From NCBI GenBank assembly GCA_025736915.1, contig CP107049.1, positions 3,596,001 through 3,660,000 of the forward strand: a stretch of 64,000 bases of DNA. Direction: 5' to 3'. This document shows, in pieces, positions 1 through 64,000 of this stretch. The notes beneath the pieces were generated by a model. That model ran no database searches. It was not told the origin of the DNA and saw only the letters and a program-made list of their open reading frames with translations. Every line of letters starts with the position of its first letter. The first letter of the stretch is position 1. The DNA comes from Acinetobacter nosocomialis (GTDB taxonomy: Bacteria > Pseudomonadota > Gammaproteobacteria > Pseudomonadales > Moraxellaceae). The translations under genes were made by a program, and so were the position numbers.

Positions 1-46
1 AAAAGTAGCATTCTATCTTGGTCAGATAAAGTGAAAAGTAACGAAA

Positions 47-607
47 ATGAACCATGTTGAGATTGCTGTGCAGAAGGAGACCGTACCGACTTGCACAGAA
101 CTGTTTTTAGGTTTTTTAACATTAGGTTTAATCGGATTTGGTGGCGTATTGCCTTTAGCGCGTAAAGTCGTTGTAGAGCAACGACAGTGGCTAAGTCCTG
201 AAAAATTCACTGAGTTACTGGGTCTATGTCAATTTTTACCGGGCGGCAATATCATTAATTTATCTGTTGCGATTGGCATGGAGTTTCGCGGTGTCCGTGG
301 AGCGGTGAGTTCACTGATTGGCTTGATCCTTGCGCCTACGATAATTGTTGTACTTTTACATTATGTCTATGAGCAGTTCCAAGACAATTTGATGGTTAAG
401 CATCTTTTCGAAGGTTTAGCGGCGGCGGCAGCTGGACTTCTAGTTGCAACAGGTTTGAAAATGCTTAAGCCATTATTACGTAACCCAATAGCGATGTGTG
501 TAGTCGTGGCTGCAATTATCAGTATTGCTTTTCTAAAAATCTCCTTGCTTTTGACCATGCTGATTTTGTTGGCACTTTATTCAACTATTATTTGGAGACG
601 TGTGTAA
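47..607 (+). CDS. Chromate transporter, N-terminal half (short-chain ChrA)
   Basis: A 186-residue inner-membrane protein of the chromate ion transporter (CHR) family. It shows the family's conserved FGG segment (residues about 29-31) and the PGGN motif near residue 66, followed by long hydrophobic stretches. Full-length ChrA is a tandem duplication of this domain. Here the halves are two genes, and this one overlaps the next by one base (TAATG), so they are very likely translated together and work as a heterodimer. Chromate as substrate is inferred from the family; sulfate-like anions are possible. The start is the only plausible ATG; its ribosome-binding site is weak. Confidence 0.85.
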   Translation: MNHVEIAVQKETVPTCTELFLGFLTLGLIGFGGVLPLARKVVVEQRQWLSPEKFTELLGLCQFLPGGNIINLSVAIGMEFRGVRGAVSSLIGLILAPTIIVVLLHYVYEQFQDNLMVKHLFEGLAAAAAGLLVATGLKMLKPLLRNPIAMCVVVAAIISIAFLKISLLLTMLILLALYSTIIWRRV

Positions 608-1128
608 TGGGCGCAGTTTTACTTACTTTAGCCATCATTTTTACTCAATTGTCTCTTATTGCATTTGGTGGCGGCAATACAATTTTGCCTGAAATGCAAC
701 GCCAAGTCGTTGATATTCATCATTGGATGACGGCACAAGAATTTAGTGCATTATTTGCCATGGCTCAAGCAGCTCCCGGTCCAAACATGATGATTGTACC
801 GTTGGTAGGATGGCATGTAGCAGGGTTGTCAGGTCTACTGGTAACGTCTACTGCTAAATTTTTACCTTCATCTCTTATTACTGTATTTGTGATGAGAGGC
901 TGGTCAAAATTTAAAGATAAGAAATGGCGCCGTGTTTTACAGCTTGCTTTACAACCTGTCACTGTGGGAACTGTGCTTGCGAGTGCGTGGATTATTTCTG
1001 AGGCAGCGGCAATAAATACTTTACTTGTCATTATGGTCTTCATTGCAACTTTATTATCTTTAATTAAAAAAGTTCATCCCTTGCATGTCTTAATTGCAGG
1101 AGCGGTATTTGGCGTGGTCTTACTCTAG
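607..1128 (+). CDS. Chromate transporter, C-terminal half (short-chain ChrA)
   Basis: A 173-residue membrane protein, partner of the preceding gene. It repeats the CHR signature FGGG followed by an N-x-ILPEM segment near residues 18-30, and AQAAPGPN near residues 55-62. The ATG at 607 shares a base with the upstream stop and has GGAG about nine bases before it inside the upstream gene. The same frame extends further upstream but has no family similarity there, so the start at 607 is preferred. Four to six membrane segments are visible. Confidence 0.85.
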   Translation: MGAVLLTLAIIFTQLSLIAFGGGNTILPEMQRQVVDIHHWMTAQEFSALFAMAQAAPGPNMMIVPLVGWHVAGLSGLLVTSTAKFLPSSLITVFVMRGWSKFKDKKWRRVLQLALQPVTVGTVLASAWIISEAAAINTLLVIMVFIATLLSLIKKVHPLHVLIAGAVFGVVLL

Positions 1129-1140
1129 TTTAACCAGTTT

Positions 1141-1179
1141 GCCGACCTGCGCTGGGATAAGTTCAGGTTGGCTTTTTTT
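1141..1179 (+). terminator. Rho-independent terminator after the chromate transporter genes
   Basis: A nine-pair stem (GCCGACCTG with CAGGTTGGC, one G-T wobble), a 14-base loop and seven T residues. It lies directly after the stop of the second chromate gene. Confidence 0.6.
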
Positions 1180-1232
1180 GAATGAAAAGAATAAAATCTA
1201 AAAAACCGATCAAATCTATAAAAACATACTGT

Positions 1233-1288
1233 TTTACCTATTTATTGTTTTAAAGTACTATGCATCTATTGAAAGAATTTGGATGCAT
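1233..1288 (+). promoter_or_regulatory. Probable ahpF promoter and leader hairpin
   Basis: A TTTACC box at 1233-1238 and a TACTAT box at 1256-1261 are separated by 17 bases, a fair sigma-70 fit. A seven-base inverted repeat (ATGCATC at 1260-1266, GATGCAT at 1282-1288) follows and ends just before the ahpF ribosome-binding site GGAG at 1290. Peroxide-responsive control through OxyR would be expected for ahpF, but no clear OxyR tetrad was recognised. Confidence 0.35.
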
Positions 1289-1302
1289 TGGAGTAAAAAC
1301 AG

Positions 1303-2868
1303 ATGTTAGATCAAAACATTAAAACTCAATTAAAAGCTTACCTAGAACGTTTAGAAAGTCCAATCGAATTAGTTGCTGCTTTAGATGAATCAGATAAAGC
1401 TGCTCAAATTAAAGAACTTGTGACAGAAATCGCTGAGCTTTCTGACAAGGTAACTGCCCGTTTTGATGGCAACAATACACGTCGTCCAAGCTTTGGTGTG
1501 GCTAAAGCAGGTGAACAGCCTCGAGTGTTCTTTGCAGGCTTACCGATGGGTCATGAGTTTACATCTTTGATCTTGGCTCTGTTACAGGTGTCTGGCTATG
1601 CACCTAAAGTTTCTGATGAATTGCTGAACCAGATTAAAGGTTTAAACCTCAAAGCTAACTTTGATGTGTTTGTATCTTTAAGCTGTCATAACTGTCCGGA
1701 TGTAGTACAGGCGCTGAACCTGATTGCGATTTATAACCCGAACACTACAGCAACCATGATTGATGGTGCATTCTTCCAAGACGAAGTTGAACAACGCAAA
1801 ATCATGGCTGTACCAATGGTATTCCAAGACAACGAACACATTGGTCAAGGTCGTATGACGCTTGAAGAGATCGTGGCAAAACTTGATACCAACTCGGCTG
1901 AAAAAGATGCAGCAGCACTTAATGCCAAAGATGCGTTTGATGTATTGGTGATTGGTGGTGGACCTGCAGGTGCAACAGCTGCAATCTATGCAGCACGTAA
2001 AGGTATTAACACAGGTATCGTAGCTGAACGCTTCGGTGGTCAGGTGATGGATACCATGGACATTGAAAACTTCACTTCTGTGCAAAAGACTCAAGGTCCT
2101 AAGTTTGCTGCCGAGATGGAAGCACACGTTCGTGAATATGATGTTGATATCATGAACCTGCAACGTGTCAGCAAAATCACAGGCGCGAACCAGACTGCAA
2201 ATGGCTTGGTTGCAGTTGAACTTGAAAACGGTGCAAAGCTTGAATCGAAAACAGTGATCCTTTCTACAGGTGCACGTTGGAGAGAAATGAATGTACCGGG
2301 TGAGCAAGAATATCGTACCCGTGGCGTTGCGTACTGCCCACACTGTGATGGCCCATTATTCAAAGGTAAACGTGTTGCTGTGATTGGTGGCGGTAACTCG
2401 GGTGTTGAAGCTGCGATTGACCTTGCAGGAATTGTTGAACATGTAACTTTGGTTGAGTTCGATACAAAACTACGTGCTGACCAAGTTTTGCAAAACAAAT
2501 TGCATAGCTTGCCAAACACAACTGTGATTATGAATGCCTTAAGTACAGAAGTGTTAGGCGATGGCTCACAAGTGACTGGCCTTAAATATAAAGACCGTGC
2601 GACTGATGAAGAGCATGTGGTAGAGCTTGCAGGGATCTTTGTACAGATTGGTTTATTACCAAACACTGACTTCTTGAAAGAAAGTGAAGTTGAGTTAACT
2701 AATCGTGGTGAGATCATTGTGAATGACCGCAACGAAACCAATGTGCAAGGTGTATTTGCTGCGGGTGACTGTACCACTGTGCCTTATAAGCAAATCATTA
2801 TTGCTACAGGTGAAGGCGCTAAGGCATCGCTCTCTGCGTTTGATTACATCATTCGTTCTGGGCAGTAA
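1303..2868 (+). CDS. ahpF: Alkyl hydroperoxide reductase subunit F
   Basis: A 521-residue flavoprotein that passes electrons from NADH to the peroxiredoxin AhpC. The N-terminal tandem thioredoxin-like domain carries a CxxC (SCHNC, near residue 127-130). A Rossmann FAD motif [10 protein letters not shown] follows near residue 217, then the redox-active pair YCPHCDGP near residue 345, an NAD-binding [10 protein letters not shown] near residue 362, and a C-terminal GD-C FAD motif. The length matches the family. GGAG lies about nine bases before the ATG. No ahpC is adjacent, so the peroxiredoxin partner must be encoded elsewhere. Confidence 0.96.
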
Positions 2869-2883
2869 AATCTAGTCTAAAAC

Positions 2884-2921
2884 AAAAGAGCCAAAGGATA
2901 TCCTTTGGCTCTTTTTATTTT
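2884..2921. terminator. Bidirectional terminator between ahpF and the lipase gene
   Basis: A perfect 12-pair stem (AGAGCCAAAGGA / TCCTTTGGCTCT) with a two-base centre, flanked by A-rich and T-rich tracts. It can end both convergent genes. Confidence 0.85.
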
Positions 2922-4928
2922 TTATGGTTTATATAAACCATGTTCAACTAAATGCTCTCGTAAAATACGACGTAGCTCTAGTACAGCTTGAGGTGTCAAC
3001 TGAATAGAGTGTCCACCCGGAAGGACTTTCTCAGACTTTGCACCTTCTAGATGAGCACTCTTATAAGGAACAATACCATCGGTAATCACATTTGGATCAT
3101 CGCTCTTGGTAATGTTACCCATAATTGAGTGGAAGACTAATCCTTGGTGTGGATTAATATTTTCCGTAAGCTCCATAAATTTAGATTGATGACTCAAATC
3201 ACTTGGTCCATTTTGAATTAGACCATTATCAATGTTATTCAAGAAATCTTTAACATCTAGGTTTTCAGTAGTTAGTGACGTCGCTACAGCAGATAAAAAA
3301 GCACCCGGCAAACGAATAATTTTACGAGCAGCCAAAGTAAACCATCGGTCTGCATAATCTGTACCTCTGTGAGGTGATGCCAAGAAAATTGCGCGATCAA
3401 AGTTTCCAATTGAATGCATTTGCAATCGCTCAGTTACCATAGGGTGTTTCTTGAAACGGTTCTGTTGACGTACAGTCATCAGTTTTAAGGCTGGTTGAGT
3501 AATATCACCATCACTGACCAGTAAACGGCTAATAATACCGCCCATACTATGACCTACAAGCACAGCATCGTGTGCAGCAGGGTCACTTGGGTTTAGCGAA
3601 CTAAACGCTTGTTTAAGCAGTGCATAAATTTGGAAGCGACTTTCCAAAATTGGCATATTGGTCGAATAGAAAACTTGCCAAACTTGGTAATTGTCTCTTA
3701 AAACCGTATCGCCCATAACATCGTTGGTGAGAGCAATCCATGCCTCGGGGCTACTTGCCAAACCATGTACCAACACAATAATTTTTTTGTTTGGATTATA
3801 AGGTTCGAGCATATATAAATGCGGCATAGTTAAATGCTGATCACGATCAATCAGACTTAAATAAGCCGCTACGCCTAAGTTATTTTCAGCTAGCCATAAA
3901 CCATAAGGTGCAGAGAAGTTGGCTGCTAGAGGATATTGTTTACCTGCGACATTAATATTATCGGTGCGATAAGGGTCATAAACTCGAATTACAAATTCTG
4001 GGTTATTTAGTATGTCTTGAACAGTTTTGGCATTTTTAGGCTCAGCCACAATCGTTGCAGCTAAATAACGGGCATGGTGAATATTAGGATTTACACCATT
4101 TTTATAGCTGTAATTAAGTGGATCTAAAATATATTCATTAATGTCTTCTTTTCCTGAACTCGGAAAAACAGCTACAAATTCAGAACCGAAACCATCACGA
4201 CGGTTGATTGTTCTTAAACCAGAGAAATTTAAGTTATAGCTCGAAATTAATTTCTCTAACTTTTGGCCAGTTAATTGTCTATGAAATTCAAAGTCTATTG
4301 AATAAACACTCTTACCAATATGGATTTGTGGCTCTACCACATTTTTTTTCGGGTATCTTAAATCATAAACACTCACCATTTTGGCAATGGCTTGATTATA
4401 AAAGTCGCGTATTTGAACTTGTCTGTTATCAAAAATACGGTCAGTCGGCTGACGTTTTGTTGAAAACAAATAGGCATAACTATAACGAATGCTCTTGTCG
4501 AGTAAGTTCAATTGCTGGTCTAAGCAATCGCCATATTTATTCTGAATCGCTTTTTGTTCATCAGCCGCTTTGTGTTTAGTGAATCGACTAATTTTACACT
4601 CGGAAGAATCTGATAAAGCCATCGCTTTTGCCAGATACATTTCGCTCGCAGCAGATAAAAGCTGTTCGTCTAAAATTTGGGGAAGATTTTTAAGCTGATT
4701 AACACAGGTGTCAGGGGAGTCTGTACAGGTTTTGGCCTCTTGTCCTGACATAGACAAAACGTTAAGACTTGCTTCACTCAGTTTATCTTGGGTAAGAATA
4801 CTATTACGTTCATTTGCAATAGTCACGTTGAGAGCTTGTTGCTTAACATTGACCACCTGACATCCACTCAGAATTGAACCGAGGAGTATGACCGTGAAGA
4901 GCGCTGAGTTTCTTTTTCTAACAAACAT
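2922..4928 (-). CDS. Large lipoprotein of the alpha/beta-hydrolase (lipase/esterase) superfamily
   Basis: About 668 residues. The N-terminus is a lipoprotein signal with lipobox LSGC (Cys near residue 23), so envelope location is expected. The first 350 residues match no domain I recognise. The catalytic part begins near residue 385 with an oxyanion-type VHGLA. It has the nucleophile elbow GHSMGG near residues 459-464, and a DG-VPY and GGHS segment near the C-terminus that can supply the acid and the histidine. These support a serine lipase or esterase of unknown substrate. ATG at 4928 is preferred over an in-frame TTG three codons upstream because it gives a standard lipoprotein N-terminus. 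It stands alone between terminators. Confidence 0.8.
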   Translation of the reverse strand: MFVRKRNSALFTVILLGSILSGCQVVNVKQQALNVTIANERNSILTQDKLSEASLNVLSMSGQEAKTCTDSPDTCVNQLKNLPQILDEQLLSAASEMYLAKAMALSDSSECKISRFTKHKAADEQKAIQNKYGDCLDQQLNLLDKSIRYSYAYLFSTKRQPTDRIFDNRQVQIRDFYNQAIAKMVSVYDLRYPKKNVVEPQIHIGKSVYSIDFEFHRQLTGQKLEKLISSYNLNFSGLRTINRRDGFGSEFVAVFPSSGKEDINEYILDPLNYSYKNGVNPNIHHARYLAATIVAEPKNAKTVQDILNNPEFVIRVYDPYRTDNINVAGKQYPLAANFSAPYGLWLAENNLGVAAYLSLIDRDQHLTMPHLYMLEPYNPNKKIIVLVHGLASSPEAWIALTNDVMGDTVLRDNYQVWQVFYSTNMPILESRFQIYALLKQAFSSLNPSDPAAHDAVLVGHSMGGIISRLLVSDGDITQPALKLMTVRQQNRFKKHPMVTERLQMHSIGNFDRAIFLASPHRGTDYADRWFTLAARKIIRLPGAFLSAVATSLTTENLDVKDFLNNIDNGLIQNGPSDLSHQSKFMELTENINPHQGLVFHSIMGNITKSDDPNVITDGIVPYKSAHLEGAKSEKVLPGGHSIQLTPQAVLELRRILREHLVEHGLYKP

Positions 4929-5002
4929 TATGGTCAAATATCTGGATCAGTAATATGCTGATCATACAAATTTTAAAGTATTTTTCAATTGATCAAATAT
5001 AA

Positions 5003-5030
5003 AAAAAGGGCTGTCAAATCAGCCCTTTTT
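5003..5030 (-). terminator. Terminator of the TPR lipoprotein gene
   Basis: An AAAAAGGGCTG / CAGCCCTTTTT stem with a six-base loop sits 16 bases past the stop codon on the minus strand. The A/T flanks make it usable in both directions. Confidence 0.75.
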
Positions 5031-5045
5031 AATAAGCTTACATTC

Positions 5046-5987
5046 TTACTTTTTTGCAGGTGCAGTTGGGGTAGCTGGCGCCATAGCAGGGTTTGTTAAA
5101 ACTTGCCATACATTCCAACGACCTTGTTTTTCAATTTCTTGAATTAAACGATCTGCAACTTCAGCTTCGTCAGGGTATTTAACCTTGTAATTTTTCAAAG
5201 TCTGAATCGCATTTTTCTTTTGTTCCATTGCAATATAGTTATTTGCAGCGGCTAAATATGCTTCTTGAACATTGCCTTTAATGGCTTTGTCTAAGTATGG
5301 AATAGCTTCACGTTGACCACCACCTTCAGACAAACCAAAACCAAACCAGAAATTCGCTTCTGCATCGTCTGGGTTAATTTTTAAAAGTCTTTGTGCATAT
5401 TCTAAAGATCTAGTTGTATGTGCAGTACCTAAATCAAGGTTACGGGCAAGTACGCTTGCTTTAAAAGCACGAATAAGAATATCAAATGACGCATTTGGAT
5501 TAGCAGCTAAAGTATCTAAACGCTGAGTGACTTCTTTAAGTTTGCTTTCAAAACCTTTACGTTCTTGACGGTCAGTAAAGCGAGGCGGGTAGTGACGAGC
5601 TTTACCTTCAACAAGTTGTAAGAAGTCATCAATTTCAGTCACATCAATTTCATTATCGCCCGCTAAAACTGCGTATTTCATTGAACGTTGTGAATTATTG
5701 ATAGTAGGTACAATTAATTTATTTGTATCTAATGTAAGTGATTTAGTTGGATCGTCCTGACGAGTTACCACCATTTTAGTTACAGGCTGTGCTGCAGCTT
5801 CTTTTAAAGCGACTTCAAACGCAGGTGGAGCATCATAATTAAATGGATTTAACGCATAAAATGGAGGAGTAAGCTCTGGTTCCTTGAAAACAAAAGGTTC
5901 AATTTTTTGTTCTTTTACAGGTGCCATTGTACACGCTGTTAAACTAGAAGTTGCAAGGATTAAATACGCCAATGGCTTAAAATTCAT
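5046..5987 (-). CDS. TPR-containing lipoprotein of unknown function
   Basis: A 313-residue protein with a lipoprotein signal peptide (lipobox LTAC, Cys near residue 19). Residues about 180-290 form degenerate tetratricopeptide-like helices, including a segment reading NPDDAEANFWFG. The C-terminus is Pro/Ala/Thr-rich. The family has no known role that I recognise; a scaffold in the envelope is inferred from the TPRs. It is encoded downstream of cysE on the same strand with a gap of about 105 bases, and may have its own promoter. The start codon has GGAAGAT upstream. Confidence 0.7.
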   Translation of the reverse strand: MNFKPLAYLILATSSLTACTMAPVKEQKIEPFVFKEPELTPPFYALNPFNYDAPPAFEVALKEAAAQPVTKMVVTRQDDPTKSLTLDTNKLIVPTINNSQRSMKYAVLAGDNEIDVTEIDDFLQLVEGKARHYPPRFTDRQERKGFESKLKEVTQRLDTLAANPNASFDILIRAFKASVLARNLDLGTAHTTRSLEYAQRLLKINPDDAEANFWFGFGLSEGGGQREAIPYLDKAIKGNVQEAYLAAANNYIAMEQKKNAIQTLKNYKVKYPDEAEVADRLIQEIEKQGRWNVWQVLTNPAMAPATPTAPAKK

Positions 5988-6092
5988 AGGATCTTCCGTT
6001 CATTTTAGTAAAGTCAGATTTGGTACAGCTAAGTCTAGGAAAAGCTAAACCCACTTGCAAGGGTAAGCGTGTTACATTATGAATCAAGAATA

Positions 6093-6908
6093 TTACGTTT
6101 TTGATGTCTTGTTTTGTGCACCGCATTCACGACGAACTTCTTCAAGAATTTTTAGCTCTTCATCACTAAAAGGCTGTTCATCTTGGCTTTCTTTTTTGAA
6201 AGTTGGATCAAGTTCAGATAAGCGTTGGCACAAATTATTCATACGTGTTTCGTTGTGTTGAATACGATCAAGTAAAACTCGCATTCCTTCTAAAATCGGA
6301 TCAGATTGATCAGCAGTAGTCGCATACGGAGCAAAACCAATACTCTGTGCATAATCACGGCGACGTTCTTCATCTTTATCTTTAGTTTTATCGGCATCTT
6401 TATAAATATAGCGAGCAGGGTTTCCAACTGCTGTTACACCAGCAGGAACAGCTTTTGTCACCACAGCATTTGAACCAACTTTAGCACCTTTACCTACTGT
6501 AAATGGGCCTAAGATTTTTGCACCAGCTCCTACAACCACGCCATCTTCTAGCGTTGGATGGCGTTTGCCAGTTTTCCATGTGGTACCACCTAAGGTAACA
6601 CCATGATAAAGCGTTACATCGTCACCAATTTCAGCAGTTTCACCTATTACAACGCCCATACCATGATCGATAAAGAAGCGTTTACCAATTTTGGCACCAG
6701 GATGGATTTCAATACCTGTTGCAAAACGGCTAAATGATGAAACAAAGCGAGCAGTACCTTTGCAGTCTTTTTTCCAAAGCTCATGTGCAAGTCTGTGCAA
6801 GAGCAAGGCGTGAATACCAGGATAAGTAGTGAGTACTTCAAATGTATTTCGTGCAGCAGGATCTCGCGCGAATACAGCCTGTATATCTTCTTTAAGCTGT
6901 TTAAGCAT
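6093..6908 (-). CDS. cysE: Serine O-acetyltransferase
   Basis: A 271-residue enzyme that makes O-acetylserine from serine and acetyl-CoA, the first step of cysteine synthesis. A short helical N-terminal domain precedes a left-handed beta-helix of hexapeptide repeats (residues about 65-190). It holds the FIDHG-G-VIGETA motif with the catalytic His-Asp pair and [16 protein letters not shown] charged C-terminal tail of about 80 residues follows. The gene overlaps trmJ by eight bases, with AAGGAGG inside the end of trmJ, so it is translated from a shared mRNA with trmJ and probably dnaE. Confidence 0.94.
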
Positions 6909-7740
6909 TGGATTGATCCTCCTTGTCCGATGATGCTTTTTTCCATTTGCCGCTAGTCAGAGCTTGAACTCGACTAAAAATACCGCGAAGTAAATGATAT
7001 TCCATACGATCTAATTGTATACGACCAAATAAACGACGCAAGCGTAAAGGTAATAAACGTGGATTTTCTGGATCTAAAAATTCAATTTCGGTCAGCATTT
7101 TTTCCAAATGAGGATAAAACTCTTCCATTTGTTGCTGAGTGACTAAAGGCTCATCCCATTGCATGCTTTGACCTTGAGCAAGTGGCATTTGTCCATCATC
7201 AGAAGTAGACTCTTTTTGCTCTAATACCGACATGCGAAGTTCGTAACATACGACTTGAATCGCTTGAGCAACGTTAAGTACACCATACTCCGAGTTTACA
7301 GGAATAGTAAGGTGATAGTTTGCTAAAGCTAATTCTTCATTGGTTAAGCCGCGGTCTTCACGTCCAAAAACAATAGCAATCTGTTGACCTTGTGAAGCTG
7401 CCTTAATTGCTTCTTTGGAAGCAGGGCGCACATCAAGCAAAGGCCATGGAATAGTACGGCTACGCGCACTCGTTCCAAAAACTAAATGGCAATCTTTAAT
7501 CGCGTCTTCGAGTGTTTCAACAATTTCAACTTGTTCTAATAAATCTTGTGCACCAGCAGCAAGCGCCTGAATATCTGGATGTGGATAGGTCTTTGGTGAA
7601 ACCAGAACCAACTTACTCAAGCCCATTGTTTTCATTGCGCGTAAAGCACTGCCAATATTAGCAGGCAAAGTGGTATTGACCATCACAATACGCACTTGTG
7701 CTAATTGTTTTGACACAGCGGTGTCGTCAAACAAACTCAT
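6901..7740 (-). CDS. trmJ: tRNA (cytidine/uridine-2'-O-)-methyltransferase
   Basis: A 279-residue SPOUT-class methyltransferase that modifies the ribose of residue 32 in the anticodon loop of several tRNAs. Family motifs are visible: an N-terminal [16 protein letters not shown] segment, the knot motifs [14 protein letters not shown] (near residue 135) and NLAQA-like [13 protein letters not shown] (near residue 160). The C-terminal extension is typical of TrmJ. It begins 14 bases after the dnaE stop and overlaps cysE by eight bases. Distinction from other SpoU-type enzymes rests on this N-terminus and extension. Confidence 0.9.
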
Positions 7741-7754
7741 AAGATTTCCAGAAA

Positions 7755-10700
7755 TTACGAATATTGAGAAACTTCGCTTTGGTATGAATCCAACGCATCA
7801 TCAATAGTCATGTCCACAGGAGGTGAGGCAACAGGTTGTGGACGAACAGGTTCTGCTGCTTTAGCTGCCTTAGATTTTACCTGATATTCAATATGAATAT
7901 TATCTTTGCCAAAGTAATCTCTCAGTTTGGCAAGAAGTTCATCTAAAGGAGCGACTTTCCATTGCGGACCAAGCTGAAGCTCAGCTTGAGCATATGGTTG
8001 GTCAATCTGTAGTTGTATTGCAATATGCTGATGCATATCGACATTACAATAAGGCAATAATATATTTTGTAGATCTTTAGCCAAACTTGGTTGCATTAAA
8101 TCATGGGTTAATTTGATTTGAATACTGTTGGCACGTTTTTGTCTGATTTCATTTAAGTTAAATGCTTTGTTTAATCGCCCCATTGGACGATCAAAGCCTT
8201 CACGCTCATAAATTTCGCCTTCAAAGACCACTACACGTTCAACTTGAATGATATCTTTAAAGCGTTGGAAACGCTCATGGTTACAGCTGACTTCAATACG
8301 TGCTGTTCCATCGTCGAGTACGATAACAACACGGTTTGGGAAGTTGGCTACATCAAGAACAAGACCTGCATAAACAGTCGTTACGCCGCGACGAGTTGCT
8401 GTAATTTCGTTAAGTTTTGCAGGAATAAATGCTTTGAGTTCTTGACGGTAAACATCAATAGGGTGACCTGTTAAATACAAACCAAGAGTGTCTTTTTCAC
8501 CCTTAAGACGAACTTCATCGCTCCACGGCTTAACTGGCTTGGCGGGTTTACGTTGAACTTCTTCAACTTCACCAAATAAGTCCATAATGCCGCTTTCACG
8601 GTTACTACGTGCTTGTTCAGCAGCTTGTACGGCTTCTGGCAATTGAGCCATTAAACTCGAACGTTCAATACCTAAACAGTCTAGCGCACCAGCACGGATA
8701 AGTGCCTCTAAAGTTCGTTTATTGATTTTCTTCAAATCAATACGGTGGCAGAAGTCGAATAGGTCGGTATAAGGCCCTTGTTGACGACGGGAGTCAATAA
8801 CAGACTGCATTGCCTGTTCACCAACACCTTTAATTGCACCTAAACCATAAACAATGGTTTTATCATCACTGGCATGGAAATGATAAGTCGACATATTAAC
8901 CGATGGAGGTAAGACCTCGAGTCCGTTATTTCGACAGTCATCAATCAAAAATACCACACTGTCAGTGTTCTGCATTTCCGATGACATTACCGCTGCCATA
9001 AACTCTGCAGGATAATGAGCTTTTAACCATGCCGTATGGTATGCAACAAGGGCATAAGCAGCTGCGTGTGATTTGTTGAAACCATAGCCTGCGAACTTTT
9101 CCATATAGTCAAAGATATGGTTGGCTGTGCTTTCATCAATGCCTTTTTGTCCAGCACCTTCAAGGAAGATTTGGCGTTGTTTCACCATTTCTTCAGGTTT
9201 CTTTTTACCCATTGCACGGCGAAGTAAGTCAGCGCCACCGAGCGTATAACCCGCACAAATCTGTGCAGTTTGCATTACCTGTTCTTGGTAAACCATAATC
9301 CCGTAGGTTGGCTCTAATACGCCTTCAAGCAAAGGATGAAGATATTCAAAATCTCCACCATGCATACGGTGAATAAAGTCAGGAATTAGGTCCATCGGGC
9401 CCGGACGATACAAAGACACGAACGCAATAATTTCTTCGAATTTACTTGGACGTGCTTCTTTCAGCATTCGTTTCATACCGACGGATTCAAACTGGAATAC
9501 CGCGGTTGTATTTGCATCGGCAAAGACAGAATAAGCTTTCGGATCGTCAAGAGGGACGTGAGAAATATTTAAAGGGTCATTGCCACGATTTTTATTAATA
9601 TTTTGAATAGCATCTTCAATAACCGTTAAGTTGCGTAAGCCCAAGAAGTCGAATTTTACGAGACCTGCTGCTTCTACGTCATCTTTATCGTATTGAGCTA
9701 CACGGTTAGTACCGTCGGCGTCACAAAGTACCGCAGAGAAATCGGTAATTTTACCGGGTGCAATAACAACACCACCAGCATGTTTACCGGTATTTCGGGT
9801 AATACCTTCTAACTTTAATGCCATTTCCCAAATTTCGCTGGCATCATCGTTATCGGGGTTTGAAGGGTTAGTTACGATATCTTTAAGCTGAGGTTCCATC
9901 TCAATCGCAGTTGCCAAATCTACACCGAGTGGTTTAGTTGGAACCATTTTTGAAATACGGTCAGCTAGACCATAAGATTTACCTAAAACACGGGCAACGT
10001 CACGAATTGCACCTTTTGCGGCCATTGTACCGAACGTGGCAATCTGGGAAACCGCTTCACGGCCATAAGTACGCGATACATAGTCAATAACACGGTCACG
10101 ACCTGCGATACAGAAATCGACGTCAAAGTCGGGCATCGATACACGTTCCGGGTTTAAGAAACGTTCAAAGAGTAAGTCATAACGAAGAGGGTCAAGGTCG
10201 GTAATTTTTAAGCTATATGCAACCAATGAACCAGCACCAGAACCACGGCCTGGCCCTACAGGGACACCATTATTTTTTGCCCATTGAATGAAGTCCATGA
10301 CGATAAGGAAGTAGCCGGGGAATCCCATTTTAAGAATGATTCCGACTTCATAATCAATTCGCTCATCATATGGCTTACGAATTTCTGGCCAGTCTTCACC
10401 ACGTTTTTCAACTGGGTAAAGATAGTTTAAACGCTCTTCCAAACCTTCTTTTGATAAGTGCTCAAAATAGCTGTCGATGGTAAAACCATCAGGAATTGGG
10501 TACTCAGGTAAGAAGTAAGTGCCGAGCTTTAAGCTGACATTACAGCGTTTAGCAATATGATATGTGTTTTCAATAGCACTCGGGATGTCTGAAAATAGCT
10601 CGATCATTTCATCTGAAGTTTTGAAATGCTGTTCAGGACTATACAAACGTGGACGTCGGTCATCTGCTAAAACATAACCATCTGCAATACATACACGTGC

Positions 10701-11315
10701 TTCATGTGCTTCGAAATCTTCTTTTTCAACAAAGTGCACATCGTTATGTGCAACTACCCCAATATTATATTTAGCTGCTAACTTGGCAGCTTCTTGAATA
10801 AAATCTTCTTCTCCCGCACGATCAGTACGTGTTAAAGCAAGATAAACTCGATTGCCAAACTTTTCGATCCATTCTTCGAGTAAAGGTTCAGCTTTTTGTG
10901 GGTTAGATGAGCAAAGCATTTGCCCAACATCGCTGTGCTGACCCAGTAAAACAATAATATCTTGGTGTTGTTCTAGAACCCATTCTTTTTGTACACAAGG
11001 GATACTGAGTTGTTGACCTTCAATGAAGCCACGTGAAACAATTTCAGTCATACCTTTCCATCCAACCTCACTCATTGCAAGTAACGTTGCACGATGCTGG
11101 GCATCGTTAAGACGGATGGTGCTACCTAAAATAGGTTTAATACCTTTTTTTAGACAAGAGTTATAAAACTTTACAGCAGCATGCAGGTTGGATAAGTCGG
11201 TAAGTGCCAGCGCAGGCATTTCATCCTTTACAGCAGCCTTGACCAAGTCGGGTATGCGAACAATCGACTCTGTAATCGAAAATTCTGTGTAAATACCGAG
11301 ATGAACAAACTGCAT
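7755..11315 (-). CDS. dnaE: DNA polymerase III alpha subunit
   Basis: An 1186-residue replicative polymerase. An N-terminal PHP domain (about residues 1-280) starts with VHLGIYTEFS, where the metal-binding histidines of active PHP domains are lost, as in other proteobacterial DnaE proteins. The palm carries PDFDVDF near residue 400, with further catalytic-region motifs including PVGPGRGSGAGS. A helix-hairpin-helix and OB region lie in the C-terminal third. A TTG 14 codons upstream is in frame, but ATG at 11315 gives the expected family start. The gene leads a probable dnaE-trmJ-cysE operon. Confidence 0.96.
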   Translation of the reverse strand: MQFVHLGIYTEFSITESIVRIPDLVKAAVKDEMPALALTDLSNLHAAVKFYNSCLKKGIKPILGSTIRLNDAQHRATLLAMSEVGWKGMTEIVSRGFIEGQQLSIPCVQKEWVLEQHQDIIVLLGQHSDVGQMLCSSNPQKAEPLLEEWIEKFGNRVYLALTRTDRAGEEDFIQEAAKLAAKYNIGVVAHNDVHFVEKEDFEAHEARVCIADGYVLADDRRPRLYSPEQHFKTSDEMIELFSDIPSAIENTYHIAKRCNVSLKLGTYFLPEYPIPDGFTIDSYFEHLSKEGLEERLNYLYPVEKRGEDWPEIRKPYDERIDYEVGIILKMGFPGYFLIVMDFIQWAKNNGVPVGPGRGSGAGSLVAYSLKITDLDPLRYDLLFERFLNPERVSMPDFDVDFCIAGRDRVIDYVSRTYGREAVSQIATFGTMAAKGAIRDVARVLGKSYGLADRISKMVPTKPLGVDLATAIEMEPQLKDIVTNPSNPDNDDASEIWEMALKLEGITRNTGKHAGGVVIAPGKITDFSAVLCDADGTNRVAQYDKDDVEAAGLVKFDFLGLRNLTVIEDAIQNINKNRGNDPLNISHVPLDDPKAYSVFADANTTAVFQFESVGMKRMLKEARPSKFEEIIAFVSLYRPGPMDLIPDFIHRMHGGDFEYLHPLLEGVLEPTYGIMVYQEQVMQTAQICAGYTLGGADLLRRAMGKKKPEEMVKQRQIFLEGAGQKGIDESTANHIFDYMEKFAGYGFNKSHAAAYALVAYHTAWLKAHYPAEFMAAVMSSEMQNTDSVVFLIDDCRNNGLEVLPPSVNMSTYHFHASDDKTIVYGLGAIKGVGEQAMQSVIDSRRQQGPYTDLFDFCHRIDLKKINKRTLEALIRAGALDCLGIERSSLMAQLPEAVQAAEQARSNRESGIMDLFGEVEEVQRKPAKPVKPWSDEVRLKGEKDTLGLYLTGHPIDVYRQELKAFIPAKLNEITATRRGVTTVYAGLVLDVANFPNRVVIVLDDGTARIEVSCNHERFQRFKDIIQVERVVVFEGEIYEREGFDRPMGRLNKAFNLNEIRQKRANSIQIKLTHDLMQPSLAKDLQNILLPYCNVDMHQHIAIQLQIDQPYAQAELQLGPQWKVAPLDELLAKLRDYFGKDNIHIEYQVKSKAAKAAEPVRPQPVASPPVDMTIDDALDSYQSEVSQYS

Positions 11316-11483
11316 AAACCAATCCTTAATGCGACCGAAGCATAGTTTAACACGCAAAGTTCAAACGAAATGCTTAATATTTTGGCAACTGTTATGGATT
11401 TTAGTATTTAAACAGAATGTTGAGAACACGAAAGTGGAGGATTGACCAAAGATGGAGTGTATTTTCAAGGAGAGAATTAAGGA

Positions 11484-11517
11484 GAAAAGAACCAGCCCAA
11501 ATCAGTTTGGGCTGGTT
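11484..11517 (-). terminator. Probable terminator of the asparaginase gene
   Basis: A perfect 12-pair stem (AACCAGCCCAAA / TTTGGGCTGGTT) with a four-base loop lies seven bases past the stop codon. On the minus strand it is followed by TCTTTTCTC, a modest U-tract. Confidence 0.65.
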
Positions 11518-11524
11518 GAAAAAC

Positions 11525-13276
<1,752 letters not shown>

Positions 13277-14584
13277 TTAAGCGATCGTTTGTTCTTGTGT
13301 TGTTTTAATTAATACTGGTTCTGGTGACTCTTCAATATCAGCAACTTTGTCACCTTCAAGTTTTGCGACGACTGCGGTAGCAATACTATTACCAACCACA
13401 TTTGTAGCGGTGCGGCCCATATCTAGGAATTGATCAATTCCAAGCAATAATAAAATGCCAGCTTCAGGTAAATGGAACATCGTCAGGGTTGCTGAAATCA
13501 CCACAATAGAAGCTCTCGAAACACCTGCAATACCTTTACTTGTGACCATAAGCGTTAACAAAATTAAGATTTGCTGGGTGAAGCTCAAATCAATATGGTA
13601 AGCCTGCGCAATAAAGAGTACTGCAAATGTGGTGTACATCATTGAACCATCTAGGTTAAATGAATAACCCAAAGGTAAAACGAAACTGGTCACTTTTTTA
13701 GGCACACCGAACTTATTTAGGGCATCCATAACTTTTGGATAAGCCGATTCGCTCGAAGCTGTAGCAAAAGCAAGTGTTACAGGTTCACGAATTAACTTAC
13801 CTAAACGGAAGATATCTTTTTTAAGTACGATTGCACCAACAGAGAACAAAATGATCCAAAGTAATAAAAGACCGAAGTAGAACTCTGCAATTAAAATACC
13901 GTAGTCAACAATTAAGCCTAGGCCTTGTACAGTAATTGCAGATGCAATCGCTGCAAACACTGCTACAGGTGCAAATTTCATGACGTAATCAGTAATACGG
14001 AACATGATTTTACTGAGTTCATCCGTTAGACGAATAATAACGGAGTCTTTTTCTTTACCCTGATTGACATAAGCAAGTGCTGAACCAAAGAAAATAGCAA
14101 ATACAAGCACTTGTAAAATATCATTGTTCGCCATGGCTTCTGCAATACTGCGCGGGAATACATGGCTTAAGAATGATTGTAGTGTAAAGCCAGTAGTCGC
14201 TGGGAGAGTGGCGCTACTGAGTTCTTGAGCTGTTGGTAATACTAAATTTAATGCTGCGCCAGGCTGGAAAAAGTTGACTAAGCCCATACCGATTGCAAGC
14301 GATACAAACGACGCAGTAATAAACCAAGTCATTGATTTAAGCGTGATACTACCAATAGAAGTTGATTTACCCATAGATACAATGCCAGACACAATTGTGG
14401 CAAATACCAATGGAGCAATAATCATTTTGATGAGACGTAAAAAGATATCTGTGACGATATTAAAATAAGAAGCGATTTGTTTCAGTTGCTCACCTTCATT
14501 AAAGAAGTGGTGACAGATCCAACCCGTCAATACTCCTAATAAAATAGCAACCACAATATACTTGAGCAATTTCTTTTGCTTCAT
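13277..14584 (-). CDS. gltP: Dicarboxylate/amino acid:cation symporter (glutamate/aspartate)
   Basis: A 435-residue inner-membrane transporter of the DAACS family, which imports glutamate, aspartate or C4-dicarboxylates with protons or sodium. The fold's landmarks are present: the serine-rich re-entrant loop ATASSESAYPK, the TM7 substrate/cation motif NLDGSMMY (a variant of NMDGT), the second loop GIAGVSRAS, and the TM8 D-x-x-R-T-x-x-N segment DMGRTATNVVGN. The C-terminal tail is charged. The gltP name is by similarity to H+/glutamate members; dctA-like substrates cannot be excluded. Confidence 0.85.
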   Translation of the reverse strand: MKQKKLLKYIVVAILLGVLTGWICHHFFNEGEQLKQIASYFNIVTDIFLRLIKMIIAPLVFATIVSGIVSMGKSTSIGSITLKSMTWFITASFVSLAIGMGLVNFFQPGAALNLVLPTAQELSSATLPATTGFTLQSFLSHVFPRSIAEAMANNDILQVLVFAIFFGSALAYVNQGKEKDSVIIRLTDELSKIMFRITDYVMKFAPVAVFAAIASAITVQGLGLIVDYGILIAEFYFGLLLLWIILFSVGAIVLKKDIFRLGKLIREPVTLAFATASSESAYPKVMDALNKFGVPKKVTSFVLPLGYSFNLDGSMMYTTFAVLFIAQAYHIDLSFTQQILILLTLMVTSKGIAGVSRASIVVISATLTMFHLPEAGILLLLGIDQFLDMGRTATNVVGNSIATAVVAKLEGDKVADIEESPEPVLIKTTQEQTIA

Positions 14585-14773
14585 ATGAACCTCTATCCTT
14601 TGGGTTCAATCATCTTTTAGATGGGCTAGAGATGATTGAAAAGCTTTCCTTGTAACTTCAGTTCGGTCCTTTAACTGATTTCATCTTCCTAAATCTGCAT
14701 CAGTGTTAACCGAATCGAATATGGTGATGTTGTTATGGAAAGGGATTGTTGCTCGATTTTGAAGCAGTGTGAA

Positions 14774-14808
14774 ATGCAAAAAAATATCAACTCATGCATT
14801 TTTTGCAT
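14774..14808. promoter_or_regulatory. Nested TGCA palindromes upstream of gltP
   Basis: ATGCAAAAAA (14774-14783) and TTTTTTGCAT (14799-14808) form a perfect ten-base inverted repeat. The right half is itself a palindrome, ATGCA-N5-TGCAT (14794-14808). This looks like an operator for a dimeric regulator, but the regulator is unknown. Confidence 0.3.
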
Positions 14809-15003
14809 AATTACTAAAAAGCAAATAGAGGAAAAATATAATAATTTAATCGAATGGTAAAAAATATAGGTTTCTTTTTAAGGAGGAAAAGTGTTGAATT
14901 AAATTTATTAAAAATATATATGAATCAATATATTAATTTAATTTATTAATTTTTTTAAATAGAAGTGAATAAATTTTAAATGCATATATAGATGATGTAA
15001 AAA

Positions 15004-15038
15004 ACAAAAAAGGCATCTAATTTAAGATGCCTTTTTTA
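15004..15038 (-). terminator. Terminator of alaA
   Basis: AAAAAAGGCATCT / AGATGCCTTTTTT stem with a six-base loop, starting 12 bases past the stop on the minus strand. Confidence 0.85.
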
Positions 15039-15049
15039 TTATGCATTTT

Positions 15050-16480
15050 TTAACGGCGATTTGCTAAGAAACGACCTAAACGACCAATTGCTTCACGTAA
15101 TTCATTTTCTGCTGGTAAGAAAACAACGCGGAAATGGTCTGGTGTTGGCCAGTTAAATCCCGTTCCTTGTACTAAAAGTACTTTTTCGGCACGAAGTAAA
15201 TCTAACATTAATTTTTCATCGTCTTCGATTGGGTAAATATTAGGATCAAGTCGTGGGAAACAATACATTGCACCTTCTGGTTTTACACAGCTTACCCCAG
15301 GAATTTCATTTAACATTTCCCATGCGATATTGCGCTGTTCATATAAACGACCACCCGGGCGGATCAAGTCATTAATGGATTGATAGCCACCAAGAGCAGT
15401 TTGAATTGCATATTGAGCTTGTACGTTTGCACATAAACGCATAGAAGCCAACATGTCTAGGCCTTCAATATAATCTAATGCACGACTTCTATCGCCTGTG
15501 ATTGCCATCCAACCTGAACGGAAACCCGCAATACGATAAGCTTTTGATAAGCCATTAAACGAAATACATAGCTGATCGCCGGCTAAAGAGGCAACTGAAA
15601 CGTGCTCAATTCCGTCATAAACAATTTTGTCGTAAATTTCGTCAGCAAATAGAATGAGGTCGTATTTCTTGGCAAGTGCCACAATTTGTTCAAGCACGTG
15701 GCGTGGATATACCGAACCAGTTGGATTGTTCGGGTTAATGATCACAATACCGCGCGTATTTGAAGTAATTTTACTTTCAATATCGGCAATATCTGGATAC
15801 CAGCTATTTTCTTCATCGCATTTATAGTGAATGGCTGTACCACCTGAAAGGTTAACGGCTGCTGTCCAAAGCGGATAGTCCGGCATTGGAATGAGCATTT
15901 CATCGCCATCGTCAAGTAGACCTTGCATAGCCATTACAATAAGTTCAGACACACCGTTACCAATATACACGTCATTAACGTGCATATTTAGGATGCCTTT
16001 TTGCTGGTAATACTGGCAGATCGCTTTACGTGCTGGAAAGATACCTTTCGAATCAACATAGCCAATTGCATTTGGCAGGTTTAAAGCAACGTCATTAATA
16101 ATTTCTTGTGGTGCTTCAAAACCAAATGGAGCAGGGTTGCCGATATTTAGCTTAATGATTTTATGTCCTTGCTCTTCCATTTCATTGGCGGCTCGTAATA
16201 CAGGTCCGCGAATGTCATAACAAACATGCTCAAGCTTCGATGATTTCTTAATTTCACGAGAAGTTGGCATGGATTGGAGAGTAGCAGTATTTTTAGACAT
16301 AGCTGGATTCACTTTTGCATATCGGTATAAATAACTTTTAAATGTTTTAACTGTCACCAAATTCAGATCGTGTTGATCTTTTAGTAATTCAACAATTTTT
16401 TCATGGGTAAAGCCCGATTGCTGATACTGTTTGATAACTGGTAATAGTTGCTGGAAAAGCACACTTTTTTTCTGAGACAT
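15050..16480 (-). CDS. alaA: Glutamate-pyruvate (alanine) aminotransferase with an extra N-terminal segment
   Basis: A 476-residue PLP enzyme, fold type I, that interconverts pyruvate plus glutamate with alanine plus 2-oxoglutarate. From about residue 76 it follows Escherichia coli AlaA closely: SSKLE-VCYDIRGPVL, LNIGNPAPFGF, the NPNNPTGSVY and FADEIYDKI segments, and the PLP lysine in NGLSKAYR. The first 70 or so residues are extra. They predict as two or three helices with a pattern like small helix-turn-helix DNA-binding modules (GFTHEKIVELL followed by VKTFKSYLYRY). AGGAC six bases before the first ATG supports translation of this extension. An internal ATG at 16300 lacks a ribosome-binding site. 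Confidence 0.9.
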   Translation of the reverse strand: MSQKKSVLFQQLLPVIKQYQQSGFTHEKIVELLKDQHDLNLVTVKTFKSYLYRYAKVNPAMSKNTATLQSMPTSREIKKSSKLEHVCYDIRGPVLRAANEMEEQGHKIIKLNIGNPAPFGFEAPQEIINDVALNLPNAIGYVDSKGIFPARKAICQYYQQKGILNMHVNDVYIGNGVSELIVMAMQGLLDDGDEMLIPMPDYPLWTAAVNLSGGTAIHYKCDEENSWYPDIADIESKITSNTRGIVIINPNNPTGSVYPRHVLEQIVALAKKYDLILFADEIYDKIVYDGIEHVSVASLAGDQLCISFNGLSKAYRIAGFRSGWMAITGDRSRALDYIEGLDMLASMRLCANVQAQYAIQTALGGYQSINDLIRPGGRLYEQRNIAWEMLNEIPGVSCVKPEGAMYCFPRLDPNIYPIEDDEKLMLDLLRAEKVLLVQGTGFNWPTPDHFRVVFLPAENELREAIGRLGRFLANRR

Positions 16481-16524
16481 GTTTTGTCCTATACAACCGT
16501 GCCAAACAAGAATAGCACCATCTT

Positions 16525-16604
16525 TGCTTCCTTGAAAGAAAATAAAGCATAAATCTGCTTACTTTTGTTTTTATAATTTGCTTACCTTTTGCTTTCCATT
16601 GCTT
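16525..16604. repeat. Five TGCTT direct repeats between alaA and msrB
   Basis: TGCTT occurs at 16525, 16556, 16579, 16590 and 16600; two copies read TGCTTAC, and the last three are spaced 10-11 bases, about one helical turn. They lie in the divergent control region. An operator array is possible. Confidence 0.3.
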
Positions 16605-16720
16605 AGATGATTAAATTCCAACAAATTTTACGTTCAGAGACTAGTGTTTTTTTGATGAATGGCGTAAATATAAAATACGATTATCAATTTATGTTTACAT
16701 CAGAATAAAAGGTGCAGCTC

Positions 16721-17140
16721 ATGGGAAAAGTTAATAAAACAGACCGGGAATGGCAAAGAGAGTTATCACCAGAAGAATATCGGATAACGCGACAAAAGGG
16801 CACTGAACCAGCTTTTACGGGGCAATACTGGAACACTAAGCAACATGGTACTTATGTTTGTCGTTGTTGTGGCGCGGAATTGTTCTCGTCAGATGCAAAA
16901 TACGATAGCGGTTGCGGCTGGCCAAGTTTCTTTCGTCCAGTAAATGGAACAGTCATTGAAGAACATGAAGATTTAACGCATGGTATGGTCAGAACAGAAA
17001 TTGTTTGTCATGATTGCGAAGCTCATCTTGGGCATGTTTTTGAAGATGGACCACAGCCGACTGGTTTGCGCTACTGTGTGAACTCGGCATCATTACAACT
17101 TAAAACACAAGAAAAAAATGACGAGGAAACTTATCCATGA
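16721..17140 (+). CDS. msrB: Peptide methionine (R)-S-oxide reductase
   Basis: A 139-residue enzyme that repairs methionine-R-sulfoxide in proteins. Zinc-binding pairs CRCC and CHDC flank the core, GCGWPSF is the substrate-binding motif, and the catalytic cysteine is in RYCVNSASL near the C-terminus. ATG at 16721, preceded by AAGG at suitable spacing, is preferred over an in-frame GTG three codons upstream. The stop overlaps the next start (ATGA), so it is co-translated with the glutathione peroxidase, forming an oxidative-repair pair. Confidence 0.94.
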
Positions 17141-17622
17141 GTAACATTTATCAGTTTGAAGCTGAATTGTTAGAAGGTGATATTAAGCAATTTGCTGATT
17201 ACAAAGGTAAAGTTTTATTAATTGTAAATACTGCCAGTAAATGTGGTTTTACTCCACAATTTGCAGGTCTCGAAAAACTTTATGAAAAATATAAAGATCA
17301 AGGTTTAGAAGTTTTAGGTTTTCCCTGCAATCAGTTTGGTGGGCAAGATCCAGGAAATAATAAAGAAATCGGAGCATTCTGCCAGCGAAATTATGGGGTG
17401 AAGTTCCCTATGTTTGCCAAAGTAGATGTAAAAGGGCCAGAAGCTCATGTGATTTTTAGATATTTAACACGTGAAGCAAAAGGAATTTTGGGAAGCAGTA
17501 GCATTAAATGGAACTTTACCAAGTTTTTAGTTGGCAAAGATGGCTCAGTTTTGAATCGTTATGCGCCTACAACCAAACCAGAAGCATTAGAAGCCGATAT
17601 TGAAAAAGCATTAGCGGGCTAA
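17137..17622 (+). CDS. Glutathione peroxidase family protein (cysteine type)
   Basis: A 161-residue thiol peroxidase of the GPx family, similar to Btu[12 protein letters not shown] holds the peroxidatic cysteine in place of selenocysteine, FPCNQFGGQ holds the conserved second-site Cys and Gln, and [12 protein letters not shown] carries the Trp-Asn part of the active site. Cysteine-type bacterial members often use thioredoxin rather than glutathione. There is no signal peptide, so it is cytoplasmic. Its start overlaps the msrB stop by four bases. Confidence 0.92.
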
Positions 17623-17630
17623 TCAATTCA

Positions 17631-18467
17631 ATGAACGCTATTCCTCAAACTTTCGAGTTTTGGCAAGATCGGCGAATGCCATATGTTGAAACTCGAAGGT
17701 CGTGTTTTAGCCGAACATGTTATAAGTCTCATAGCCATCCAACATTTTCTATTGGGGCTATTGATGAAGGGAATAGTGTTTTTCAAAGTTCTTTTGGCAC
17801 TGCTCAAGAGATCTCCGCGGGTACTCTAGTTATTGTGCCCGCACATATTGAACATTCTTGTAACCCGAAGCCAAATGAGGCTTGGAGTTACCAAATGCTG
17901 CATTTAAATATAGCTTGGTTAAGTCAGTTATATTCAGAATTTCAAGAACAAGGTTTTGATTTGCATCTACCTCAGCATAAGCCGCTCATTATAAAGGACG
18001 ACTCTTTATATGAAGCTTTTACTGAAATGAATGAGACACTATTTGATTCGCAAAAATTAATTCTTGAAAAAGAACAATCGCTTCTTCATTGTCTTATACA
18101 TTTGTTATTGCCTCATTTTATTTTAGAAGAAATACAAAAACCTCAATATTTATATAAAGATTTTCTAAATTTGGTCGATGTGATTAATTCTTCTGAGAAT
18201 TTTATTTCTTTAGAGGAACTGGCCCAGCAGGTTGGTTTGAGCAGATACGCAATCATACGGCTATTTAAAGCAAATGTTGGTTTAACACCGCATGCCTTTC
18301 AAATAAATTTAAAGATTAACCAAGCTCGAGAACTCCTTAAACAAGGAATTTCACTCGCAGAGCTGGCTGTCAATTTAGGCTTTAGTGATCAAAGTCATTT
18401 TCATAAAGCATTTAAAGCACATACTGGCGTTACTCCTCGACAGTTCCAACTTGCAGCCGCGCAATAA
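17631..18467 (+). CDS. AraC-family transcriptional regulator
   Basis: A 278-residue regulator. The N-terminal half looks like a cupin sensor (HSHPTFSIGAIDEG and a later HIEHSCNP). The C-terminal 100 residues contain the two AraC helix-turn-helix motifs: SLEELAQQVGLSRYAIIRLFKANVGLTPHAFQ, and LAELAVNLGFSDQSHFHKAFKAHTGVTPRQFQ shown here by their key residues. It starts eight bases after the peroxidase stop with no strong ribosome-binding site; an internal ATG at 17676 is an alternative. AraC regulators of this type often control a following LysE exporter, as found here. Confidence 0.88.
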   Translation: MNAIPQTFEFWQDRRMPYVETRRSCFSRTCYKSHSHPTFSIGAIDEGNSVFQSSFGTAQEISAGTLVIVPAHIEHSCNPKPNEAWSYQMLHLNIAWLSQLYSEFQEQGFDLHLPQHKPLIIKDDSLYEAFTEMNETLFDSQKLILEKEQSLLHCLIHLLLPHFILEEIQKPQYLYKDFLNLVDVINSSENFISLEELAQQVGLSRYAIIRLFKANVGLTPHAFQINLKINQARELLKQGISLAELAVNLGFSDQSHFHKAFKAHTGVTPRQFQLAAAQ

Positions 18468-18531
18468 TTTACAAGAAATAATTCGCTTCTATTTTTAAGA
18501 TTTTCCAGACTGTTTTATAGATGAAGCTGTT

Positions 18532-19164
18532 ATGGAAGTTTTTTTAGTTATTGCATTTACTCATTTCTTAGCATTGTTATCTCCGGGTCCAGATTTCTTT
18601 TTAATTCTCACTAGTCTTCTGCAAAAAGGACGCGGTTATACCTATGGTGTTGTTTTGGGCATTACTTTCGGAAATGCTTTAATTTTAGCTGCATGTTTGT
18701 TTGGTTTTATGCTGCTTGGAGATTTGAGCAGTAGCATTCTTACATTATTGAAATGGCTTGGTGCAGCTTATTTAGCTTATTTGAGTTTTCTTTGCTTTAA
18801 GGCAGCCAGATCTAGTACTTTATCTTTTTCAACTGAAGACAATAATTTAAGTGATCAAGCCAACCTTAAGCAAAACAAAATTAAAAGTTTAATGTTAGGT
18901 GTGCAGTCTAGTCTTCTAAATCCTAAAAATATTATGTTTTATAGTAGTTTGATGCTGCTTATACAATATAAGTTCAGCTTAATTCAAAAACTGCTCATGA
19001 GCACATGGATGGTTGGAGTCGTTCTTGGTTGGAATATTCTACTGATTGGATTACTTGCTCAGGGGCAGGTTTTAGACAAAATTAAGCGCTCTGCGACAGG
19101 TTTATACTATTGTTCTAGTGTTGCTTTTATTATTTTTGCTGTGCTTTTGATTACCTATAAATAG
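18532..19164 (+). CDS. LysE/RhtB-family amino acid exporter
   Basis: A 210-residue inner-membrane protein with six probable membrane segments. The N-terminal family motif LLSPGPDFFLI-T-LLQKGR lies near residues 16-36, followed by G-x-x-x-G-N in the second helix region. Members export amino acids such as homoserine, threonine or leucine; the substrate here cannot be read from sequence. It lies 64 bases after the AraC gene, on the same strand, and is the obvious target of that regulator. Confidence 0.88.
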   Translation: MEVFLVIAFTHFLALLSPGPDFFLILTSLLQKGRGYTYGVVLGITFGNALILAACLFGFMLLGDLSSSILTLLKWLGAAYLAYLSFLCFKAARSSTLSFSTEDNNLSDQANLKQNKIKSLMLGVQSSLLNPKNIMFYSSLMLLIQYKFSLIQKLLMSTWMVGVVLGWNILLIGLLAQGQVLDKIKRSATGLYYCSSVAFIIFAVLLITYK

Positions 19165-19174
19165 TGTTATAGCC

Positions 19175-19212
19175 CAGTTGTATAGTCTTGATGTTTAAAG
19201 ACTATACAACTG
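19175..19212. repeat. 15-bp intergenic hairpin without a U-tract
   Basis: CAGTTGTATAGTCTT (19175-19189) and AAGACTATACAACTG (19198-19212) are perfect inverted copies with an eight-base loop. It sits between the convergent LysE and dapC genes. Neither side has a run of T, so it is not a textbook terminator, though it may act as one or protect 3' ends. Confidence 0.6.
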
Positions 19213-19224
19213 CTAAGAATAGAC

Positions 19225-20394
19225 TTAAAGAACTGCTTTTAAACGTTTAACAACTTCTTCACATTGTGCCAAATCTGCTACTAAAGCCATACGCACATGA
19301 TTGGCACCAGGGTTACCTTGTTCGGTATCACGAGATAGATAACGACCCGGTAAAACTTTAATGTGTGCTTTTTCCATCAGCATTTTGGCAAAAGTTTCAT
19401 CATTATCAACTTTTAGCCAATAGTAAAAACCAGCATCAGGTTTTTGTAATGGCAGTAAATGGCCTAGCTCAGATTGGAATAAGTCAAATTTTGCTCGATA
19501 TTGCTTACGGTTTTCTTCAACATGGTTTTCATCATTCCATGCCGCAATTGATGCAAGTTGATGTTGAACAGGCATTGCTGCACCATGATAGGTACGATAC
19601 TGCAAATATGGTTTTAATAATTCTGCATCACCCGCTACAAAACCTGAGCGTAAACCCGGCAAGTTTGAACGTTTAGACAGTGAATGAAATACGACACAGT
19701 TTTTATAGTCATCACGACCAAGTTCTGCACAAACCTCTAATAAACCTGTAGGTGCTTGCTCGAACCAAAGTTCTGAATAGCATTCGTCAGAAGCAATAAC
19801 AAAATTATATTGATCAGATAATGCAATTAGCTTTTTAAATTGTTCTTTAGAAAGCACAGTACCTGTTGGGTTCCCTGGTGTACATACAAAAAGAAGGGCT
19901 GTTTTTTCCCAAACTTCTGCTGGTACGGCATCAAAATCACCTAAGTAACCGTTTTCTTCTGTGCAATTAATGAAGTATGGCTTTGCGCCGGCAAGTAATG
20001 CTGCACCTTCATAAATTTGATAAAACGGGTTTGGCATTACCACATATGGTGCATCTTCACGGTTAATTAATGCCTGTACAAAAGAGAAAATCCCTTCACG
20101 TGTACCAGACACAGGCAAGATGTGGTTTTCAGCACTAATACTATTCAGTTTAAAGCGCTTAGTTAGCCAATCTGCAATGCTTTGGCGAAGCTCTGGTAAG
20201 CCTTTACTGTTTGGATAAGTGGATAGATGGTTAAAGTTATCAATAATAGCCTGTTTAACAAACTCTGGTGCTGGGTGCTTCGGTTCGCCAATTGATAGAG
20301 GAATCAAGGGAAGGTTAGCTGGGGTAATATCCTTAAAAAGTTGGTTTAACTTTTCAAATGGATACGGATGTAATAACGACAAGCTAGAGTTCAT
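19225..20394 (-). CDS. dapC: N-succinyldiaminopimelate aminotransferase
   Basis: A 389-residue PLP-dependent class I/II aminotransferase of the lysine/diaminopimelate pathway. IPLSIGEPKHPAP opens the conserved core, TPGNPTGTV and SDECYSELWFE carry cofactor contacts, and the PLP lysine is in HSLSKRSNLPGLRSG, the SNLPG form being typical of DapC. ATG at 20394 is chosen because it falls 25 bases after the glnD stop and matches the usual N-terminus; an upstream ATG would overlap glnD. It is likely co-transcribed with glnD. Confidence 0.92.
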   Translation of the reverse strand: MNSSLSLLHPYPFEKLNQLFKDITPANLPLIPLSIGEPKHPAPEFVKQAIIDNFNHLSTYPNSKGLPELRQSIADWLTKRFKLNSISAENHILPVSGTREGIFSFVQALINREDAPYVVMPNPFYQIYEGAALLAGAKPYFINCTEENGYLGDFDAVPAEVWEKTALLFVCTPGNPTGTVLSKEQFKKLIALSDQYNFVIASDECYSELWFEQAPTGLLEVCAELGRDDYKNCVVFHSLSKRSNLPGLRSGFVAGDAELLKPYLQYRTYHGAAMPVQHQLASIAAWNDENHVEENRKQYRAKFDLFQSELGHLLPLQKPDAGFYYWLKVDNDETFAKMLMEKAHIKVLPGRYLSRDTEQGNPGANHVRMALVADLAQCEEVVKRLKAVL

Positions 20395-20419
20395 TAAACA
20401 GTTACCAAGTAGTTGAGTT

Positions 20420-23083
20420 TCAGTGCTGACAAATTTGATTAGATGCTTCATCTAATGCAGCTTTCAGTTTTTCCGAGAAGAGTTTAACCTCTTCGTGATT
20501 CAGCGGTTTTCCATCTTTTTTGGTGACAAAGAAAATATCTTCTGCACGCTCACCTAAAGTTGCAATTCGAGCTGAATGGATGTCTAAACCTTGCATCATA
20601 AATAAACCACCTACACGTGCAAGTAGACCAGGATGGTCAAGTGTTGAAATTTCGACCATGTTTTGCTGTAAAGCTTCATTCAATGTAACGTCGACTGTAT
20701 TTTCAATATCGAAGTGACGTAATTGACGTGGAATACGGCGTTGCATGAGTCCCGGGTATTGGTCTGGTTGGCTAAGTGCTTTCACTAATGCATTTTTAAC
20801 CGTTTCTTCGCGTTCTGGGTCGGTAAGTAATGTACCGAAACGATCGAGTACAACATAGGTATCTAAACTAAATGCCGTACTTGCCGTGATAATTTTTGCG
20901 TCCTGAACGTCTAGGTTCATTCGGTCTAAAACGGCAACGGTTGTAGCAAACAGGTTAGGTTGATCGCGTGTATAAATAAAGATTTGTACCGCATCTTGAG
21001 CTGCTTTACGGTGAGCACGTAAGAGGACTAATGGCTCAGGGTTATCGCCGTGTTTTAAAATAGCTTGTGTGTGCCATGCAATTTCATCGGCCGATTCTTT
21101 AATGAAGTATTCATCACCAAGTTCTTGCCATACTTTTTCGACATCTGCCAATGCGAAGTTATTCACGAGTAATTCACTTGCTGCAAATTTGGTGTCTTCA
21201 ATCAGCATTTGATAGTCAACAGGACGGCCTAAACCAGTACGGATTACATCACGGGCATGCGTATAAAGCTGACGCATAAGCGAGGCACGCCATGTGTTCC
21301 AAAGTTTTGGATTTGTCGCATTAATATCGGCAACCGTTAAGGTGTATAGATAATCGAGATGCTCCATATCGCCAAGTTTTTCTGCAAAATCTTTTACGAC
21401 GTCTGGATCAGAAATATCTTTTTTCTGAGCAGTGAGTGACATGAGCAAATGGTTTTGAATCAACCATGCAATTAATTTGCATTCACGTTCTGTAAAGCCA
21501 TGTGCACGCCCAAACTCAATTGCATCTTCGGCACCGAGTTCGCTATGGTCACCACCACGACCTTTTGCGATGTCATGGAATAAAGCAGCAATAAATACAA
21601 TATCTTGACGCGCAAGACGTTGGAAAACCGAACTTACAACAGGAAACTCTTTAGCAAACTCTGGCTCTCTAAAACGGTTTAAATTGCGCAGTAATAGTAA
21701 TGTGTGAGCATCGACTGTATAGATATGGAATAGGTCATATTGCATAAGACCCATAATTTGCCCAAAAGCAGGAATGTAATTTCCTAAAACACCATAACGT
21801 TTCATCGCAACCAAGGTATCGTATAGACGATACGGTGAGCGAATAATCGACATAAACAATGCTTGGTTTTCTGGGTTATTACGGTAACTTTGGTTAATTC
21901 TTTTCGCTGCAAGAATCAGTAAGCGCAAAGTACGAGCGCGAATACCTTCGATATCTGGTCTATTCGCTAAAATATAGAACAACTCTAAAATCGCACTTGG
22001 ATGTTCTGCAAATATTTTATGATGCTGTACGGCAAGTTTATTATCGACAATTTTAAAGTGATCATTAACAACTTCAATTTTGCGTTCGTAGTTGGGTAGT
22101 CGAGGGGTAATCACCGATTCGCTAAAATACGCCAGCAGCATTTCATTCAATGTCGAAACCTGTTGCGCCGTACGGTAGTAGCGTTTCATGAACTGCTCAA
22201 CGCCGTAATTTACAGGTTGACCTTCTTGACGAACATAGCCAAATTTTGCGGCGATTTCTCTTTGGTGATCGAAAAGTAAACGGTTTTCGTCACGTTTCGC
22301 TAAACGGTGTAAATGGTGACGAATTTCCCAAAGAAAACTTTCAGCTTCTTCTAAAACACCCAGCTCAAATTCTGAAATAAAGCCTAAATGTACTAAGTCA
22401 TAAATACGGTTTACACGAAAGTGGCGTTTGGCAATCCAACCAATCTGATTAATATCGCGAATACCGCCAGGCGCATTTTTAATGTCAGGTTCTAAATTGC
22501 TTTCAGTATTGTTGTGTTGGTGGTAACGCTTAGCTTGTTCTGCCATTTTTGCGTCATAAAAGGTTTTATCTGTCCACGTCTGCGAAACAATGCGGCGAGG
22601 CCATCTTGCAAGTTGAGTATTACCTGTAATTAAACGAGCTTCAATGAGTGTAGTTGCAACGGTTAAATCGGTAGCAGCCTGCTCAACACAACTTTGAATG
22701 GTACGAACGCTAATGCCGGGTTTAAAGTTTCCAACGTCCCATAATGAAGAAATAAAGGTAGAGATACGTTTTTCATTTTCTTCACTGATTTCATGTTCTG
22801 ACAAAATCATGATATCGACGTCAGAGTAGGGCAGCATTTCACGGCGCCCATAACCACCTACAGCAAAAAGACCTAATTCAGTCTGATCAAGTTCAGCATG
22901 TTTCCATAAAAAGATCAGTGCTTCGTCAACTAGATCTGAACGGGCTTTAATAATTTCACGAATAGATTGCCCATTTTCATATGAATCTTGCAATTGCTTT
23001 TCTACATCCGTTCGCCACTGATTAATGGCTTTAATATCATGATGACTTGAGACATAGTTCAACAATGGCGATGTATTGATCAT
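20420..23083 (-). CDS. glnD: Bifunctional uridylyltransferase/uridylyl-removing enzyme (PII modifier)
   Basis: An 887-residue sensor that attaches UMP to PII proteins when glutamine is low and removes it when glutamine is high. The nucleotidyltransferase motif [15 protein letters not shown] lies near residues 76-90, the HD-domain motif [14 protein letters not shown] near residue 500, and two ACT domains (starting near [15 protein letters not shown] and [15 protein letters not shown]) fill the C-terminal 190 residues. The length matches the family. It leads a probable glnD-dapC transcript. Confidence 0.95.
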
Positions 23084-23110
23084 GAAAATGGGTCTACCAA
23101 TAAGTAAAAA

Positions 23111-24319
23111 TTAAGAGTTTGTTTGAACGCTTACTTGATCAGCGGTTTCTTTCGCTAAAGTACGAGCAAGATCAGTATTTTCAGCACGAGCAGTTGCAAC
23201 ACCCATACGACGACGTTTGAAACCTTCCGGTTTACCAAACAAACGTAAGTCGGTATCTGGATGAGCTAAAGCTACATTCAGATTGCTATAACTTAAATTG
23301 TTGGCATCTACACCCGCATAAATTACGGCGCTTGCGGCCACACTGTGACGCGTCGTGTTTACAGGTAAACCTAAAATGGCACGTGCATGCAGTTCAAATT
23401 CACTTTGATACTGAGACGCTAAAGTTACAAGTCCTGTGTCGTGTGGACGAGGTGAAACTTCACTGAACCAAACTTTATCGCCCTTAATAAACAGTTCTAC
23501 ACCAAAAATACCACAGCCACCAAGTGCTGTTGTCACTTTATTTGCAATACGTTTTGCTTCTTCAAGTGCAGCAGGGGACATGGGTTGAGGTTGCCAGCTT
23601 TCTACATAATCGCCTGCATCTTGGCGGTGACCAATTGGGTCACAGTAGTGAGTTTCAATTTCACCGGTTTCAGGGTTTTTAGCACGAACAGTAAGTAAGG
23701 TAATTTCAAAATCAAAATCAATTTGAGATTCAATAATCACTGTGCCTTGATTAACACGGCCACCTTGCATCGCATATTCCCAAGCAGCATCGACTTCATC
23801 GAAACTTTTTACACGAGACTGACCTTTACCTGAAGATGACATGACTGGTTTTACAAAGTTCGGATAACCAATATCATCACACGCGGCGCGGAAACTTTCT
23901 AAAGATTCAGCAAAACGATAAGCAGAAGTAGGTAAACCAAGCTCTTCAGCCGCAAGGCGGCGAATACCTTCACGGTTCATGGTGAGGTTTACAGCTTTAG
24001 CAGAAGGAATAACAGTTGCTGTTTGGTTAGCTTCAATCTCAAGCAAAACTTCTGTCGCAATTGCTTCAATTTCTGGAACAATTAAATTCGGTTTAACTTT
24101 TTCAATGAGCTGTTTTAATTGAGCAGGATCAGCCATGTTTAACACATAAGAAAAGTGTGCAACTTGCATGGCTGGTGCGTGATCATAACGGTCGGCTGCA
24201 TGTACTTCGACACCAAGGCGTTGTAGGGAAATTACAACTTCTTTGCCAAGCTCTCCTGAACCTAACAATAAAACTTTAAATGCAGAAGATTGAAGGGGGG
24301 TACCGAGTGTCACGCTCAT
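23111..24319 (-). CDS. purT: Formate-dependent phosphoribosylglycinamide formyltransferase (GAR transformylase 2)
   Basis: A 402-residue ATP-grasp ligase that formylates GAR with formate and ATP in purine synthesis. [11 protein letters not shown] is the N-terminal preATP-grasp loop, [13 protein letters not shown] the ATP-binding loop, and [10 protein letters not shown] the metal-binding segment. Two in-frame ATGs compete. AGGA at eight bases favours 24319 (MSVTLGTPL); it is too close to the one at 24328. It is monocistronic between gaps. Confidence 0.95.
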
Positions 24320-24429
24320 GCGAATCATCCTGACAAAATTATTTTTTTAAGCATAGCAGAACTTATGGTGGAGTTAAGCCTTATAACGCATAAAAAGATG
24401 AATTTTGTCAGACAATGCGTAAGTCGTTT

Positions 24430-24819
24430 TTAAACGTTAACTTGATAATTTAAACGTAATTCATCTGCGTTTTGACCACGGATGCCCCAATTTTCTTTAG
24501 GGGTTTCAAAAATAGTGATTTCAATGTCTTGTGGGGCAATTCGGCAATACTGTTCAATATTACGAAATAAAGTTTGAATGAGTCTTTTCTTGGCTTCGGT
24601 ACTTCGGCCAGTAAACATTGAAAGTTCAATAATAACGTAGTGCTGGCTTCGATCTGATGGATAGATAAAGTTTTCCGGTTTAAGGCTAATAAACCTTTGA
24701 AATTTTTTCTCTATTGGGTATTTCAACTCTTCAATGAGGGCCTGATGAACTGCATGAGAAAGCATTTCTCGATACTGCATGATGGTTTGTTCATTTGCAT
24801 AAATTTTAACTTGTGACAT
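24430..24819 (-). CDS. Tautomerase-family protein lacking the N-terminal proline
   Basis: A 129-residue protein with the pattern of the larger tautomerase/MIF-fold family: an N-terminal VKIYANE strand, two helices, and TGRSTEAKKRLIQTLF followed by a second IEITIFETPKENWGIRG strand. Catalysis in this superfamily uses Pro-1 after Met removal. Here residue 2 is serine (MSQVKI), and no nearby ATG would expose a proline. It may be a non-canonical or non-catalytic member. Single gene between purT and azlD on the same strand. Confidence 0.75.
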   Translation of the reverse strand: MSQVKIYANEQTIMQYREMLSHAVHQALIEELKYPIEKKFQRFISLKPENFIYPSDRSQHYVIIELSMFTGRSTEAKKRLIQTLFRNIEQYCRIAPQDIEITIFETPKENWGIRGQNADELRLNYQVNV

Positions 24820-24877
24820 TTTTATCTCTAATCGCTAGATGGTGTTATCTTTTAATAAATTTCAAAAATGAGTTTTC

Positions 24878-24913
24878 ATACTAGAAGTTATTATTCTTAA
24901 TCACTTCTAGTAT
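24878..24913. repeat. 11-bp inverted repeat after azlCD
   Basis: ATACTAGAAGT (24878-24888) and ACTTCTAGTAT (24903-24913) are perfect inverted copies with a 14-base loop, 35 bases past the azlD stop. It could terminate azlCD, but no clear U-tract follows. Confidence 0.5.
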
Positions 24914-24947
24914 TTATATATTATATAAGGTTGATAAGTTTATCTAT

Positions 24948-25289
24948 TTATAAAGGTAAATAAGTGTAGATCAAGCCATAAACGAGCGCAGCAGTTAACG
25001 TTGCTGGAACAATTTTCTTAAATTTAAAATAAAGACCTGCTAAAACCAGAAAGCCGATGAGCATAGCTAAACTTTTATCTGGATTTTTAAGAAGTGGTGG
25101 AAGGGTTGCTACCACAAGCATGGCGCTAATTGCAGATATACCAATACTTCCCAATGCAATTTTTATCCATACAGAACCACGTTTTTGATGAGAACCTTGT
25201 AGTTTTTGTATAACGAAAAATGGTCCGAAGCGTGAAGCAAAATTGGCAATACCAACAATAATACCCACCAAAATAATTTCTAAATTCAT
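24948..25289 (-). CDS. azlD: Branched-chain amino acid exporter small subunit
   Basis: A 113-residue hydrophobic protein with four probable membrane segments. The N-terminus MNLEIILVGIIVGIANFASRFGPF and the following R-F-x-P-F-like region match the AzlD family. With AzlC it exports branched-chain amino acids or analogues. The chosen ATG lies one base after the azlC stop; upstream ATGs at 25310 and 25307 would overlap azlC. Confidence 0.85.
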   Translation of the reverse strand: MNLEIILVGIIVGIANFASRFGPFFVIQKLQGSHQKRGSVWIKIALGSIGISAISAMLVVATLPPLLKNPDKSLAMLIGFLVLAGLYFKFKKIVPATLTAALVYGLIYTYLPL

Positions 25290-25290
25290 A

Positions 25291-26031
25291 TCAGGCTTCA
25301 ACCTCATCAAACTGTTTCAGCACATAATATTTAAATAGACCCGCTAAAATGCCTGAAAAAATACCAATAAAAATAGCAGCAGATAAGTTAATCCAATAAC
25401 AGGCTAAGGCTGAAACCACTAAAGATACAGCGACAACCAAAGTATGTTTACGTTCAAAAGCCGCGAGTAAAAAACTTAAAAATAAAGCTGGTAGTAAAAA
25501 GTCTAGAGCTGCTTGTAAAAATTTTGGAAGATGAGCGACTTGATCTGCAAATAAGCCACCTAACAACGAACCACTTGCCCAAGACATCCAGCTGAACAGA
25601 CTTAAACCTAACATCCAAGATTCAGACCATTGCTGCTTGCGCTGTGAAAGCTGAATCATTCCACTCGCAAAAACTTCATCTGTAAGACCCCAAGCCCAAA
25701 CAGCCGTCTTTTTTAAGTTCAGTTTATTTGGAATTAGGTTATAGAGCGCTGGACCATAAAGGACATGGCGAATATCAAGTGCAATAACCGTTAGGGCAGT
25801 TAACCAGATAGATGAACCACTTGCTAAAAGAGCCACCACTAGAAATTGGCTAGCACCGGCATACATCGAACAAGAAAGAAAAAATGCTTCCCACGGGCTA
25901 AAACCAAATTGAGATGCAGAAACACCAAAAGCAAAAGAAACAGGTAAATAAGTGAGTACGATGGCTTGACTATCTTTGGCACCCTGCCAAAAAGTTGCTT
26001 TTTGAGCAGCCATCTGTTGTTGATTTGACAC
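25291..26031 (-). CDS. azlC: Branched-chain amino acid exporter large subunit
   Basis: A 246-residue membrane protein of the AzlC family, with the characteristic P-x-x-x-AFGV-A (PVSFAFGVSASQFGFSPWEA), an SCSMYAGASQF segment and DIRHVLYGPAL. A GTG start is chosen: AAGG sits at proper spacing from GTG at 26031, while the internal ATG at 26013 has no ribosome-binding site. It is coupled to azlD. Confidence 0.88.
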   Translation of the reverse strand: MSNQQQMAAQKATFWQGAKDSQAIVLTYLPVSFAFGVSASQFGFSPWEAFFLSCSMYAGASQFLVVALLASGSSIWLTALTVIALDIRHVLYGPALYNLIPNKLNLKKTAVWAWGLTDEVFASGMIQLSQRKQQWSESWMLGLSLFSWMSWASGSLLGGLFADQVAHLPKFLQAALDFLLPALFLSFLLAAFERKHTLVVAVSLVVSALACYWINLSAAIFIGIFSGILAGLFKYYVLKQFDEVEA

Positions 26032-26084
26032 AAAACACCTTGGCAGTAAACCAATTATAAAAACTTGAAAGATTGAGTATTGTA

Positions 26085-26124
26085 GCCGAATTTAATAGCA
26101 TAGTGCCGAAATGTTTAATTCGGC
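26085..26124. promoter_or_regulatory. GCCGAA repeats in the azlC/lipoprotein divergent region
   Basis: GCCGAATT (26085-26092) pairs with AATTCGGC (26117-26124), and a third direct GCCGAA copy lies at 26105, exactly 20 bases after the first. Two helical turns and an inverted partner suggest an operator for azlCD, the lipoprotein, or both. Confidence 0.35.
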
Positions 26125-26132
26125 AGTTTGAT

Positions 26133-26603
26133 ATGTTCAAATCAAAGACTCGTTTAGTTTATATCGCCATCCTGAGTGCGAGCGTATTTATATTGCAAGG
26201 CTGTGATAATGGGAATCAGAGCACGGATAAAAAAGTTGAAATTAAACCAGCGCCGAAATTAACCAATGATGCAACGGTCTATGCAAATAAGGCATGGACA
26301 TTAATTAACACGGTTGATCCTTTAGTCTATGGAAAACAGCTTAGTCAGATAAATGATAAGGTTCGTAAACCGCTACGTCAGCTCAGTACGGATTGGCGTA
26401 TTAATGTAAAAATGACAGATTCGGTAACTGAAGGAAAATATGCACTTTGCCGCAAAGCCTTAACAAGTCTAGATGTATGGGCAAGAGAAACTGTGGAACA
26501 TTCAAATTCTGTTGCTCAAAAACAGGCTGATTACGAGCGCGATAAACAGCAGTGTAAGGATGCAATTGCAAATCCAAATTTAGGAAATACATCTCCGAAA
26601 TAA
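26133..26603 (+). CDS. Small lipoprotein of unknown function
   Basis: A 156-residue protein with a clear lipoprotein signal: positively charged start (MFKSKTR), hydrophobic stretch and lipobox LQGC (Cys near residue 23). The mature part is hydrophilic, with two further cysteines (CRKAL and QQCKDA) that could form a disulfide. I recognise no domain. ATG at 26133 is chosen because it gives the lipoprotein N-terminus; the frame is open further upstream. Ribosome-binding site weak. It is divergent from azlC and convergent with the next gene. Confidence 0.65.
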   Translation: MFKSKTRLVYIAILSASVFILQGCDNGNQSTDKKVEIKPAPKLTNDATVYANKAWTLINTVDPLVYGKQLSQINDKVRKPLRQLSTDWRINVKMTDSVTEGKYALCRKALTSLDVWARETVEHSNSVAQKQADYERDKQQCKDAIANPNLGNTSPK

Positions 26604-26616
26604 AATCACTGCATAT

Positions 26617-26648
26617 AAAAAAGCGAGATTTTGAATCTCGCTTTTTTT
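26617..26648. terminator. Bidirectional terminator between two small envelope-protein genes
   Basis: AAAAAAGCGAGATT / AATCTCGCTTTTTT stem with a three-base loop and A/T flanks on both sides. It serves both convergent genes. Confidence 0.88.
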
Positions 26649-26672
26649 AACTCATAAATTAATCAATATTAA

Positions 26673-27008
26673 TTATGGTTTTGTTGCAGTTTTAGCAGTG
26701 TTCGCAGTTTTTACAGCATCTTGTTTCATTTGGTGAGTAGCTTGATTTGCTTCTTGTTTAGCATGAGTTGCGCTAGTCATTGCAGCATGTTTCTGCTCAT
26801 TCATATCTTTTTTAACATCTTGTTTTGTTTTTTCAGCTTCTTTTTTTGCTTTTTGAGCAGTAGGTTTGCCGCTTACAGCAACACATTTACCACCTTTATG
26901 ATGTGGTCCAGTTCCTCCTTGGAGTTGAGTTCCTTTTGGACATGCAAATGCCGAAACACTTAACATTGCCAATACGCCAGCTGTAAGAATTGTTGATAAT
27001 TTTTTCAT
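26673..27008 (-). CDS. Small exported Ala/Lys-rich helical protein
   Basis: A 111-residue protein with a Sec signal peptide (MKKLSTILTAGVLAMLSVSAFA) followed by a short Cys-containing segment (ACPKGT ... GKCVAV), which could form one disulfide. The remaining 60 residues are Ala/Lys/Thr/Gln-rich and should be one long amphipathic helix. No domain is recognised. Such charged helical periplasmic proteins are often stress-related, but that is a guess. AAGGCG lies upstream of the start. Confidence 0.65.
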   Translation of the reverse strand: MKKLSTILTAGVLAMLSVSAFACPKGTQLQGGTGPHHKGGKCVAVSGKPTAQKAKKEAEKTKQDVKKDMNEQKHAAMTSATHAKQEANQATHQMKQDAVKTANTAKTATKP

Positions 27009-27177
27009 GTTAATCAGCGCCTTGTTGAGTTTTTGAGTATTATTGCTCAGTCTGAGTGTAAAATGAAAATTTCTGTTTTGGAATACTTATTTTGTGAAAT
27101 AGAGTTTGAACAATGTTTTATTTTGCAGTGTTATCTGATTTTTTAATTTAATTTTAAGTTTTTATTATATAGCGCCT

Positions 27178-27885
27178 TTAAGTATTAGATTTTGCAATTA
27201 AACTTAATTTTTCGATATCTAAAATTTCAATTTTTCTAAAGGCAATTTTAATAATATTTTGTTTTTCTAACAAGTTTAATTCGTGATTAATGGTCTGTCT
27301 TGAAGTAGTTAGCATATTAGCTAATTGCTCTTGAGAAATGTGAATTTGCTTTTCTTGGATAAAAATGTGATTGCCATAACCCTCTAAAATAAACAGCAGA
27401 CGTTGAGCAAGTCTTTGAGAAATACTGCGTGTTTGGATAGCGATCTGTTCTAAAAAAACATATCTGAGCTTTTGACTAGTTAAGCGCGCGAAGTAGTACC
27501 AATAATACGGATTGTCCTTGAGTAGCTCATTTAATGGTTTTGCAGGAATATGTAGAACGATACTTTTTTTCAAAGCAATCGCATCGTGCGAACGCGGTTC
27601 ATGGTCAATCAGCGATATTTCACCAAACCACATAATTGGCTCAGCAATTGCAGAAAGGGCTTCATTCCCGTTTACATCGACATACCCCAAGCTAATTGAG
27701 CCTTCGAGCACAGTATAAATACCATCAAACTCATCTTGAGCACGAAACACATAATTGTTTTTTTCAAAGGTTCTTTGCTTACCATGCTCTAGAATAAAGT
27801 TTTGGAATGCTTCTGGAAGCAAACTAAACCATGTATTTTCTCTTAATCGATTAATATAAATAAGATCCAAGATCAGCCCATCCAT
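27178..27885 (-). CDS. Crp/Fnr-family transcriptional regulator
   Basis: A 235-residue regulator with an N-terminal cyclic-nucleotide-binding-like beta-barrel (residues about 25-140, including GIYTVLEGSISLGYVD and FGEISLIDHEPRSHDA). A long dimer helix follows, then a C-terminal winged helix with ISQEQLANMLTTSRQTINHEL as the recognition motif near residue 185. No N-terminal cysteine cluster exists, so it is not an oxygen-sensing Fnr, and the effector is unknown. A TTGTCA-N6-TGACAA palindrome lies in its promoter and probably mediates autoregulation. The ribosome-binding site is poor. Confidence 0.88.
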   Translation of the reverse strand: MDGLILDLIYINRLRENTWFSLLPEAFQNFILEHGKQRTFEKNNYVFRAQDEFDGIYTVLEGSISLGYVDVNGNEALSAIAEPIMWFGEISLIDHEPRSHDAIALKKSIVLHIPAKPLNELLKDNPYYWYYFARLTSQKLRYVFLEQIAIQTRSISQRLAQRLLFILEGYGNHIFIQEKQIHISQEQLANMLTTSRQTINHELNLLEKQNIIKIAFRKIEILDIEKLSLIAKSNT

Positions 27886-27900
27886 GAAAAAATCATTACT

Positions 27901-27918
27901 TTGTCAAATAGCTGACAA
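27901..27918. promoter_or_regulatory. Candidate Crp/Fnr-type operator
   Basis: TTGTCA-N6-TGACAA is a perfect 18-base palindrome with the TGTxA-N6-TxACA geometry of Crp-family sites. It lies between the divergent Crp/Fnr gene and the DUF962 gene, 16 bases before the regulator's start codon. Confidence 0.5.
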
Positions 27919-27976
27919 CTTTAAGTTTTCCTTATTTGTACAGTATGACTATAGATAGATGAATAGGGAACAACTC

Positions 27977-28498
27977 ATGTCAAATCTGGAGCAACAGCTT
28001 AGCAAATATGCGGCTTACCACTTAAATCATAAAAATATTTTGACGCATTTTGTTGGTATTCCACTTATTGTATTTTCAATTTTATGTTTAACAGTGAGAG
28101 CTGGAGTTGATATTGGCAGTTTTAAACTGACTTTAGCTATGGTGTTGATTGCAGTTAGTACGATCTATTACTTCATTTTAGATAAAGTATTTGGTTTACT
28201 CATGCTGATTATTTTAGTTGCTGTGTATCCATTGGCAAGCCAAATTGCCGAGCTTTCTTTAGGACAATGGTTAGCGGCAAGTATTGGTTTCTTTGTAGTG
28301 GGTTGGGTCTTTCAGTTTGTTGGACATTATTTTGAAAAGAAAAAACCTGCTTTTGTTGATGATGTAATAGGACTTGCGATAGGGCCATTATTTGTATTGG
28401 CAGAATTTATATTTATGCTGGGTTTTAGAAAGCCTTTGCATGCGCGTATTTTACAAGAGGCGCGTAGTAAACGAGAGGCGATGGATTTAAGTCATTAA
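27977..28498 (+). CDS. DUF962/Mpo1-like membrane protein
   Basis: A 173-residue membrane protein of the DUF962 family, related to yeast Mpo1, a fatty-acid alpha-oxidation dioxygenase. It shows the histidine motif YHLNHKNILTHFVGIP near residue 12-27, four probable membrane segments, and the second motif GHYFEKKKPA near residue 120, which supply the metal ligands in Mpo1. ATG at 27977 is preferred because AGGGA lies eight bases upstream; an ATG six codons earlier has none. It is divergent from the Crp/Fnr gene and may be its target. Confidence 0.82.
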   Translation: MSNLEQQLSKYAAYHLNHKNILTHFVGIPLIVFSILCLTVRAGVDIGSFKLTLAMVLIAVSTIYYFILDKVFGLLMLIILVAVYPLASQIAELSLGQWLAASIGFFVVGWVFQFVGHYFEKKKPAFVDDVIGLAIGPLFVLAEFIFMLGFRKPLHARILQEARSKREAMDLSH

Positions 28499-28502
28499 CA
28501 AT

Positions 28503-28533
28503 AAAAAAAGCCCCAACACATTGGGGCTTTTTC
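28503..28533. terminator. Terminator between the DUF962 gene and ychF
   Basis: AAAAGCCCCAA / TTGGGGCTTTT stem with a four-base loop, T-tract to the right and A-tract to the left; bidirectional. Confidence 0.88.
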
Positions 28534-28549
28534 TTTCTTAAGCTTTAAC

Positions 28550-29641
28550 TTATACGTTAAAACGAAAGTGCATTACATCGCCGTCTTGAACAACGTAAGT
28601 TTTACCTTCTAAACGCCATTTACCAGCTTCTTTAGCGCCGTTTTCACCGTTGTATTGTACGAAGTCATCATATGCAACAACTTCAGCACGGATAAAGCCT
28701 TTTTCGAAGTCAGTATGAATTACACCAGCCGCTTGAGGAGCAGTTGCACCAACTTTTACTGTCCAAGCACGTACTTCTTGTACACCGGCAGTGAAATAAG
28801 TTTGTAAACCTAAAAGCGCATAACCTGCACGAATAACCACATTTAAGCCAGGTTCTTCCATACCCATTGCTTCTAAGAATTCAGCACGATCTTCATCTTC
28901 TAATAATGAAATTTCAGCTTCGATCTGGTTGCAAAGAGGAACAACAATTGCGTTTTCTTCAGCCGCAAGTTTTTTAACTGCGTCTAAGTGGGGGTTGTTT
29001 TCAAAACCATCTTCAGCAACGTTTGCAATATACATGGTTGGTTTTAAAGTCATTAAACCAAAACCACGAACTAATTTACGCTCGTCATCAGACAAATCAG
29101 CCGCGCGAGCTGGTTTACCTTCGTCAAGTAAAGGTTGGATTTTCTCTAAAACTGCTTTAGTTGCTACAGCTTCTTTATCACCGCCTTTAGCAACTTTAGT
29201 TAAACGTAAAATTGCTTTAGCAACAGTTTCAAGATCGGCAAGCGCAAGTTCAGTATTGATAGTTGCAATGTCGTCTAATGGATCAATTTTACCATTTACG
29301 TGAATTACGTTTTCGTCTTCGAAACAACGTACAACATGAGCGATTGCATCAGTTTCACGGATGTTAGCAAGGAATTGGTTACCTAAGCCTTCACCTTTTG
29401 ATGCACCAGCAACAAGACCTGCAATGTCCACAAATTCCATTGTAGTTGGCAAAATACGCTGTGGTTTAACAATCGCAGCAAGTTTGTCTAAGCGTGGATC
29501 TGGTACAGGAACAATACCTGTGTTTGGTTCAATGGTACAGAAAGGGAAGTTTTCCGCTGCAATCGCTGCTTTCGTTAATGCATTGAAAAGGGTAGATTTC
29601 CCTACGTTTGGCAGACCAACAATACCGCAATTAAAACCCAT
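28550..29641 (-). CDS. ychF: Redox-regulated ATPase/GTPase of the Obg-HflX superfamily
   Basis: A 363-residue P-loop protein, the standard YchF length. It starts [20 protein letters not shown] (Walker A), has [18 protein letters not shown] (G3), a coiled-coil insert, and a C-terminal TGS domain with [10 protein letters not shown] and the ending DVMHFRFNV. It binds ATP and associates with ribosomes, with a role in stress responses. ATG at 29641 is the family start; a GTG three codons upstream is rejected. Confidence 0.95.
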
Positions 29642-29693
29642 GAAAACCACTCACAAATGTGTAAATTAAAAATTGTTGCTGATTTTACATGAA

Positions 29694-29714
29694 AGCCATG
29701 ACAAAGTCATGGCT
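29694..29714 (-). terminator. Possible terminator of the metI-containing operon
   Basis: AGCCATGAC / GTCATGGCT stem of nine pairs with a three-base loop, 20 bases past the metI stop. The minus-strand tail is only weakly T-rich. Confidence 0.45.
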
Positions 29715-29734
29715 AGAGCGGGGTTGTATTGCTT

Positions 29735-30394
29735 TTAAACTTTACGTTTATCAAGTTGCTGGGCTAATGCATCGCCAGTCGCTTGTACTAACATGACTAA
29801 AACAATAAGCACAAAAATTACAGCCAACATAATTTGCATATCAAAACGTTGATAACCATAACGATAAGCAATGTCTCCTAGGCCACCTGCACCAATAGCA
29901 CCAGCAATCGCAGAGGAGTTAATCATAGTCACAATAGTCACGGTAAAGCCTGCTACAATACCCGGCAAAGCCTCTGGTAAAAGCACATGCCAAATAATTT
30001 GTTTACGGTTACAACCCATGGCTTGTGCAGCTTCAATTAAACCTTGGTCGACTTCACGTAAGCTGACTTCTGCAATACGCGCAAAAAAGGGAATTGCTGC
30101 AATAGTTAAGGGAACAACCGCTGCCCAAACCCCATAACTTGTCCCGACAATCCAGCGAGTAAGCGGAATAAGTGCAACCATTAAAATAAGAAAGGGCACA
30201 GAACGAGTAATGTTGATGACCCAACCTAAAGCCTGATTAATCTTTTGTGACGGATGAATGCCATGCTCAGAAGTGCTAACTAAAACAACAGCAATAGGTA
30301 AGCCAATTAAAAAAGCAATAAACGCAGATGCACCTACCATGAGTAAGGTATCTACAGTTCCAGTAATTAATAAATCAATGAGCTGGTCGTGCAT
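29735..30394 (-). CDS. metI: Methionine-type ABC transporter permease
   Basis: A 219-residue inner-membrane permease with five probable membrane segments and the coupling motif EAAQAMGCNRKQIIWHVLLPEALPGI (EAA loop; key residues E-A-A-x-x-x-G). The N-terminus HDQLIDLLITGTVDTLLMV matches MetI. ATG at 30394 follows GAGG at ten bases and overlaps the metN end by 20 bases; a longer frame upstream is rejected. It is the last gene of the seven-gene sulfur operon. Confidence 0.92.
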   Translation of the reverse strand: MHDQLIDLLITGTVDTLLMVGASAFIAFLIGLPIAVVLVSTSEHGIHPSQKINQALGWVINITRSVPFLILMVALIPLTRWIVGTSYGVWAAVVPLTIAAIPFFARIAEVSLREVDQGLIEAAQAMGCNRKQIIWHVLLPEALPGIVAGFTVTIVTMINSSAIAGAIGAGGLGDIAYRYGYQRFDMQIMLAVIFVLIVLVMLVQATGDALAQQLDKRKV

Positions 30395-31445
30395 AGCCAA
30401 GTACCTCAAATTGTGCAATTGCAGTTGATGCATCTTGTCGTATAGATGAAAGATCAATTTCTACGTTAGGAATACCGACTAAAAGTGAACCAATAATGTG
30501 CCCTTGAATGGTATCGACCTGACTTTGATATAAATTGACGGGTGCTTTGAATTTGGCAAGTAGTTCTTGAATATCTGGAACCTGATGTGCTTCAGCTTCA
30601 TATTTCAGTTTTACAATAATATGAGTCGAATCTTCATCGGGTAGAGTACTGATTTTAAAAGGCAGGGTGATCTGTTCAAGATTCAGTAATTCTTGAGTAA
30701 TCTGTTGTTCTGGTCGTGAAAATACAGACCAAACTTGCCCAGCCTCTACAATTTCACCTTGGTCAATCACCACGACTTGATCACAAATTTCTCGAATGAC
30801 TTGCATTTCGTGAGTGATGAGTACAATCGTTAGACCAAGTTCCTGATTAATCGTTTTAAGTAAAGCCAAAATAGTGGCAGTACTTTCTGGATCAAGTGCT
30901 GAGGTGGCTTCATCGCAAAGTAAAATTTCTGGATGGTGAACAAGTGCACGTGCAATACCGACACGTTGCTTTTGTCCGCCCGAAAGTTGTGATGGATAAT
31001 GACCAGACTTATCTGCAAGGCCTACGAGTGCTAGAACTTCATTTACACGTTGATCGATATCTGCTTTGTTGTAATGGGAAACTTTTAAGGGTAATGCCAC
31101 ATTTTCCCAGACCGTTTTTGCAGACATCAAATTGAAATGTTGAAAAATCATTCCAATGTGTTGGCGAGTTTGAATAAGCTCTGAATGACTCAATTCAGCA
31201 ATGTTTTGTTGATGAATATGAATGCTGCCAGTATTTACTTGTTCTAAGCCATTTAATGTGCGGAGTAGGGAAGACTTTCCCGCACCACTTTTACCAATAA
31301 TGCCTAAAATCTTACCTTGAGGAATATCAAGGTTAATCTCTTTTAAAGCATGCAGTTTTTGACCCTGCGATTGGTAAAACTTATTTAAACCACGAATTTT
31401 GATATGGGGTAGAGAAAAATCAACTTGTGATCCAAAACTCACCAT
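30375..31445 (-). CDS. metN: Methionine-type ABC transporter ATP-binding protein
   Basis: A 356-residue ATPase. Walker A is GKSGAGKSS near residue 50, followed by the Q-loop (GMIFQHFNLMS), signature LSGGQKQR, Walker B LLCDEATSALD and the H-loop VLITHEM. The C-terminal 100 residues form the NIL/ACT-like regulatory domain typical of MetN. Two ATGs lie six bases apart; AAGGAG is about seven bases from 31445 and too close to 31451, so 31445 is chosen. Substrates could be methionine or its sulfoxides, or another organosulfur compound given the neighbours. Confidence 0.92.
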   Translation of the reverse strand: MVSFGSQVDFSLPHIKIRGLNKFYQSQGQKLHALKEINLDIPQGKILGIIGKSGAGKSSLLRTLNGLEQVNTGSIHIHQQNIAELSHSELIQTRQHIGMIFQHFNLMSAKTVWENVALPLKVSHYNKADIDQRVNEVLALVGLADKSGHYPSQLSGGQKQRVGIARALVHHPEILLCDEATSALDPESTATILALLKTINQELGLTIVLITHEMQVIREICDQVVVIDQGEIVEAGQVWSVFSRPEQQITQELLNLEQITLPFKISTLPDEDSTHIIVKLKYEAEAHQVPDIQELLAKFKAPVNLYQSQVDTIQGHIIGSLLVGIPNVEIDLSSIRQDASTAIAQFEVLGYARPAH

Positions 31446-31456
31446 TGTCATTCTCC

Positions 31457-32290
31457 TTATTTCCAGCCTTGAAACCACATACCTTGGCCAAAGTCTTTAT
31501 CCAGAATGTCTTGTGCTTGTTTTGAGTTCTGGAATGCTTTAACAAAGGTTGCAAGTTTTTGGTTTTTATCTTGGTAATCGCGACGGGTCACAAACAAAAT
31601 TGCATATTTTTTATCGATTGGATCTAAAAATAATGCGCTATGTGGGTCGGTTACCTTTGCCATTTTTAAGTAGTGAGGGAAGCCGAAAATTAAATCGACA
31701 TCGTTATATGCATGTGCGGTTTGAGGGCCCTCAACTTCAACAAAGCTCAGCTGTTTGGGATTAGCGATAATGTCTTGGGTGGTTGAAAGTTCATTATTAA
31801 TGTCTTTAAGCTGAATTAAACCTGCACGGTGCAATAAAATTAAAGCACGGGCTAAATTGACCGGATCGTTTGGAATAGCAACACGTGCATTTGAAGGTAA
31901 GTCTTTAAGTGATTTATATTTTTTTGAATATAAACCCACATGACTTCCTGAACCCACACCAAATGCATGTAAGTCATAACCCGTTTCTTTAACAGCATTA
32001 CGTAGAAATACGCTTTGCTGGAAAAAGTTTGCATCAATATCACCGTTTTGTACGGCAACATTTGGTGCTCGCCAATCAGAAAATTCAACAAGCTTGACAT
32101 GAACGCCTTGCTTTTCTACTTCATTGGCAACGCTTTGTAATAATTCAGCATACGGTGGACTAATGCCAATCGTTAAAACATCATCGGCTTGTTTATTTTT
32201 AATATAACGATAACCGACGAGGCCCAGAACTACGATAACAATCGTAATTCCGAGTAACCAAGGCTTATGCTGTTTGAACTGAATCGCCAT
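31457..32290 (-). CDS. NLPA/MetQ-family substrate-binding protein, membrane-anchored (second copy)
   Basis: A 277-residue binding protein of the NLPA lipoprotein family: TIGISPPYAELLQ, VKLVEFSDWRAPN, GDIDANFFQQ, VAIPNDPVNLARAL and FVEVEGPQTAHAY are family hallmarks. MetQ proteins normally have a lipobox; this one has none, with no cysteine near the hydrophobic N-terminal segment (residues about 11-27). It is probably held by an uncleaved signal anchor. It is paralogous to the gene just upstream, and 14 bases separate them. GGAAAG supports the start at 32290. Confidence 0.85.
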   Translation of the reverse strand: MAIQFKQHKPWLLGITIVIVVLGLVGYRYIKNKQADDVLTIGISPPYAELLQSVANEVEKQGVHVKLVEFSDWRAPNVAVQNGDIDANFFQQSVFLRNAVKETGYDLHAFGVGSGSHVGLYSKKYKSLKDLPSNARVAIPNDPVNLARALILLHRAGLIQLKDINNELSTTQDIIANPKQLSFVEVEGPQTAHAYNDVDLIFGFPHYLKMAKVTDPHSALFLDPIDKKYAILFVTRRDYQDKNQKLATFVKAFQNSKQAQDILDKDFGQGMWFQGWK

Positions 32291-32303
32291 AATCTTTCCG
32301 CTA

Positions 32304-33134
32304 TTACTTCCAGCCAGGGAACCAAAGTTTTGGCCCAATCTCAGCATCTAACACAGCTTTAACTTTTGGCGAGTTTTGATAGATCTCAACAAATTTCTTT
32401 AATTTGTCGCCCTTGTCCTGATAGTCGTCACGTACTACAAACAAAATGGCATAGCGTTTATTGGTATTGTCATCAAGTAAAAGTGCACTATTAGGGTCAG
32501 CTGTTTTTGCTAAGCGTAAGTAATGTGGATAGCCAAAAGCCAAGTCAACATCATCAATTGCACGAGCAGTTTGTGGTCCTTCAACCTCGATGAATTGCAA
32601 GTTTTTAGGGTTTGAAACAACATCTTTAAGTGCAGATAAATGGTTGTTTGAATCTTTAAGCGTAATTAATTTAGCTTGCTGTAAAAGGAGTAGGGCACGA
32701 CCTTGATTCACTGGATCATTTGGGATGACTACACGTGCGTTTTGTGGCAATTCATCAAGGCTTTTATATTTCTTTGAATAAAGTCCCACATGTGATGCTG
32801 CCCCTACTGCAAATGCTTTTAATTTAAAGCCAGTTTCTTTAATTGCATTGTCTAAGAAAGGTTGATGCTGGAAAAAGTTGGCATCAATATCCCCATGATT
32901 TAAGGTAATGTTTGGTGTGTTCCAGTCAGAAAACTCAACCAGTTTCACATTTAAACCTTGTTTCTTTGCTTCATCGGCAGCAGCTTGTAAAGGTTTTGCA
33001 AATGGTGGACTAATGCCAATCACAAGTTCATTTGAGCCACTTTGACGATGTTTATTCCATAAGAATAAAGCAACAAAAAGGACTACAACGACTAAGCCTA
33101 CGCCTAGCCATTTTTTAGAGGCTGTTTGAGCCAT
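32304..33134 (-). CDS. NLPA/MetQ-family substrate-binding protein, membrane-anchored (first copy)
   Basis: A 276-residue paralogue of the next gene, with the same hallmarks (VIGISPPFAKPLQ, VKLVEFSDWNTPN, GDIDANFFQHQPF, VVIPNDPVNQGRAL, FIEVEGPQTARA). The N-terminal hydrophobic segment (residues about 9-25) is followed by basic residues and lacks any cysteine, so no lipid anchor is predicted. GGAG seven bases before ATG 33134 sets the start. Two different binding proteins feeding one MetNI pair would widen the substrate range. Confidence 0.85.
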   Translation of the reverse strand: MAQTASKKWLGVGLVVVVLFVALFLWNKHRQSGSNELVIGISPPFAKPLQAAADEAKKQGLNVKLVEFSDWNTPNITLNHGDIDANFFQHQPFLDNAIKETGFKLKAFAVGAASHVGLYSKKYKSLDELPQNARVVIPNDPVNQGRALLLLQQAKLITLKDSNNHLSALKDVVSNPKNLQFIEVEGPQTARAIDDVDLAFGYPHYLRLAKTADPNSALLLDDNTNKRYAILFVVRDDYQDKGDKLKKFVEIYQNSPKVKAVLDAEIGPKLWFPGWK

Positions 33135-33148
33135 GTCTATCTCCAAAT

Positions 33149-34561
33149 TTAAGCGGTTATTTCTTCAATTTTTGTTAGGTTTTTGCTGTTGTTATAGGGA
33201 CTACATCGGAACGCTTGAACAGGGTGTTGTTCTGGTAATTGATCACCCCGATTAAAAATTTTGTTCCGTAGTGAACCCGTTTTATATGCAGTTTTATAGC
33301 GACCACGTTGCTGTAGTTCAGGAATAACCAAGCGAATAAAGTCGTGGTGAGACTCAGGCGCAACTGTACGTGTCAAATTAAAGCCATCAATATCAGTCTC
33401 ATCTAAAAGATGAATTAAGTATTCAGCAACTTCTTCGCCACTACCCACGATAAGGGGATAACGGCCACCTAAAACATGTTGAGCTTTTAAGTCATTTTTT
33501 GTGATTTGCTGTTCTTTAAATTTTTCGGTAATCGAAACAATGCTGTTACTTTTTTGGTAAGGAATTGCTTCATCGTCAGCAAATTTACTTAAGTCAATGC
33601 CTGTTGAACTCGCATAATGTGCGAGGCCTGCTTCAGGACTTGCATATTGACGATATTCATTAAGTTTTTGTACGGCCAGATCATGTGTTTCGGCAACAAC
33701 AACGGTTATACCGACAAAGACTTTAATGTCATCCGCTGAACGGCCTTGTTGTTCTGCAAGATCACGAATCTTTTTCACTTGTTCGCGTATTTTTTCGGGT
33801 TTGTCACCGCCAATAAATACACACTCAGCATGACGAGTCGCAAACTGCATGCCTTTTGGTGAAGCACCTGCTTGAAATAGTGTTGGGGTGCGTTGCACAG
33901 AAGGAGATACCTGAAATACCCCTTCACTTTGGTAATATTTTCCGTGATGGTGAATGGTGTGAACTTTAGATGGATCTGTAAAAACACGCTGTACTTTATC
34001 TTTTTTAACTGCGTCGTTTTCCCATGAACCTTCCCAATATTTATAGCAGAGCTCTAAAAACTCTTCGGCTTGTTCATAGCGAGCATCGTGGTCTTTTAAA
34101 CCTTTTTGACCAACTAAGCGTTCGGCACTGTCTAGATAACCTGTCACAATATTCCAGCCAATACGACCTTGAGTTAAATGGTCGAGACTCGCAAAGCGGC
34201 GGGCAAATTGATAAGGATGCTCATAGCTCAAATTTACAGTGACTCCAAAACTTAAGTTTTGAGTGACTGCTGCCATAGCTGAAATAAGTGTAGATGGATC
34301 ATGGCTCGGAAGCTGAATGGACTCTTTTAAAGTTAAATCAATACCATTTTGATAGACGTCATAGACACCTGTAATGTCCGCAATAAACAAACCATCAAAT
34401 AAACCACTTTCTAAGATTTTGGCTTGTTCTGTCCAATAGCTCAGTTCATTAAAGCGGTGTGATTCATCACGTGGATGTGTCCATAAGCCATGATTGATAT
34501 GACCAACACAGTTCATGTCAAAGGCGTTTAATAAAATTTCTTTTGCTTTGAAATCTGCCAT
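33149..34561 (-). CDS. LLM-class FMN-dependent monooxygenase (NtaA/SnaA/DszA family)
   Basis: A 470-residue flavin-dependent enzyme of the bacterial-luciferase-like superfamily. The N-terminus AKEILLNAFDMNCVGHINHGLW, the ARRFASLDHLTQGRIGWNIVT segment and PTLFQAGASPKGMQFA near residue 225 are typical of the NtaA/SnaA/DszA group, which oxidises dibenzothiophene sulfone, nitrilotriacetate and related compounds with reduced FMN and oxygen. No flavin reductase is adjacent. It overlaps the upstream SfnB-like gene by one base and sits in an organosulfur operon, so sulfone or sulfonate cleavage is the best guess. Confidence 0.88.
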   Translation of the reverse strand: MADFKAKEILLNAFDMNCVGHINHGLWTHPRDESHRFNELSYWTEQAKILESGLFDGLFIADITGVYDVYQNGIDLTLKESIQLPSHDPSTLISAMAAVTQNLSFGVTVNLSYEHPYQFARRFASLDHLTQGRIGWNIVTGYLDSAERLVGQKGLKDHDARYEQAEEFLELCYKYWEGSWENDAVKKDKVQRVFTDPSKVHTIHHHGKYYQSEGVFQVSPSVQRTPTLFQAGASPKGMQFATRHAECVFIGGDKPEKIREQVKKIRDLAEQQGRSADDIKVFVGITVVVAETHDLAVQKLNEYRQYASPEAGLAHYASSTGIDLSKFADDEAIPYQKSNSIVSITEKFKEQQITKNDLKAQHVLGGRYPLIVGSGEEVAEYLIHLLDETDIDGFNLTRTVAPESHHDFIRLVIPELQQRGRYKTAYKTGSLRNKIFNRGDQLPEQHPVQAFRCSPYNNSKNLTKIEEITA

Positions 34562-35784
34562 TACAATGTCCCCCGACGAGGTGGTAGAACACCGTTAAGA
34601 ACATAGTTCCCAATAAAGTAATATTTCCATCGTGCGGCATCATGTAACGTATGTACACGCGCATTGCGCCAGAAACGGTCTAGACCATCTTGTGACTGAC
34701 TACCACGGCTTCCTGCAAGTTCAATCAGCTTAGACGATGCTTTGAGTGCGATATCAGTACTATGAGCACGCACTTTGGCCACATCAATTGAAGCTTTTGC
34801 AATGCTTTCAGGTGTGGTTTCAATTTTTGCGGCATCAATTGATTGAGCTGCTTGTTTTAATAACACTTCACTTGCCCGTACATCTACAGCAATGCGTCCT
34901 AATTCATAAATTGTTAAAGGATCTTGGTTTGCTGTTTCTACATTTGAATCAATCCATGGGCGGGCCTGATGCACTCTTTGCAAGCTTTCTTCAAAGGCTG
35001 CACGTGCAATGCCTACTTCAATTGATGCATGCATAATTTGGGCAAAAGGGCCCACTAAGGTTGGTTGTAAAAATGCAGTATCAAAAGGAATAACATCATC
35101 TGCATCTACAAAAACCTGATCAAATTTAACTGTACCGCTACCTGTGGTTTTCTGCCCAAAGCCAGACCAGTCATCAACAAGTTTTAATCCTTGTGAACCA
35201 CTTTTTACAAAGGCTAAATATTCTCGGCCTGCATCATCTAAAACTAAGGTTGGAATACGGTGAGCAAATAAACTTCCTGTGCAGTAAAACTTTTCACCTT
35301 GAATGAGATATCCATTTTCGTGAGGGCGAATATTGGTTTGTTTATGAGTTGAAGTTTTGGTTTTAAACTCAGCAAGTGCATTACCAAAGCGAGTGCCATT
35401 TAAAACTTCGCCGTATAAACGTTGTTTTTGAGCTTCTGTGCCCGTATTGCGCAATACTTCTAAAGCATAGAAATGATTTTGTGGAATTTGTCCGATTGAA
35501 CCATCTGCACCGCTTAAAAGTGCAATCACTTTAGCAACAGTATGACTTGAAACTTCAGCACCGCCATATTGCTTTGGCACTGTAATTGCCCAAAGACCAG
35601 ATTGGCTCAAAGCATCAATTTCGGTATACGGTAAAATTCGTTTAGCGTCTCGCTCAACTGCGGTTTTTTTAAATTGCTCAGCAAATTGTTTGGCAATTTC
35701 TAATGCTTCAGCATCATTTTGAATAATGTGCGCTTGGCCAGATGCCGATGTTTGTTTAGTTTGAACCGATTGATATGAAGTCAT
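34561..35784 (-). CDS. SfnB-family acyl-CoA dehydrogenase-like oxidoreductase (copy 2)
   Basis: A 407-residue flavoprotein of the acyl-CoA dehydrogenase fold, in the SfnB/DszC branch linked to sulfur acquisition. Visible landmarks are KQYGGAEVS near residue 75, GEKFYCTGSLFAHRIPTLVLDDAG, the DDWSGFGQKTTGSGTVKFDQV segment and the C-terminal RFWRNARVHTLHDAARWK. Members oxidise sulfur or other heteroatoms with reduced flavin rather than dehydrogenating acyl-CoA. It is paralogous to the gene upstream (12-base gap) and overlaps the LLM monooxygenase by one base. Confidence 0.87.
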   Translation of the reverse strand: MTSYQSVQTKQTSASGQAHIIQNDAEALEIAKQFAEQFKKTAVERDAKRILPYTEIDALSQSGLWAITVPKQYGGAEVSSHTVAKVIALLSGADGSIGQIPQNHFYALEVLRNTGTEAQKQRLYGEVLNGTRFGNALAEFKTKTSTHKQTNIRPHENGYLIQGEKFYCTGSLFAHRIPTLVLDDAGREYLAFVKSGSQGLKLVDDWSGFGQKTTGSGTVKFDQVFVDADDVIPFDTAFLQPTLVGPFAQIMHASIEVGIARAAFEESLQRVHQARPWIDSNVETANQDPLTIYELGRIAVDVRASEVLLKQAAQSIDAAKIETTPESIAKASIDVAKVRAHSTDIALKASSKLIELAGSRGSQSQDGLDRFWRNARVHTLHDAARWKYYFIGNYVLNGVLPPRRGTL

Positions 35785-35796
35785 GACAATTGCTCC

Positions 35797-37008
35797 TTAA
35801 ATCCAGGCATGGCGGGCAGGGAAATGACCATTAAGGTAATAATTGCCAATGGCATGTAATTTCCAGCGAACAGGGTCGTGTAAGGTATGTACACGGGCAT
35901 TTCGCCAATGTTGATCTAAATTATGTTGGCTTAAGCTTGAACGACTACCACCTAGCTCTAGTAGTTTTTCAGAGATTTGTAGGGCAGCATCATTGGCATA
36001 GACTTTTGCTTCAGCAACCAAAATTGAAGCTTTAGCTACTTGTTCATCAGTCACAGTTTCAAGTTGGTCAAGTTCATCTAAATATTCAGCAGCGTCATCA
36101 AGCAGTAAAATTGCAGCATCGAGCAAAATATTTAACTTACCTACCTCTTGCAGGGTGTAATGTTCAAAGCTGGCTTTTTCAACGTTTGCATCAATAATTG
36201 GACGTGCTTTATGAATAGTCGATAAAGTATCGTCAAATGCAGCTTCTGCAATCCCCACATCAATGGCTACTTGTAATAACTGAGAATAAGCACCGCGATA
36301 AGTAGGGGCTTTAGTTAATAAGCGTTCATCAAAAATAAGATCAGGGTTAACTTCAACATGATTTAATTTAACTGTGCCGCTCGCTGTCGTACGTTGCCCA
36401 AAACCATTCCAGTCATTAATGACTTCAATACCTTGAGCCTCCCGGTTAACAATGACTAAAACCACATGACCTTCGGGATGAACCGCTTTAATTGCGAGCC
36501 AATGCGCAAAACTTGTTCCAGTCGAATAAAATTTTTCACCGTTTAAAATGTATTTACCGTTTTCAATGGTAAGCGTGGTTTTTAGTGTTTTTGAGTCATG
36601 TGTATTACGCTCTGGACCGCCGTTAGCAAGACGTTTGCCTGCTAATATTTCTGAGAAGATAAATTGTTTTTGTTGTTCTGTACCCAAGATTTCGATGAGG
36701 TTTAACAGGCTAATCTGATTTTGTGGAATTTGACCGACATTGGCATCGCCTTTACTTAAAATACGGAAAACTTGAGCCAAAGTTTTATTGGAAACAAAAG
36801 CACCACCATATTTTTTTGCAATTCGAATTCCGCCTAAACCTTTTTGGCTAAAGCTCTCGATTTGCTCATAAGGTAATAAGCGTTGTTGATCACGTGTATT
36901 ACGACCCTCTAAAGCAAAATCAGCCACTTGATAAGCGGCATTAATCGCTTGTTGATCATTTTGAATGACTTGGACGTATCCCGTCGTTTTAGATAGAGAA
37001 TTAGACAT
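35797..37008 (-). CDS. SfnB-family acyl-CoA dehydrogenase-like oxidoreductase (copy 1)
   Basis: A 403-residue paralogue of the next gene, sharing KKYGGAFVSN, GEKFYSTGTSFAHWLA, NDWNGFGQRTTASGTVKLNHV and the C-terminal HWRNARVHTLHDPVRWK. It is the first gene of the seven-gene organosulfur operon. ATG at 37008 follows AAGG at eight bases and gives the family N-terminus; the frame continues upstream without similarity. Sequence divergence between copies suggests different substrates or a heteromeric enzyme. Confidence 0.87.
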   Translation of the reverse strand: MSNSLSKTTGYVQVIQNDQQAINAAYQVADFALEGRNTRDQQRLLPYEQIESFSQKGLGGIRIAKKYGGAFVSNKTLAQVFRILSKGDANVGQIPQNQISLLNLIEILGTEQQKQFIFSEILAGKRLANGGPERNTHDSKTLKTTLTIENGKYILNGEKFYSTGTSFAHWLAIKAVHPEGHVVLVIVNREAQGIEVINDWNGFGQRTTASGTVKLNHVEVNPDLIFDERLLTKAPTYRGAYSQLLQVAIDVGIAEAAFDDTLSTIHKARPIIDANVEKASFEHYTLQEVGKLNILLDAAILLLDDAAEYLDELDQLETVTDEQVAKASILVAEAKVYANDAALQISEKLLELGGSRSSLSQHNLDQHWRNARVHTLHDPVRWKLHAIGNYYLNGHFPARHAWI

Positions 37009-37377
37009 AATGACACCTTGTATTGCTGTCATTACCTTACAAAAGAAATATTTTTCCACTAAACGAGGACTTATGCTCAGCTTATGAATAAAAATGCAAA
37101 GCAATTTTTTTGATTTTTAATAGATAAATATAGATATAGAAATATATTAAAAATCAAATAATTATGCTTTTTGTTTGCAAAATGAATTACTAAAGTAGTT
37201 TTAATATGAAAAAGAGCTATAAGTACGGTAAAAAAAGATATAAAAAATATAGACCTAACTGTCAGTGAAAAATGAGCACAATATCCATTGTTTTCATTAA
37301 AAATAGCTTCTAAAGTATCTATTTACCGAAGACGATTTTTGTACGAATAGTCAAATAAAAATAAACGTGGAGATTTT
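37009..37377. other. Divergent control region between the sulfur operon and the GST gene
   Basis: A 369-base AT-rich stretch. It holds a perfect 14-base inverted repeat (separate entry) and a weak rightward promoter for the GST gene (TTGTTT at 37288-37293, TAAAGT at 37311-37316, spacer 17). No open frame of interest. No sigma-54 -24/-12 element was found, though sulfone genes in pseudomonads are sigma-54 dependent. Confidence 0.45.
37109..37158. repeat. 14-bp perfect inverted repeat upstream of the sulfur operon
   Basis: TTTGATTTTTAATA (37109-37122) and TATTAAAAATCAAA (37145-37158) flank a 22-base spacer, about 100 bases upstream of the first gene. No T-tract follows either arm, so an operator pair is more likely than a terminator. 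Confidence 0.5.
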
Positions 37378-38142
37378 ATGCGGGTTTTGTATCAGTTTCC
37401 TTTATCTCATTATTGTGAAAAAGCTCGCTGGTTGTTAGACCATAAAGAACTTGATTACGTTGCACATAATTTGATTCCTGGCTTTCATCGTGCTTTTGCA
37501 CAACTCAAAACAGGGCAAAATTTATTGCCAATTTTGAAAGATGACCATCGCTGGATTGCTGAATCAACTAAAATTGCGCTTTATCTGGATGATACCTATC
37601 CAGAACATGCACTTTTACGCCGTGATGAGCAACTTAGACAGCAAACACTTAAGATTGATAGTTTGGCAGATGAACTGGGTGTACATGTACGTCGTTGGGC
37701 ACTTGCCCATACTTTAGCCCACGGCGACCATGCTCTAGAGATTATGATGGGTGAACAAGGTTACTTGCGCCAGTTTGAAAAAATATCAAAACCTTTCCTC
37801 AAGACTTTAGTAAAGAAGAACTATAAGCTTGAAGGGGAAGTGGTGAGCCAGTCAAAAGAGCGTATGGATGAACTCATCAGTGAGTTGAATCAGTACCTCA
37901 TTGAAAACCAAGCACGTTATATGGTTGGAGACCGCTTAAGTCTCGCTGATATTTCGGTGTGTTCTATGCTTGCACCTTTATTAGAAATAAAAGGTACGCC
38001 ATGGGAACCCGAAGTGGATGAAGAGGTGTCGCCAGAGTGGAGCAATTATCAGAAAGCTTTACTTGATTTGCCGCTTGGACAATATGTTTTAAGAATTTAT
38101 CAAACTGAAAGAAATGCACGCGTTGATTGGCGAGGCATTTAA
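37378..38142 (+). CDS. Glutathione S-transferase family protein
   Basis: A 254-residue cytoplasmic protein. The N-terminal thioredoxin-like GST domain starts VLYQFPLSHYCEKARWLLDHKELDY, with a Ser/His/Cys cluster at the usual catalytic position. NLLPILKDDHRWIAEST carries the cis-Pro and Glu-Ser glutathione contacts. The C-terminal helical domain contains RYMVGDRLSLADIS, the conserved N-capping Asp motif. The substrate is unknown. GGAG lies before the ATG. It is divergent from the sulfur operon, and a shared theme of thiol chemistry is only suggestive. Confidence 0.88.
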   Translation: MRVLYQFPLSHYCEKARWLLDHKELDYVAHNLIPGFHRAFAQLKTGQNLLPILKDDHRWIAESTKIALYLDDTYPEHALLRRDEQLRQQTLKIDSLADELGVHVRRWALAHTLAHGDHALEIMMGEQGYLRQFEKISKPFLKTLVKKNYKLEGEVVSQSKERMDELISELNQYLIENQARYMVGDRLSLADISVCSMLAPLLEIKGTPWEPEVDEEVSPEWSNYQKALLDLPLGQYVLRIYQTERNARVDWRGI

Positions 38143-38156
38143 TCTATAGATTTTAT

Positions 38157-38186
38157 AAAAAGGCTCGAAATAAATCGGGCCTTTTT
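38157..38186 (+). terminator. Terminator of the GST gene
   Basis: AGGCTCGA / TCGGGCCT stem (one G-T pair) with a six-base loop, flanked by A and T tracts, 15 bases past the stop. Confidence 0.75.
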
Positions 38187-38289
38187 GTCATATTTCTAAA
38201 AATATTTTAATTGTAAAAATATTACTATCAATTTTATAAATGGATTTTATTAAAACATTTATAAATATTATTTTGATGCTTTATCTTCT

Positions 38290-38389
38290 TTTTTAGAAAA
38301 ATAATCTGCTTCGGTCTAACTGTTTAATAAGTTTAATTTTTCTTTTTATCAAAATAGTAATCTTTTTCTAAAAATAGTTTTTAGAAAAA
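38290..38389. repeat. Three copies of TTTTTAGAAAAA upstream of gltI
   Basis: Direct copies at 38290-38301 and 38378-38389; an inverted copy at 38363-38374 lies three bases before the second, so those two form a 12-pair hairpin. The arrangement suggests a cooperative binding site. Confidence 0.45.
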
Positions 38390-38621
38390 TTTAAGCCACT
38401 TTATTGTGCATGTGTTTACATTGTAATCAATAATTGCCACATTTAAGTGTAAATAGATGAGCTTAATAATAGACAGAAGATTAAAACTTAGATTAAAGTA
38501 GAAACATGTGAGCAGTTTTAAAGGTATTAATTCTGCGAAACAGATGAATAATAAGTGAAGCAAATGGATGGAGTCCTGCTTGGAAAAGTTGGCTCGATAA
38601 TTGCAATTTAATAATAAATCG

Positions 38622-38661
38622 CTCTATTTCTCTATAAGAATGATTCTGTAGACAAATAGAG
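38622..38661 (+). promoter_or_regulatory. gltI leader hairpin
   Basis: An extended stem precedes the ribosome-binding site AAGGAG (38674). Outer arms CTCTATTT (38622-38629) and AAATAGAG (38654-38661) enclose TCTA/TAGA and AGAA/TTCT pairs, about 16 base pairs in all with two small internal mismatches. It would form in the 5' UTR. Confidence 0.5.
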
Positions 38662-38684
38662 AGAATGATCATCAAGGAGTTCTT

Positions 38685-39578
38685 ATGAAACGTTCTGCAA
38701 CCTCTCTCATTGTTTCAACAGTTATGCTTTGTACGGTTGGTGCTACTTCTCAAATTCAGGCAGCAGATACATTAGCTAAAATTAAAAGTACTGGAAAAAT
38801 CGTTATTGGTCACCGAGAATCATCCGACCCAATTTCATACGTTGTTGGAGGTAAACCAGTAGGTTATGCAGTCGACATTTGTAACCAGTTCGCAAATGAT
38901 ATTAAAAAAGAATTGAAAATGCCTGGTTTAAAAGTTGAATACAAGGCAGTTACTTCATCAACACGTATTCCTGAGCTTTTAGCCGGCAATATTGATATGG
39001 AATGTGGTACCACTACAAACTCTAAACAGCGTCAGCAGCAAGTTGGTTTTTCAACGAACTACTATGCAACAGAAGTGCGTATGGCTGTTAAAGCAAACTC
39101 TGGTATTAAGAGTCTAGCTGATTTAAATGGTAAAGCAGTTGTAACGACTCAAGGTACAACATCAGACAAGTACATTAAAATGAATGAAAAAGGTCAGTCA
39201 CTTAATGTACAAAACATTTATGGTAAAGACCATTCTGACTCATTTGCCATGATGGCATCTGGCCGTGCCGCAGCATTTGTAATGGATGACAATATCTTAG
39301 CTGGTCTAATTGCCAAGTCATCTACACCAAAAGCATTCGCAATTGTAGGGCCAGTACTTTCATCAGAACCTTATGGCATCATGATTGCAAAAGATGATCC
39401 AAAATTTAAAGCAATTGCTGACCGTACCGTAAATAATTTATGGAAAACTGGTCAAATGGACGCTTTATATAAGAAATGGTTCTTATCACCAATCCCACCA
39501 AAAAATACTAATTTGAACATGCAACCAAGTTCATCTTACAAAAAACTTAAAGCTCACCCAACAGATGCAGGAATCTAA
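38685..39578 (+). CDS. gltI: Glutamate/aspartate ABC transporter, periplasmic binding protein
   Basis: A 297-residue periplasmic solute-binding protein (family 3). A Sec signal peptide ends near QIQA-ADTLA. KIVIGHRESSDPISYVVGGKPVGYAVDIC is the family signature, and VEYKAVTSSTRIPELLAGNIDMECGTTTN matches GltI closely. AAGGAG precedes the ATG at good spacing. It is the first gene of gltIJKL; the 93-base gap to gltJ permits differential expression of the binding protein. Confidence 0.93.
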   Translation: MKRSATSLIVSTVMLCTVGATSQIQAADTLAKIKSTGKIVIGHRESSDPISYVVGGKPVGYAVDICNQFANDIKKELKMPGLKVEYKAVTSSTRIPELLAGNIDMECGTTTNSKQRQQQVGFSTNYYATEVRMAVKANSGIKSLADLNGKAVVTTQGTTSDKYIKMNEKGQSLNVQNIYGKDHSDSFAMMASGRAAAFVMDDNILAGLIAKSSTPKAFAIVGPVLSSEPYGIMIAKDDPKFKAIADRTVNNLWKTGQMDALYKKWFLSPIPPKNTNLNMQPSSSYKKLKAHPTDAGI

Positions 39579-39671
39579 CCAGATCCTTTTGTCCTAAATT
39601 TACTTGTGCAAGTGTAAAACTTCATTTGCACAAGTGGTCTATTTTCTAAGATATTCATTTAAGGGGCAAAC

Positions 39672-40514
39672 ATGTCAGTCGGCTCGCTAAACTGGACTAT
39701 ATTCTGTGCGGAGTCTAATGAATATGGTGTCGATAAAGCCGCATGGGCAGAATCAGTTTGTAAAGTCATTGGTAGCTCTAGCTACAATGCCTATTCTGAG
39801 GCGCCCACATGGTTACAAATGTTAGGTTCTGGTGTCTTTACTATGGTATGGACTGCCGTTGTAGCCTTTCTTATCGCATTTTTATTAGGTTCTCTCCTTG
39901 GGGTAATTCGTACTTTACCCAATAAACCGCTTGCTTTTATCGGCAACTGTTATGTCGAAATATTCCGTAATATTCCTTTAATTGTACAGTTATTCTTCTG
40001 GGCTTTTGTATTTCCAGAGTTCTTACCAGATAGTTTAAGTGCCGGAAGTGGAGATGTCGTAGCAGGTGGTTGGTGGAAAAATATTTTAAATCATCATCCT
40101 GCTGTTATTGGTGTTTTTGCTTTGGGTCTATATACCGCAGCACGTGTTTCTGAGCATGTAAGAGCGGGGATTAACACTGTTTCTCGAGGACAAAAATTTG
40201 CAGCTTCTGCAATGGGTTTCACCACAGCGCAAAGTTATCGTTATGTGATTTTACCAGTTGCATACCGTACGGTATGGCCAACCATTACTTCAGAAGCAAT
40301 GAACGTCTTCAAGAACTCGGCAGTTCTATATGCACTAAGCGTTTTGAACTTCTTTGCTTATACCAAAACCATGCGAGAAGAAACTTCTCAGGACATTATC
40401 ATTCTTATTCTGTCTACGCCGGTTTATTTAATCATTACCTACACGATTAAATTTGTGATGGCATGGATTGAAAAACGCATGGCTGTACCAGGTTTAGGTT
40501 CGGGAGGAAAATAA
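39672..40514 (+). CDS. gltJ: Glutamate/aspartate ABC transporter permease
   Basis: A 280-residue inner-membrane permease of the HisM/GltJ type. After an unusual hydrophilic first 50 residues come the membrane helices, with YVEIFRNIPLIVQLFFWAF and the EAA-type coupling loop (ASAMGFTTAQSYRYVILPVAYR). AAGGGG supports the start. It is followed two bases later by gltK. Confidence 0.92.
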   Translation: MSVGSLNWTIFCAESNEYGVDKAAWAESVCKVIGSSSYNAYSEAPTWLQMLGSGVFTMVWTAVVAFLIAFLLGSLLGVIRTLPNKPLAFIGNCYVEIFRNIPLIVQLFFWAFVFPEFLPDSLSAGSGDVVAGGWWKNILNHHPAVIGVFALGLYTAARVSEHVRAGINTVSRGQKFAASAMGFTTAQSYRYVILPVAYRTVWPTITSEAMNVFKNSAVLYALSVLNFFAYTKTMREETSQDIIILILSTPVYLIITYTIKFVMAWIEKRMAVPGLGSGGK

Positions 40515-40516
40515 AT

Positions 40517-41194
40517 ATGGATTTTTCTCTATTACATAACCCTGATGTTATTGCTGCATTAAAAGAAGGCTTTATCTTCACGCTTACAGTAACGGTGCTT
40601 GCGATGATGGGGGGGATCCTGATTGGAACTCCATTAGCAATGATGCGTTTATCTAACAGCACCATTGCAAGTAACTTTGCGAAATTTTATGTCGATCTGT
40701 TTCGTGGTATTCCATTAATTCAGGTCATCTTTATTTTCTATTTTTTGTTGCCGAAAATATTTGAGTTTCAATCAGATACTTATTGGGGGCCATTATTTTC
40801 GAGTGTAGTGACTTTTGCTATTTTTGAAGCTGCATTTTTCTCGGAAATTGTACGTTCCGGTATTCAGTCTATTTCAAAAGGTCAGGTCAATGCAGGCTAC
40901 GCTTTAGGGTTTACCTATGGGCAATCTATGCGTTATGTGGTGTTACCGCAGGCCTTCCGTAATATGCTTCCAGTATTACTAACTCAAACTATTATTCTCT
41001 TTCAGGACGTGTCATTAGTTTATGTGATTAGTGCACCAGACTTCTTAGGTCGTGCAGATACATTGGCCAATACCTATGGTCCTGAAACGAAAGCAACATT
41101 CTACTTAATCGTCGCTGTGGTGTATTTCTGTAGCTCGTTTGTGCTATCGCAATTAGTCAAACGTTTACAGAAAAAAATTGCCATCATTCGCTAA
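40517..41194 (+). CDS. gltK: Glutamate/aspartate ABC transporter permease
   Basis: A 225-residue permease partner of GltJ: FYVDLFRGIPLIQVIFIFYFLLP and the coupling loop NAGYALGFTYGQSMRYVVLPQAFRNMLP are present, with five probable membrane helices. GGGAGG at the end of gltJ serves as its ribosome-binding site, so the two are translationally linked. Confidence 0.92.
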   Translation: MDFSLLHNPDVIAALKEGFIFTLTVTVLAMMGGILIGTPLAMMRLSNSTIASNFAKFYVDLFRGIPLIQVIFIFYFLLPKIFEFQSDTYWGPLFSSVVTFAIFEAAFFSEIVRSGIQSISKGQVNAGYALGFTYGQSMRYVVLPQAFRNMLPVLLTQTIILFQDVSLVYVISAPDFLGRADTLANTYGPETKATFYLIVAVVYFCSSFVLSQLVKRLQKKIAIIR

Positions 41195-41207
41195 TTGGAG
41201 ATTTTAA

Positions 41208-41951
41208 ATGCCAATGATAGACATCCAACATATCTCTAAATGGTATGGTGATTTTCAGGTTTTAACAGATTGCACGACGAGTATTGAAAAAGGTGATGTC
41301 GTTGTTGTTTGTGGGCCATCTGGTTCAGGAAAATCAACACTCATTAAAACAGTAAATGCGTTAGAACCATTTCAACAAGGCGATATTATTGTTGATGGAG
41401 TTTCTCTGAAAGATCCCAAAACGGATCTTGCTAAATTCCGTTCACGTGTAGGAATGGTATTCCAGCATTTTGAACTTTTCCCACACATGACTGTTTTGGA
41501 AAATCTAACCATTGCTCAAGTTAAAGTGTTAAAGCGTTCAGTTGCTGAAGCGCGTGAAAAGGGGCTTAAGTATTTAGAACGCGTTGGGTTACTTGCTCAT
41601 AAAGATAAATTCCCAGGTCAACTCTCTGGTGGGCAGCAGCAACGCGTTGCAATTGCTCGCGGATTATCGATGGACCCAGTCTGTATGTTGTTTGATGAAC
41701 CTACTTCGGCACTCGACCCTGAAATGGTAGGTGAAGTTCTTGAAGTTATGGTGCAACTTGCTCATGAAGGTATGACCATGATGTGTGTGACCCATGAAAT
41801 GGGCTTTGCTAAACGCGTATCTAACCGCTTAATTTTCATGGATGAAGGCAAAATTCTTGAAGATTGTCCAACCAATGAATTTTTTGATAATTTAGAGGCT
41901 CGTCATGAGCGCGCTAAACTGTTCTTGCAGAAAATTCAAGCCATGCACTAA
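41208..41951 (+). CDS. gltL: Glutamate/aspartate ABC transporter ATP-binding protein
   Basis: A 247-residue ABC ATPase of the polar amino acid class. Walker A CGPSGSGKST, Q-loop VGMVFQHFELFPHMTV, signature LSGGQQQR, Walker B MLFDEPTSALD and H-loop CVTHEM are all intact. GGAG lies before the start, 13 bases after gltK. It ends the operon at a strong terminator. Confidence 0.94.
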   Translation: MPMIDIQHISKWYGDFQVLTDCTTSIEKGDVVVVCGPSGSGKSTLIKTVNALEPFQQGDIIVDGVSLKDPKTDLAKFRSRVGMVFQHFELFPHMTVLENLTIAQVKVLKRSVAEAREKGLKYLERVGLLAHKDKFPGQLSGGQQQRVAIARGLSMDPVCMLFDEPTSALDPEMVGEVLEVMVQLAHEGMTMMCVTHEMGFAKRVSNRLIFMDEGKILEDCPTNEFFDNLEARHERAKLFLQKIQAMH

Positions 41952-41961
41952 TACCATTAAT

Positions 41962-41993
41962 AAAAAAGAGCCTTTTGAAAGGCTCTTTTTTTT
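41962..41993. terminator. Bidirectional terminator between gltL and the porin gene
   Basis: AAAAAAGAGCCTTT and AAAGGCTCTTTTTT form a long stem with a minimal loop and A/T flanks on both sides. Confidence 0.88.
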
Positions 41994-42004
41994 ACATCCA
42001 GATT

Positions 42005-43318
42005 TTAGAAACTATATTTTGCTAATAAATTTATGCGGGAGTAATCCCCTTTATCATCTGCAAATGTTTTGCGCTGGCCATAAGTATATTCTGCACCTAA
42101 GTCAATGTTCTTAACAGGGTTCCAAATTAGGTTAACCAGTGCATTATAAATTTCTTTGTTATAGCTGGTGTTGGTTAAATTGCTATTTGCATAGATGCTA
42201 TCATCTTTATATTGAATACCGCCTATTGCAAAGGTAGAGCGGAGGATAGGGCTCCATTTACGTTGATAGCCGATAACTGCACTATCAAATTCAGCTAAAT
42301 TAATATCCTGAGTTGTTGTGTCATAGGCATAAGCTGAGTTGCTATAAAGTAAATAGCGGCCATCTCCTTTAACATGATAGTAATTAGCAACCAAGCTATC
42401 TTGAGGCGTTAAATCATATTTACCACCTATACCGACACCCCAACCAAATTTTTCTTCAGAAGTGCTATCTTTGGGAGCTACACGGTTTTCATGAGCAAGA
42501 CCATGTAATTGTAATAGGCCTTTATTATCTGTAGTTTTAAAATCATATCGTGCTGTTAAAGCAGGAAAGCGGCTTCCACCAGCAGCGTTACCAGCTTTTT
42601 CAACATCGCCGCCTTCTAAAGCAACTAATATTTTTTGTTGTGCATCAATCGGCTGAGTATAACGGACTTGTACAGTACGTGTTGTTCCTGTACCAATAGC
42701 ACCATTAAAATCTACTGTTTCTGGTGATGTATCTGTATTTACAAAAGGTGAGGTCGTTTGACCAGCTAACCATTTTCCTAAAGACATATAAGCATGGCGA
42801 ACACGGAAGGTACCATTACCATTATCGCCATTTCCACCCATGAAATCGGCTTCAATTTTTCCGGTTAAATCTCCGTACTGAGTAGGTCGAGTGATGTCTA
42901 GACCAATTCTTGAAGTCGCAGCAGATACATTTAGTGAATCTTGTTTTGGATCATCTTTATTTAATGGATAGTTGGCACCATTTGAAATGCTACCATTTGA
43001 ACCTTTAAAGTCATAGGTTGCATCTGCACGGACACTACCATAAAGCTTAACTTGGGTTTGTCCATCCGTCATTGCCATCCAACCTGGTTTTGATACAGGA
43101 GGAGTAGCTGGTGCTACGGGAGTTGTTGCTGGAGCACTAACCGATAAAACTGTTTTTTGTTGATCAGATAGTTTCTGGACGAGTTGTTTCAACTCCTTCA
43201 CTTCATCACGTAAAGCATTAACTTCTGCATCAGTAGCAGCATGAGCAGGCATAACTACACCTGTTAGGCTGACAGTACTCATCGCAAGAACTAAAGTTTT
43301 GATTTTTTTCACAAGCAT
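42005..43318 (-). CDS. DcaP-like outer-membrane porin
   Basis: About 437 residues. A Sec signal ends in MPAHA-ATDAE, then a coiled coil (residues about 28-60: EVNALRDEVKELKQLVQKL) and a Pro/Thr linker lead to a beta-barrel starting VKLYGSVRADATYDF and ending in the aromatic sequence INLLAKYSF. DcaP porins are trimers with N-terminal coiled coils that take up negatively charged solutes such as succinate. ATG at 43318 is given. A GTG at 43312 has better spacing from the upstream GGGGA and yields an equally good signal peptide, so the true start may be two codons later. Confidence 0.87.
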   Translation of the reverse strand: MLVKKIKTLVLAMSTVSLTGVVMPAHAATDAEVNALRDEVKELKQLVQKLSDQQKTVLSVSAPATTPVAPATPPVSKPGWMAMTDGQTQVKLYGSVRADATYDFKGSNGSISNGANYPLNKDDPKQDSLNVSAATSRIGLDITRPTQYGDLTGKIEADFMGGNGDNGNGTFRVRHAYMSLGKWLAGQTTSPFVNTDTSPETVDFNGAIGTGTTRTVQVRYTQPIDAQQKILVALEGGDVEKAGNAAGGSRFPALTARYDFKTTDNKGLLQLHGLAHENRVAPKDSTSEEKFGWGVGIGGKYDLTPQDSLVANYYHVKGDGRYLLYSNSAYAYDTTTQDINLAEFDSAVIGYQRKWSPILRSTFAIGGIQYKDDSIYANSNLTNTSYNKEIYNALVNLIWNPVKNIDLGAEYTYGQRKTFADDKGDYSRINLLAKYSF

Positions 43319-43654
43319 TCCCCACATCGGATAAAGTTTTCCCGTATGTGCATAACAAAAACAGTGCCAACTTTTTAAAATTATACAAAGTTATTGATTT
43401 TATTAAGGAAAATATGGGATTTTTAAGATGCGATGGTCTTTCTTTGATGCGGTAAGGAAAATGTTGAAGAGATATAAGGCGATAAACGATTGCAAATGCG
43501 CTATAAACGTCATACCACTGCACAGTTAACAGGCACAGTGTTGACTCAAGATATTGAAGTAAAGCTTAATTCTTTTTTAATTGAGTTTGATTTTTAAAGT
43601 AGACTTAGCTTTAGGATATACTGTTAACCTAAAAAGAGCTCATTGGAGAAAAGA
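43319..43654. other. Divergent region between the porin and Lrp genes
   Basis: A 336-base AT-rich stretch holding both promoters. A TTGACT at about 43543 is a possible -35 element for the Lrp gene. Nothing else was recognised. Confidence 0.35.
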
Positions 43655-44125
43655 ATGGAGTTAGACCGTTTTGATAAACAAATTCTGGAAATTTTGTCTC
43701 ATGAAGACCTGAATTTGAATGAGCTCTCAGAACGGATTAATCTTTCAGTTAGCTCTGTTCATCGCCGCATTAAGCATTTGATTGAAGCTAATATCATGGG
43801 GCAGCTTAAAAGAGAAATTAACTTTAGCAAATTGGGGTTTACCTTGCATATTTTGCTACAAGTCTCTTTAAGTAAACATGATAGTGAGACCTTCGATAAA
43901 TTTCTTTCTGAAATTGAAGCGATTCCTGAAGTTACAAATGCATTTTTGGTTACTGGTCAAAGTGCCGATTTTATTCTTGAATTAGTTGCACGTAATATGG
44001 ATGACTACAGCGAAATTTTATTAAGACGTATTGGTAAAATTGACAATGTAGTCGCTCTACATTCGAGTTTTGTGATTAAAGAGTACAATGTATTTAACTG
44101 TTATAATTTATTAAATAAGCTATAA
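43655..44125 (+). CDS. Lrp/AsnC-family transcriptional regulator
   Basis: A 156-residue regulator. LDRFDKQILEILSHEDLNLNELSERINLSVSSVHRRIKHL is the N-terminal helix-turn-helix region (residues about 2-42), followed by the RAM/ligand-binding domain with the conserved IPEVTNAFLVTGQSADFILELV segment. ATG at 43655 with GGAG upstream is chosen over a TTG four codons earlier. The position next to an amino-acid importer and a porin suggests local control, but Lrp proteins often act at a distance. Confidence 0.9.
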   Translation: MELDRFDKQILEILSHEDLNLNELSERINLSVSSVHRRIKHLIEANIMGQLKREINFSKLGFTLHILLQVSLSKHDSETFDKFLSEIEAIPEVTNAFLVTGQSADFILELVARNMDDYSEILLRRIGKIDNVVALHSSFVIKEYNVFNCYNLLNKL

Positions 44126-44153
44126 AAAAACGCACCGATTGGTGCGTTTTTTT
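44124..44153. terminator. Bidirectional terminator between the Lrp gene and yebC
   Basis: CGCACC / GGTGCG stem with a four-base loop and seven A and seven T residues on either side. Confidence 0.88.
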
Positions 44154-44169
44154 AATTTCAATGTTTGGT

Positions 44170-44919
44170 TTAAGCATCTAATTGAGCTAAAACTTCATCT
44201 GAGAATTCAACATTTGTATAAACGTTTTGTACATCATCAAGATCTTCAAACATATCGATCATTTTAAGAATTTGTTTTGCTTGGTCAATATCTGTAATTT
44301 CAGCTTTTGTTGATGGGCTCATCACAACTTCTGCGTTATCAGATTTTAAACCTGCAGCAGCAAGAGCATCTTGAACTTCACCAAAAGTTTCTGGTGAGGT
44401 GATAACTAAAATTTCATCTTCTGAAACTTCAATATCTTCTGCACCTGCTTCCAAAGCAACTTCCATGATTTTGTCTTCTAAAGACACATCTTCAAAAGTA
44501 ATTTCGCCACGTTTAGTAAATAGGTAAGATACAGAACCCGCAGTTCCTAAGTTACCATTGGTTTTACTAAAGCAGTGACGTACATCTGGAACTGTACGGT
44601 TAAGGTTATCTGTCATTGTTTCAATAAGGACAGCAACACCACCAACACCATAACCTTCGTAAGTTACTTCTTTTAAATCGTCATTGTCTTCACCACCAAC
44701 ACCGCGTTGGATTGCACGGTTAATGGTGTCACGTGTCATGTTGACAGAAAGTGCTTTTTCGACAACAGCACGAAGGCGAGGGTTGCTAGCAGCATCTCCA
44801 CCACCAAGTCTGGCAGCAGTCACAATTTCACGAATATATTTAGTAAAAACTTTACCGCGACTTGCATCTTGTTTAGCTTTACGATGCTTAATATTGGCCC
44901 ATTTAGAATGACCCGCCAT
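44170..44919 (-). CDS. yebC: YebC/PmpR-family regulatory or translation-associated protein
   Basis: A 249-residue cytoplasmic protein, the standard family length. It begins [19 protein letters not shown] and shows GRGG-like [25 protein letters not shown] and the acidic C-terminal domain. Members were described as DNA-binding regulators, and more recent work on relatives links them to relieving ribosome stalling at prolines. GGAG lies nine bases before ATG 44919; a longer frame is rejected. Confidence 0.94.
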
Positions 44920-45080
44920 GGAAGTGAACTCCAAAAATTAAAAAATGCAAAAGTGCCAGAATATTATCATAGGCATGGTTTTCTTGAAAACTGTTGTCCT
45001 ATGTTTTGTTAACCAATTAAGTAAGCTTATAGGCCCTAAATTTAAGTAAAAAATAGTCCCTAAAGTTGTTACATAACAAA

Positions 45081-45626
45081 TTAGTTAATCTTCACATCAA
45101 TATCATATTGCGCGTAAAGTTCTTTAATCGTTTCAAGATCTTTTTGCAAATCGGAAGGGTAAATCTTACCTAAAATACCGCCTTTCTTTGTTCTTGCATT
45201 TGCATACATCAGTACAATTGGAACATTCGCAGCTTTTGCAATATGCCAGAAACCTGTACGAATGGGCTTACGCTCAGATCCATCTTTTGCACGAGTTGCT
45301 TCAGGGGCAATGACTAGATTGAAGGTCTCATTACTTTGAAATTTTTCGACCATTTGAGAAACAATATCTTTGCTTGCTTTGCGGTCTACAGGAATGCCAC
45401 CTAGTTTCTCAAGTATGGGCTTCATTGGCCCTTTAAAAAGCTCTTTTTTAATTAGCGTATGAATCTTTAAATCTAATATTTGAAACATAGCGATTGATAA
45501 GATCGCATCTAGGTTAGAAGTATGCTCGAACCCAATAATAACTTGTTTTTTTTCAAGAATTGTAGGATCTACATCATAGGTCCAACCAACTGCTTTGAAG
45601 ATAGAATTGCCTAAAAACTTTTTCAT
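45081..45626 (-). CDS. PlsC-type 1-acylglycerol-3-phosphate acyltransferase-like protein
   Basis: A 181-residue protein of the glycerolipid acyltransferase family. The catalytic H-x4-D box is HTSNLD near residue 34-39, GGIPVDR is the glycerophosphate-binding block near residue 75, and PEATR matches the conserved FPEGTR block with a glycine-to-alanine change. No transmembrane helix precedes the domain, which is shorter than typical PlsC; related short members act on lysophospholipids or lipid A precursors. Monocistronic as far as can be seen. Confidence 0.8.
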   Translation of the reverse strand: MKKFLGNSIFKAVGWTYDVDPTILEKKQVIIGFEHTSNLDAILSIAMFQILDLKIHTLIKKELFKGPMKPILEKLGGIPVDRKASKDIVSQMVEKFQSNETFNLVIAPEATRAKDGSERKPIRTGFWHIAKAANVPIVLMYANARTKKGGILGKIYPSDLQKDLETIKELYAQYDIDVKIN

Positions 45627-45834
45627 AGAGACGTGGGAGACAATAAGGTTGCGGAATTCTAATATGAGTTGGTCTAAAAAGGTAGAAAATTATCAACATA
45701 TTAAACTTTATTTATTTTAATTTTTAAATTGAAATATTTAATAAAATTTATATTTATTAATATTATATTTTAACTCTCCAATAGAAAAATATATAATAAA
45801 TCAATTTAAAGTAATCTTTTATATATTAAAAATA

Positions 45835-46395
45835 CTATGAATTCTCGGTTTTAATTAAATACTCGATATATCTCCATTTTTTTACAGGATCAATCAATTC
45901 TTTATCAATGGTTCCATCAATAATAATCCCATCAATAATCGAGATGATGATATGAGTAAGCGGAGTAGGGTCTTTAATATCTAACTCTACTAATAAACTA
46001 TTGAGTAAATTGATAAGCCAATTTGTATATTCTTGAAATGGTTCACGAATTGAGGTGTATTGTTTAGATACTTCAATAAATGCCTTCTTAAACAAGCAAC
46101 CATTAAAGTTTTCGCTATTAATCCAGTCAATATACCAGTTAAAAATAAGATGTATTTTTTCAAGCGGCTCAGCATCTGGATGTAAATTTAATTTTTCATA
46201 AATTGAATTTTGTATATTAATATTTCGATGATGTAGACATTCCATGATTAAACTTTCTTTGGAAGGAAAGTATTTATAGAAAGTCATCTTCGCGACGTTT
46301 GATTCAGCAATAATTTTATCTACGCCTGTAGCGTTATAACCGATTTGGTTAAAAAGATCTAAAGCAGTATTTATAATATCTTCTTTTTTTGACAT
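45835..46395 (-). CDS. TetR-family transcriptional regulator
   Basis: A 186-residue repressor. Residues 1-48 form the helix-turn-helix: IINTALDLFNQIGYNATGVDKIIAESNVAKMTFYKYFPSKESLI shown by its key residues (A-x-x-L-F, GY-A-TGVD-I, TFYKYFPSK). The rest is an all-helical ligand domain of unknown specificity. GGAA lies before the ATG. It is divergent from the heme-oxygenase-like gene across 277 bases that contain a 24-base palindrome, which makes that gene the likely target. Confidence 0.88.
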   Translation of the reverse strand: MSKKEDIINTALDLFNQIGYNATGVDKIIAESNVAKMTFYKYFPSKESLIMECLHHRNINIQNSIYEKLNLHPDAEPLEKIHLIFNWYIDWINSENFNGCLFKKAFIEVSKQYTSIREPFQEYTNWLINLLNSLLVELDIKDPTPLTHIIISIIDGIIIDGTIDKELIDPVKKWRYIEYLIKTENS

Positions 46396-46498
46396 TACTG
46401 TTCCATATAGTTAAAACTAATTATTACTTTACATAGATTTTAAATTTTTAATCAAATTGATCATAATCAAAAACATAATTTGATTCAAGTTAATATTA

Positions 46499-46522
46499 TA
46501 AAAATAATAAGCATTATTTTTA
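46499..46522. promoter_or_regulatory. 24-bp palindrome in the TetR divergent promoter region
   Basis: TAAAAATAAT (46499-46508), four bases, ATTATTTTTA (46513-46522): perfect ten-base arms. The core ATAAT-N4-ATTAT also resembles a Fur box. A second palindrome, ATCAA-A-TTGAT, lies at 46451-46461. Confidence 0.5.
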
Positions 46523-46672
46523 ACTTTTTTTAAATATTCTATTTGATTTCGTATGATTTTAATTCTAATATGGATTTTTGATAAAAGGAGTTTTATTTTT
46601 GGTATAACTCTTTGTTTTTAAAATAAAATATGGAAAACCAAAGAACTTTAATAAGTTTAACGAGCGTGGATT

Positions 46673-47536
46673 ATGCCTAAAAAATTTGAGAACTTTAATA
46701 ATCCTAGGAAAAAGGCACTCGCAGGGATGAAACAAAGCATTTCAGCTGAACTTTGGGATAAAAATCTTAACTTTTTAACTCAATTAAGAGCGAAGATTGC
46801 GCAGCATCCGGTATCTCATCATCCTGCAATTGAAATTTTAAATAACGGAGAGATTAATAAAGAAAATTTAAAGCGTATTCATTTGGAATATCGCCATGCA
46901 ATCGTACAAACATTTACAGATGCTTTATTAATGGCTCAGTATCAAACAAAGCAGTTAGAGCCTAGATTGCATGCAGGGGCAAAAATGTTCCCACGTTTTC
47001 TTTTAAGTTTAAATATATTTGATGAGTTTGGATTTAGACCGGGAGCTGACCGAGATGGTTACTATCAGGGAAATCCTGAATATGCTCATTATCCATTATT
47101 CGAAGACGTGCTTAATGATTTTGGAGTAACTGAGGAAGAGCGCCAGAGTTATAGGCCAACAAGCATTGCACATCAAGTAAGAGAGTTTTTAGAAAACTCT
47201 TATAACGACTATAAAGCTGTTTCCGCTTTACTGGCAGTAGCCGAAGAAGAAGTTATTTTATATAGTCCACCTTTGCGAAGAGCAACCAGTGCTGTCGGTA
47301 TAGAGGTTGAGGGTGGTGGGTATTACCATGTTCATGGTGTATCCGAAGATGAAACTGCTGAGGCAGCAGATGATGATCATGAAGAAGATTTATGGTTTAT
47401 TTTGATGCAAGCTTGTACAGAAGAAGACTATGTTCATTTAGAAAACTTATGTCTTGAATATTGTGATTTATGGGAAAAGTTTTGGGATATTCAAATGGAA
47501 AACTCGAAATCAATTCCTAAACAGAATCTGGCTTAA
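46673..47536 (+). CDS. Putative heme-oxygenase-like (TenA/PqqC/CADD-type) metalloenzyme
   Basis: A 287-residue soluble protein, predicted all-helical. The helix ENLKRIHLEYRHAIVQTFTDALL has Glu72 and His75, a later helix AVAEEEVILYS supplies Glu191-193, and YYHVHGVSEDETAEAADDDHEEDLW carries His/Asp/Glu candidates near residues 219-238. This E...H / E / H...D layout is that of heme-oxygenase-like di-iron or non-heme enzymes, which act in natural-product, cofactor and fatty-acid chemistry. I do not recognise the exact family, and the acidic insert is unusual. It is alone, opposite a TetR regulator; the ribosome-binding site is weak. Confidence 0.6.
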   Translation: MPKKFENFNNPRKKALAGMKQSISAELWDKNLNFLTQLRAKIAQHPVSHHPAIEILNNGEINKENLKRIHLEYRHAIVQTFTDALLMAQYQTKQLEPRLHAGAKMFPRFLLSLNIFDEFGFRPGADRDGYYQGNPEYAHYPLFEDVLNDFGVTEEERQSYRPTSIAHQVREFLENSYNDYKAVSALLAVAEEEVILYSPPLRRATSAVGIEVEGGGYYHVHGVSEDETAEAADDDHEEDLWFILMQACTEEDYVHLENLCLEYCDLWEKFWDIQMENSKSIPKQNLA

Positions 47537-47692
47537 GAATATATCAAATAATTAACCCAATAATTTATAACAATCATAAATACTAAAAGGAATGTTTAAA
47601 AATATGGAAATAGGTAAAGATCTTTTAAAGTGTAAGTGATCAATTTTTGAATAATGTAGTGATATTCGGCAGTATTTTAAGATGCCTAAAAT

Positions 47693-47728
47693 TAAAGAAC
47701 CCCAAAAACTGTAGGTTTTTGGGGTTTG
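47693..47728 (-). terminator. Terminator of the CAU tRNA gene
   Basis: AACCCCAAAAAC / GTTTTTGGGGTT stem of 12 pairs with a five-base loop, five bases past the CCA end, followed on the minus strand by a T-rich tract. Confidence 0.8.
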
Positions 47729-47732
47729 TATT

Positions 47733-47809
<77 letters not shown>

Positions 47810-47970
47810 TATAAGTAAGAAAAGCTTTTAATCTCAAGGCTTTTCAGTGCCTGCAATACTAATCAATTTTTTTATTAAACACAAGTATTTTTCAAAAGTA
47901 GGTTCGCAGTAGACCTGAAAAAATATTTTGCTATATTGTTAATTATCACAAGCGATAGGGATTCTAGCTT

Positions 47971-49197
47971 ATGAGCACTTCACGAGTAAAGCTAACTAAG
48001 CCATTTATCGATCAACTTAAACTCATTCCAGCAATTTATCGCGACAGTGAGATTATTGGTTTTGCTATTCGTGTAAATAATTCCTATAAAACCTATATTG
48101 TGGAGAAGAAAGTAAAAGGTAGGTCAATACGTTGTAAATTAGGAGACTACGAAAACATTACTCTCGAAGAAGCACGTATACTTGCCGAGCAGAAGTTAAA
48201 AGATTTATCTGATACCAATCCTTCAACTATCAAAAATAATAAAATATTAAAAAATAATTTAGATAAGAAAAATTATCAGCCCGTCTTAAATGAAGCTTTC
48301 CAGACTTATATAAATCACCATAAGCTAAAAGAAAGGACATTAGTTGACTATAAAGAAGTCATAGAAAAATACTTAATAGACTGGGGGGAGCTTAAACTAA
48401 TTCATATTACTGAAAAGATGATTGAAGATAAGTATATCCAGTTAACAAAAAGTAGTTATGCAAAAGCGAATCTATCTATGCGGGTATTGAGAGCTGTTTA
48501 TTGTTTTTCGGTTAAGTATTATCAAAATAAAAATAAAGAAACAGTCATACCTATGATGAACCCAGTTACTTTTTTAAATTCGAAACAACTTTGGCAAGCG
48601 ATCCCACCTCGAAATAACTATATTGATAGAGAAAATTTAACAAAATGGGTCCATGCAGTTATTGAATATCAAGGTCGGGGCCAAGAAAATGAAACAAATA
48701 GGGACTTTTTATTAACACTTGTTTTAACAGGGCTTTTTAGAAATGAGTGTGAATGCTTACGTTGGGCGGATCTAGACTTGGACGAAGGAAGCCTTTCTTT
48801 TATAAATACTTATAATAATGAACTCTATAAACTTTATATGGGTGATTTCCTTTGGGATTTAATGAAAAAACGTAAAAGGCAAATTAGGGAAGAATGGGTG
48901 TTCCCATCTGTGAAGTCTAAAACTGGTCATATTGTTAATATTTCAAAATTCCGGAAAAAAATAGAAGAGCAGTGTAATATCTCTTTTACTTTTCAAGATT
49001 TACGTAGAACATTTAATTTTGTTGTAGATCACTTAAGTGATAAACCACTATTTATTAGAAAGGCAGATGAGAAAGAGAAAATACCAGAATCTAACAATGT
49101 GGTTCATGATATGCGTAATGGAATGAATAGGGTAGAACAAGTTGTTCTTGGCATATATAGAGATGAATTTATTAAATCTATCACTATCCATCTATAA
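47971..49197 (+). CDS. Tyrosine-type recombinase/integrase with degenerate active site
   Basis: A 408-residue protein with the layout of P4-type integrases: an N-terminal arm-binding domain (residues 1-80), a SAM-like core-binding domain (about 105-200) and a catalytic domain. ArgI is in TGLFRNE and ArgII in FQDLRRTF, but the usual His before LRR is Gln, the beta-hairpin Lys position reads TYNNELYK, no clear His/Trp box exists, and the best Tyr is in GIYRDEF. It may be decayed or divergent. No excision factor, cargo or duplicated attachment site is visible. Start supported by AGGGATT. Confidence 0.8.
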   Translation: MSTSRVKLTKPFIDQLKLIPAIYRDSEIIGFAIRVNNSYKTYIVEKKVKGRSIRCKLGDYENITLEEARILAEQKLKDLSDTNPSTIKNNKILKNNLDKKNYQPVLNEAFQTYINHHKLKERTLVDYKEVIEKYLIDWGELKLIHITEKMIEDKYIQLTKSSYAKANLSMRVLRAVYCFSVKYYQNKNKETVIPMMNPVTFLNSKQLWQAIPPRNNYIDRENLTKWVHAVIEYQGRGQENETNRDFLLTLVLTGLFRNECECLRWADLDLDEGSLSFINTYNNELYKLYMGDFLWDLMKKRKRQIREEWVFPSVKSKTGHIVNISKFRKKIEEQCNISFTFQDLRRTFNFVVDHLSDKPLFIRKADEKEKIPESNNVVHDMRNGMNRVEQVVLGIYRDEFIKSITIHL

Positions 49198-49660
49198 AAA
49201 TTTTGATTTTTCTAAACTAAAAATAAGAATACAGCCTCTTCTAAAATTAGTGTAAGTTTATAGTAAGTTTTGTCAGTAAAACACCGAATGATTATTCTTT
49301 CACACTTCCTACAACCATTTGTAATTGATGAATTTTATACTTGACTAAAACACTTGGAATTTATACAGTAGTGGAGTATTTTTGATAATTATTATTATTG
49401 CTTAGTCCTGAAATACAGTAAGAAGCCTATTCGCTATGAATAGGCTTTTTGCTTTGTTTTAATTGATAACTTAAGTCTAAATTTCTTAAAAATTAATCTA
49501 ATAAAATCAAATAAATAGTTTTTTAGGCGGTTTTAATAAATTGAAAAAAATTGACACGTAAATTTTCATTATGAACAAAACTGATTTAAATAGTAGTCAA
49601 AGTGAAACATACCTAAATGCTAAGTTTAATTTTCACTAAACGAGGCATAGGAGTGTCATC
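49198..49660. other. Region between the integrase and the small membrane peptide gene
   Basis: 463 bases without an annotated protein gene. It holds a promoter-terminator pair that could make an 80-base RNA (separate entry), and then AT-rich sequence with the small gene's ribosome-binding site. Confidence 0.45.
49376..49455 (+). ncRNA. Candidate small RNA with its own terminator
   Basis: TTGACT (49341-49346) and TACAGT (49364-49369) with 17-base spacing form a possible promoter. A perfect ten-pair hairpin, AAGCCTATTC / GAATAGGCTT (49423-49447), with a T-rich tail ends the unit. No open frame lies between. The hairpin is over 220 bases past the integrase stop, so it may instead be a distant terminator for that gene. 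Confidence 0.4.
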
Positions 49661-49756
49661 ATGTTAAAAGCAATGTTTTTCTTCAGTGCAGGTGCAATGT
49701 TTGGCTATTGTTATAAACATAAGAATGATAAAGCCGAAGCTGATAAATCTAAATAA
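49661..49756 (+). CDS. 31-residue small membrane protein
   Basis: ATG through TAA encodes 31 residues: MLKAMFFFSAGAMFGYCYKH, then a charged Lys/Asp/Glu tail ending in KSK. AGGAG lies about nine bases before the ATG, and a strong terminator starts six bases past the stop. The hydrophobic first 18 residues could span or sit in the inner membrane, with the charged tail in the cytoplasm. No homologous family is recalled. The ribosome-binding site, compact hydrophobic/charged design and own terminator argue for a real gene. Confidence 0.6.
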   Translation: MLKAMFFFSAGAMFGYCYKHKNDKAEADKSK

Positions 49757-49762
49757 GCACTG

Positions 49763-49787
49763 AAAAACCGCCTATATGGCGGTTTTT
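49763..49787. terminator. Terminator of the small membrane protein gene
   Basis: AAAAACCGCC / GGCGGTTTTT stem with a five-base loop. It overlaps the stop codon of the opposing LysR gene by two bases and may end both transcripts. Confidence 0.8.
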
Positions 49788-50685
49788 AATGAGCAGCATT
49801 AGATAAGTTTGCTTGAATAATTTGTACAAGCTCTCTTGCTGCTTTTGATAAGGGTTTATCTTGGAGCCAGATGAGATAGATAGATAGAGGTAAATGATTT
49901 TTTGTATTTTTAAAATCTAGTTGAACTAAATGTCCTTGCTCAATTTTTTCTTTTATTAAAGATAAAGGAAAATTTCCCCATCCCAAACCAGCCTCGACCA
50001 TATGAATGGCAGTTTGTAAACTGTTGGTTTTCCAATACATGGCCCCAACGATGGAACGTGAGTCCTGCATATTTAATTCACTACTTGCAACCACAATTTG
50101 CCGAACATTAATTAATTCTTCGATAGAGATTAACTTATTCTTTTGTTCTAAAAGTGGATGATGAGCAGAAATTGTGGCGACTAGAGTTTCATTCATCACC
50201 AATTGCAAACTTTCACGCATTTTTATATTGAGATCTGAACCTGCAAGGCAAAGACTAATATTTTCTGTATAGAGCAAATTTAGAATATCGTCTTGTGGAG
50301 CTGTAATAATCTCTATGTTAAGTAAGGGAAATTTGTCAGCCAGTTTCTTTATGGCTTTAAAAAGTAAATCGGTATTCGCATCTGAAACAACACCAATTTT
50401 TAGTTTACTTTCAAGCCCTAATGAAAGTTCATAGGCATGGGTGCCTAATAGCCTAAGTTGCTCAGCAATAATTCTTGCTTGAGGTTCTAATGCTAAAGCT
50501 GCCGAAGTAGGAATAACTTTACGGTGAGTACGTTCAAACAGGGGATAACCAAGTTCTGCCTCGATATTGGCAACAGCCATGCTCACTGCTGATGGTACTC
50601 GATTTAACTTACGCGCCGCTGCCGAAAAAGATCCTGTATCTAATACAGTTAAGAAAAGCTCTATATTTTCGCTATTAAAATTCAT
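49786..50685 (-). CDS. LysR-family transcriptional regulator
   Basis: A 299-residue regulator. The N-terminal winged helix-turn-helix is ENIELFLTVLDTGSFSAAARKL through VPSAVSMAVANIEAELGYPLFER (residues about 5-55); the remainder is the periplasmic-binding-protein-like effector domain. It is divergent from the PACE efflux gene by about 90 bases. In A. baumannii the PACE pump gene aceI is activated by a divergent LysR (AceR), so a like relation is probable here. Confidence 0.88.
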   Translation of the reverse strand: MNFNSENIELFLTVLDTGSFSAAARKLNRVPSAVSMAVANIEAELGYPLFERTHRKVIPTSAALALEPQARIIAEQLRLLGTHAYELSLGLESKLKIGVVSDANTDLLFKAIKKLADKFPLLNIEIITAPQDDILNLLYTENISLCLAGSDLNIKMRESLQLVMNETLVATISAHHPLLEQKNKLISIEELINVRQIVVASSELNMQDSRSIVGAMYWKTNSLQTAIHMVEAGLGWGNFPLSLIKEKIEQGHLVQLDFKNTKNHLPLSIYLIWLQDKPLSKAARELVQIIQANLSNAAH

Positions 50686-50710
50686 TTTGATATCAGTAGA
50701 ACTGAAAGCT

Positions 50711-50734
50711 GTTAACTTTATGTATGATTTTAAC
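50711..50734. promoter_or_regulatory. Candidate LysR box between the LysR and PACE genes
   Basis: GTTAA (50711-50715) and TTAAC (50730-50734) form an inverted repeat with a 14-base centre in the divergent intergenic region, about the size of LysR recognition sites. Confidence 0.3.
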
Positions 50735-50774
50735 TGAAACTAAAATAAAAAGAAGTAAGAAAAGATGATTGGTT

Positions 50775-51212
50775 ATGCAAGGTTTAAAGCGTCGTATTGT
50801 TTATGTGTCCTCATATGAAATTATTGGAATGGTGATTTCATCGGTTGGTTTAGCTCTTCTCGCTGGCGATAGTGTAGAGCATACTGGTCCGCTCTCAGTC
50901 ATGATTACGACCATTGCGGTAACATGGAACTTTATTTACAACATTCTTTACGAAAAATGGGAAGCTCGCCAAGAAAATAAGTCACGTACGGTTAAACGTA
51001 GAATCGGACATGCGATCGGTTTTCAGATCACTTTGGTGATGTTCTTAATTCCGCTGATTGCATGGTGGATGAATATTTCTCTCGTTGCCGCATTCTGGCT
51101 AGATGTTGCCTTTATTATCATCATTCCAATTTATACATTTATATTTAACTGGACGTTCGATAAATTATTTGGATTACCTGCTTCTGCACAGGTAAAGATT
51201 GTTCAAGAGTAA
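50775..51212 (+). CDS. PACE-family multidrug/biocide efflux transporter
   Basis: A 145-residue inner-membrane protein with four helices in two tandem bacterial-transmembrane-pair repeats: RIVYVSSYEIIGMVISS with WNFIYNILYEKWEAR, and RIGHAIGFQITLVMFLIPLIAW with YTFIFNWTFDKLFGLP. The membrane Glu in the first helix (YEIIG) is the conserved, functionally essential residue of PACE proteins. Substrates of relatives include chlorhexidine, acriflavine and short diamines. The sequence differs from AceI, so it is a second paralogue. ATG at 50775 is preferred to a TTG two codons upstream. Confidence 0.9.
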   Translation: MQGLKRRIVYVSSYEIIGMVISSVGLALLAGDSVEHTGPLSVMITTIAVTWNFIYNILYEKWEARQENKSRTVKRRIGHAIGFQITLVMFLIPLIAWWMNISLVAAFWLDVAFIIIIPIYTFIFNWTFDKLFGLPASAQVKIVQE

Positions 51213-51226
51213 AAGAAACTATTTAA

Positions 51227-51264
51227 GAGATATCAAAGTACTGATCTGTTAACTTTGATATCTC
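51227..51264. repeat. 13-bp intergenic hairpin without a U-tract
   Basis: GAGATATCAAAGT (51227-51239) and ACTTTGATATCTC (51252-51264) are perfect inverted copies around a 12-base loop, between the convergent PACE and permease genes. There is no good T-run on either side. Confidence 0.6.
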
Positions 51265-51272
51265 ATCTGAAA

Positions 51273-52688
51273 TTATTTAATTTGTTCAAGCTCAAGATTT
51301 TTTGAAACCTTTATTTGAGCTCTTTTTGCTAACACATAATATAAAAGCGCAGTTGATAACAATCCAACTAACCAAGATAAATCAACTCCACCTAGCATTT
51401 GAGCAATTTGTCCTTTGTAAAATTTGCTATCGATAAAGGGTAGTTGAAGTAATATGCCAATAAAATAACAAGCTATACCAATGGTGTTCCAGCGTCCATA
51501 TTTACCATTTGGATCATATAGTGCGTCGACATCACATTCTTCTTTAGAAATAAAATAATAATCAACTAAATTAATTGCACTCCAAGGAATGAAAAATGTC
51601 AAAAGAAATAAAATAAAAGCTTTGAATGCACTTAAGAAGGTATGTTCACCTACAACAGCAATAAATGTCGAGATCAGAACCATTGCAAGAACAATGATAA
51701 GTCGGGTCAGTTTTGAAATCTGTCCAGTTGGTTTAAAACTATTCCAAATGGTCGCTATACACATAAAACTGCCATAAGCATTGAGTGTGGATAAAGTGAC
51801 CTTTCCAAATGCAATACTAAAATATAAGAAAGTAATTATGAGAGCGATAGGGTTCATGCCTACAACATACTGAACTTCATTACCGACAAAACCACCATTC
51901 GATACTTGAGCAATCAATACACCTAGCGTCATAGAAATCTGTGAACCGACTAAAGATCCGAGTCCAACCGCCCAAAACACCCGATTTGAAGAGGTCTTTG
52001 TAGGTAAATAACGAGAGTAATCGGCAACATAAGGCCCAAACGAAATTTGCCAAGAAGCAGAAAGAGAAACAGCTAGTAAAAATGATGACCAGCTAAAATG
52101 GCGTACCGCAAGCAATTCTGAAATATTCGAGAGAGCCAAAATTTGAGTAAGGATAATAATAAAAGCAATTAAACCGATAACGCTTGCGACTTTTCCTACC
52201 CAGTGAATTAAGCGATAGCCAATAGTTGCAAATACAATAATAAAACAAGCATAAATTAAAATACCTATCGTATTACTGACTTGTGCAAGGTGTGCAATTG
52301 CTTTACCTGCCAGTACTTCACCAGTTGCGGTAAAGCCAATATACATTAGGCAAACCAGAATAATGGGAATGCATGCACCATACACTCCAAATTGAACCCG
52401 ACTGGAAATCATTTGAGGGAGACCAAGTTTTGGTCCTTGGGCTGCATGCAAAGCCATGACAGCAGCACCAAAACATTGTCCGATAAAGAGGCCAATGATT
52501 GACCAAAATACATCGCCACCTAATACGACGGCTAAAGCACCCGTGACAATCGCTGTAATCTGTAAATTGGCACCAAACCAAAGCGTAAATTGGGCGAATA
52601 TACTGCCATGCCTTTCATTTTCAGGAATAAAGTCAATACTTCGGTTTTCAACAAACCCACTTTTCGATGTTCCAGTTGATGAGTCCAT
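51273..52688 (-). CDS. NCS1-family purine/pyrimidine permease (cytosine permease-like)
   Basis: A 471-residue inner-membrane transporter with about 12 helices. NRSIDFIPENERHGS leads into FTLWFGANLQITAIVTGALAVVLGGDVFWSI, the opening typical of NCS1 nucleobase permeases such as CodB, and SWQISFGPYVADYSRYLP is the conserved central block. Substrate candidates are cytosine, purines, allantoin or related compounds; no catabolic gene is adjacent to decide. AAGGAG supports ATG 52688, and the longer frame upstream is rejected. Confidence 0.88.
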   Translation of the reverse strand: MDSSTGTSKSGFVENRSIDFIPENERHGSIFAQFTLWFGANLQITAIVTGALAVVLGGDVFWSIIGLFIGQCFGAAVMALHAAQGPKLGLPQMISSRVQFGVYGACIPIILVCLMYIGFTATGEVLAGKAIAHLAQVSNTIGILIYACFIIVFATIGYRLIHWVGKVASVIGLIAFIIILTQILALSNISELLAVRHFSWSSFLLAVSLSASWQISFGPYVADYSRYLPTKTSSNRVFWAVGLGSLVGSQISMTLGVLIAQVSNGGFVGNEVQYVVGMNPIALIITFLYFSIAFGKVTLSTLNAYGSFMCIATIWNSFKPTGQISKLTRLIIVLAMVLISTFIAVVGEHTFLSAFKAFILFLLTFFIPWSAINLVDYYFISKEECDVDALYDPNGKYGRWNTIGIACYFIGILLQLPFIDSKFYKGQIAQMLGGVDLSWLVGLLSTALLYYVLAKRAQIKVSKNLELEQIK

Positions 52689-52913
52689 AACACTCTCCTT
52701 ATCCTTTAAGAGCTTTTCTTTTATTAGAATCCATTTTGTACAAACAAATACAAACATGTATATACAAGTTATTTAAAAAAGAAGCAATGGGTTTATTTAA
52801 ATCATTGCTATAAAATTTGTGGGCTCATAAATTTAGATGTGCTGTGAAAATTCAACTGGTGTTGTGACTGATTTTATAAATATGAAAAGATTTAATCTGT
52901 AAATTAAGCTTAT

Positions 52914-52935
52914 AAAAAAGCCCTCTAATGAGGGC
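52914..52935 (-). terminator. Terminator of the coiled-coil protein gene
   Basis: GCCCTC / GAGGGC stem with a four-base loop, followed on the minus strand by six T residues; seven bases past the stop. Confidence 0.8.
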
Positions 52936-52941
52936 AGATCA

Positions 52942-53406
52942 TCAGACTTCTGCATCAAGAATGGCCTGAAAAAATACAGGTAGTTCCGAAAATTGAACTA
53001 ACTGAGTTTTATCATCGTGCTTATAATAGTATTGATAGTGGGGCGTTTCAAAAGCGCTATCGAGATATTGTGTTGCATCAGAAAATTGAGCTTTTGCAAC
53101 GGGTTTATCTTTCTTAAATTTAACGATAATTGGGTTCACAGAGTTTAATTTAACGGGTACACCATTTTCAAATTTGGCAGTTTCAATCAGTAAAGAGATT
53201 TTAAAATCACCAAATACGACACAAAACTGACCTCCTTTTTCTGTTTTAATTTCTCGATCGTGAAATAGTTCTTTGAATAAGTCTTTTAATGATTCTCTGT
53301 GCTTATCTAAAGCTAACTGAAAATCATGATCTTGCTGTTCTAGTTTCTCTTGCTCTTCTTTTAGCAATCTGGCCTGTTTTTCGATTGTTGTAAAATCCAA
53401 ATTCAT
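52942..53406 (-). CDS. Hypothetical cytoplasmic protein with N-terminal coiled coil
   Basis: A 154-residue soluble protein. Residues 1-50 are a charged heptad-rich helix (IEKQARLLKEEQEKLEQQDHDFQLALDKH, key residues given) and the rest is a mixed alpha/beta domain with FCVVFGDFKISLLIETA and several Lys/Asp-rich strands. No family recognised. AAGGAG at eight bases fixes ATG 53406. It lies after the EamA gene on the same strand, with a gap of about 115 bases. Confidence 0.7.
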   Translation of the reverse strand: MNLDFTTIEKQARLLKEEQEKLEQQDHDFQLALDKHRESLKDLFKELFHDREIKTEKGGQFCVVFGDFKISLLIETAKFENGVPVKLNSVNPIIVKFKKDKPVAKAQFSDATQYLDSAFETPHYQYYYKHDDKTQLVQFSELPVFFQAILDAEV

Positions 53407-53520
53407 CTTAATTTCTCCTTGTTGTGTTTTTAAAACTATATATGGCAACCAATTGTTAAGTTTTAAAGAAACATACATTCTTTGTTACAACGCAATAATT
53501 AAGATGAATTTGTGTGATCA

Positions 53521-54450
53521 CTATTTCGTACAAGGCTTAGCCATAAGTGTCGGACGCTTGATTTGAATAAATCCTCCACTACTTAGCACGCCTAACATGA
53601 CTAAAGCAGTCCCTATAAGTTGCCAGATATTAAGAGCTTGACCAGCCAACAGTGCCACCAACATACTAAAAACTGGAACAAAATTAAAAAAGATTGATGC
53701 TCGGCCTGCGCCTAGTTTTTGAATGCCATTAAACCAAAATAAATAAGCAATCATGGTAGAGCAGATAATGACGTAACCCATTACCAAGTGTGCACTAATA
53801 GGTGCCATAACAACTGCTTTAAATGGATGTTCGAAAATTATACTTAATATGATTAAAGTCAAAGCACCGAACAACATAGAGAAAGTAGTAGTTTCTAAAG
53901 GCGTAGCATTTTTTACATAACGGCGTGATAACACGTTGGCTAAACAAAAGCTGATACCACCGAGTAAGATGAATAAGTCACCGATTGCTATTTTTAAATG
54001 AAGTAGCGTTGAAATATGTCCATGGCTAATAACGAAAAGCACACCACTTAAACCAAATACAACACCGATAGATTTAGGAAGTGTTAATTTTTCTCCATCA
54101 AGCAAAATTGCTAACAGTAGAGTAATCAATGGAGTAGTTGCCATGATTAAAGCACCGTTGACTGCTGATGTGGTTTGTAAGCCATAGAAACAGCCTATAT
54201 TAAAACCAGCAATACCTATAATTCCAATAAGAAGATAGATAAATAAATTCTGCCGTAAAACGTTCCAACGCAATTTTCCCATGGCCGCAAAAACAATAAA
54301 TAGGCCAAGGCTTGCAAGCGTAAAACGTTCAGCTGCTGCTGAAAGAGGAGGCATAGATTGGATAATATAAGACATCGCATTAAATGCTGAGCCCCAAAAA
54401 AGCATCGTTATTACAACACCTGTGTAGGCATAAACCATCGTTTTATTCAT
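53521..54450 (-). CDS. EamA-family (DMT superfamily) transporter
   Basis: A 309-residue membrane protein with ten helices in two EamA repeats: TMLFWGSAFNAMSYIIQSMPPLSAAAERF opens the first, and GDLFILLGGISFCLANVLSRRYVKNATPLETTTFSM the second. GCFYGLQTTSAVNGALIMATTPLITLLLA is the usual repeat end. Members export amino acids and metabolites. CGGAG supports ATG 54450. It is divergent from a LysR gene across 94 bases, so that regulator probably controls it. Confidence 0.88.
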   Translation of the reverse strand: MNKTMVYAYTGVVITMLFWGSAFNAMSYIIQSMPPLSAAAERFTLASLGLFIVFAAMGKLRWNVLRQNLFIYLLIGIIGIAGFNIGCFYGLQTTSAVNGALIMATTPLITLLLAILLDGEKLTLPKSIGVVFGLSGVLFVISHGHISTLLHLKIAIGDLFILLGGISFCLANVLSRRYVKNATPLETTTFSMLFGALTLIILSIIFEHPFKAVVMAPISAHLVMGYVIICSTMIAYLFWFNGIQKLGAGRASIFFNFVPVFSMLVALLAGQALNIWQLIGTALVMLGVLSSGGFIQIKRPTLMAKPCTK

Positions 54451-54466
54451 GATAGGGCTCCGAAAA

Positions 54467-54482
54467 AGAATATCTCTATTCT
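54467..54482. promoter_or_regulatory. Candidate operator between the EamA and LysR genes
   Basis: AGAATA-N4-TATTCT is a perfect 16-base palindrome, 17 bases upstream of the EamA start codon. It could be the binding site of the divergent LysR regulator. Confidence 0.35.
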
Positions 54483-54544
54483 GAGTAATCACTTAAAGGT
54501 GTACAATTCCATATTAATTCATCTCTGATGTGAAAATTTGCACA

Positions 54545-55396
54545 ATGATAGATTGGGAAAATTTACATTACTTTTCGGTTTTTTCTGAAGAAAAATCACT
54601 TTCAGCTGCGGCAAGAAAGTTAGGGGTTGACCATGCCACTGTTGCAAGAAGAATCGCTCAGTTAGAACAGAACTTAAAATTAAAATTAGTTGATCGTAGA
54701 CCTCGGACTTATGTTTTAACATCGGAAGGCGAGCGGCTTGCCCAAGTAGTGGCACGTATGATGGAAGAGACGTTTTCTATTGAGCGGCTTGCTCTAGCTG
54801 GACAGCAGGAAGTTACGGGGACTGTTTCTATTAGTATGCCTCCATTAACGGCTGCTCATCTAATCATGCCTCATCTCGGAAAGTTTTATCGTCATTATCC
54901 GCAATTAAAACTGCGTGTACTTGGAGATGTTCATTATGTATCTTTACAGCATAGAGAGGCTGATATTGCTGTAAGATTTGGGCGACCTAAAGATGAATAT
55001 TTAGTTGCTCGTAAAGTCGGAGAAATTCCTTTTGGAATATATGCTACCCCAAGTTATTTGGCTTCAACGAACCAAGAAAATTATGAGTGGATTAGTGTAG
55101 AGGTTGGCGGGGTACATGGACAGAAACAACAAAAATTAAAAGAGAAATTGAATAATAAAGACCCGCTCATGGTTACTAATCATCCTGAGTTGCAATGGAG
55201 AGCTGCATGTGGGGGAGTAGGTTTAGCTGTACTACCTGACTTTTTAGGTCAACAAGGCAATTTGATAAAATTACCCGATAATGATCCGATGAGCGCTGAA
55301 ATTTGGTTGGTCATACACGAAGATCTACGGAGTAGTCCTGTGGTAAGGGTAGTGATGGATTTTCTTTTAAATTGTTTTGAACCATTTAGAGTTTAA
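54545..55396 (+). CDS. LysR-family transcriptional regulator
   Basis: A 283-residue regulator. MIDWENLHYFSVFSEEKSLSAAARKLGVDHATVARRIAQLEQNL is the helix-turn-helix region (residues 1-45, key blocks given), followed by a substrate-binding-like domain. It is of the branch that often regulates divergent EamA exporters. ATG at 54545 is used; an in-frame GTG five codons earlier is less likely. Confidence 0.88.
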   Translation: MIDWENLHYFSVFSEEKSLSAAARKLGVDHATVARRIAQLEQNLKLKLVDRRPRTYVLTSEGERLAQVVARMMEETFSIERLALAGQQEVTGTVSISMPPLTAAHLIMPHLGKFYRHYPQLKLRVLGDVHYVSLQHREADIAVRFGRPKDEYLVARKVGEIPFGIYATPSYLASTNQENYEWISVEVGGVHGQKQQKLKEKLNNKDPLMVTNHPELQWRAACGGVGLAVLPDFLGQQGNLIKLPDNDPMSAEIWLVIHEDLRSSPVVRVVMDFLLNCFEPFRV

Positions 55397-55453
55397 TTTT
55401 AAATTTTCTTTAACTCTGTTTTTCCTGATGTATCTATTAAATTAAAAGATTTT

Positions 55454-55633
55454 TTATTCGTCGGGAAAAATCCCTGCATCTTCTCGTGCCTGTTTTAAAG
55501 CTAGAAAAAAGCATAGTAGAAAAAGTAATCCAATAAAAAATAAGAAAAAATCTAAATGACTAATACCTATACCAATTCCGAAAGCCCCTAAACTTAATAA
55601 TAAAATACAAAAGATTTTCCAAAAAATAAGCAT
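55454..55633 (-). CDS. 59-residue putative two-helix membrane protein
   Basis: An ATG-to-TAA frame of 60 codons. Two hydrophobic stretches (residues about 3-24 and 29-46; FFLFFIGLLFLLCFFLA) are separated by a short SHLD turn and followed by a charged, soluble tail, KQAREDAGIFPDE. The composition is typical of a real small inner-membrane protein, but there is no Shine-Dalgarno sequence before the ATG and I recall no family. It lies opposite the tail of the LysR gene region. Confidence 0.45.
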   Translation of the reverse strand: MLIFWKIFCILLLSLGAFGIGIGISHLDFFLFFIGLLFLLCFFLALKQAREDAGIFPDE

Positions 55634-55962
55634 GCGGTTTTATAGTAAAAACTTGAAGTTAGGTTGTAATTGAAGAATATTTCTAGATTTGTTTATGTTT
55701 TTTTTCTTATAGGTTGTGTAAAACTTTATAATTTATGAAGTTACATACTATGAAGGTTTGCTTTTATGTCAAACTATCTACATGAGAGATTTTTTAATTA
55801 TATTGCACATTAATCTCTATAAAATTCATATTTTCTTAATTAATAGAATGATAATTCTTTAGAAAGCCTGTAGAATAGGAAGTCTAAATTTTATTTTTAA
55901 TTAATTTTTGTTTAAAATTAACCGGTTAAATGGTTTTATCAAACTTTTGTTAAAAAAAAGAC

Positions 55963-55991
55963 TTGATATTTAAGCTAAATTTTGAAATTAT
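55963..55991 (+). promoter_or_regulatory. Promoter of the candidate small RNA
   Basis: TTGATA (55963-55968), 17 bases, AATTAT (55986-55991). Five of six and four of six matches to the sigma-70 boxes, at the right distance from the first hairpin. Confidence 0.4.
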
Positions 55992-55997
55992 AGTTAT

Positions 55998-56090
55998 GCA
56001 AATTGTGATCTATTTCCCACAATTTGTATTTCAGGTTAAGTGGTTATCACTAATGCTCATGAGCTTTATTCGCTTATGAGCATTTTTTTA
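55998..56090 (+). ncRNA. Candidate structured small RNA with strong terminator
   Basis: About 93 bases containing three hairpins in order: CAAATTGTG / CACAATTTG; a short AGTG-N5-CACT; and a 13-pair terminator whose outer arms are AATGCTCAT (56052-56060) and ATGAGCATT (56076-56084), followed by seven T residues. The T-run is on the plus strand only. No coding gene lies upstream for 600 bases on this strand. This is the classic layout of an Hfq-type trans-acting sRNA. Its ends are estimates. Confidence 0.55.
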
Positions 56091-56238
56091 GCTTATTTAT
56101 TAGTAAAATTTAAAAAATAATTCATGTTAAAAATTAATTTTTTTAGTATTAATTAAAAATTATTCCTATAATTTTTTCATTCAATATATCTAACTATGTT
56201 CTGTTCAGAGTCAGTACTTAGAATGTACCAAAACTATT

Positions 56239-57258
56239 CTAATCATATTGAATCGTGACTGTGGCATTAGCTTTGACTTCTCCAGCGGTGACATTGGCAG
56301 CAGTCTGGTAGTAACGCGCAGTTAAGGGGACATCATATTGAACCGTTTGGTTAGAGCCTACAGTACCAATCCCTAGTTTATTTCCTTTTTGAATCGTGTT
56401 GTTTGCACCATTCATATTCCATAGAAGCTCTACACCAACGCCGTTCGCTTTAGTCGATTCAGCAGCGCTGTTGTTAATAACCTGACTGTTTGCAGTGTCA
56501 GAATTATAGTCAAAGCTTAAACTCAATGTATTACTTGTAGGTACACCCGAGTTATTCTCGCCACCATTACACAGAATGGATAGGTTAAAGTTTTTCTCAC
56601 CTTGAGTTGATCCGATAGCTCTAAAGCCTGATTTTGTCACAGTAGGAAGTTCAACAACCGTATCTACGCCATTTTGGATTTCACAAGATGAGGATGCAAT
56701 GAGAATAGGTGCACTTCCTAATACTGTGGTTGTTAAGAACGGACGATTCTGTTGACCTGTTACATAGTAAGTACTATAACGACCAGCCACCAATGCTCCA
56801 GAGCCTGTAGTGGCAGCAGTTTTAATTACTTCCAAGACAATATAACCTGGAGAAAGTGTGTATGTTGTGTGAGGCGTCAATGTAAGTTTATAAGGGTAAT
56901 AGCCAGAAGCGTTTGAAGAGTCTGTTACTTCACGGTAAATTCGTATGCCTATACCCGGAATATTTGTAGCATAAACATTATTACCTATAGGACTAATTGG
57001 ATAATTTAGAGGTAGAGCCGCTGTAATTTGGTCACCGGGGCGGTTACACGTTGCAGTAGAATTATTGGGTGAAATGGTAAAAGTATTCTTTTGTAGAACT
57101 GTCCCGATTGGATCGGTCGGACGAACTACAATAGTACCAATCGTTATTGGAATATCCACTGTGGTAAAACCTTTACTTAAAGTACAGTTTGCATAGGCTT
57201 GGTTATAAATAAAGAAACTCGTGATTAGTAAGCCACTCTGTATAAGCATTTTTTTCAT
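56239..57258 (-). CDS. Chaperone-usher pilus tip adhesin (two-domain)
   Basis: A 339-residue exported protein with signal peptide ending QAYA-NCTLS. Four cysteines (NC-TL, TATCNR, SSSCEI, ILCNGG) allow one disulfide in each of two domains: an N-terminal receptor-binding part (about 24-195) and a C-terminal pilin domain ending in the beta-zipper strand VKANATVTIQYD. That is the FimH-type plan. The receptor is unknown. Its ATG overlaps the usher stop (ATGA), and it is last in the operon. Confidence 0.82.
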   Translation of the reverse strand: MKKMLIQSGLLITSFFIYNQAYANCTLSKGFTTVDIPITIGTIVVRPTDPIGTVLQKNTFTISPNNSTATCNRPGDQITAALPLNYPISPIGNNVYATNIPGIGIRIYREVTDSSNASGYYPYKLTLTPHTTYTLSPGYIVLEVIKTAATTGSGALVAGRYSTYYVTGQQNRPFLTTTVLGSAPILIASSSCEIQNGVDTVVELPTVTKSGFRAIGSTQGEKNFNLSILCNGGENNSGVPTSNTLSLSFDYNSDTANSQVINNSAAESTKANGVGVELLWNMNGANNTIQKGNKLGIGTVGSNQTVQYDVPLTARYYQTAANVTAGEVKANATVTIQYD

Positions 57259-59792
57259 TTGCAGATTGCCTCTGTCATAATAATTGATTGTTTTTCCTGT
57301 GAGATTTTTGATTGAATATCATATTCAAGTTGACATTCTTCGGTATTACTTTCTCCCCATTTCACATAAAGATGATCATGGGTCAGAGGAGTACGTAAAT
57401 AAATGCGACTACCTTGAGCTACCATTCCAACCGCTTCGTTATTCTGGTTAAAAACTTGTGCAGCAAATGGCAGATGGCCACCATTAGGCGTTTGGGTATT
57501 AATAAAGAGTGCATAACCCGTTTTTGTTGAGAAATCGACTTTGGTTATTGATCCTGCATAAGGTGCAATACGGTGACTTGTTTCTGAAAGTTCAACATTT
57601 GATGGCATCCCTTGAGGGTCAAGGCTAATGTCATTCAAACGATACGGGGTAACATAAGGAATAACTGCATAACCTTGTTTATTAATGCTTAGACCAGACG
57701 TGTTGCCGACTCGAGCACCTGTAGCTTCAGGCGCATAGACCAATACCATGGTTTGCACTTGATCTGGTCCAAATAAAAGACCTTTAGAATGGGCAACTAC
57801 ACTTCCGTTTAAATTGAGCATTTCCTGTTGATATGCGTCGGATTGACTAAATGACGCACCTACAGTTGTGTAGTTGGTCCGGTAGGTACCATTAATATTT
57901 GCGCTGGTTTGACCTTGATCTTGATATGAAATGGATGAGCCATATTCAAAACGGTTTCCGATATAACCGCTCATCCCTAAAGTCTTACTATCTTCTGAAA
58001 TAGAACTATTAAAGTTAATTGTGTTTTTCTTAATTTTAAGTGGAAAAGATAAGGACAATAAATATTGCGTTTCATGATCTGACCGTTGATTTTCTAAGTC
58101 TAGCTCATGAGTCATTGCGGAAATACTGTAGGTTAAATCTCTAAATTGATTGCTATATCCAAATTGAAATTGTTGATTACGATGAGGTTGATTCCAGTAA
58201 CTAATCCATGAACCTACCAAATAAAAATTGCCCCACTGATTTGGAAGACTTTGATTTAATGTGACCTGAAATTCGCTTTTTTGTTTCCCCACAGAAAAAC
58301 TATCGATATTTCTTTGTTGTAAATCTTGAATTAAAATTGAATCTCTTAATTTCAAATAATTTTCGGTTGAATATCTGTAGGTTGCCAAAGTTAAATTTGT
58401 ATTCGTTGGCGTAAATAAACGATTATAACTTAAACGGTAACTTTGCCCTTTAAGTGTAGGCTTTTGGTCAAAATCAGCATTCGATTGAGTTGCATCAAAT
58501 GCAATTGCACCAATTGGAGTTGCAAATGCGCTACCTATTAAAAAAGACTGGTAGTGCTTGGTTGCCTGAAATCCTCCATAACTTGTTAAATAGTTATTAA
58601 TGCCTCTTTGATATTTCCCTTGTACCAGCCATGGATTTAAATTGATATTGGCATCTCTAAACTGTCCAAGAGTAAAAGAATAACGGCTCATCTTTGGGCG
58701 TAGCATCTCTACTACAGAAGCGTAGGGAATAGAGAACTTTTGAATTTCTCCATTGGCCTCGTATATAGAAACTTGTAGTTCACCACCAAAACCTGTCGGG
58801 TAAAGATCGTTAATTTCAAAACTTCCGGGTGTAATAGTAGTTTGATAAATTAAATTTCCCTGTTGGCGTACTTCAACTTTCGCATTAGTCTTTGCATAAC
58901 CCCGAATTTGTGGAGCATATCCAAGCATACTGTTAGGCAACATGCGGTCATCACTTGAGATGTTAATTCCACGATAAGGTAGGGCATCAAAAAAATTACT
59001 ATTGGTAAAGTAATCACCTAAAGTAACGACACTATTGAGCTTAGGAAATGCTTTTTGGGTATAAGTATTATTTGATGTATACGAAGAAGTCTTTTCTGAG
59101 ATTTCGTTATGATCTTGCCATTTCCACTGGCCAGTATGGCGTAACTGCCAGTCATAGAGATTTATCCCGACATTTGTACCCATAAAAGCATGACTTGTTT
59201 CATGGTCATTACTTACAATACGATAGGCAGAAGCATTGTATGCAAAAAAAGCAGCGTTTATACCACGATCCCATAAACGTGAGTCGACGTATCCTTGAGC
59301 ATTTTTTTGTAAAGCAACTTGAGGGATCGAAATATCAAGTCTTAAACGAGAAGTATCAAATTGATAAAAAGCATCGTTGACCCATTTTTCTAAATCACTA
59401 CAGGTTGGTAAATTATTTGCTTCCCGATGAAGAATTTCTGATTTAACCCCATATTCTAAAAGCATATCTGCGGTAAAACAGGTTTTTGCATTTTCATTGG
59501 CACTTGTAGTTTTAAAAACAAACTTTCTTTTACCTAACCATTGTCCATTAATATATACATCAAGACTATATTCGCCCGGTAAAATAGGATTGCCGTATTT
59601 AAATCGACCAATGTCGATTTTCTGTGCATTTCCTACTAAAAAGTTAGTATCAAAGTCTGCTTTTAGTATATTTTGCCCACTCATATTATCTGATGCATAT
59701 GCGACTAAGGGCACATTAATCGCTATGCTTAATACTAGATAATAACTAGTGCGCTTTTTAAAGCATGTGCTGAGCATGAACCATTCTGACAT
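57255..59792 (-). CDS. Chaperone-usher pilus outer-membrane usher
   Basis: An 845-residue FimD-type usher. Order: signal peptide, N-terminal chaperone-binding domain (ADFDTNFLVGNAQKIDIGRFKYGNPILPGEYSLDVYING), 24-strand barrel with plug (PPF-like SYAPQIRGYAKTNAKVEVRQQGNLIYQTTITPGSFEINDLYPTG, key blocks given), and a C-terminal domain with the paired Cys of TEECQLEY and EAICK. The start at 59792 gives a complete signal; an ATG at 59777 is an alternative. It secretes and assembles the pilins encoded on either side. Confidence 0.93.
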   Translation of the reverse strand: MSEWFMLSTCFKKRTSYYLVLSIAINVPLVAYASDNMSGQNILKADFDTNFLVGNAQKIDIGRFKYGNPILPGEYSLDVYINGQWLGKRKFVFKTTSANENAKTCFTADMLLEYGVKSEILHREANNLPTCSDLEKWVNDAFYQFDTSRLRLDISIPQVALQKNAQGYVDSRLWDRGINAAFFAYNASAYRIVSNDHETSHAFMGTNVGINLYDWQLRHTGQWKWQDHNEISEKTSSYTSNNTYTQKAFPKLNSVVTLGDYFTNSNFFDALPYRGINISSDDRMLPNSMLGYAPQIRGYAKTNAKVEVRQQGNLIYQTTITPGSFEINDLYPTGFGGELQVSIYEANGEIQKFSIPYASVVEMLRPKMSRYSFTLGQFRDANINLNPWLVQGKYQRGINNYLTSYGGFQATKHYQSFLIGSAFATPIGAIAFDATQSNADFDQKPTLKGQSYRLSYNRLFTPTNTNLTLATYRYSTENYLKLRDSILIQDLQQRNIDSFSVGKQKSEFQVTLNQSLPNQWGNFYLVGSWISYWNQPHRNQQFQFGYSNQFRDLTYSISAMTHELDLENQRSDHETQYLLSLSFPLKIKKNTINFNSSISEDSKTLGMSGYIGNRFEYGSSISYQDQGQTSANINGTYRTNYTTVGASFSQSDAYQQEMLNLNGSVVAHSKGLLFGPDQVQTMVLVYAPEATGARVGNTSGLSINKQGYAVIPYVTPYRLNDISLDPQGMPSNVELSETSHRIAPYAGSITKVDFSTKTGYALFINTQTPNGGHLPFAAQVFNQNNEAVGMVAQGSRIYLRTPLTHDHLYVKWGESNTEECQLEYDIQSKISQEKQSIIMTEAICK

Positions 59793-59847
59793 AGTCTTTA
59801 TGCCTATTCATAAATAGCTGTTTAAGTTTTTAAAAAGATAGATAGGT

Positions 59848-60588
59848 TTAGAACTTTATTGTTTTTTCAATTCGCCCGCCGTAATCATTTATATAGACAA
59901 AGCTCATATTCGTTATATTGCTATTTTTAAGTTTTATCTGATCTTCTGAAAATGGAGCAATCATCAAACCTTGTTTTAATAAGTCTGTTTTTTGATGATT
60001 CTGTTCTTGAAAAATTGAGCTTATTGTAATGTAAAAGGGAGTAGGGTTTTTAATAAGCAATGTTTCCCCGTTTTTTACCCACTGGATTTTTTCACTAAAA
60101 GTATCAATATTTTCTTTTAAATTTACTGGTCGATAAAAGAATTTAATTCGTGAACGAATCGCTAATTGAAGAAAATTATTAGGTAATGCTTCATTATTTT
60201 CCTGTTTTTTCCCTTCTGGTCTTGGGGGAATATCTAATACATTAAGCCAGAAAACACTTTCTTTATTTTGGTTTAATTGAGATGCATTGGGTAGCGCAGT
60301 AATTCGTAAAGTTTGACCTTTAGATGGTTCGATGCGTGAAATAGGAGGTGTAATAATAAAGGGTACATTCGACTCATCGGGAGTCGATTTAGCATTTCCG
60401 TCATCAATCCAAGCTTGAACAAGAGAAGGAGCTGTACCATTATTGCTGAGCTGTAAGCTGACTTCTCGGGCGTCCGATGGGTATATTACACGTGTACCAT
60501 GAAGTACTATTTCAGCATGTCCTGTAGTAGCAATTACGGCTTGAAGACAAGCCATTCCCCAAAAAAATTTACGACCACGAAAAAGCAT
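59848..60588 (-). CDS. Chaperone-usher pilus periplasmic chaperone
   Basis: A 246-residue PapD-like chaperone. A signal peptide precedes EIVLHGTRVIYPSDAREVSLQLSNNG. The subunit-binding Arg and Lys are in TRVIYP and in the later IRSRIKFFYRP block, and PFIITPPISRIEPSKGQTLRI is the family signature. It donates a strand to fold each pilin. It lies between the major pilin and the usher in operon order. Confidence 0.92.
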   Translation of the reverse strand: MLFRGRKFFWGMACLQAVIATTGHAEIVLHGTRVIYPSDAREVSLQLSNNGTAPSLVQAWIDDGNAKSTPDESNVPFIITPPISRIEPSKGQTLRITALPNASQLNQNKESVFWLNVLDIPPRPEGKKQENNEALPNNFLQLAIRSRIKFFYRPVNLKENIDTFSEKIQWVKNGETLLIKNPTPFYITISSIFQEQNHQKTDLLKQGLMIAPFSEDQIKLKNSNITNMSFVYINDYGGRIEKTIKF

Positions 60589-60658
60589 GAGTCATATTCT
60601 CAATAACAAATAATAGATGAGATATAGCTTCTATTTAATAATAGAAGCTGGTTTTAAA

Positions 60659-61195
60659 TTATTGATAAATAATCGTGTATTTTACTTGTGAAGTTACAGT
60701 ACCAGCAGTAGATGCACCAGTCGCATAATATTCAGCATAATAATTAAGATCAGCATTACCACCAGCAGAAACATTTACCCATTGAGAGTTATCCTGTGCA
60801 CCTGAAATTCCTTTAGCAATTACAGGAATTACTGCATTATTGCTCCCTAATAGTTGAATATTGACATTAGCAGCTGCACCAGAGGTAGCTTGGTTTAATA
60901 AGCGGCCAGTATTAAAATCGACAGTTGCGCCTGGTTCAAAATAAGTCGCAACTTTTCCAGCTGAAGCACAATTGGTTAAATTGATTTGAAAAGGAGTGCG
61001 ACCAGCAACATCACCTGCATTTTTTAAAGATTGAGATGATACTGTAGGTAAATTCACAGTAAGGTTTTTATCACCTGTATCAATTGTACAAGTATTATCA
61101 GTTACTAAACCATTAATAGTAATTGTACCGTCCGCTGCTTGTGCTGCTGTAATATTAAAAAGCGTAGCTGTCGCTATAAAAATAAATTTTTTCAT
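60659..61195 (-). CDS. Major fimbrial subunit (type 1-like pilin)
   Basis: A 178-residue pilin. The signal peptide ends AAQA-ADGTI, the two conserved cysteines (NTCTID, LTNCAS) form the Ig-like disulfide, and the C-terminus VTSQVKYTIIYQ with penultimate Tyr is the chaperone-recognition strand. GGGGAT before ATG 61195 sets the start; the longer frame upstream has no signal peptide. It is first in the operon and so the most expressed, consistent with the shaft subunit. Confidence 0.88.
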   Translation of the reverse strand: MKKFIFIATATLFNITAAQAADGTITINGLVTDNTCTIDTGDKNLTVNLPTVSSQSLKNAGDVAGRTPFQINLTNCASAGKVATYFEPGATVDFNTGRLLNQATSGAAANVNIQLLGSNNAVIPVIAKGISGAQDNSQWVNVSAGGNADLNYYAEYYATGASTAGTVTSQVKYTIIYQ

Positions 61196-61641
61196 GAAAT
61201 CCCCGAAATATCCTATAAGTATAGATTGCTTACTTTTCAGTGCTTTTATTCTGATCAAGTAGTGCGGTGGAAATATAGCACCTTTCAATTAAAAAACAAG
61301 AATAACATTATATTTTTATGTATTTTGATTGGTTATTTTTTAATAAATAATTTTATTTTAATTGTGATTTATACCATTTGGTAAAATACATTAAATTTAT
61401 TTTATTTAAAATAAATTGATAATGAGTTTAATTTAAGTTGTTGAATTTAATTAATTTAAGTTTTTCTTTAAAAAGAAATATAAAATGTATGTTTCCTTCT
61501 TTGATTAAGTAATTGTTTTTTAATGATAAAATTGTTTTGTTTATATTGCTTAAAGATATTAATTTTTTTAAGAATTTTTTAAGGTTTAATTCCTAGTGTT
61601 TTAGTTGTAATTCAATAAAAGATCGTCTGGAGTTTGTTTCC
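61196..61641. other. Control region of the pilus operon and the divergent orphan gene
   Basis: 446 AT-rich bases between divergent genes. Both promoters must be here, but no boxes of good quality or palindromes stood out. H-NS-type silencing would fit the composition; that is inference. Confidence 0.4.
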
Positions 61642-61992
61642 ATGAACAGCATGAAATACAGTTATAAACCAAATTATTTTTTCTTTGCTCATAAATTAGT
61701 CTTATTTTTAAAAGACTATTTACTTAAACATCCTACAGAACAGAATACGACGTTTAACTTACAGACAATTTATGATGTCTTTAGCCATGACTTGGCATCT
61801 AGTACAACGAATTTAGAAGGCATTTTAAATATTGTTGATGAGTATGTTCTAGAAACTGAAGAAGGGCTGTTACCACTGATTAGTAGACACTCGATCAACT
61901 TAAAAAGTCATGTACTTTCTTTAGAGTTTTCACCTAAGGCGTTAACTAGCTTGTTGTCAGGTCACTCATTGGTAAACCCTAAAGCTGCCTAA
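61642..61992 (+). CDS. Hypothetical protein, 116 residues
   Basis: A soluble protein of mixed composition. It has a basic aromatic-rich start (MKYSYKPNYFFFAHKLVLFLKDYLLKHPTEQN) and a predicted helical region up to residue 75, then SRHSINLKSHVLSLEFSPKALTSLLSG. GGAG lies ten bases before the ATG. No family recognised. It is divergent from the pilus operon and may share its control region or be unrelated. Confidence 0.6.
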   Translation: MNSMKYSYKPNYFFFAHKLVLFLKDYLLKHPTEQNTTFNLQTIYDVFSHDLASSTTNLEGILNIVDEYVLETEEGLLPLISRHSINLKSHVLSLEFSPKALTSLLSGHSLVNPKAA

Positions 61993-62058
61993 GGAAATTT
62001 CTTTTAAGCTCTGAATATCTCGGATAAAATTTACTTGGTTTTTTTATTAGAGTTATTC

Positions 62059-62271
62059 ATGAGCAAAGACTATAAAGCTTTGACTTATATCGCGGATGAA
62101 AATATTTCAGATACCATTCTATGGCTTTTAAACCATCAAGATGTTTTTGAATCTTTTCAGTTTGATGTATTGAGCCAAGAATTATCGGTTACACATGCGG
62201 CAGGTAGGGATATTATTCGAGTTGGAACCTTCCTGAATGCTACTTATGGAATATTAGTCACTTCTGTATAA
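62059..62271 (+). CDS. Hypothetical protein, 70 residues
   Basis: A small acidic soluble protein (MSKDYKALTYIADENISDTI ... ATYGILVTSV), alpha/beta by inspection. ATG at 62059 is chosen; an in-frame TTG eight codons upstream is possible. It follows the 116-residue gene by 66 bases and ends at a strong terminator shared with bioB, so the two small genes may form one unit. No function can be assigned. Confidence 0.55.
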   Translation: MSKDYKALTYIADENISDTILWLLNHQDVFESFQFDVLSQELSVTHAAGRDIIRVGTFLNATYGILVTSV

Positions 62272-62274
62272 ATC

Positions 62275-62303
62275 AAAAAAGCCCTGAATGATCAGGGCTT
62301 TTC
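62275..62303. terminator. Bidirectional terminator between the orphan gene and bioB
   Basis: AAAAGCCCTGA / TCAGGGCTTTT stem with a four-base loop and A/T flanks. Confidence 0.88.
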
Positions 62304-62317
62304 TATTCTTGATGCTG

Positions 62318-63307
62318 TTAAGCACTCATTGCATCTACTGATAAATCAGAAACAGTTGGTTTTGGCTTTTCAGCAGTTAAACCAAGTTTGTTAAATAATG
62401 CTTGGTCTTTACCTTCACCTGCATTTGGAGTGGTAAGCAATTTATCGCCCGAGAACAGAGAGTTCGCACCTGCCATAAATGCTAAAGCTTGATCTGAATC
62501 ACTTAAAGATTCACGACCTGCTGATAAACGGATATAGCTATGTGGCATAACAATACGTGCTACAGCAATTGTACGAATCCACTCAATGACATCTAGTTTT
62601 TCAACATCAGCTAGTGGTGTACCTTCAATTGGAACTAACATGTTAATTGGCACAGATTCTGGATGAATAGGTAAGGTCGCTAGTTCATGCAATAGGCCGA
62701 TACGATCTTCACGGCTTTCACCTAAACCAACAATACCACCACTACATACTTTCATACCTGCTTGACGTACATAGTCCAAAGTATTTAAACGGTCATCAAA
62801 AGTACGAGTACTAATAATATGAGAATAGTACTCACGAGAAGTATCAAGATTGTGGTTGTAATAATCTAAACCAGCATCTTTTAGGCGTTCTGCTTGTGAT
62901 TGGTTAAGCATACCTAAAGTCATACAGGTTTCCATACCTAATGCTTTAACTTCACGTACCATTTCTAAAACATACGGCATATCGCGTTCATGTGGGTTAC
63001 GCCAAGCAGCGCCCATACAAAAACGAGAAGAACCTGAATCTTTTGCAGCTTTTGCTTCGCTAATTACTTTTTCAACAGCAATACGTTTTTCTGCTTCTAA
63101 TTTTGAATCGTAATGTGCAGATTGAGAGCAATATTTGCAATCTTCAGGACATTTACCCGTTTTAATCGATAAAAGGGTGCTGACCTGAATTGTATTGGCA
63201 GTGAAGTGCTCACGGTGTACTTGTTGAGCCTTAAAAACTAAATCCAAAAAAGGTTGTTCATATAGAGCTTGGATTTCTTCACGAGTCCAATCATTACGTA
63301 GAGTCAT
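62318..63307 (-). CDS. bioB: Biotin synthase
   Basis: A 329-residue radical SAM enzyme that inserts sulfur into dethiobiotin. CPEDCKYC is the [4Fe-4S] Cx3Cx2C motif near residue 49-56; [29 protein letters not shown] and the later RLSAGRES segment complete the [2Fe-2S]/substrate site. Three in-frame ATGs (63319, 63313, 63307) lie together; 63307 aligns best with the family N-terminus and has GGAT about seven bases upstream. A CTGTA-N8-TACAG palindrome lies just upstream. Confidence 0.95.
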
Positions 63308-63337
63308 TGTCATATCCATGATGATGGCATTAATTCA

Positions 63338-63355
63338 CTGTACATAATCATACAG
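63338..63355. promoter_or_regulatory. Candidate operator upstream of bioB
   Basis: CTGTA (63338-63342), eight bases, TACAG (63351-63355). On the minus strand it overlaps TATGAT, a good -10 box. The sequence does not match the classical BirA operator, so another biotin regulator is possible. Confidence 0.35.
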
Positions 63356-63394
63356 AATTCGTATTAAAGCTATAGGGCAAAAAACATCATTTTT

Positions 63395-64000
63395 TTAATT
63401 TGATAGCTGAAGTTGATTAAGTTGCTGCTCAATTGCCCAATCAATATGCACATTGACGATTTCGTCATGTAAATTTTTGCCTTTGTGTAGTTGATCTACA
63501 ATCTCTTTGGAGTACGGTGCATTACCTAAACCAATGGCGATATTGCGTTTAAATGATTGGTAACCTGTACGGCGTATTGGACTGCCTTCTGTATTGGCTA
63601 AAAAAGTGGCTTCATCCCACTGCCAGATATCCAGCAGACTAATATTGTCTAAACCATGTCTAGGATTAAAATCGGTAATAGAAGCTGTTTTTGCAAAGCT
63701 ATTCCATGGGCAAATTAACTGACAGTCATCACAACCAAATATTCGGTTACCAATACCTGCACGTAATTCTTCATCAATAATTCCCTTATATTCGATTGTG
63801 AGATAAGCAATACAGCGTCTAGCATCTAACATATAAGGTTCGACAATCGCCTGCGTTGGGCAAATGTCGATACACGCGCTACAAGAGCCACAATGTGCTG
63901 TTGCAGGTTCGTCAAAAGGTAGGTCGAGTGATGTAAACAATTCACCTAAAACAAAAAAAGAACCCGACTTTTTATGAATGAGCAAAGTATGTTTACCCGT
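63395..64000 (-). CDS. queG: Epoxyqueuosine reductase, C-terminal part (runs off the window)
   Basis: The 5' end lies beyond the right edge; about 201 C-terminal residues are visible. TGKHTLLIHKKSGSFFVLGE is followed by two ferredoxin-like clusters, CGSCSACIDICPTQAI and CDDCQLICPWN, the hallmark of QueG, a cobalamin-dependent enzyme for the last step of queuosine synthesis in tRNA. A HEAT-like SFKRNIAIGLGNA segment and a short tail follow. The frame is open up to base 64000. Confidence 0.92.
   Translation of the reverse strand, partial: TGKHTLLIHKKSGSFFVLGELFTSLDLPFDEPATAHCGSCSACIDICPTQAIVEPYMLDARRCIAYLTIEYKGIIDEELRAGIGNRIFGCDDCQLICPWNSFAKTASITDFNPRHGLDNISLLDIWQWDEATFLANTEGSPIRRTGYQSFKRNIAIGLGNAPYSKEIVDQLHKGKNLHDEIVNVHIDWAIEQQLNQLQLSN

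Follow-up and report, generated by a model that had tools for sequence, protein, structure and literature searches.

A small RNA beside a chaperone-usher pilus operon of Acinetobacter nosocomialis: a predicted family of sibling RNAs and their candidate antisense partners

Genomic context and structure of the small RNA

The window analysed here is a 64,000-nucleotide stretch of Acinetobacter nosocomialis contig CP107049.1. It contains an intergenic element, hereafter sibling A, located next to a chaperone-usher pilus operon that encodes a MrkD-like adhesin, an usher, a PapD chaperone and FimA. The adhesin gene (56239 to 57258, minus strand; Pfam MrkDrd, 8e-40) is convergent with A and adjoins it in all 16 A-bearing genomes, so the position of A is not random. 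A LysR gene occurs within the examined flank in 7 of these 16 genomes. It is also the nearest upstream plus-strand gene in the window, ending at 55396, 602 bases before position 55998, which agrees with the original prediction that no gene on this strand would be found within 600 bases.

Sibling A is preceded by a sigma70-type promoter on the plus strand (55963 to 55991) with a TG before the -10 element; its hexamers, TTGATA (55963 to 55968) and AATTAT (55986 to 55991), are separated by a 17 nt spacer as first proposed, and all 16 aligned genomes show the TTGAT-N-AATTAT layout. The predicted RNA (55998 to 56090, plus strand, 85 to 93 nt) begins with a 5' hairpin at 55999 to 56026, formed by the arms CAAATTGTG (55999 to 56007) and CACAATTTG (56018 to 56026), which was recognised by folding and by a homologous stem with changes on both sides in related RNAs. 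This is followed by an unpaired linker containing the core AUUUCAGG (56028 to 56035), the proposed pairing seed, a mini-hairpin at 56039 to 56051 with arms AGTG (56039 to 56042) and CACT (56048 to 56051), and an intrinsic terminator of 13 pairs followed by a T run (56052 to 56084), identified by both folding and a terminator scan. All three stems had been anticipated and were recovered in place, as was a run of seven T residues on one strand only: the terminator is on the plus strand only, and the seven T follow GCA, two of them lying within the stem.

The region 55998 to 56090 has a minimum free energy of -31.1 kcal/mol (z -7.24), and none of 200 shuffles folded as low. Promoter-like sites between 54500 and 57500 number 8 versus 10.3 expected from shuffles, a count no higher than chance, and terminator-like sites in the same interval number 1 versus 1.8. 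Mean pairwise identity across the 16 genomes is 0.98 for the RNA (55998 to 56084), 0.88 for the promoter, 0.69 for the upstream flank (55760 to 55940) and 0.40 for the downstream flank (56095 to 56230); conservation of the A element exceeds chance. A 171-bp stretch spanning the small RNA is ~97% identical to A. baumannii records versus ~86.5% for 19 kb of the window. Sibling A is an intergenic, structured RNA with its own promoter, an intrinsic terminator and no open frame, and is a real trans-encoded small RNA of 85 to 93 nt; the independent transcription suggested at the outset is supported by the conserved promoter, the terminator and the covarying stems described below. At the Rfam gathering score only tRNA and AbsR25 were matched in the 64-kb window, neither of them at A. 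Upstream of the A promoter, a block at 55816 to 55875 is as conserved as the promoter itself (0.81 to 0.97 identity in the 16 genomes) and includes the palindrome AGAATGATAATTCT, a possible operator or start of another transcript.

A family of sibling RNAs

The full 171-bp A element is present in 16 of 175 Acinetobacter genomes, with partial matches over the hairpin and linker elsewhere. A model built from seven type-B copies (R1) recovered A, B and D in the own genome of the window, and E weakly. The models built afterwards, R2 and then the broader R3, each found siblings in 21 of the 175 genomes at E<=0.01, R3 giving 4 to 8 members in each of the 16 A-bearing genomes, three in G045, and one each in G008, G038, G092 and G140. 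The lack of A in G045 was ascribed to an assembly gap, as the adhesin contig stops one base past the gene, and the single member in G140 (L059) is doubtful. Types A, B, D and E recur across the 16 genomes, while C, F, G, H and further types have a patchy distribution. Sibling B is convergent with xseB and occurs in G015 as two identical copies (L043 and L060) ~20 kb apart; sibling C is, in our reading of the matches, located at the 3' end of a reading frame. Sibling A itself, which matches the models, is by its predicted structure one member of a small RNA family characterised by a 5' hairpin, an unpaired linker with AUUUCAGG, a mini-hairpin and a terminator.

The shared structure was evaluated in two alignments, A5 (19 rows) and A6 (43 members, 41 distinct rows). 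Standard pairs make up 92.9% in A5, with 18 of 27 pairs changing on both sides, and 93.3% of pair cells in A6, with 26 of 27 pairs doing so, counts that lean towards the model because both alignments were fitted to it. The covariation score of A6 is 0.529 versus 0.205 when shuffled (reached in 0 of 500) and at most 0.136 when partners are slid; likewise, no shuffle of 500 reaches the A5 score and sliding the partners destroys it. The mini-hairpin is constant in A5; in A6 it varies, for example from AGTG/CACT to AGCG/CGCT, and there 98.1% of its cells are paired and all four pairs change on both sides among the 41 distinct rows. Covariation had been put forward as a check in the original prediction, and the hairpin and terminator stems do change with compensation among relatives and siblings. 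The invariant, unpaired core is kept by 37 to 43 of the 43 aligned members per column (A 42, U 42, U 43, U 42, C 37, A 43, G 43, G 41). Sibling A lacks one linker base, and for this reason the pattern TATTTCAGGNNTAAGTGG... matched B and not A in the own genome.

Candidate sponge RNAs

The complement of the seed, CCTGAAATAC, lies in the loops of two intergenic hairpins that immediately precede terminators, at 49407 to 49416 of the window and at G000:C1:73618. We refer to the corresponding candidate sponge RNAs, both chromosomal, as anti1 and anti2. In the window, anti1 has a promoter of the form TTGACT-17-TACAGT (49341 to 49369, plus strand) followed by a putative RNA with approximate ends at 49375 and 49456. 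Its loop CTTAGTCCTGAAATA (49401 to 49415) is complementary to the linker of the siblings and is followed by a terminator recognisable from its sequence (49417 to 49453). Both anti1 and anti2 have their own promoter-like TTGACT, the element CTTGACTAAAA, which is common to anti1 and to anti2 in other genomes, and a terminator whose stem varies. The loop consensus, CUUARUCCUGAAAUA, varies only at R among 24 distinct anti sequences.

At 0 to 1 mismatch, the 20-mer CTTARTCCTGAAATACAGTA has matches in exactly the 16 genomes with full-length A out of 175 searched. Each A-bearing genome has two anti loci (32 in total), one of which, anti1 of G065, carries two mismatches. Allowing up to two mismatches extends the matches to 21 of 175 genomes, the additional five having one 2-mismatch match each, which in G045 is the reverse of sibling B. 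With the pattern reversed as a control, 5 matches were obtained in all 175 genomes. An exact search for the 20-mer across 84,980 species genomes returned 15 stretches, 14 of them titled Acinetobacter, a list that is incomplete because A. baumannii carries the anti loop yet is missing from it. By this search anti1 and anti2 are both present in the laboratory type strain A. calcoaceticus DSM 30006. The fifteenth stretch, on a contig titled Bacillota MAG, was taken as mis-binned, being 96% identical to Acinetobacter DNA over 1.9 kb.

In the window, anti1 lies on the same strand as A and ~6.6 kb from it; the two are 6.5 to 9.7 kb apart in the 14 genomes with both on one contig. In all 16 genomes, anti2 immediately follows sibling D on the same strand. 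A second adhesin gene is located 9.7 to 17.8 kb from D in 14 of 16 genomes, the other two having it on separate contigs or lacking it. The arrangements A/anti1/pilus and D/anti2/pilus look like an old duplicated segment. A leader or attenuator reading of anti1 was rejected, as no small gene follows it in some genomes (L143, L144).

Other features were noted around these loci. Just upstream of anti1, an integrase-like gene (47971 to 49197) beside a tRNA (47736 to 47809) marks an integration site of mobile DNA, its integrase domain scoring slightly below the Pfam cut-off. The Rfam AbsR25 'sRNA' match (49646 to 49789) holds a frame of 31 amino acids (49661 to 49756) with AGGAG upstream, together with a terminator. 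This frame may be a gene for a small membrane protein; it has no Pfam match, and in several genomes anti2 is likewise followed by a small frame of this kind. At G000:C1:3770394, CCTGAAATAC immediately precedes a terminator that follows a 409-aa frame, and may mark a third RNA carrying the anti sequence, located in a 3' UTR.

Predicted pairing between siblings and anti RNAs

The single variable base of the anti1 loop is matched by sibling B in all 16 genomes, as C with G in 11 and T with A in 5, although this may represent only one or two events as the five T/A genomes fall in two lineages of the B tree with an ambiguous mutual branching order. The corresponding base of anti2 matches B in 7 of 16 genomes only. 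Of the 15 nt of the anti loop, all are complementary to B in 6 of 16 genomes, and 14 are in the other 10; A would pair with the anti loops via a bulge.

As duplexes of whole RNAs mix long loops, plain duplex folding was replaced by an accessibility-corrected score. Plain duplexes were not clearly better than shuffles for D-anti1 (172 of 300 as low), D-anti2 (80 of 300) and B-anti2 (20 of 300). Corrected energies were lowest for B-anti1 (-14.1 kcal/mol) and E-anti2 (-13.4), intermediate for A-anti2 (-9.9) and A-anti1 (-8.0), and weak for D with the two anti RNAs (-5.7 and -6.1); B-anti1 of A. baumannii gave -13.9. In 60 shuffles of each anti RNA, run for A and for A. baumannii B, the numbers as low were 2 (A-anti1), 0 (A-anti2), 0 (A. 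baumannii B-anti1) and 0. Complementarity to the anti RNAs extends over 8 to 16 nt in all sibling types, and is strong for B and E, moderate for A and weak for D. The A-anti1 energy ranks behind that of A with three of the 57 gene start regions in the window (-11.1, -9.1 and -8.8), so support for a sponge interpretation comes more from B and the family than from A.

In the own genome CCTGAAATAC occurs 23 times versus 17 for the reversed control, so there is no clear enrichment of the seed complement. Three of the 23 sites are siblings A, D and E, two are the anti RNAs and one is that before the terminator after the 409-aa frame; the rest overlap open frames. A target search with the pattern CCTGAAATN{0,25}ATG was dropped, its excess over the control (155 versus 39) being ascribed to Pro-Glu-Ile/Met codons.

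Relation to catalogued RNAs and comparable systems

An RNA-seq catalogue of A. baumannii AB5075 describes ABUWs041 (85 nt; 2,299,341-2,299,425) and ABUWs048 (187 nt; 2,684,695-2,684,881) as art38 and art45 of Group 5, both on the minus strand, 385 kb apart, and having 13 identical residues with an accessible UUUC (PMC5320573). In the A. baumannii-like genome G006 (98.8% over 3.2 kb), siblings A and B share exactly the 13 nt TTTGTATTTCAGG and differ on both sides of it, with UUUC unpaired as in Group 5. A and B are on one strand, 355 to 432 kb apart, in G000, G006, G060 and two A. baumannii records, compared with ~908 kb apart in NZ_CP064203 and opposite strands in G150. Size and the 13-nt match fit, position and strand appear to, and we infer from these features that A is probably ABUWs041/art38 and B its Group 5 companion. 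The original description of the RNA as unannotated therefore stands for the DNA records examined but very probably not for this catalogue. ABUWs037 (396 nt) is on the same strand, 257 kb from ABUWs041 (PMC5320573), and as a guess may comprise D plus anti2, since A and D are 254 to 314 kb apart in the genomes and records checked.

As portrayed in the accessible portion of that study, Group 5 resembles the siblings in its 85-nt RNA with three hairpins, accessible UUUC, 13 identical residues and shared strand, but that portion names two members only and gives no antisense partner, mobile copies or mechanism (Weiss et al.; PMC5320573). The C4-like Group 1 and antisense Group 2 RNAs of A. baumannii are similarly a set of multi-copy small RNAs with antisense small RNAs in the same genome; however, they are 79 to 425 nt long, have a phage C4 origin and other coordinates, and Group 2 overlaps Group 1 sequence (PMC5320573). 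Aar of A. baumannii is also a ~100-nt trans-acting small RNA with a conserved seed, but has a different locus and a different seed, CTCC (PMC11472050, PMC12802169). There is a parallel in organisation with Qrr1-4 and QrrX of Vibrio cholerae, in which several siblings have one conserved pairing stretch and a separate RNA carries its complement, and QrrX has been found by experiment to destabilise Qrr (PMC9732341). The Acinetobacter system differs in having two partners and phage siblings, and its sponge function is a prediction from sequence; we saw no sequence relationship between the two. We found no description of the wider sibling family or of the anti RNAs in the open-access literature, and none of the matches listed in a literature search on the seed letters concerned Acinetobacter. 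The new part is therefore probably the predicted sibling family, its antisense partners and its phage-borne copies, A itself probably having been catalogued.

Proposed mechanism and alternatives

The family and its complementary loops suggest a network of RNAs restrained by sponge RNAs. We propose, with a probability of roughly 65%, that the siblings are trans-acting small RNAs controlled by anti1 and anti2 through a Qrr/QrrX-like mechanism, a reading that draws on the way the RNA is built, on its conserved sequence and covarying stems, on the family, on complementary loops that occur together with A and on the matched change between B and anti1. The sibling linker would serve as the pairing region, and anti1 and anti2 would display CUUARUCCUGAAAUA in a hairpin loop and bind it, thereby titrating or destabilising the siblings. 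This presumes that siblings and anti RNAs are made together and form duplexes in vivo, that such duplexes render the siblings inactive, and that mRNAs are the other sibling targets. The accessible part of the AB5075 catalogue has no entry at the place expected for anti1 (Weiss et al.; PMC5320573).

Base pairing is symmetric, and the roles could be reversed, with anti1 and anti2 as core regulators of mRNAs with UAUUUCAGG-like sites and the siblings, including phage-borne ones, as titrating decoys. The anti loops are indeed the most constant part, whereas siblings multiply, vary and move with phages; however, B, A, D and E likewise belong to the core of the clade, and G008, G038, G092 and G140 have siblings without anti RNAs, two of these being of the mobile type, which makes such a reversal unlikely. 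Still less probable is that AUUUCAGG is a binding site for a protein (an RNA chaperone or a CsrA-like protein) masked by the anti loops. A short, invariant motif that lies unpaired between two stems, as seen in the 43 aligned members, would fit such a site, but the complementary loops and matched change point to base pairing, and a GGA after CA is absent in A and most types, leaving this reading with very little weight.

Control of the pilus, raised in the original prediction, would make A a local regulator of the adjoining operon, either through antisense overlap with the 3' end of the operon or through pairing with the pilin leader. Its constant position next to the convergent adhesin gene, and the second adhesin gene in the vicinity of D, favour such a role, as does a site in the major pilin leader that precedes the likely ATG by ~55 to 70 nt, has hardly changed in A. 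baumannii and ranks 3 among the 57 start regions (-8.8 kcal/mol). The other three pilus genes, however, rank 32, 35 and 49, and siblings B, E, F and G are away from pili as far as seen. Adhesin orthologues (77 to 100% identity) are limited to 17 genomes, namely the 16 with A and G045, where the contig ends, but homologues are present in 65 of 175 genomes, including 48 that lack A and reach no more than 62% identity, and the shared neighbours may simply reflect one old segment duplication. The predicted link to the pilus consequently holds for position but is weak for base pairing, and we consider local regulation improbable, though less so than a protein-binding site.

Were the sponge reading correct, a bacterial group that includes the hospital pathogen A. 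baumannii would possess a family of sibling small RNAs that all use the same sequence for pairing, a pair of dedicated antisense RNAs conserved base by base, and versions of this regulator carried by phages, and a catalogued RNA without an assigned function would be placed in a network. The seed, its binding site and the matched base change are directly testable in existing RIL-seq and RNA-seq data.

Mobile copies

Type G siblings occur in at least 120 viral contig stretches, with 26 distinct variants among the matches listed, and in 110 records of a plasmid collection, all of them Acinetobacter and 102 with >=80% cover, some of these records being chromosome-sized. The pattern TATTTCAGGNNTAAGTGG... 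and the type-F pattern had no matches in the viral contigs, and anti patterns in four viral contigs were dismissed as host flank beside an integrase gene rather than phage. A profile search of one viral contig identified a terminase large subunit encoded ~2.5 kb downstream of type G, and two other type G contigs appear by translation to have the same arrangement; in the two plasmid records examined, type G is near a large integrase gene. Tentatively, and with considerable doubt, we suggest that type G, positioned upstream of the packaging genes, may plug prophages into the host seed-and-sponge network. Upon induction or infection it would soak up anti RNAs or take over sibling mRNA targets, so freeing or mimicking the host siblings, and host anti RNAs would in turn also restrain the phage regulator. 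In phages Ab105-3phi and Ab1656-2, the match to type G is confined to its terminator side (35% of the query), and the stretch after the type G terminator in L193 and L164 is common to both phages while the small RNA part is not, as if the latter were an exchangeable cassette.
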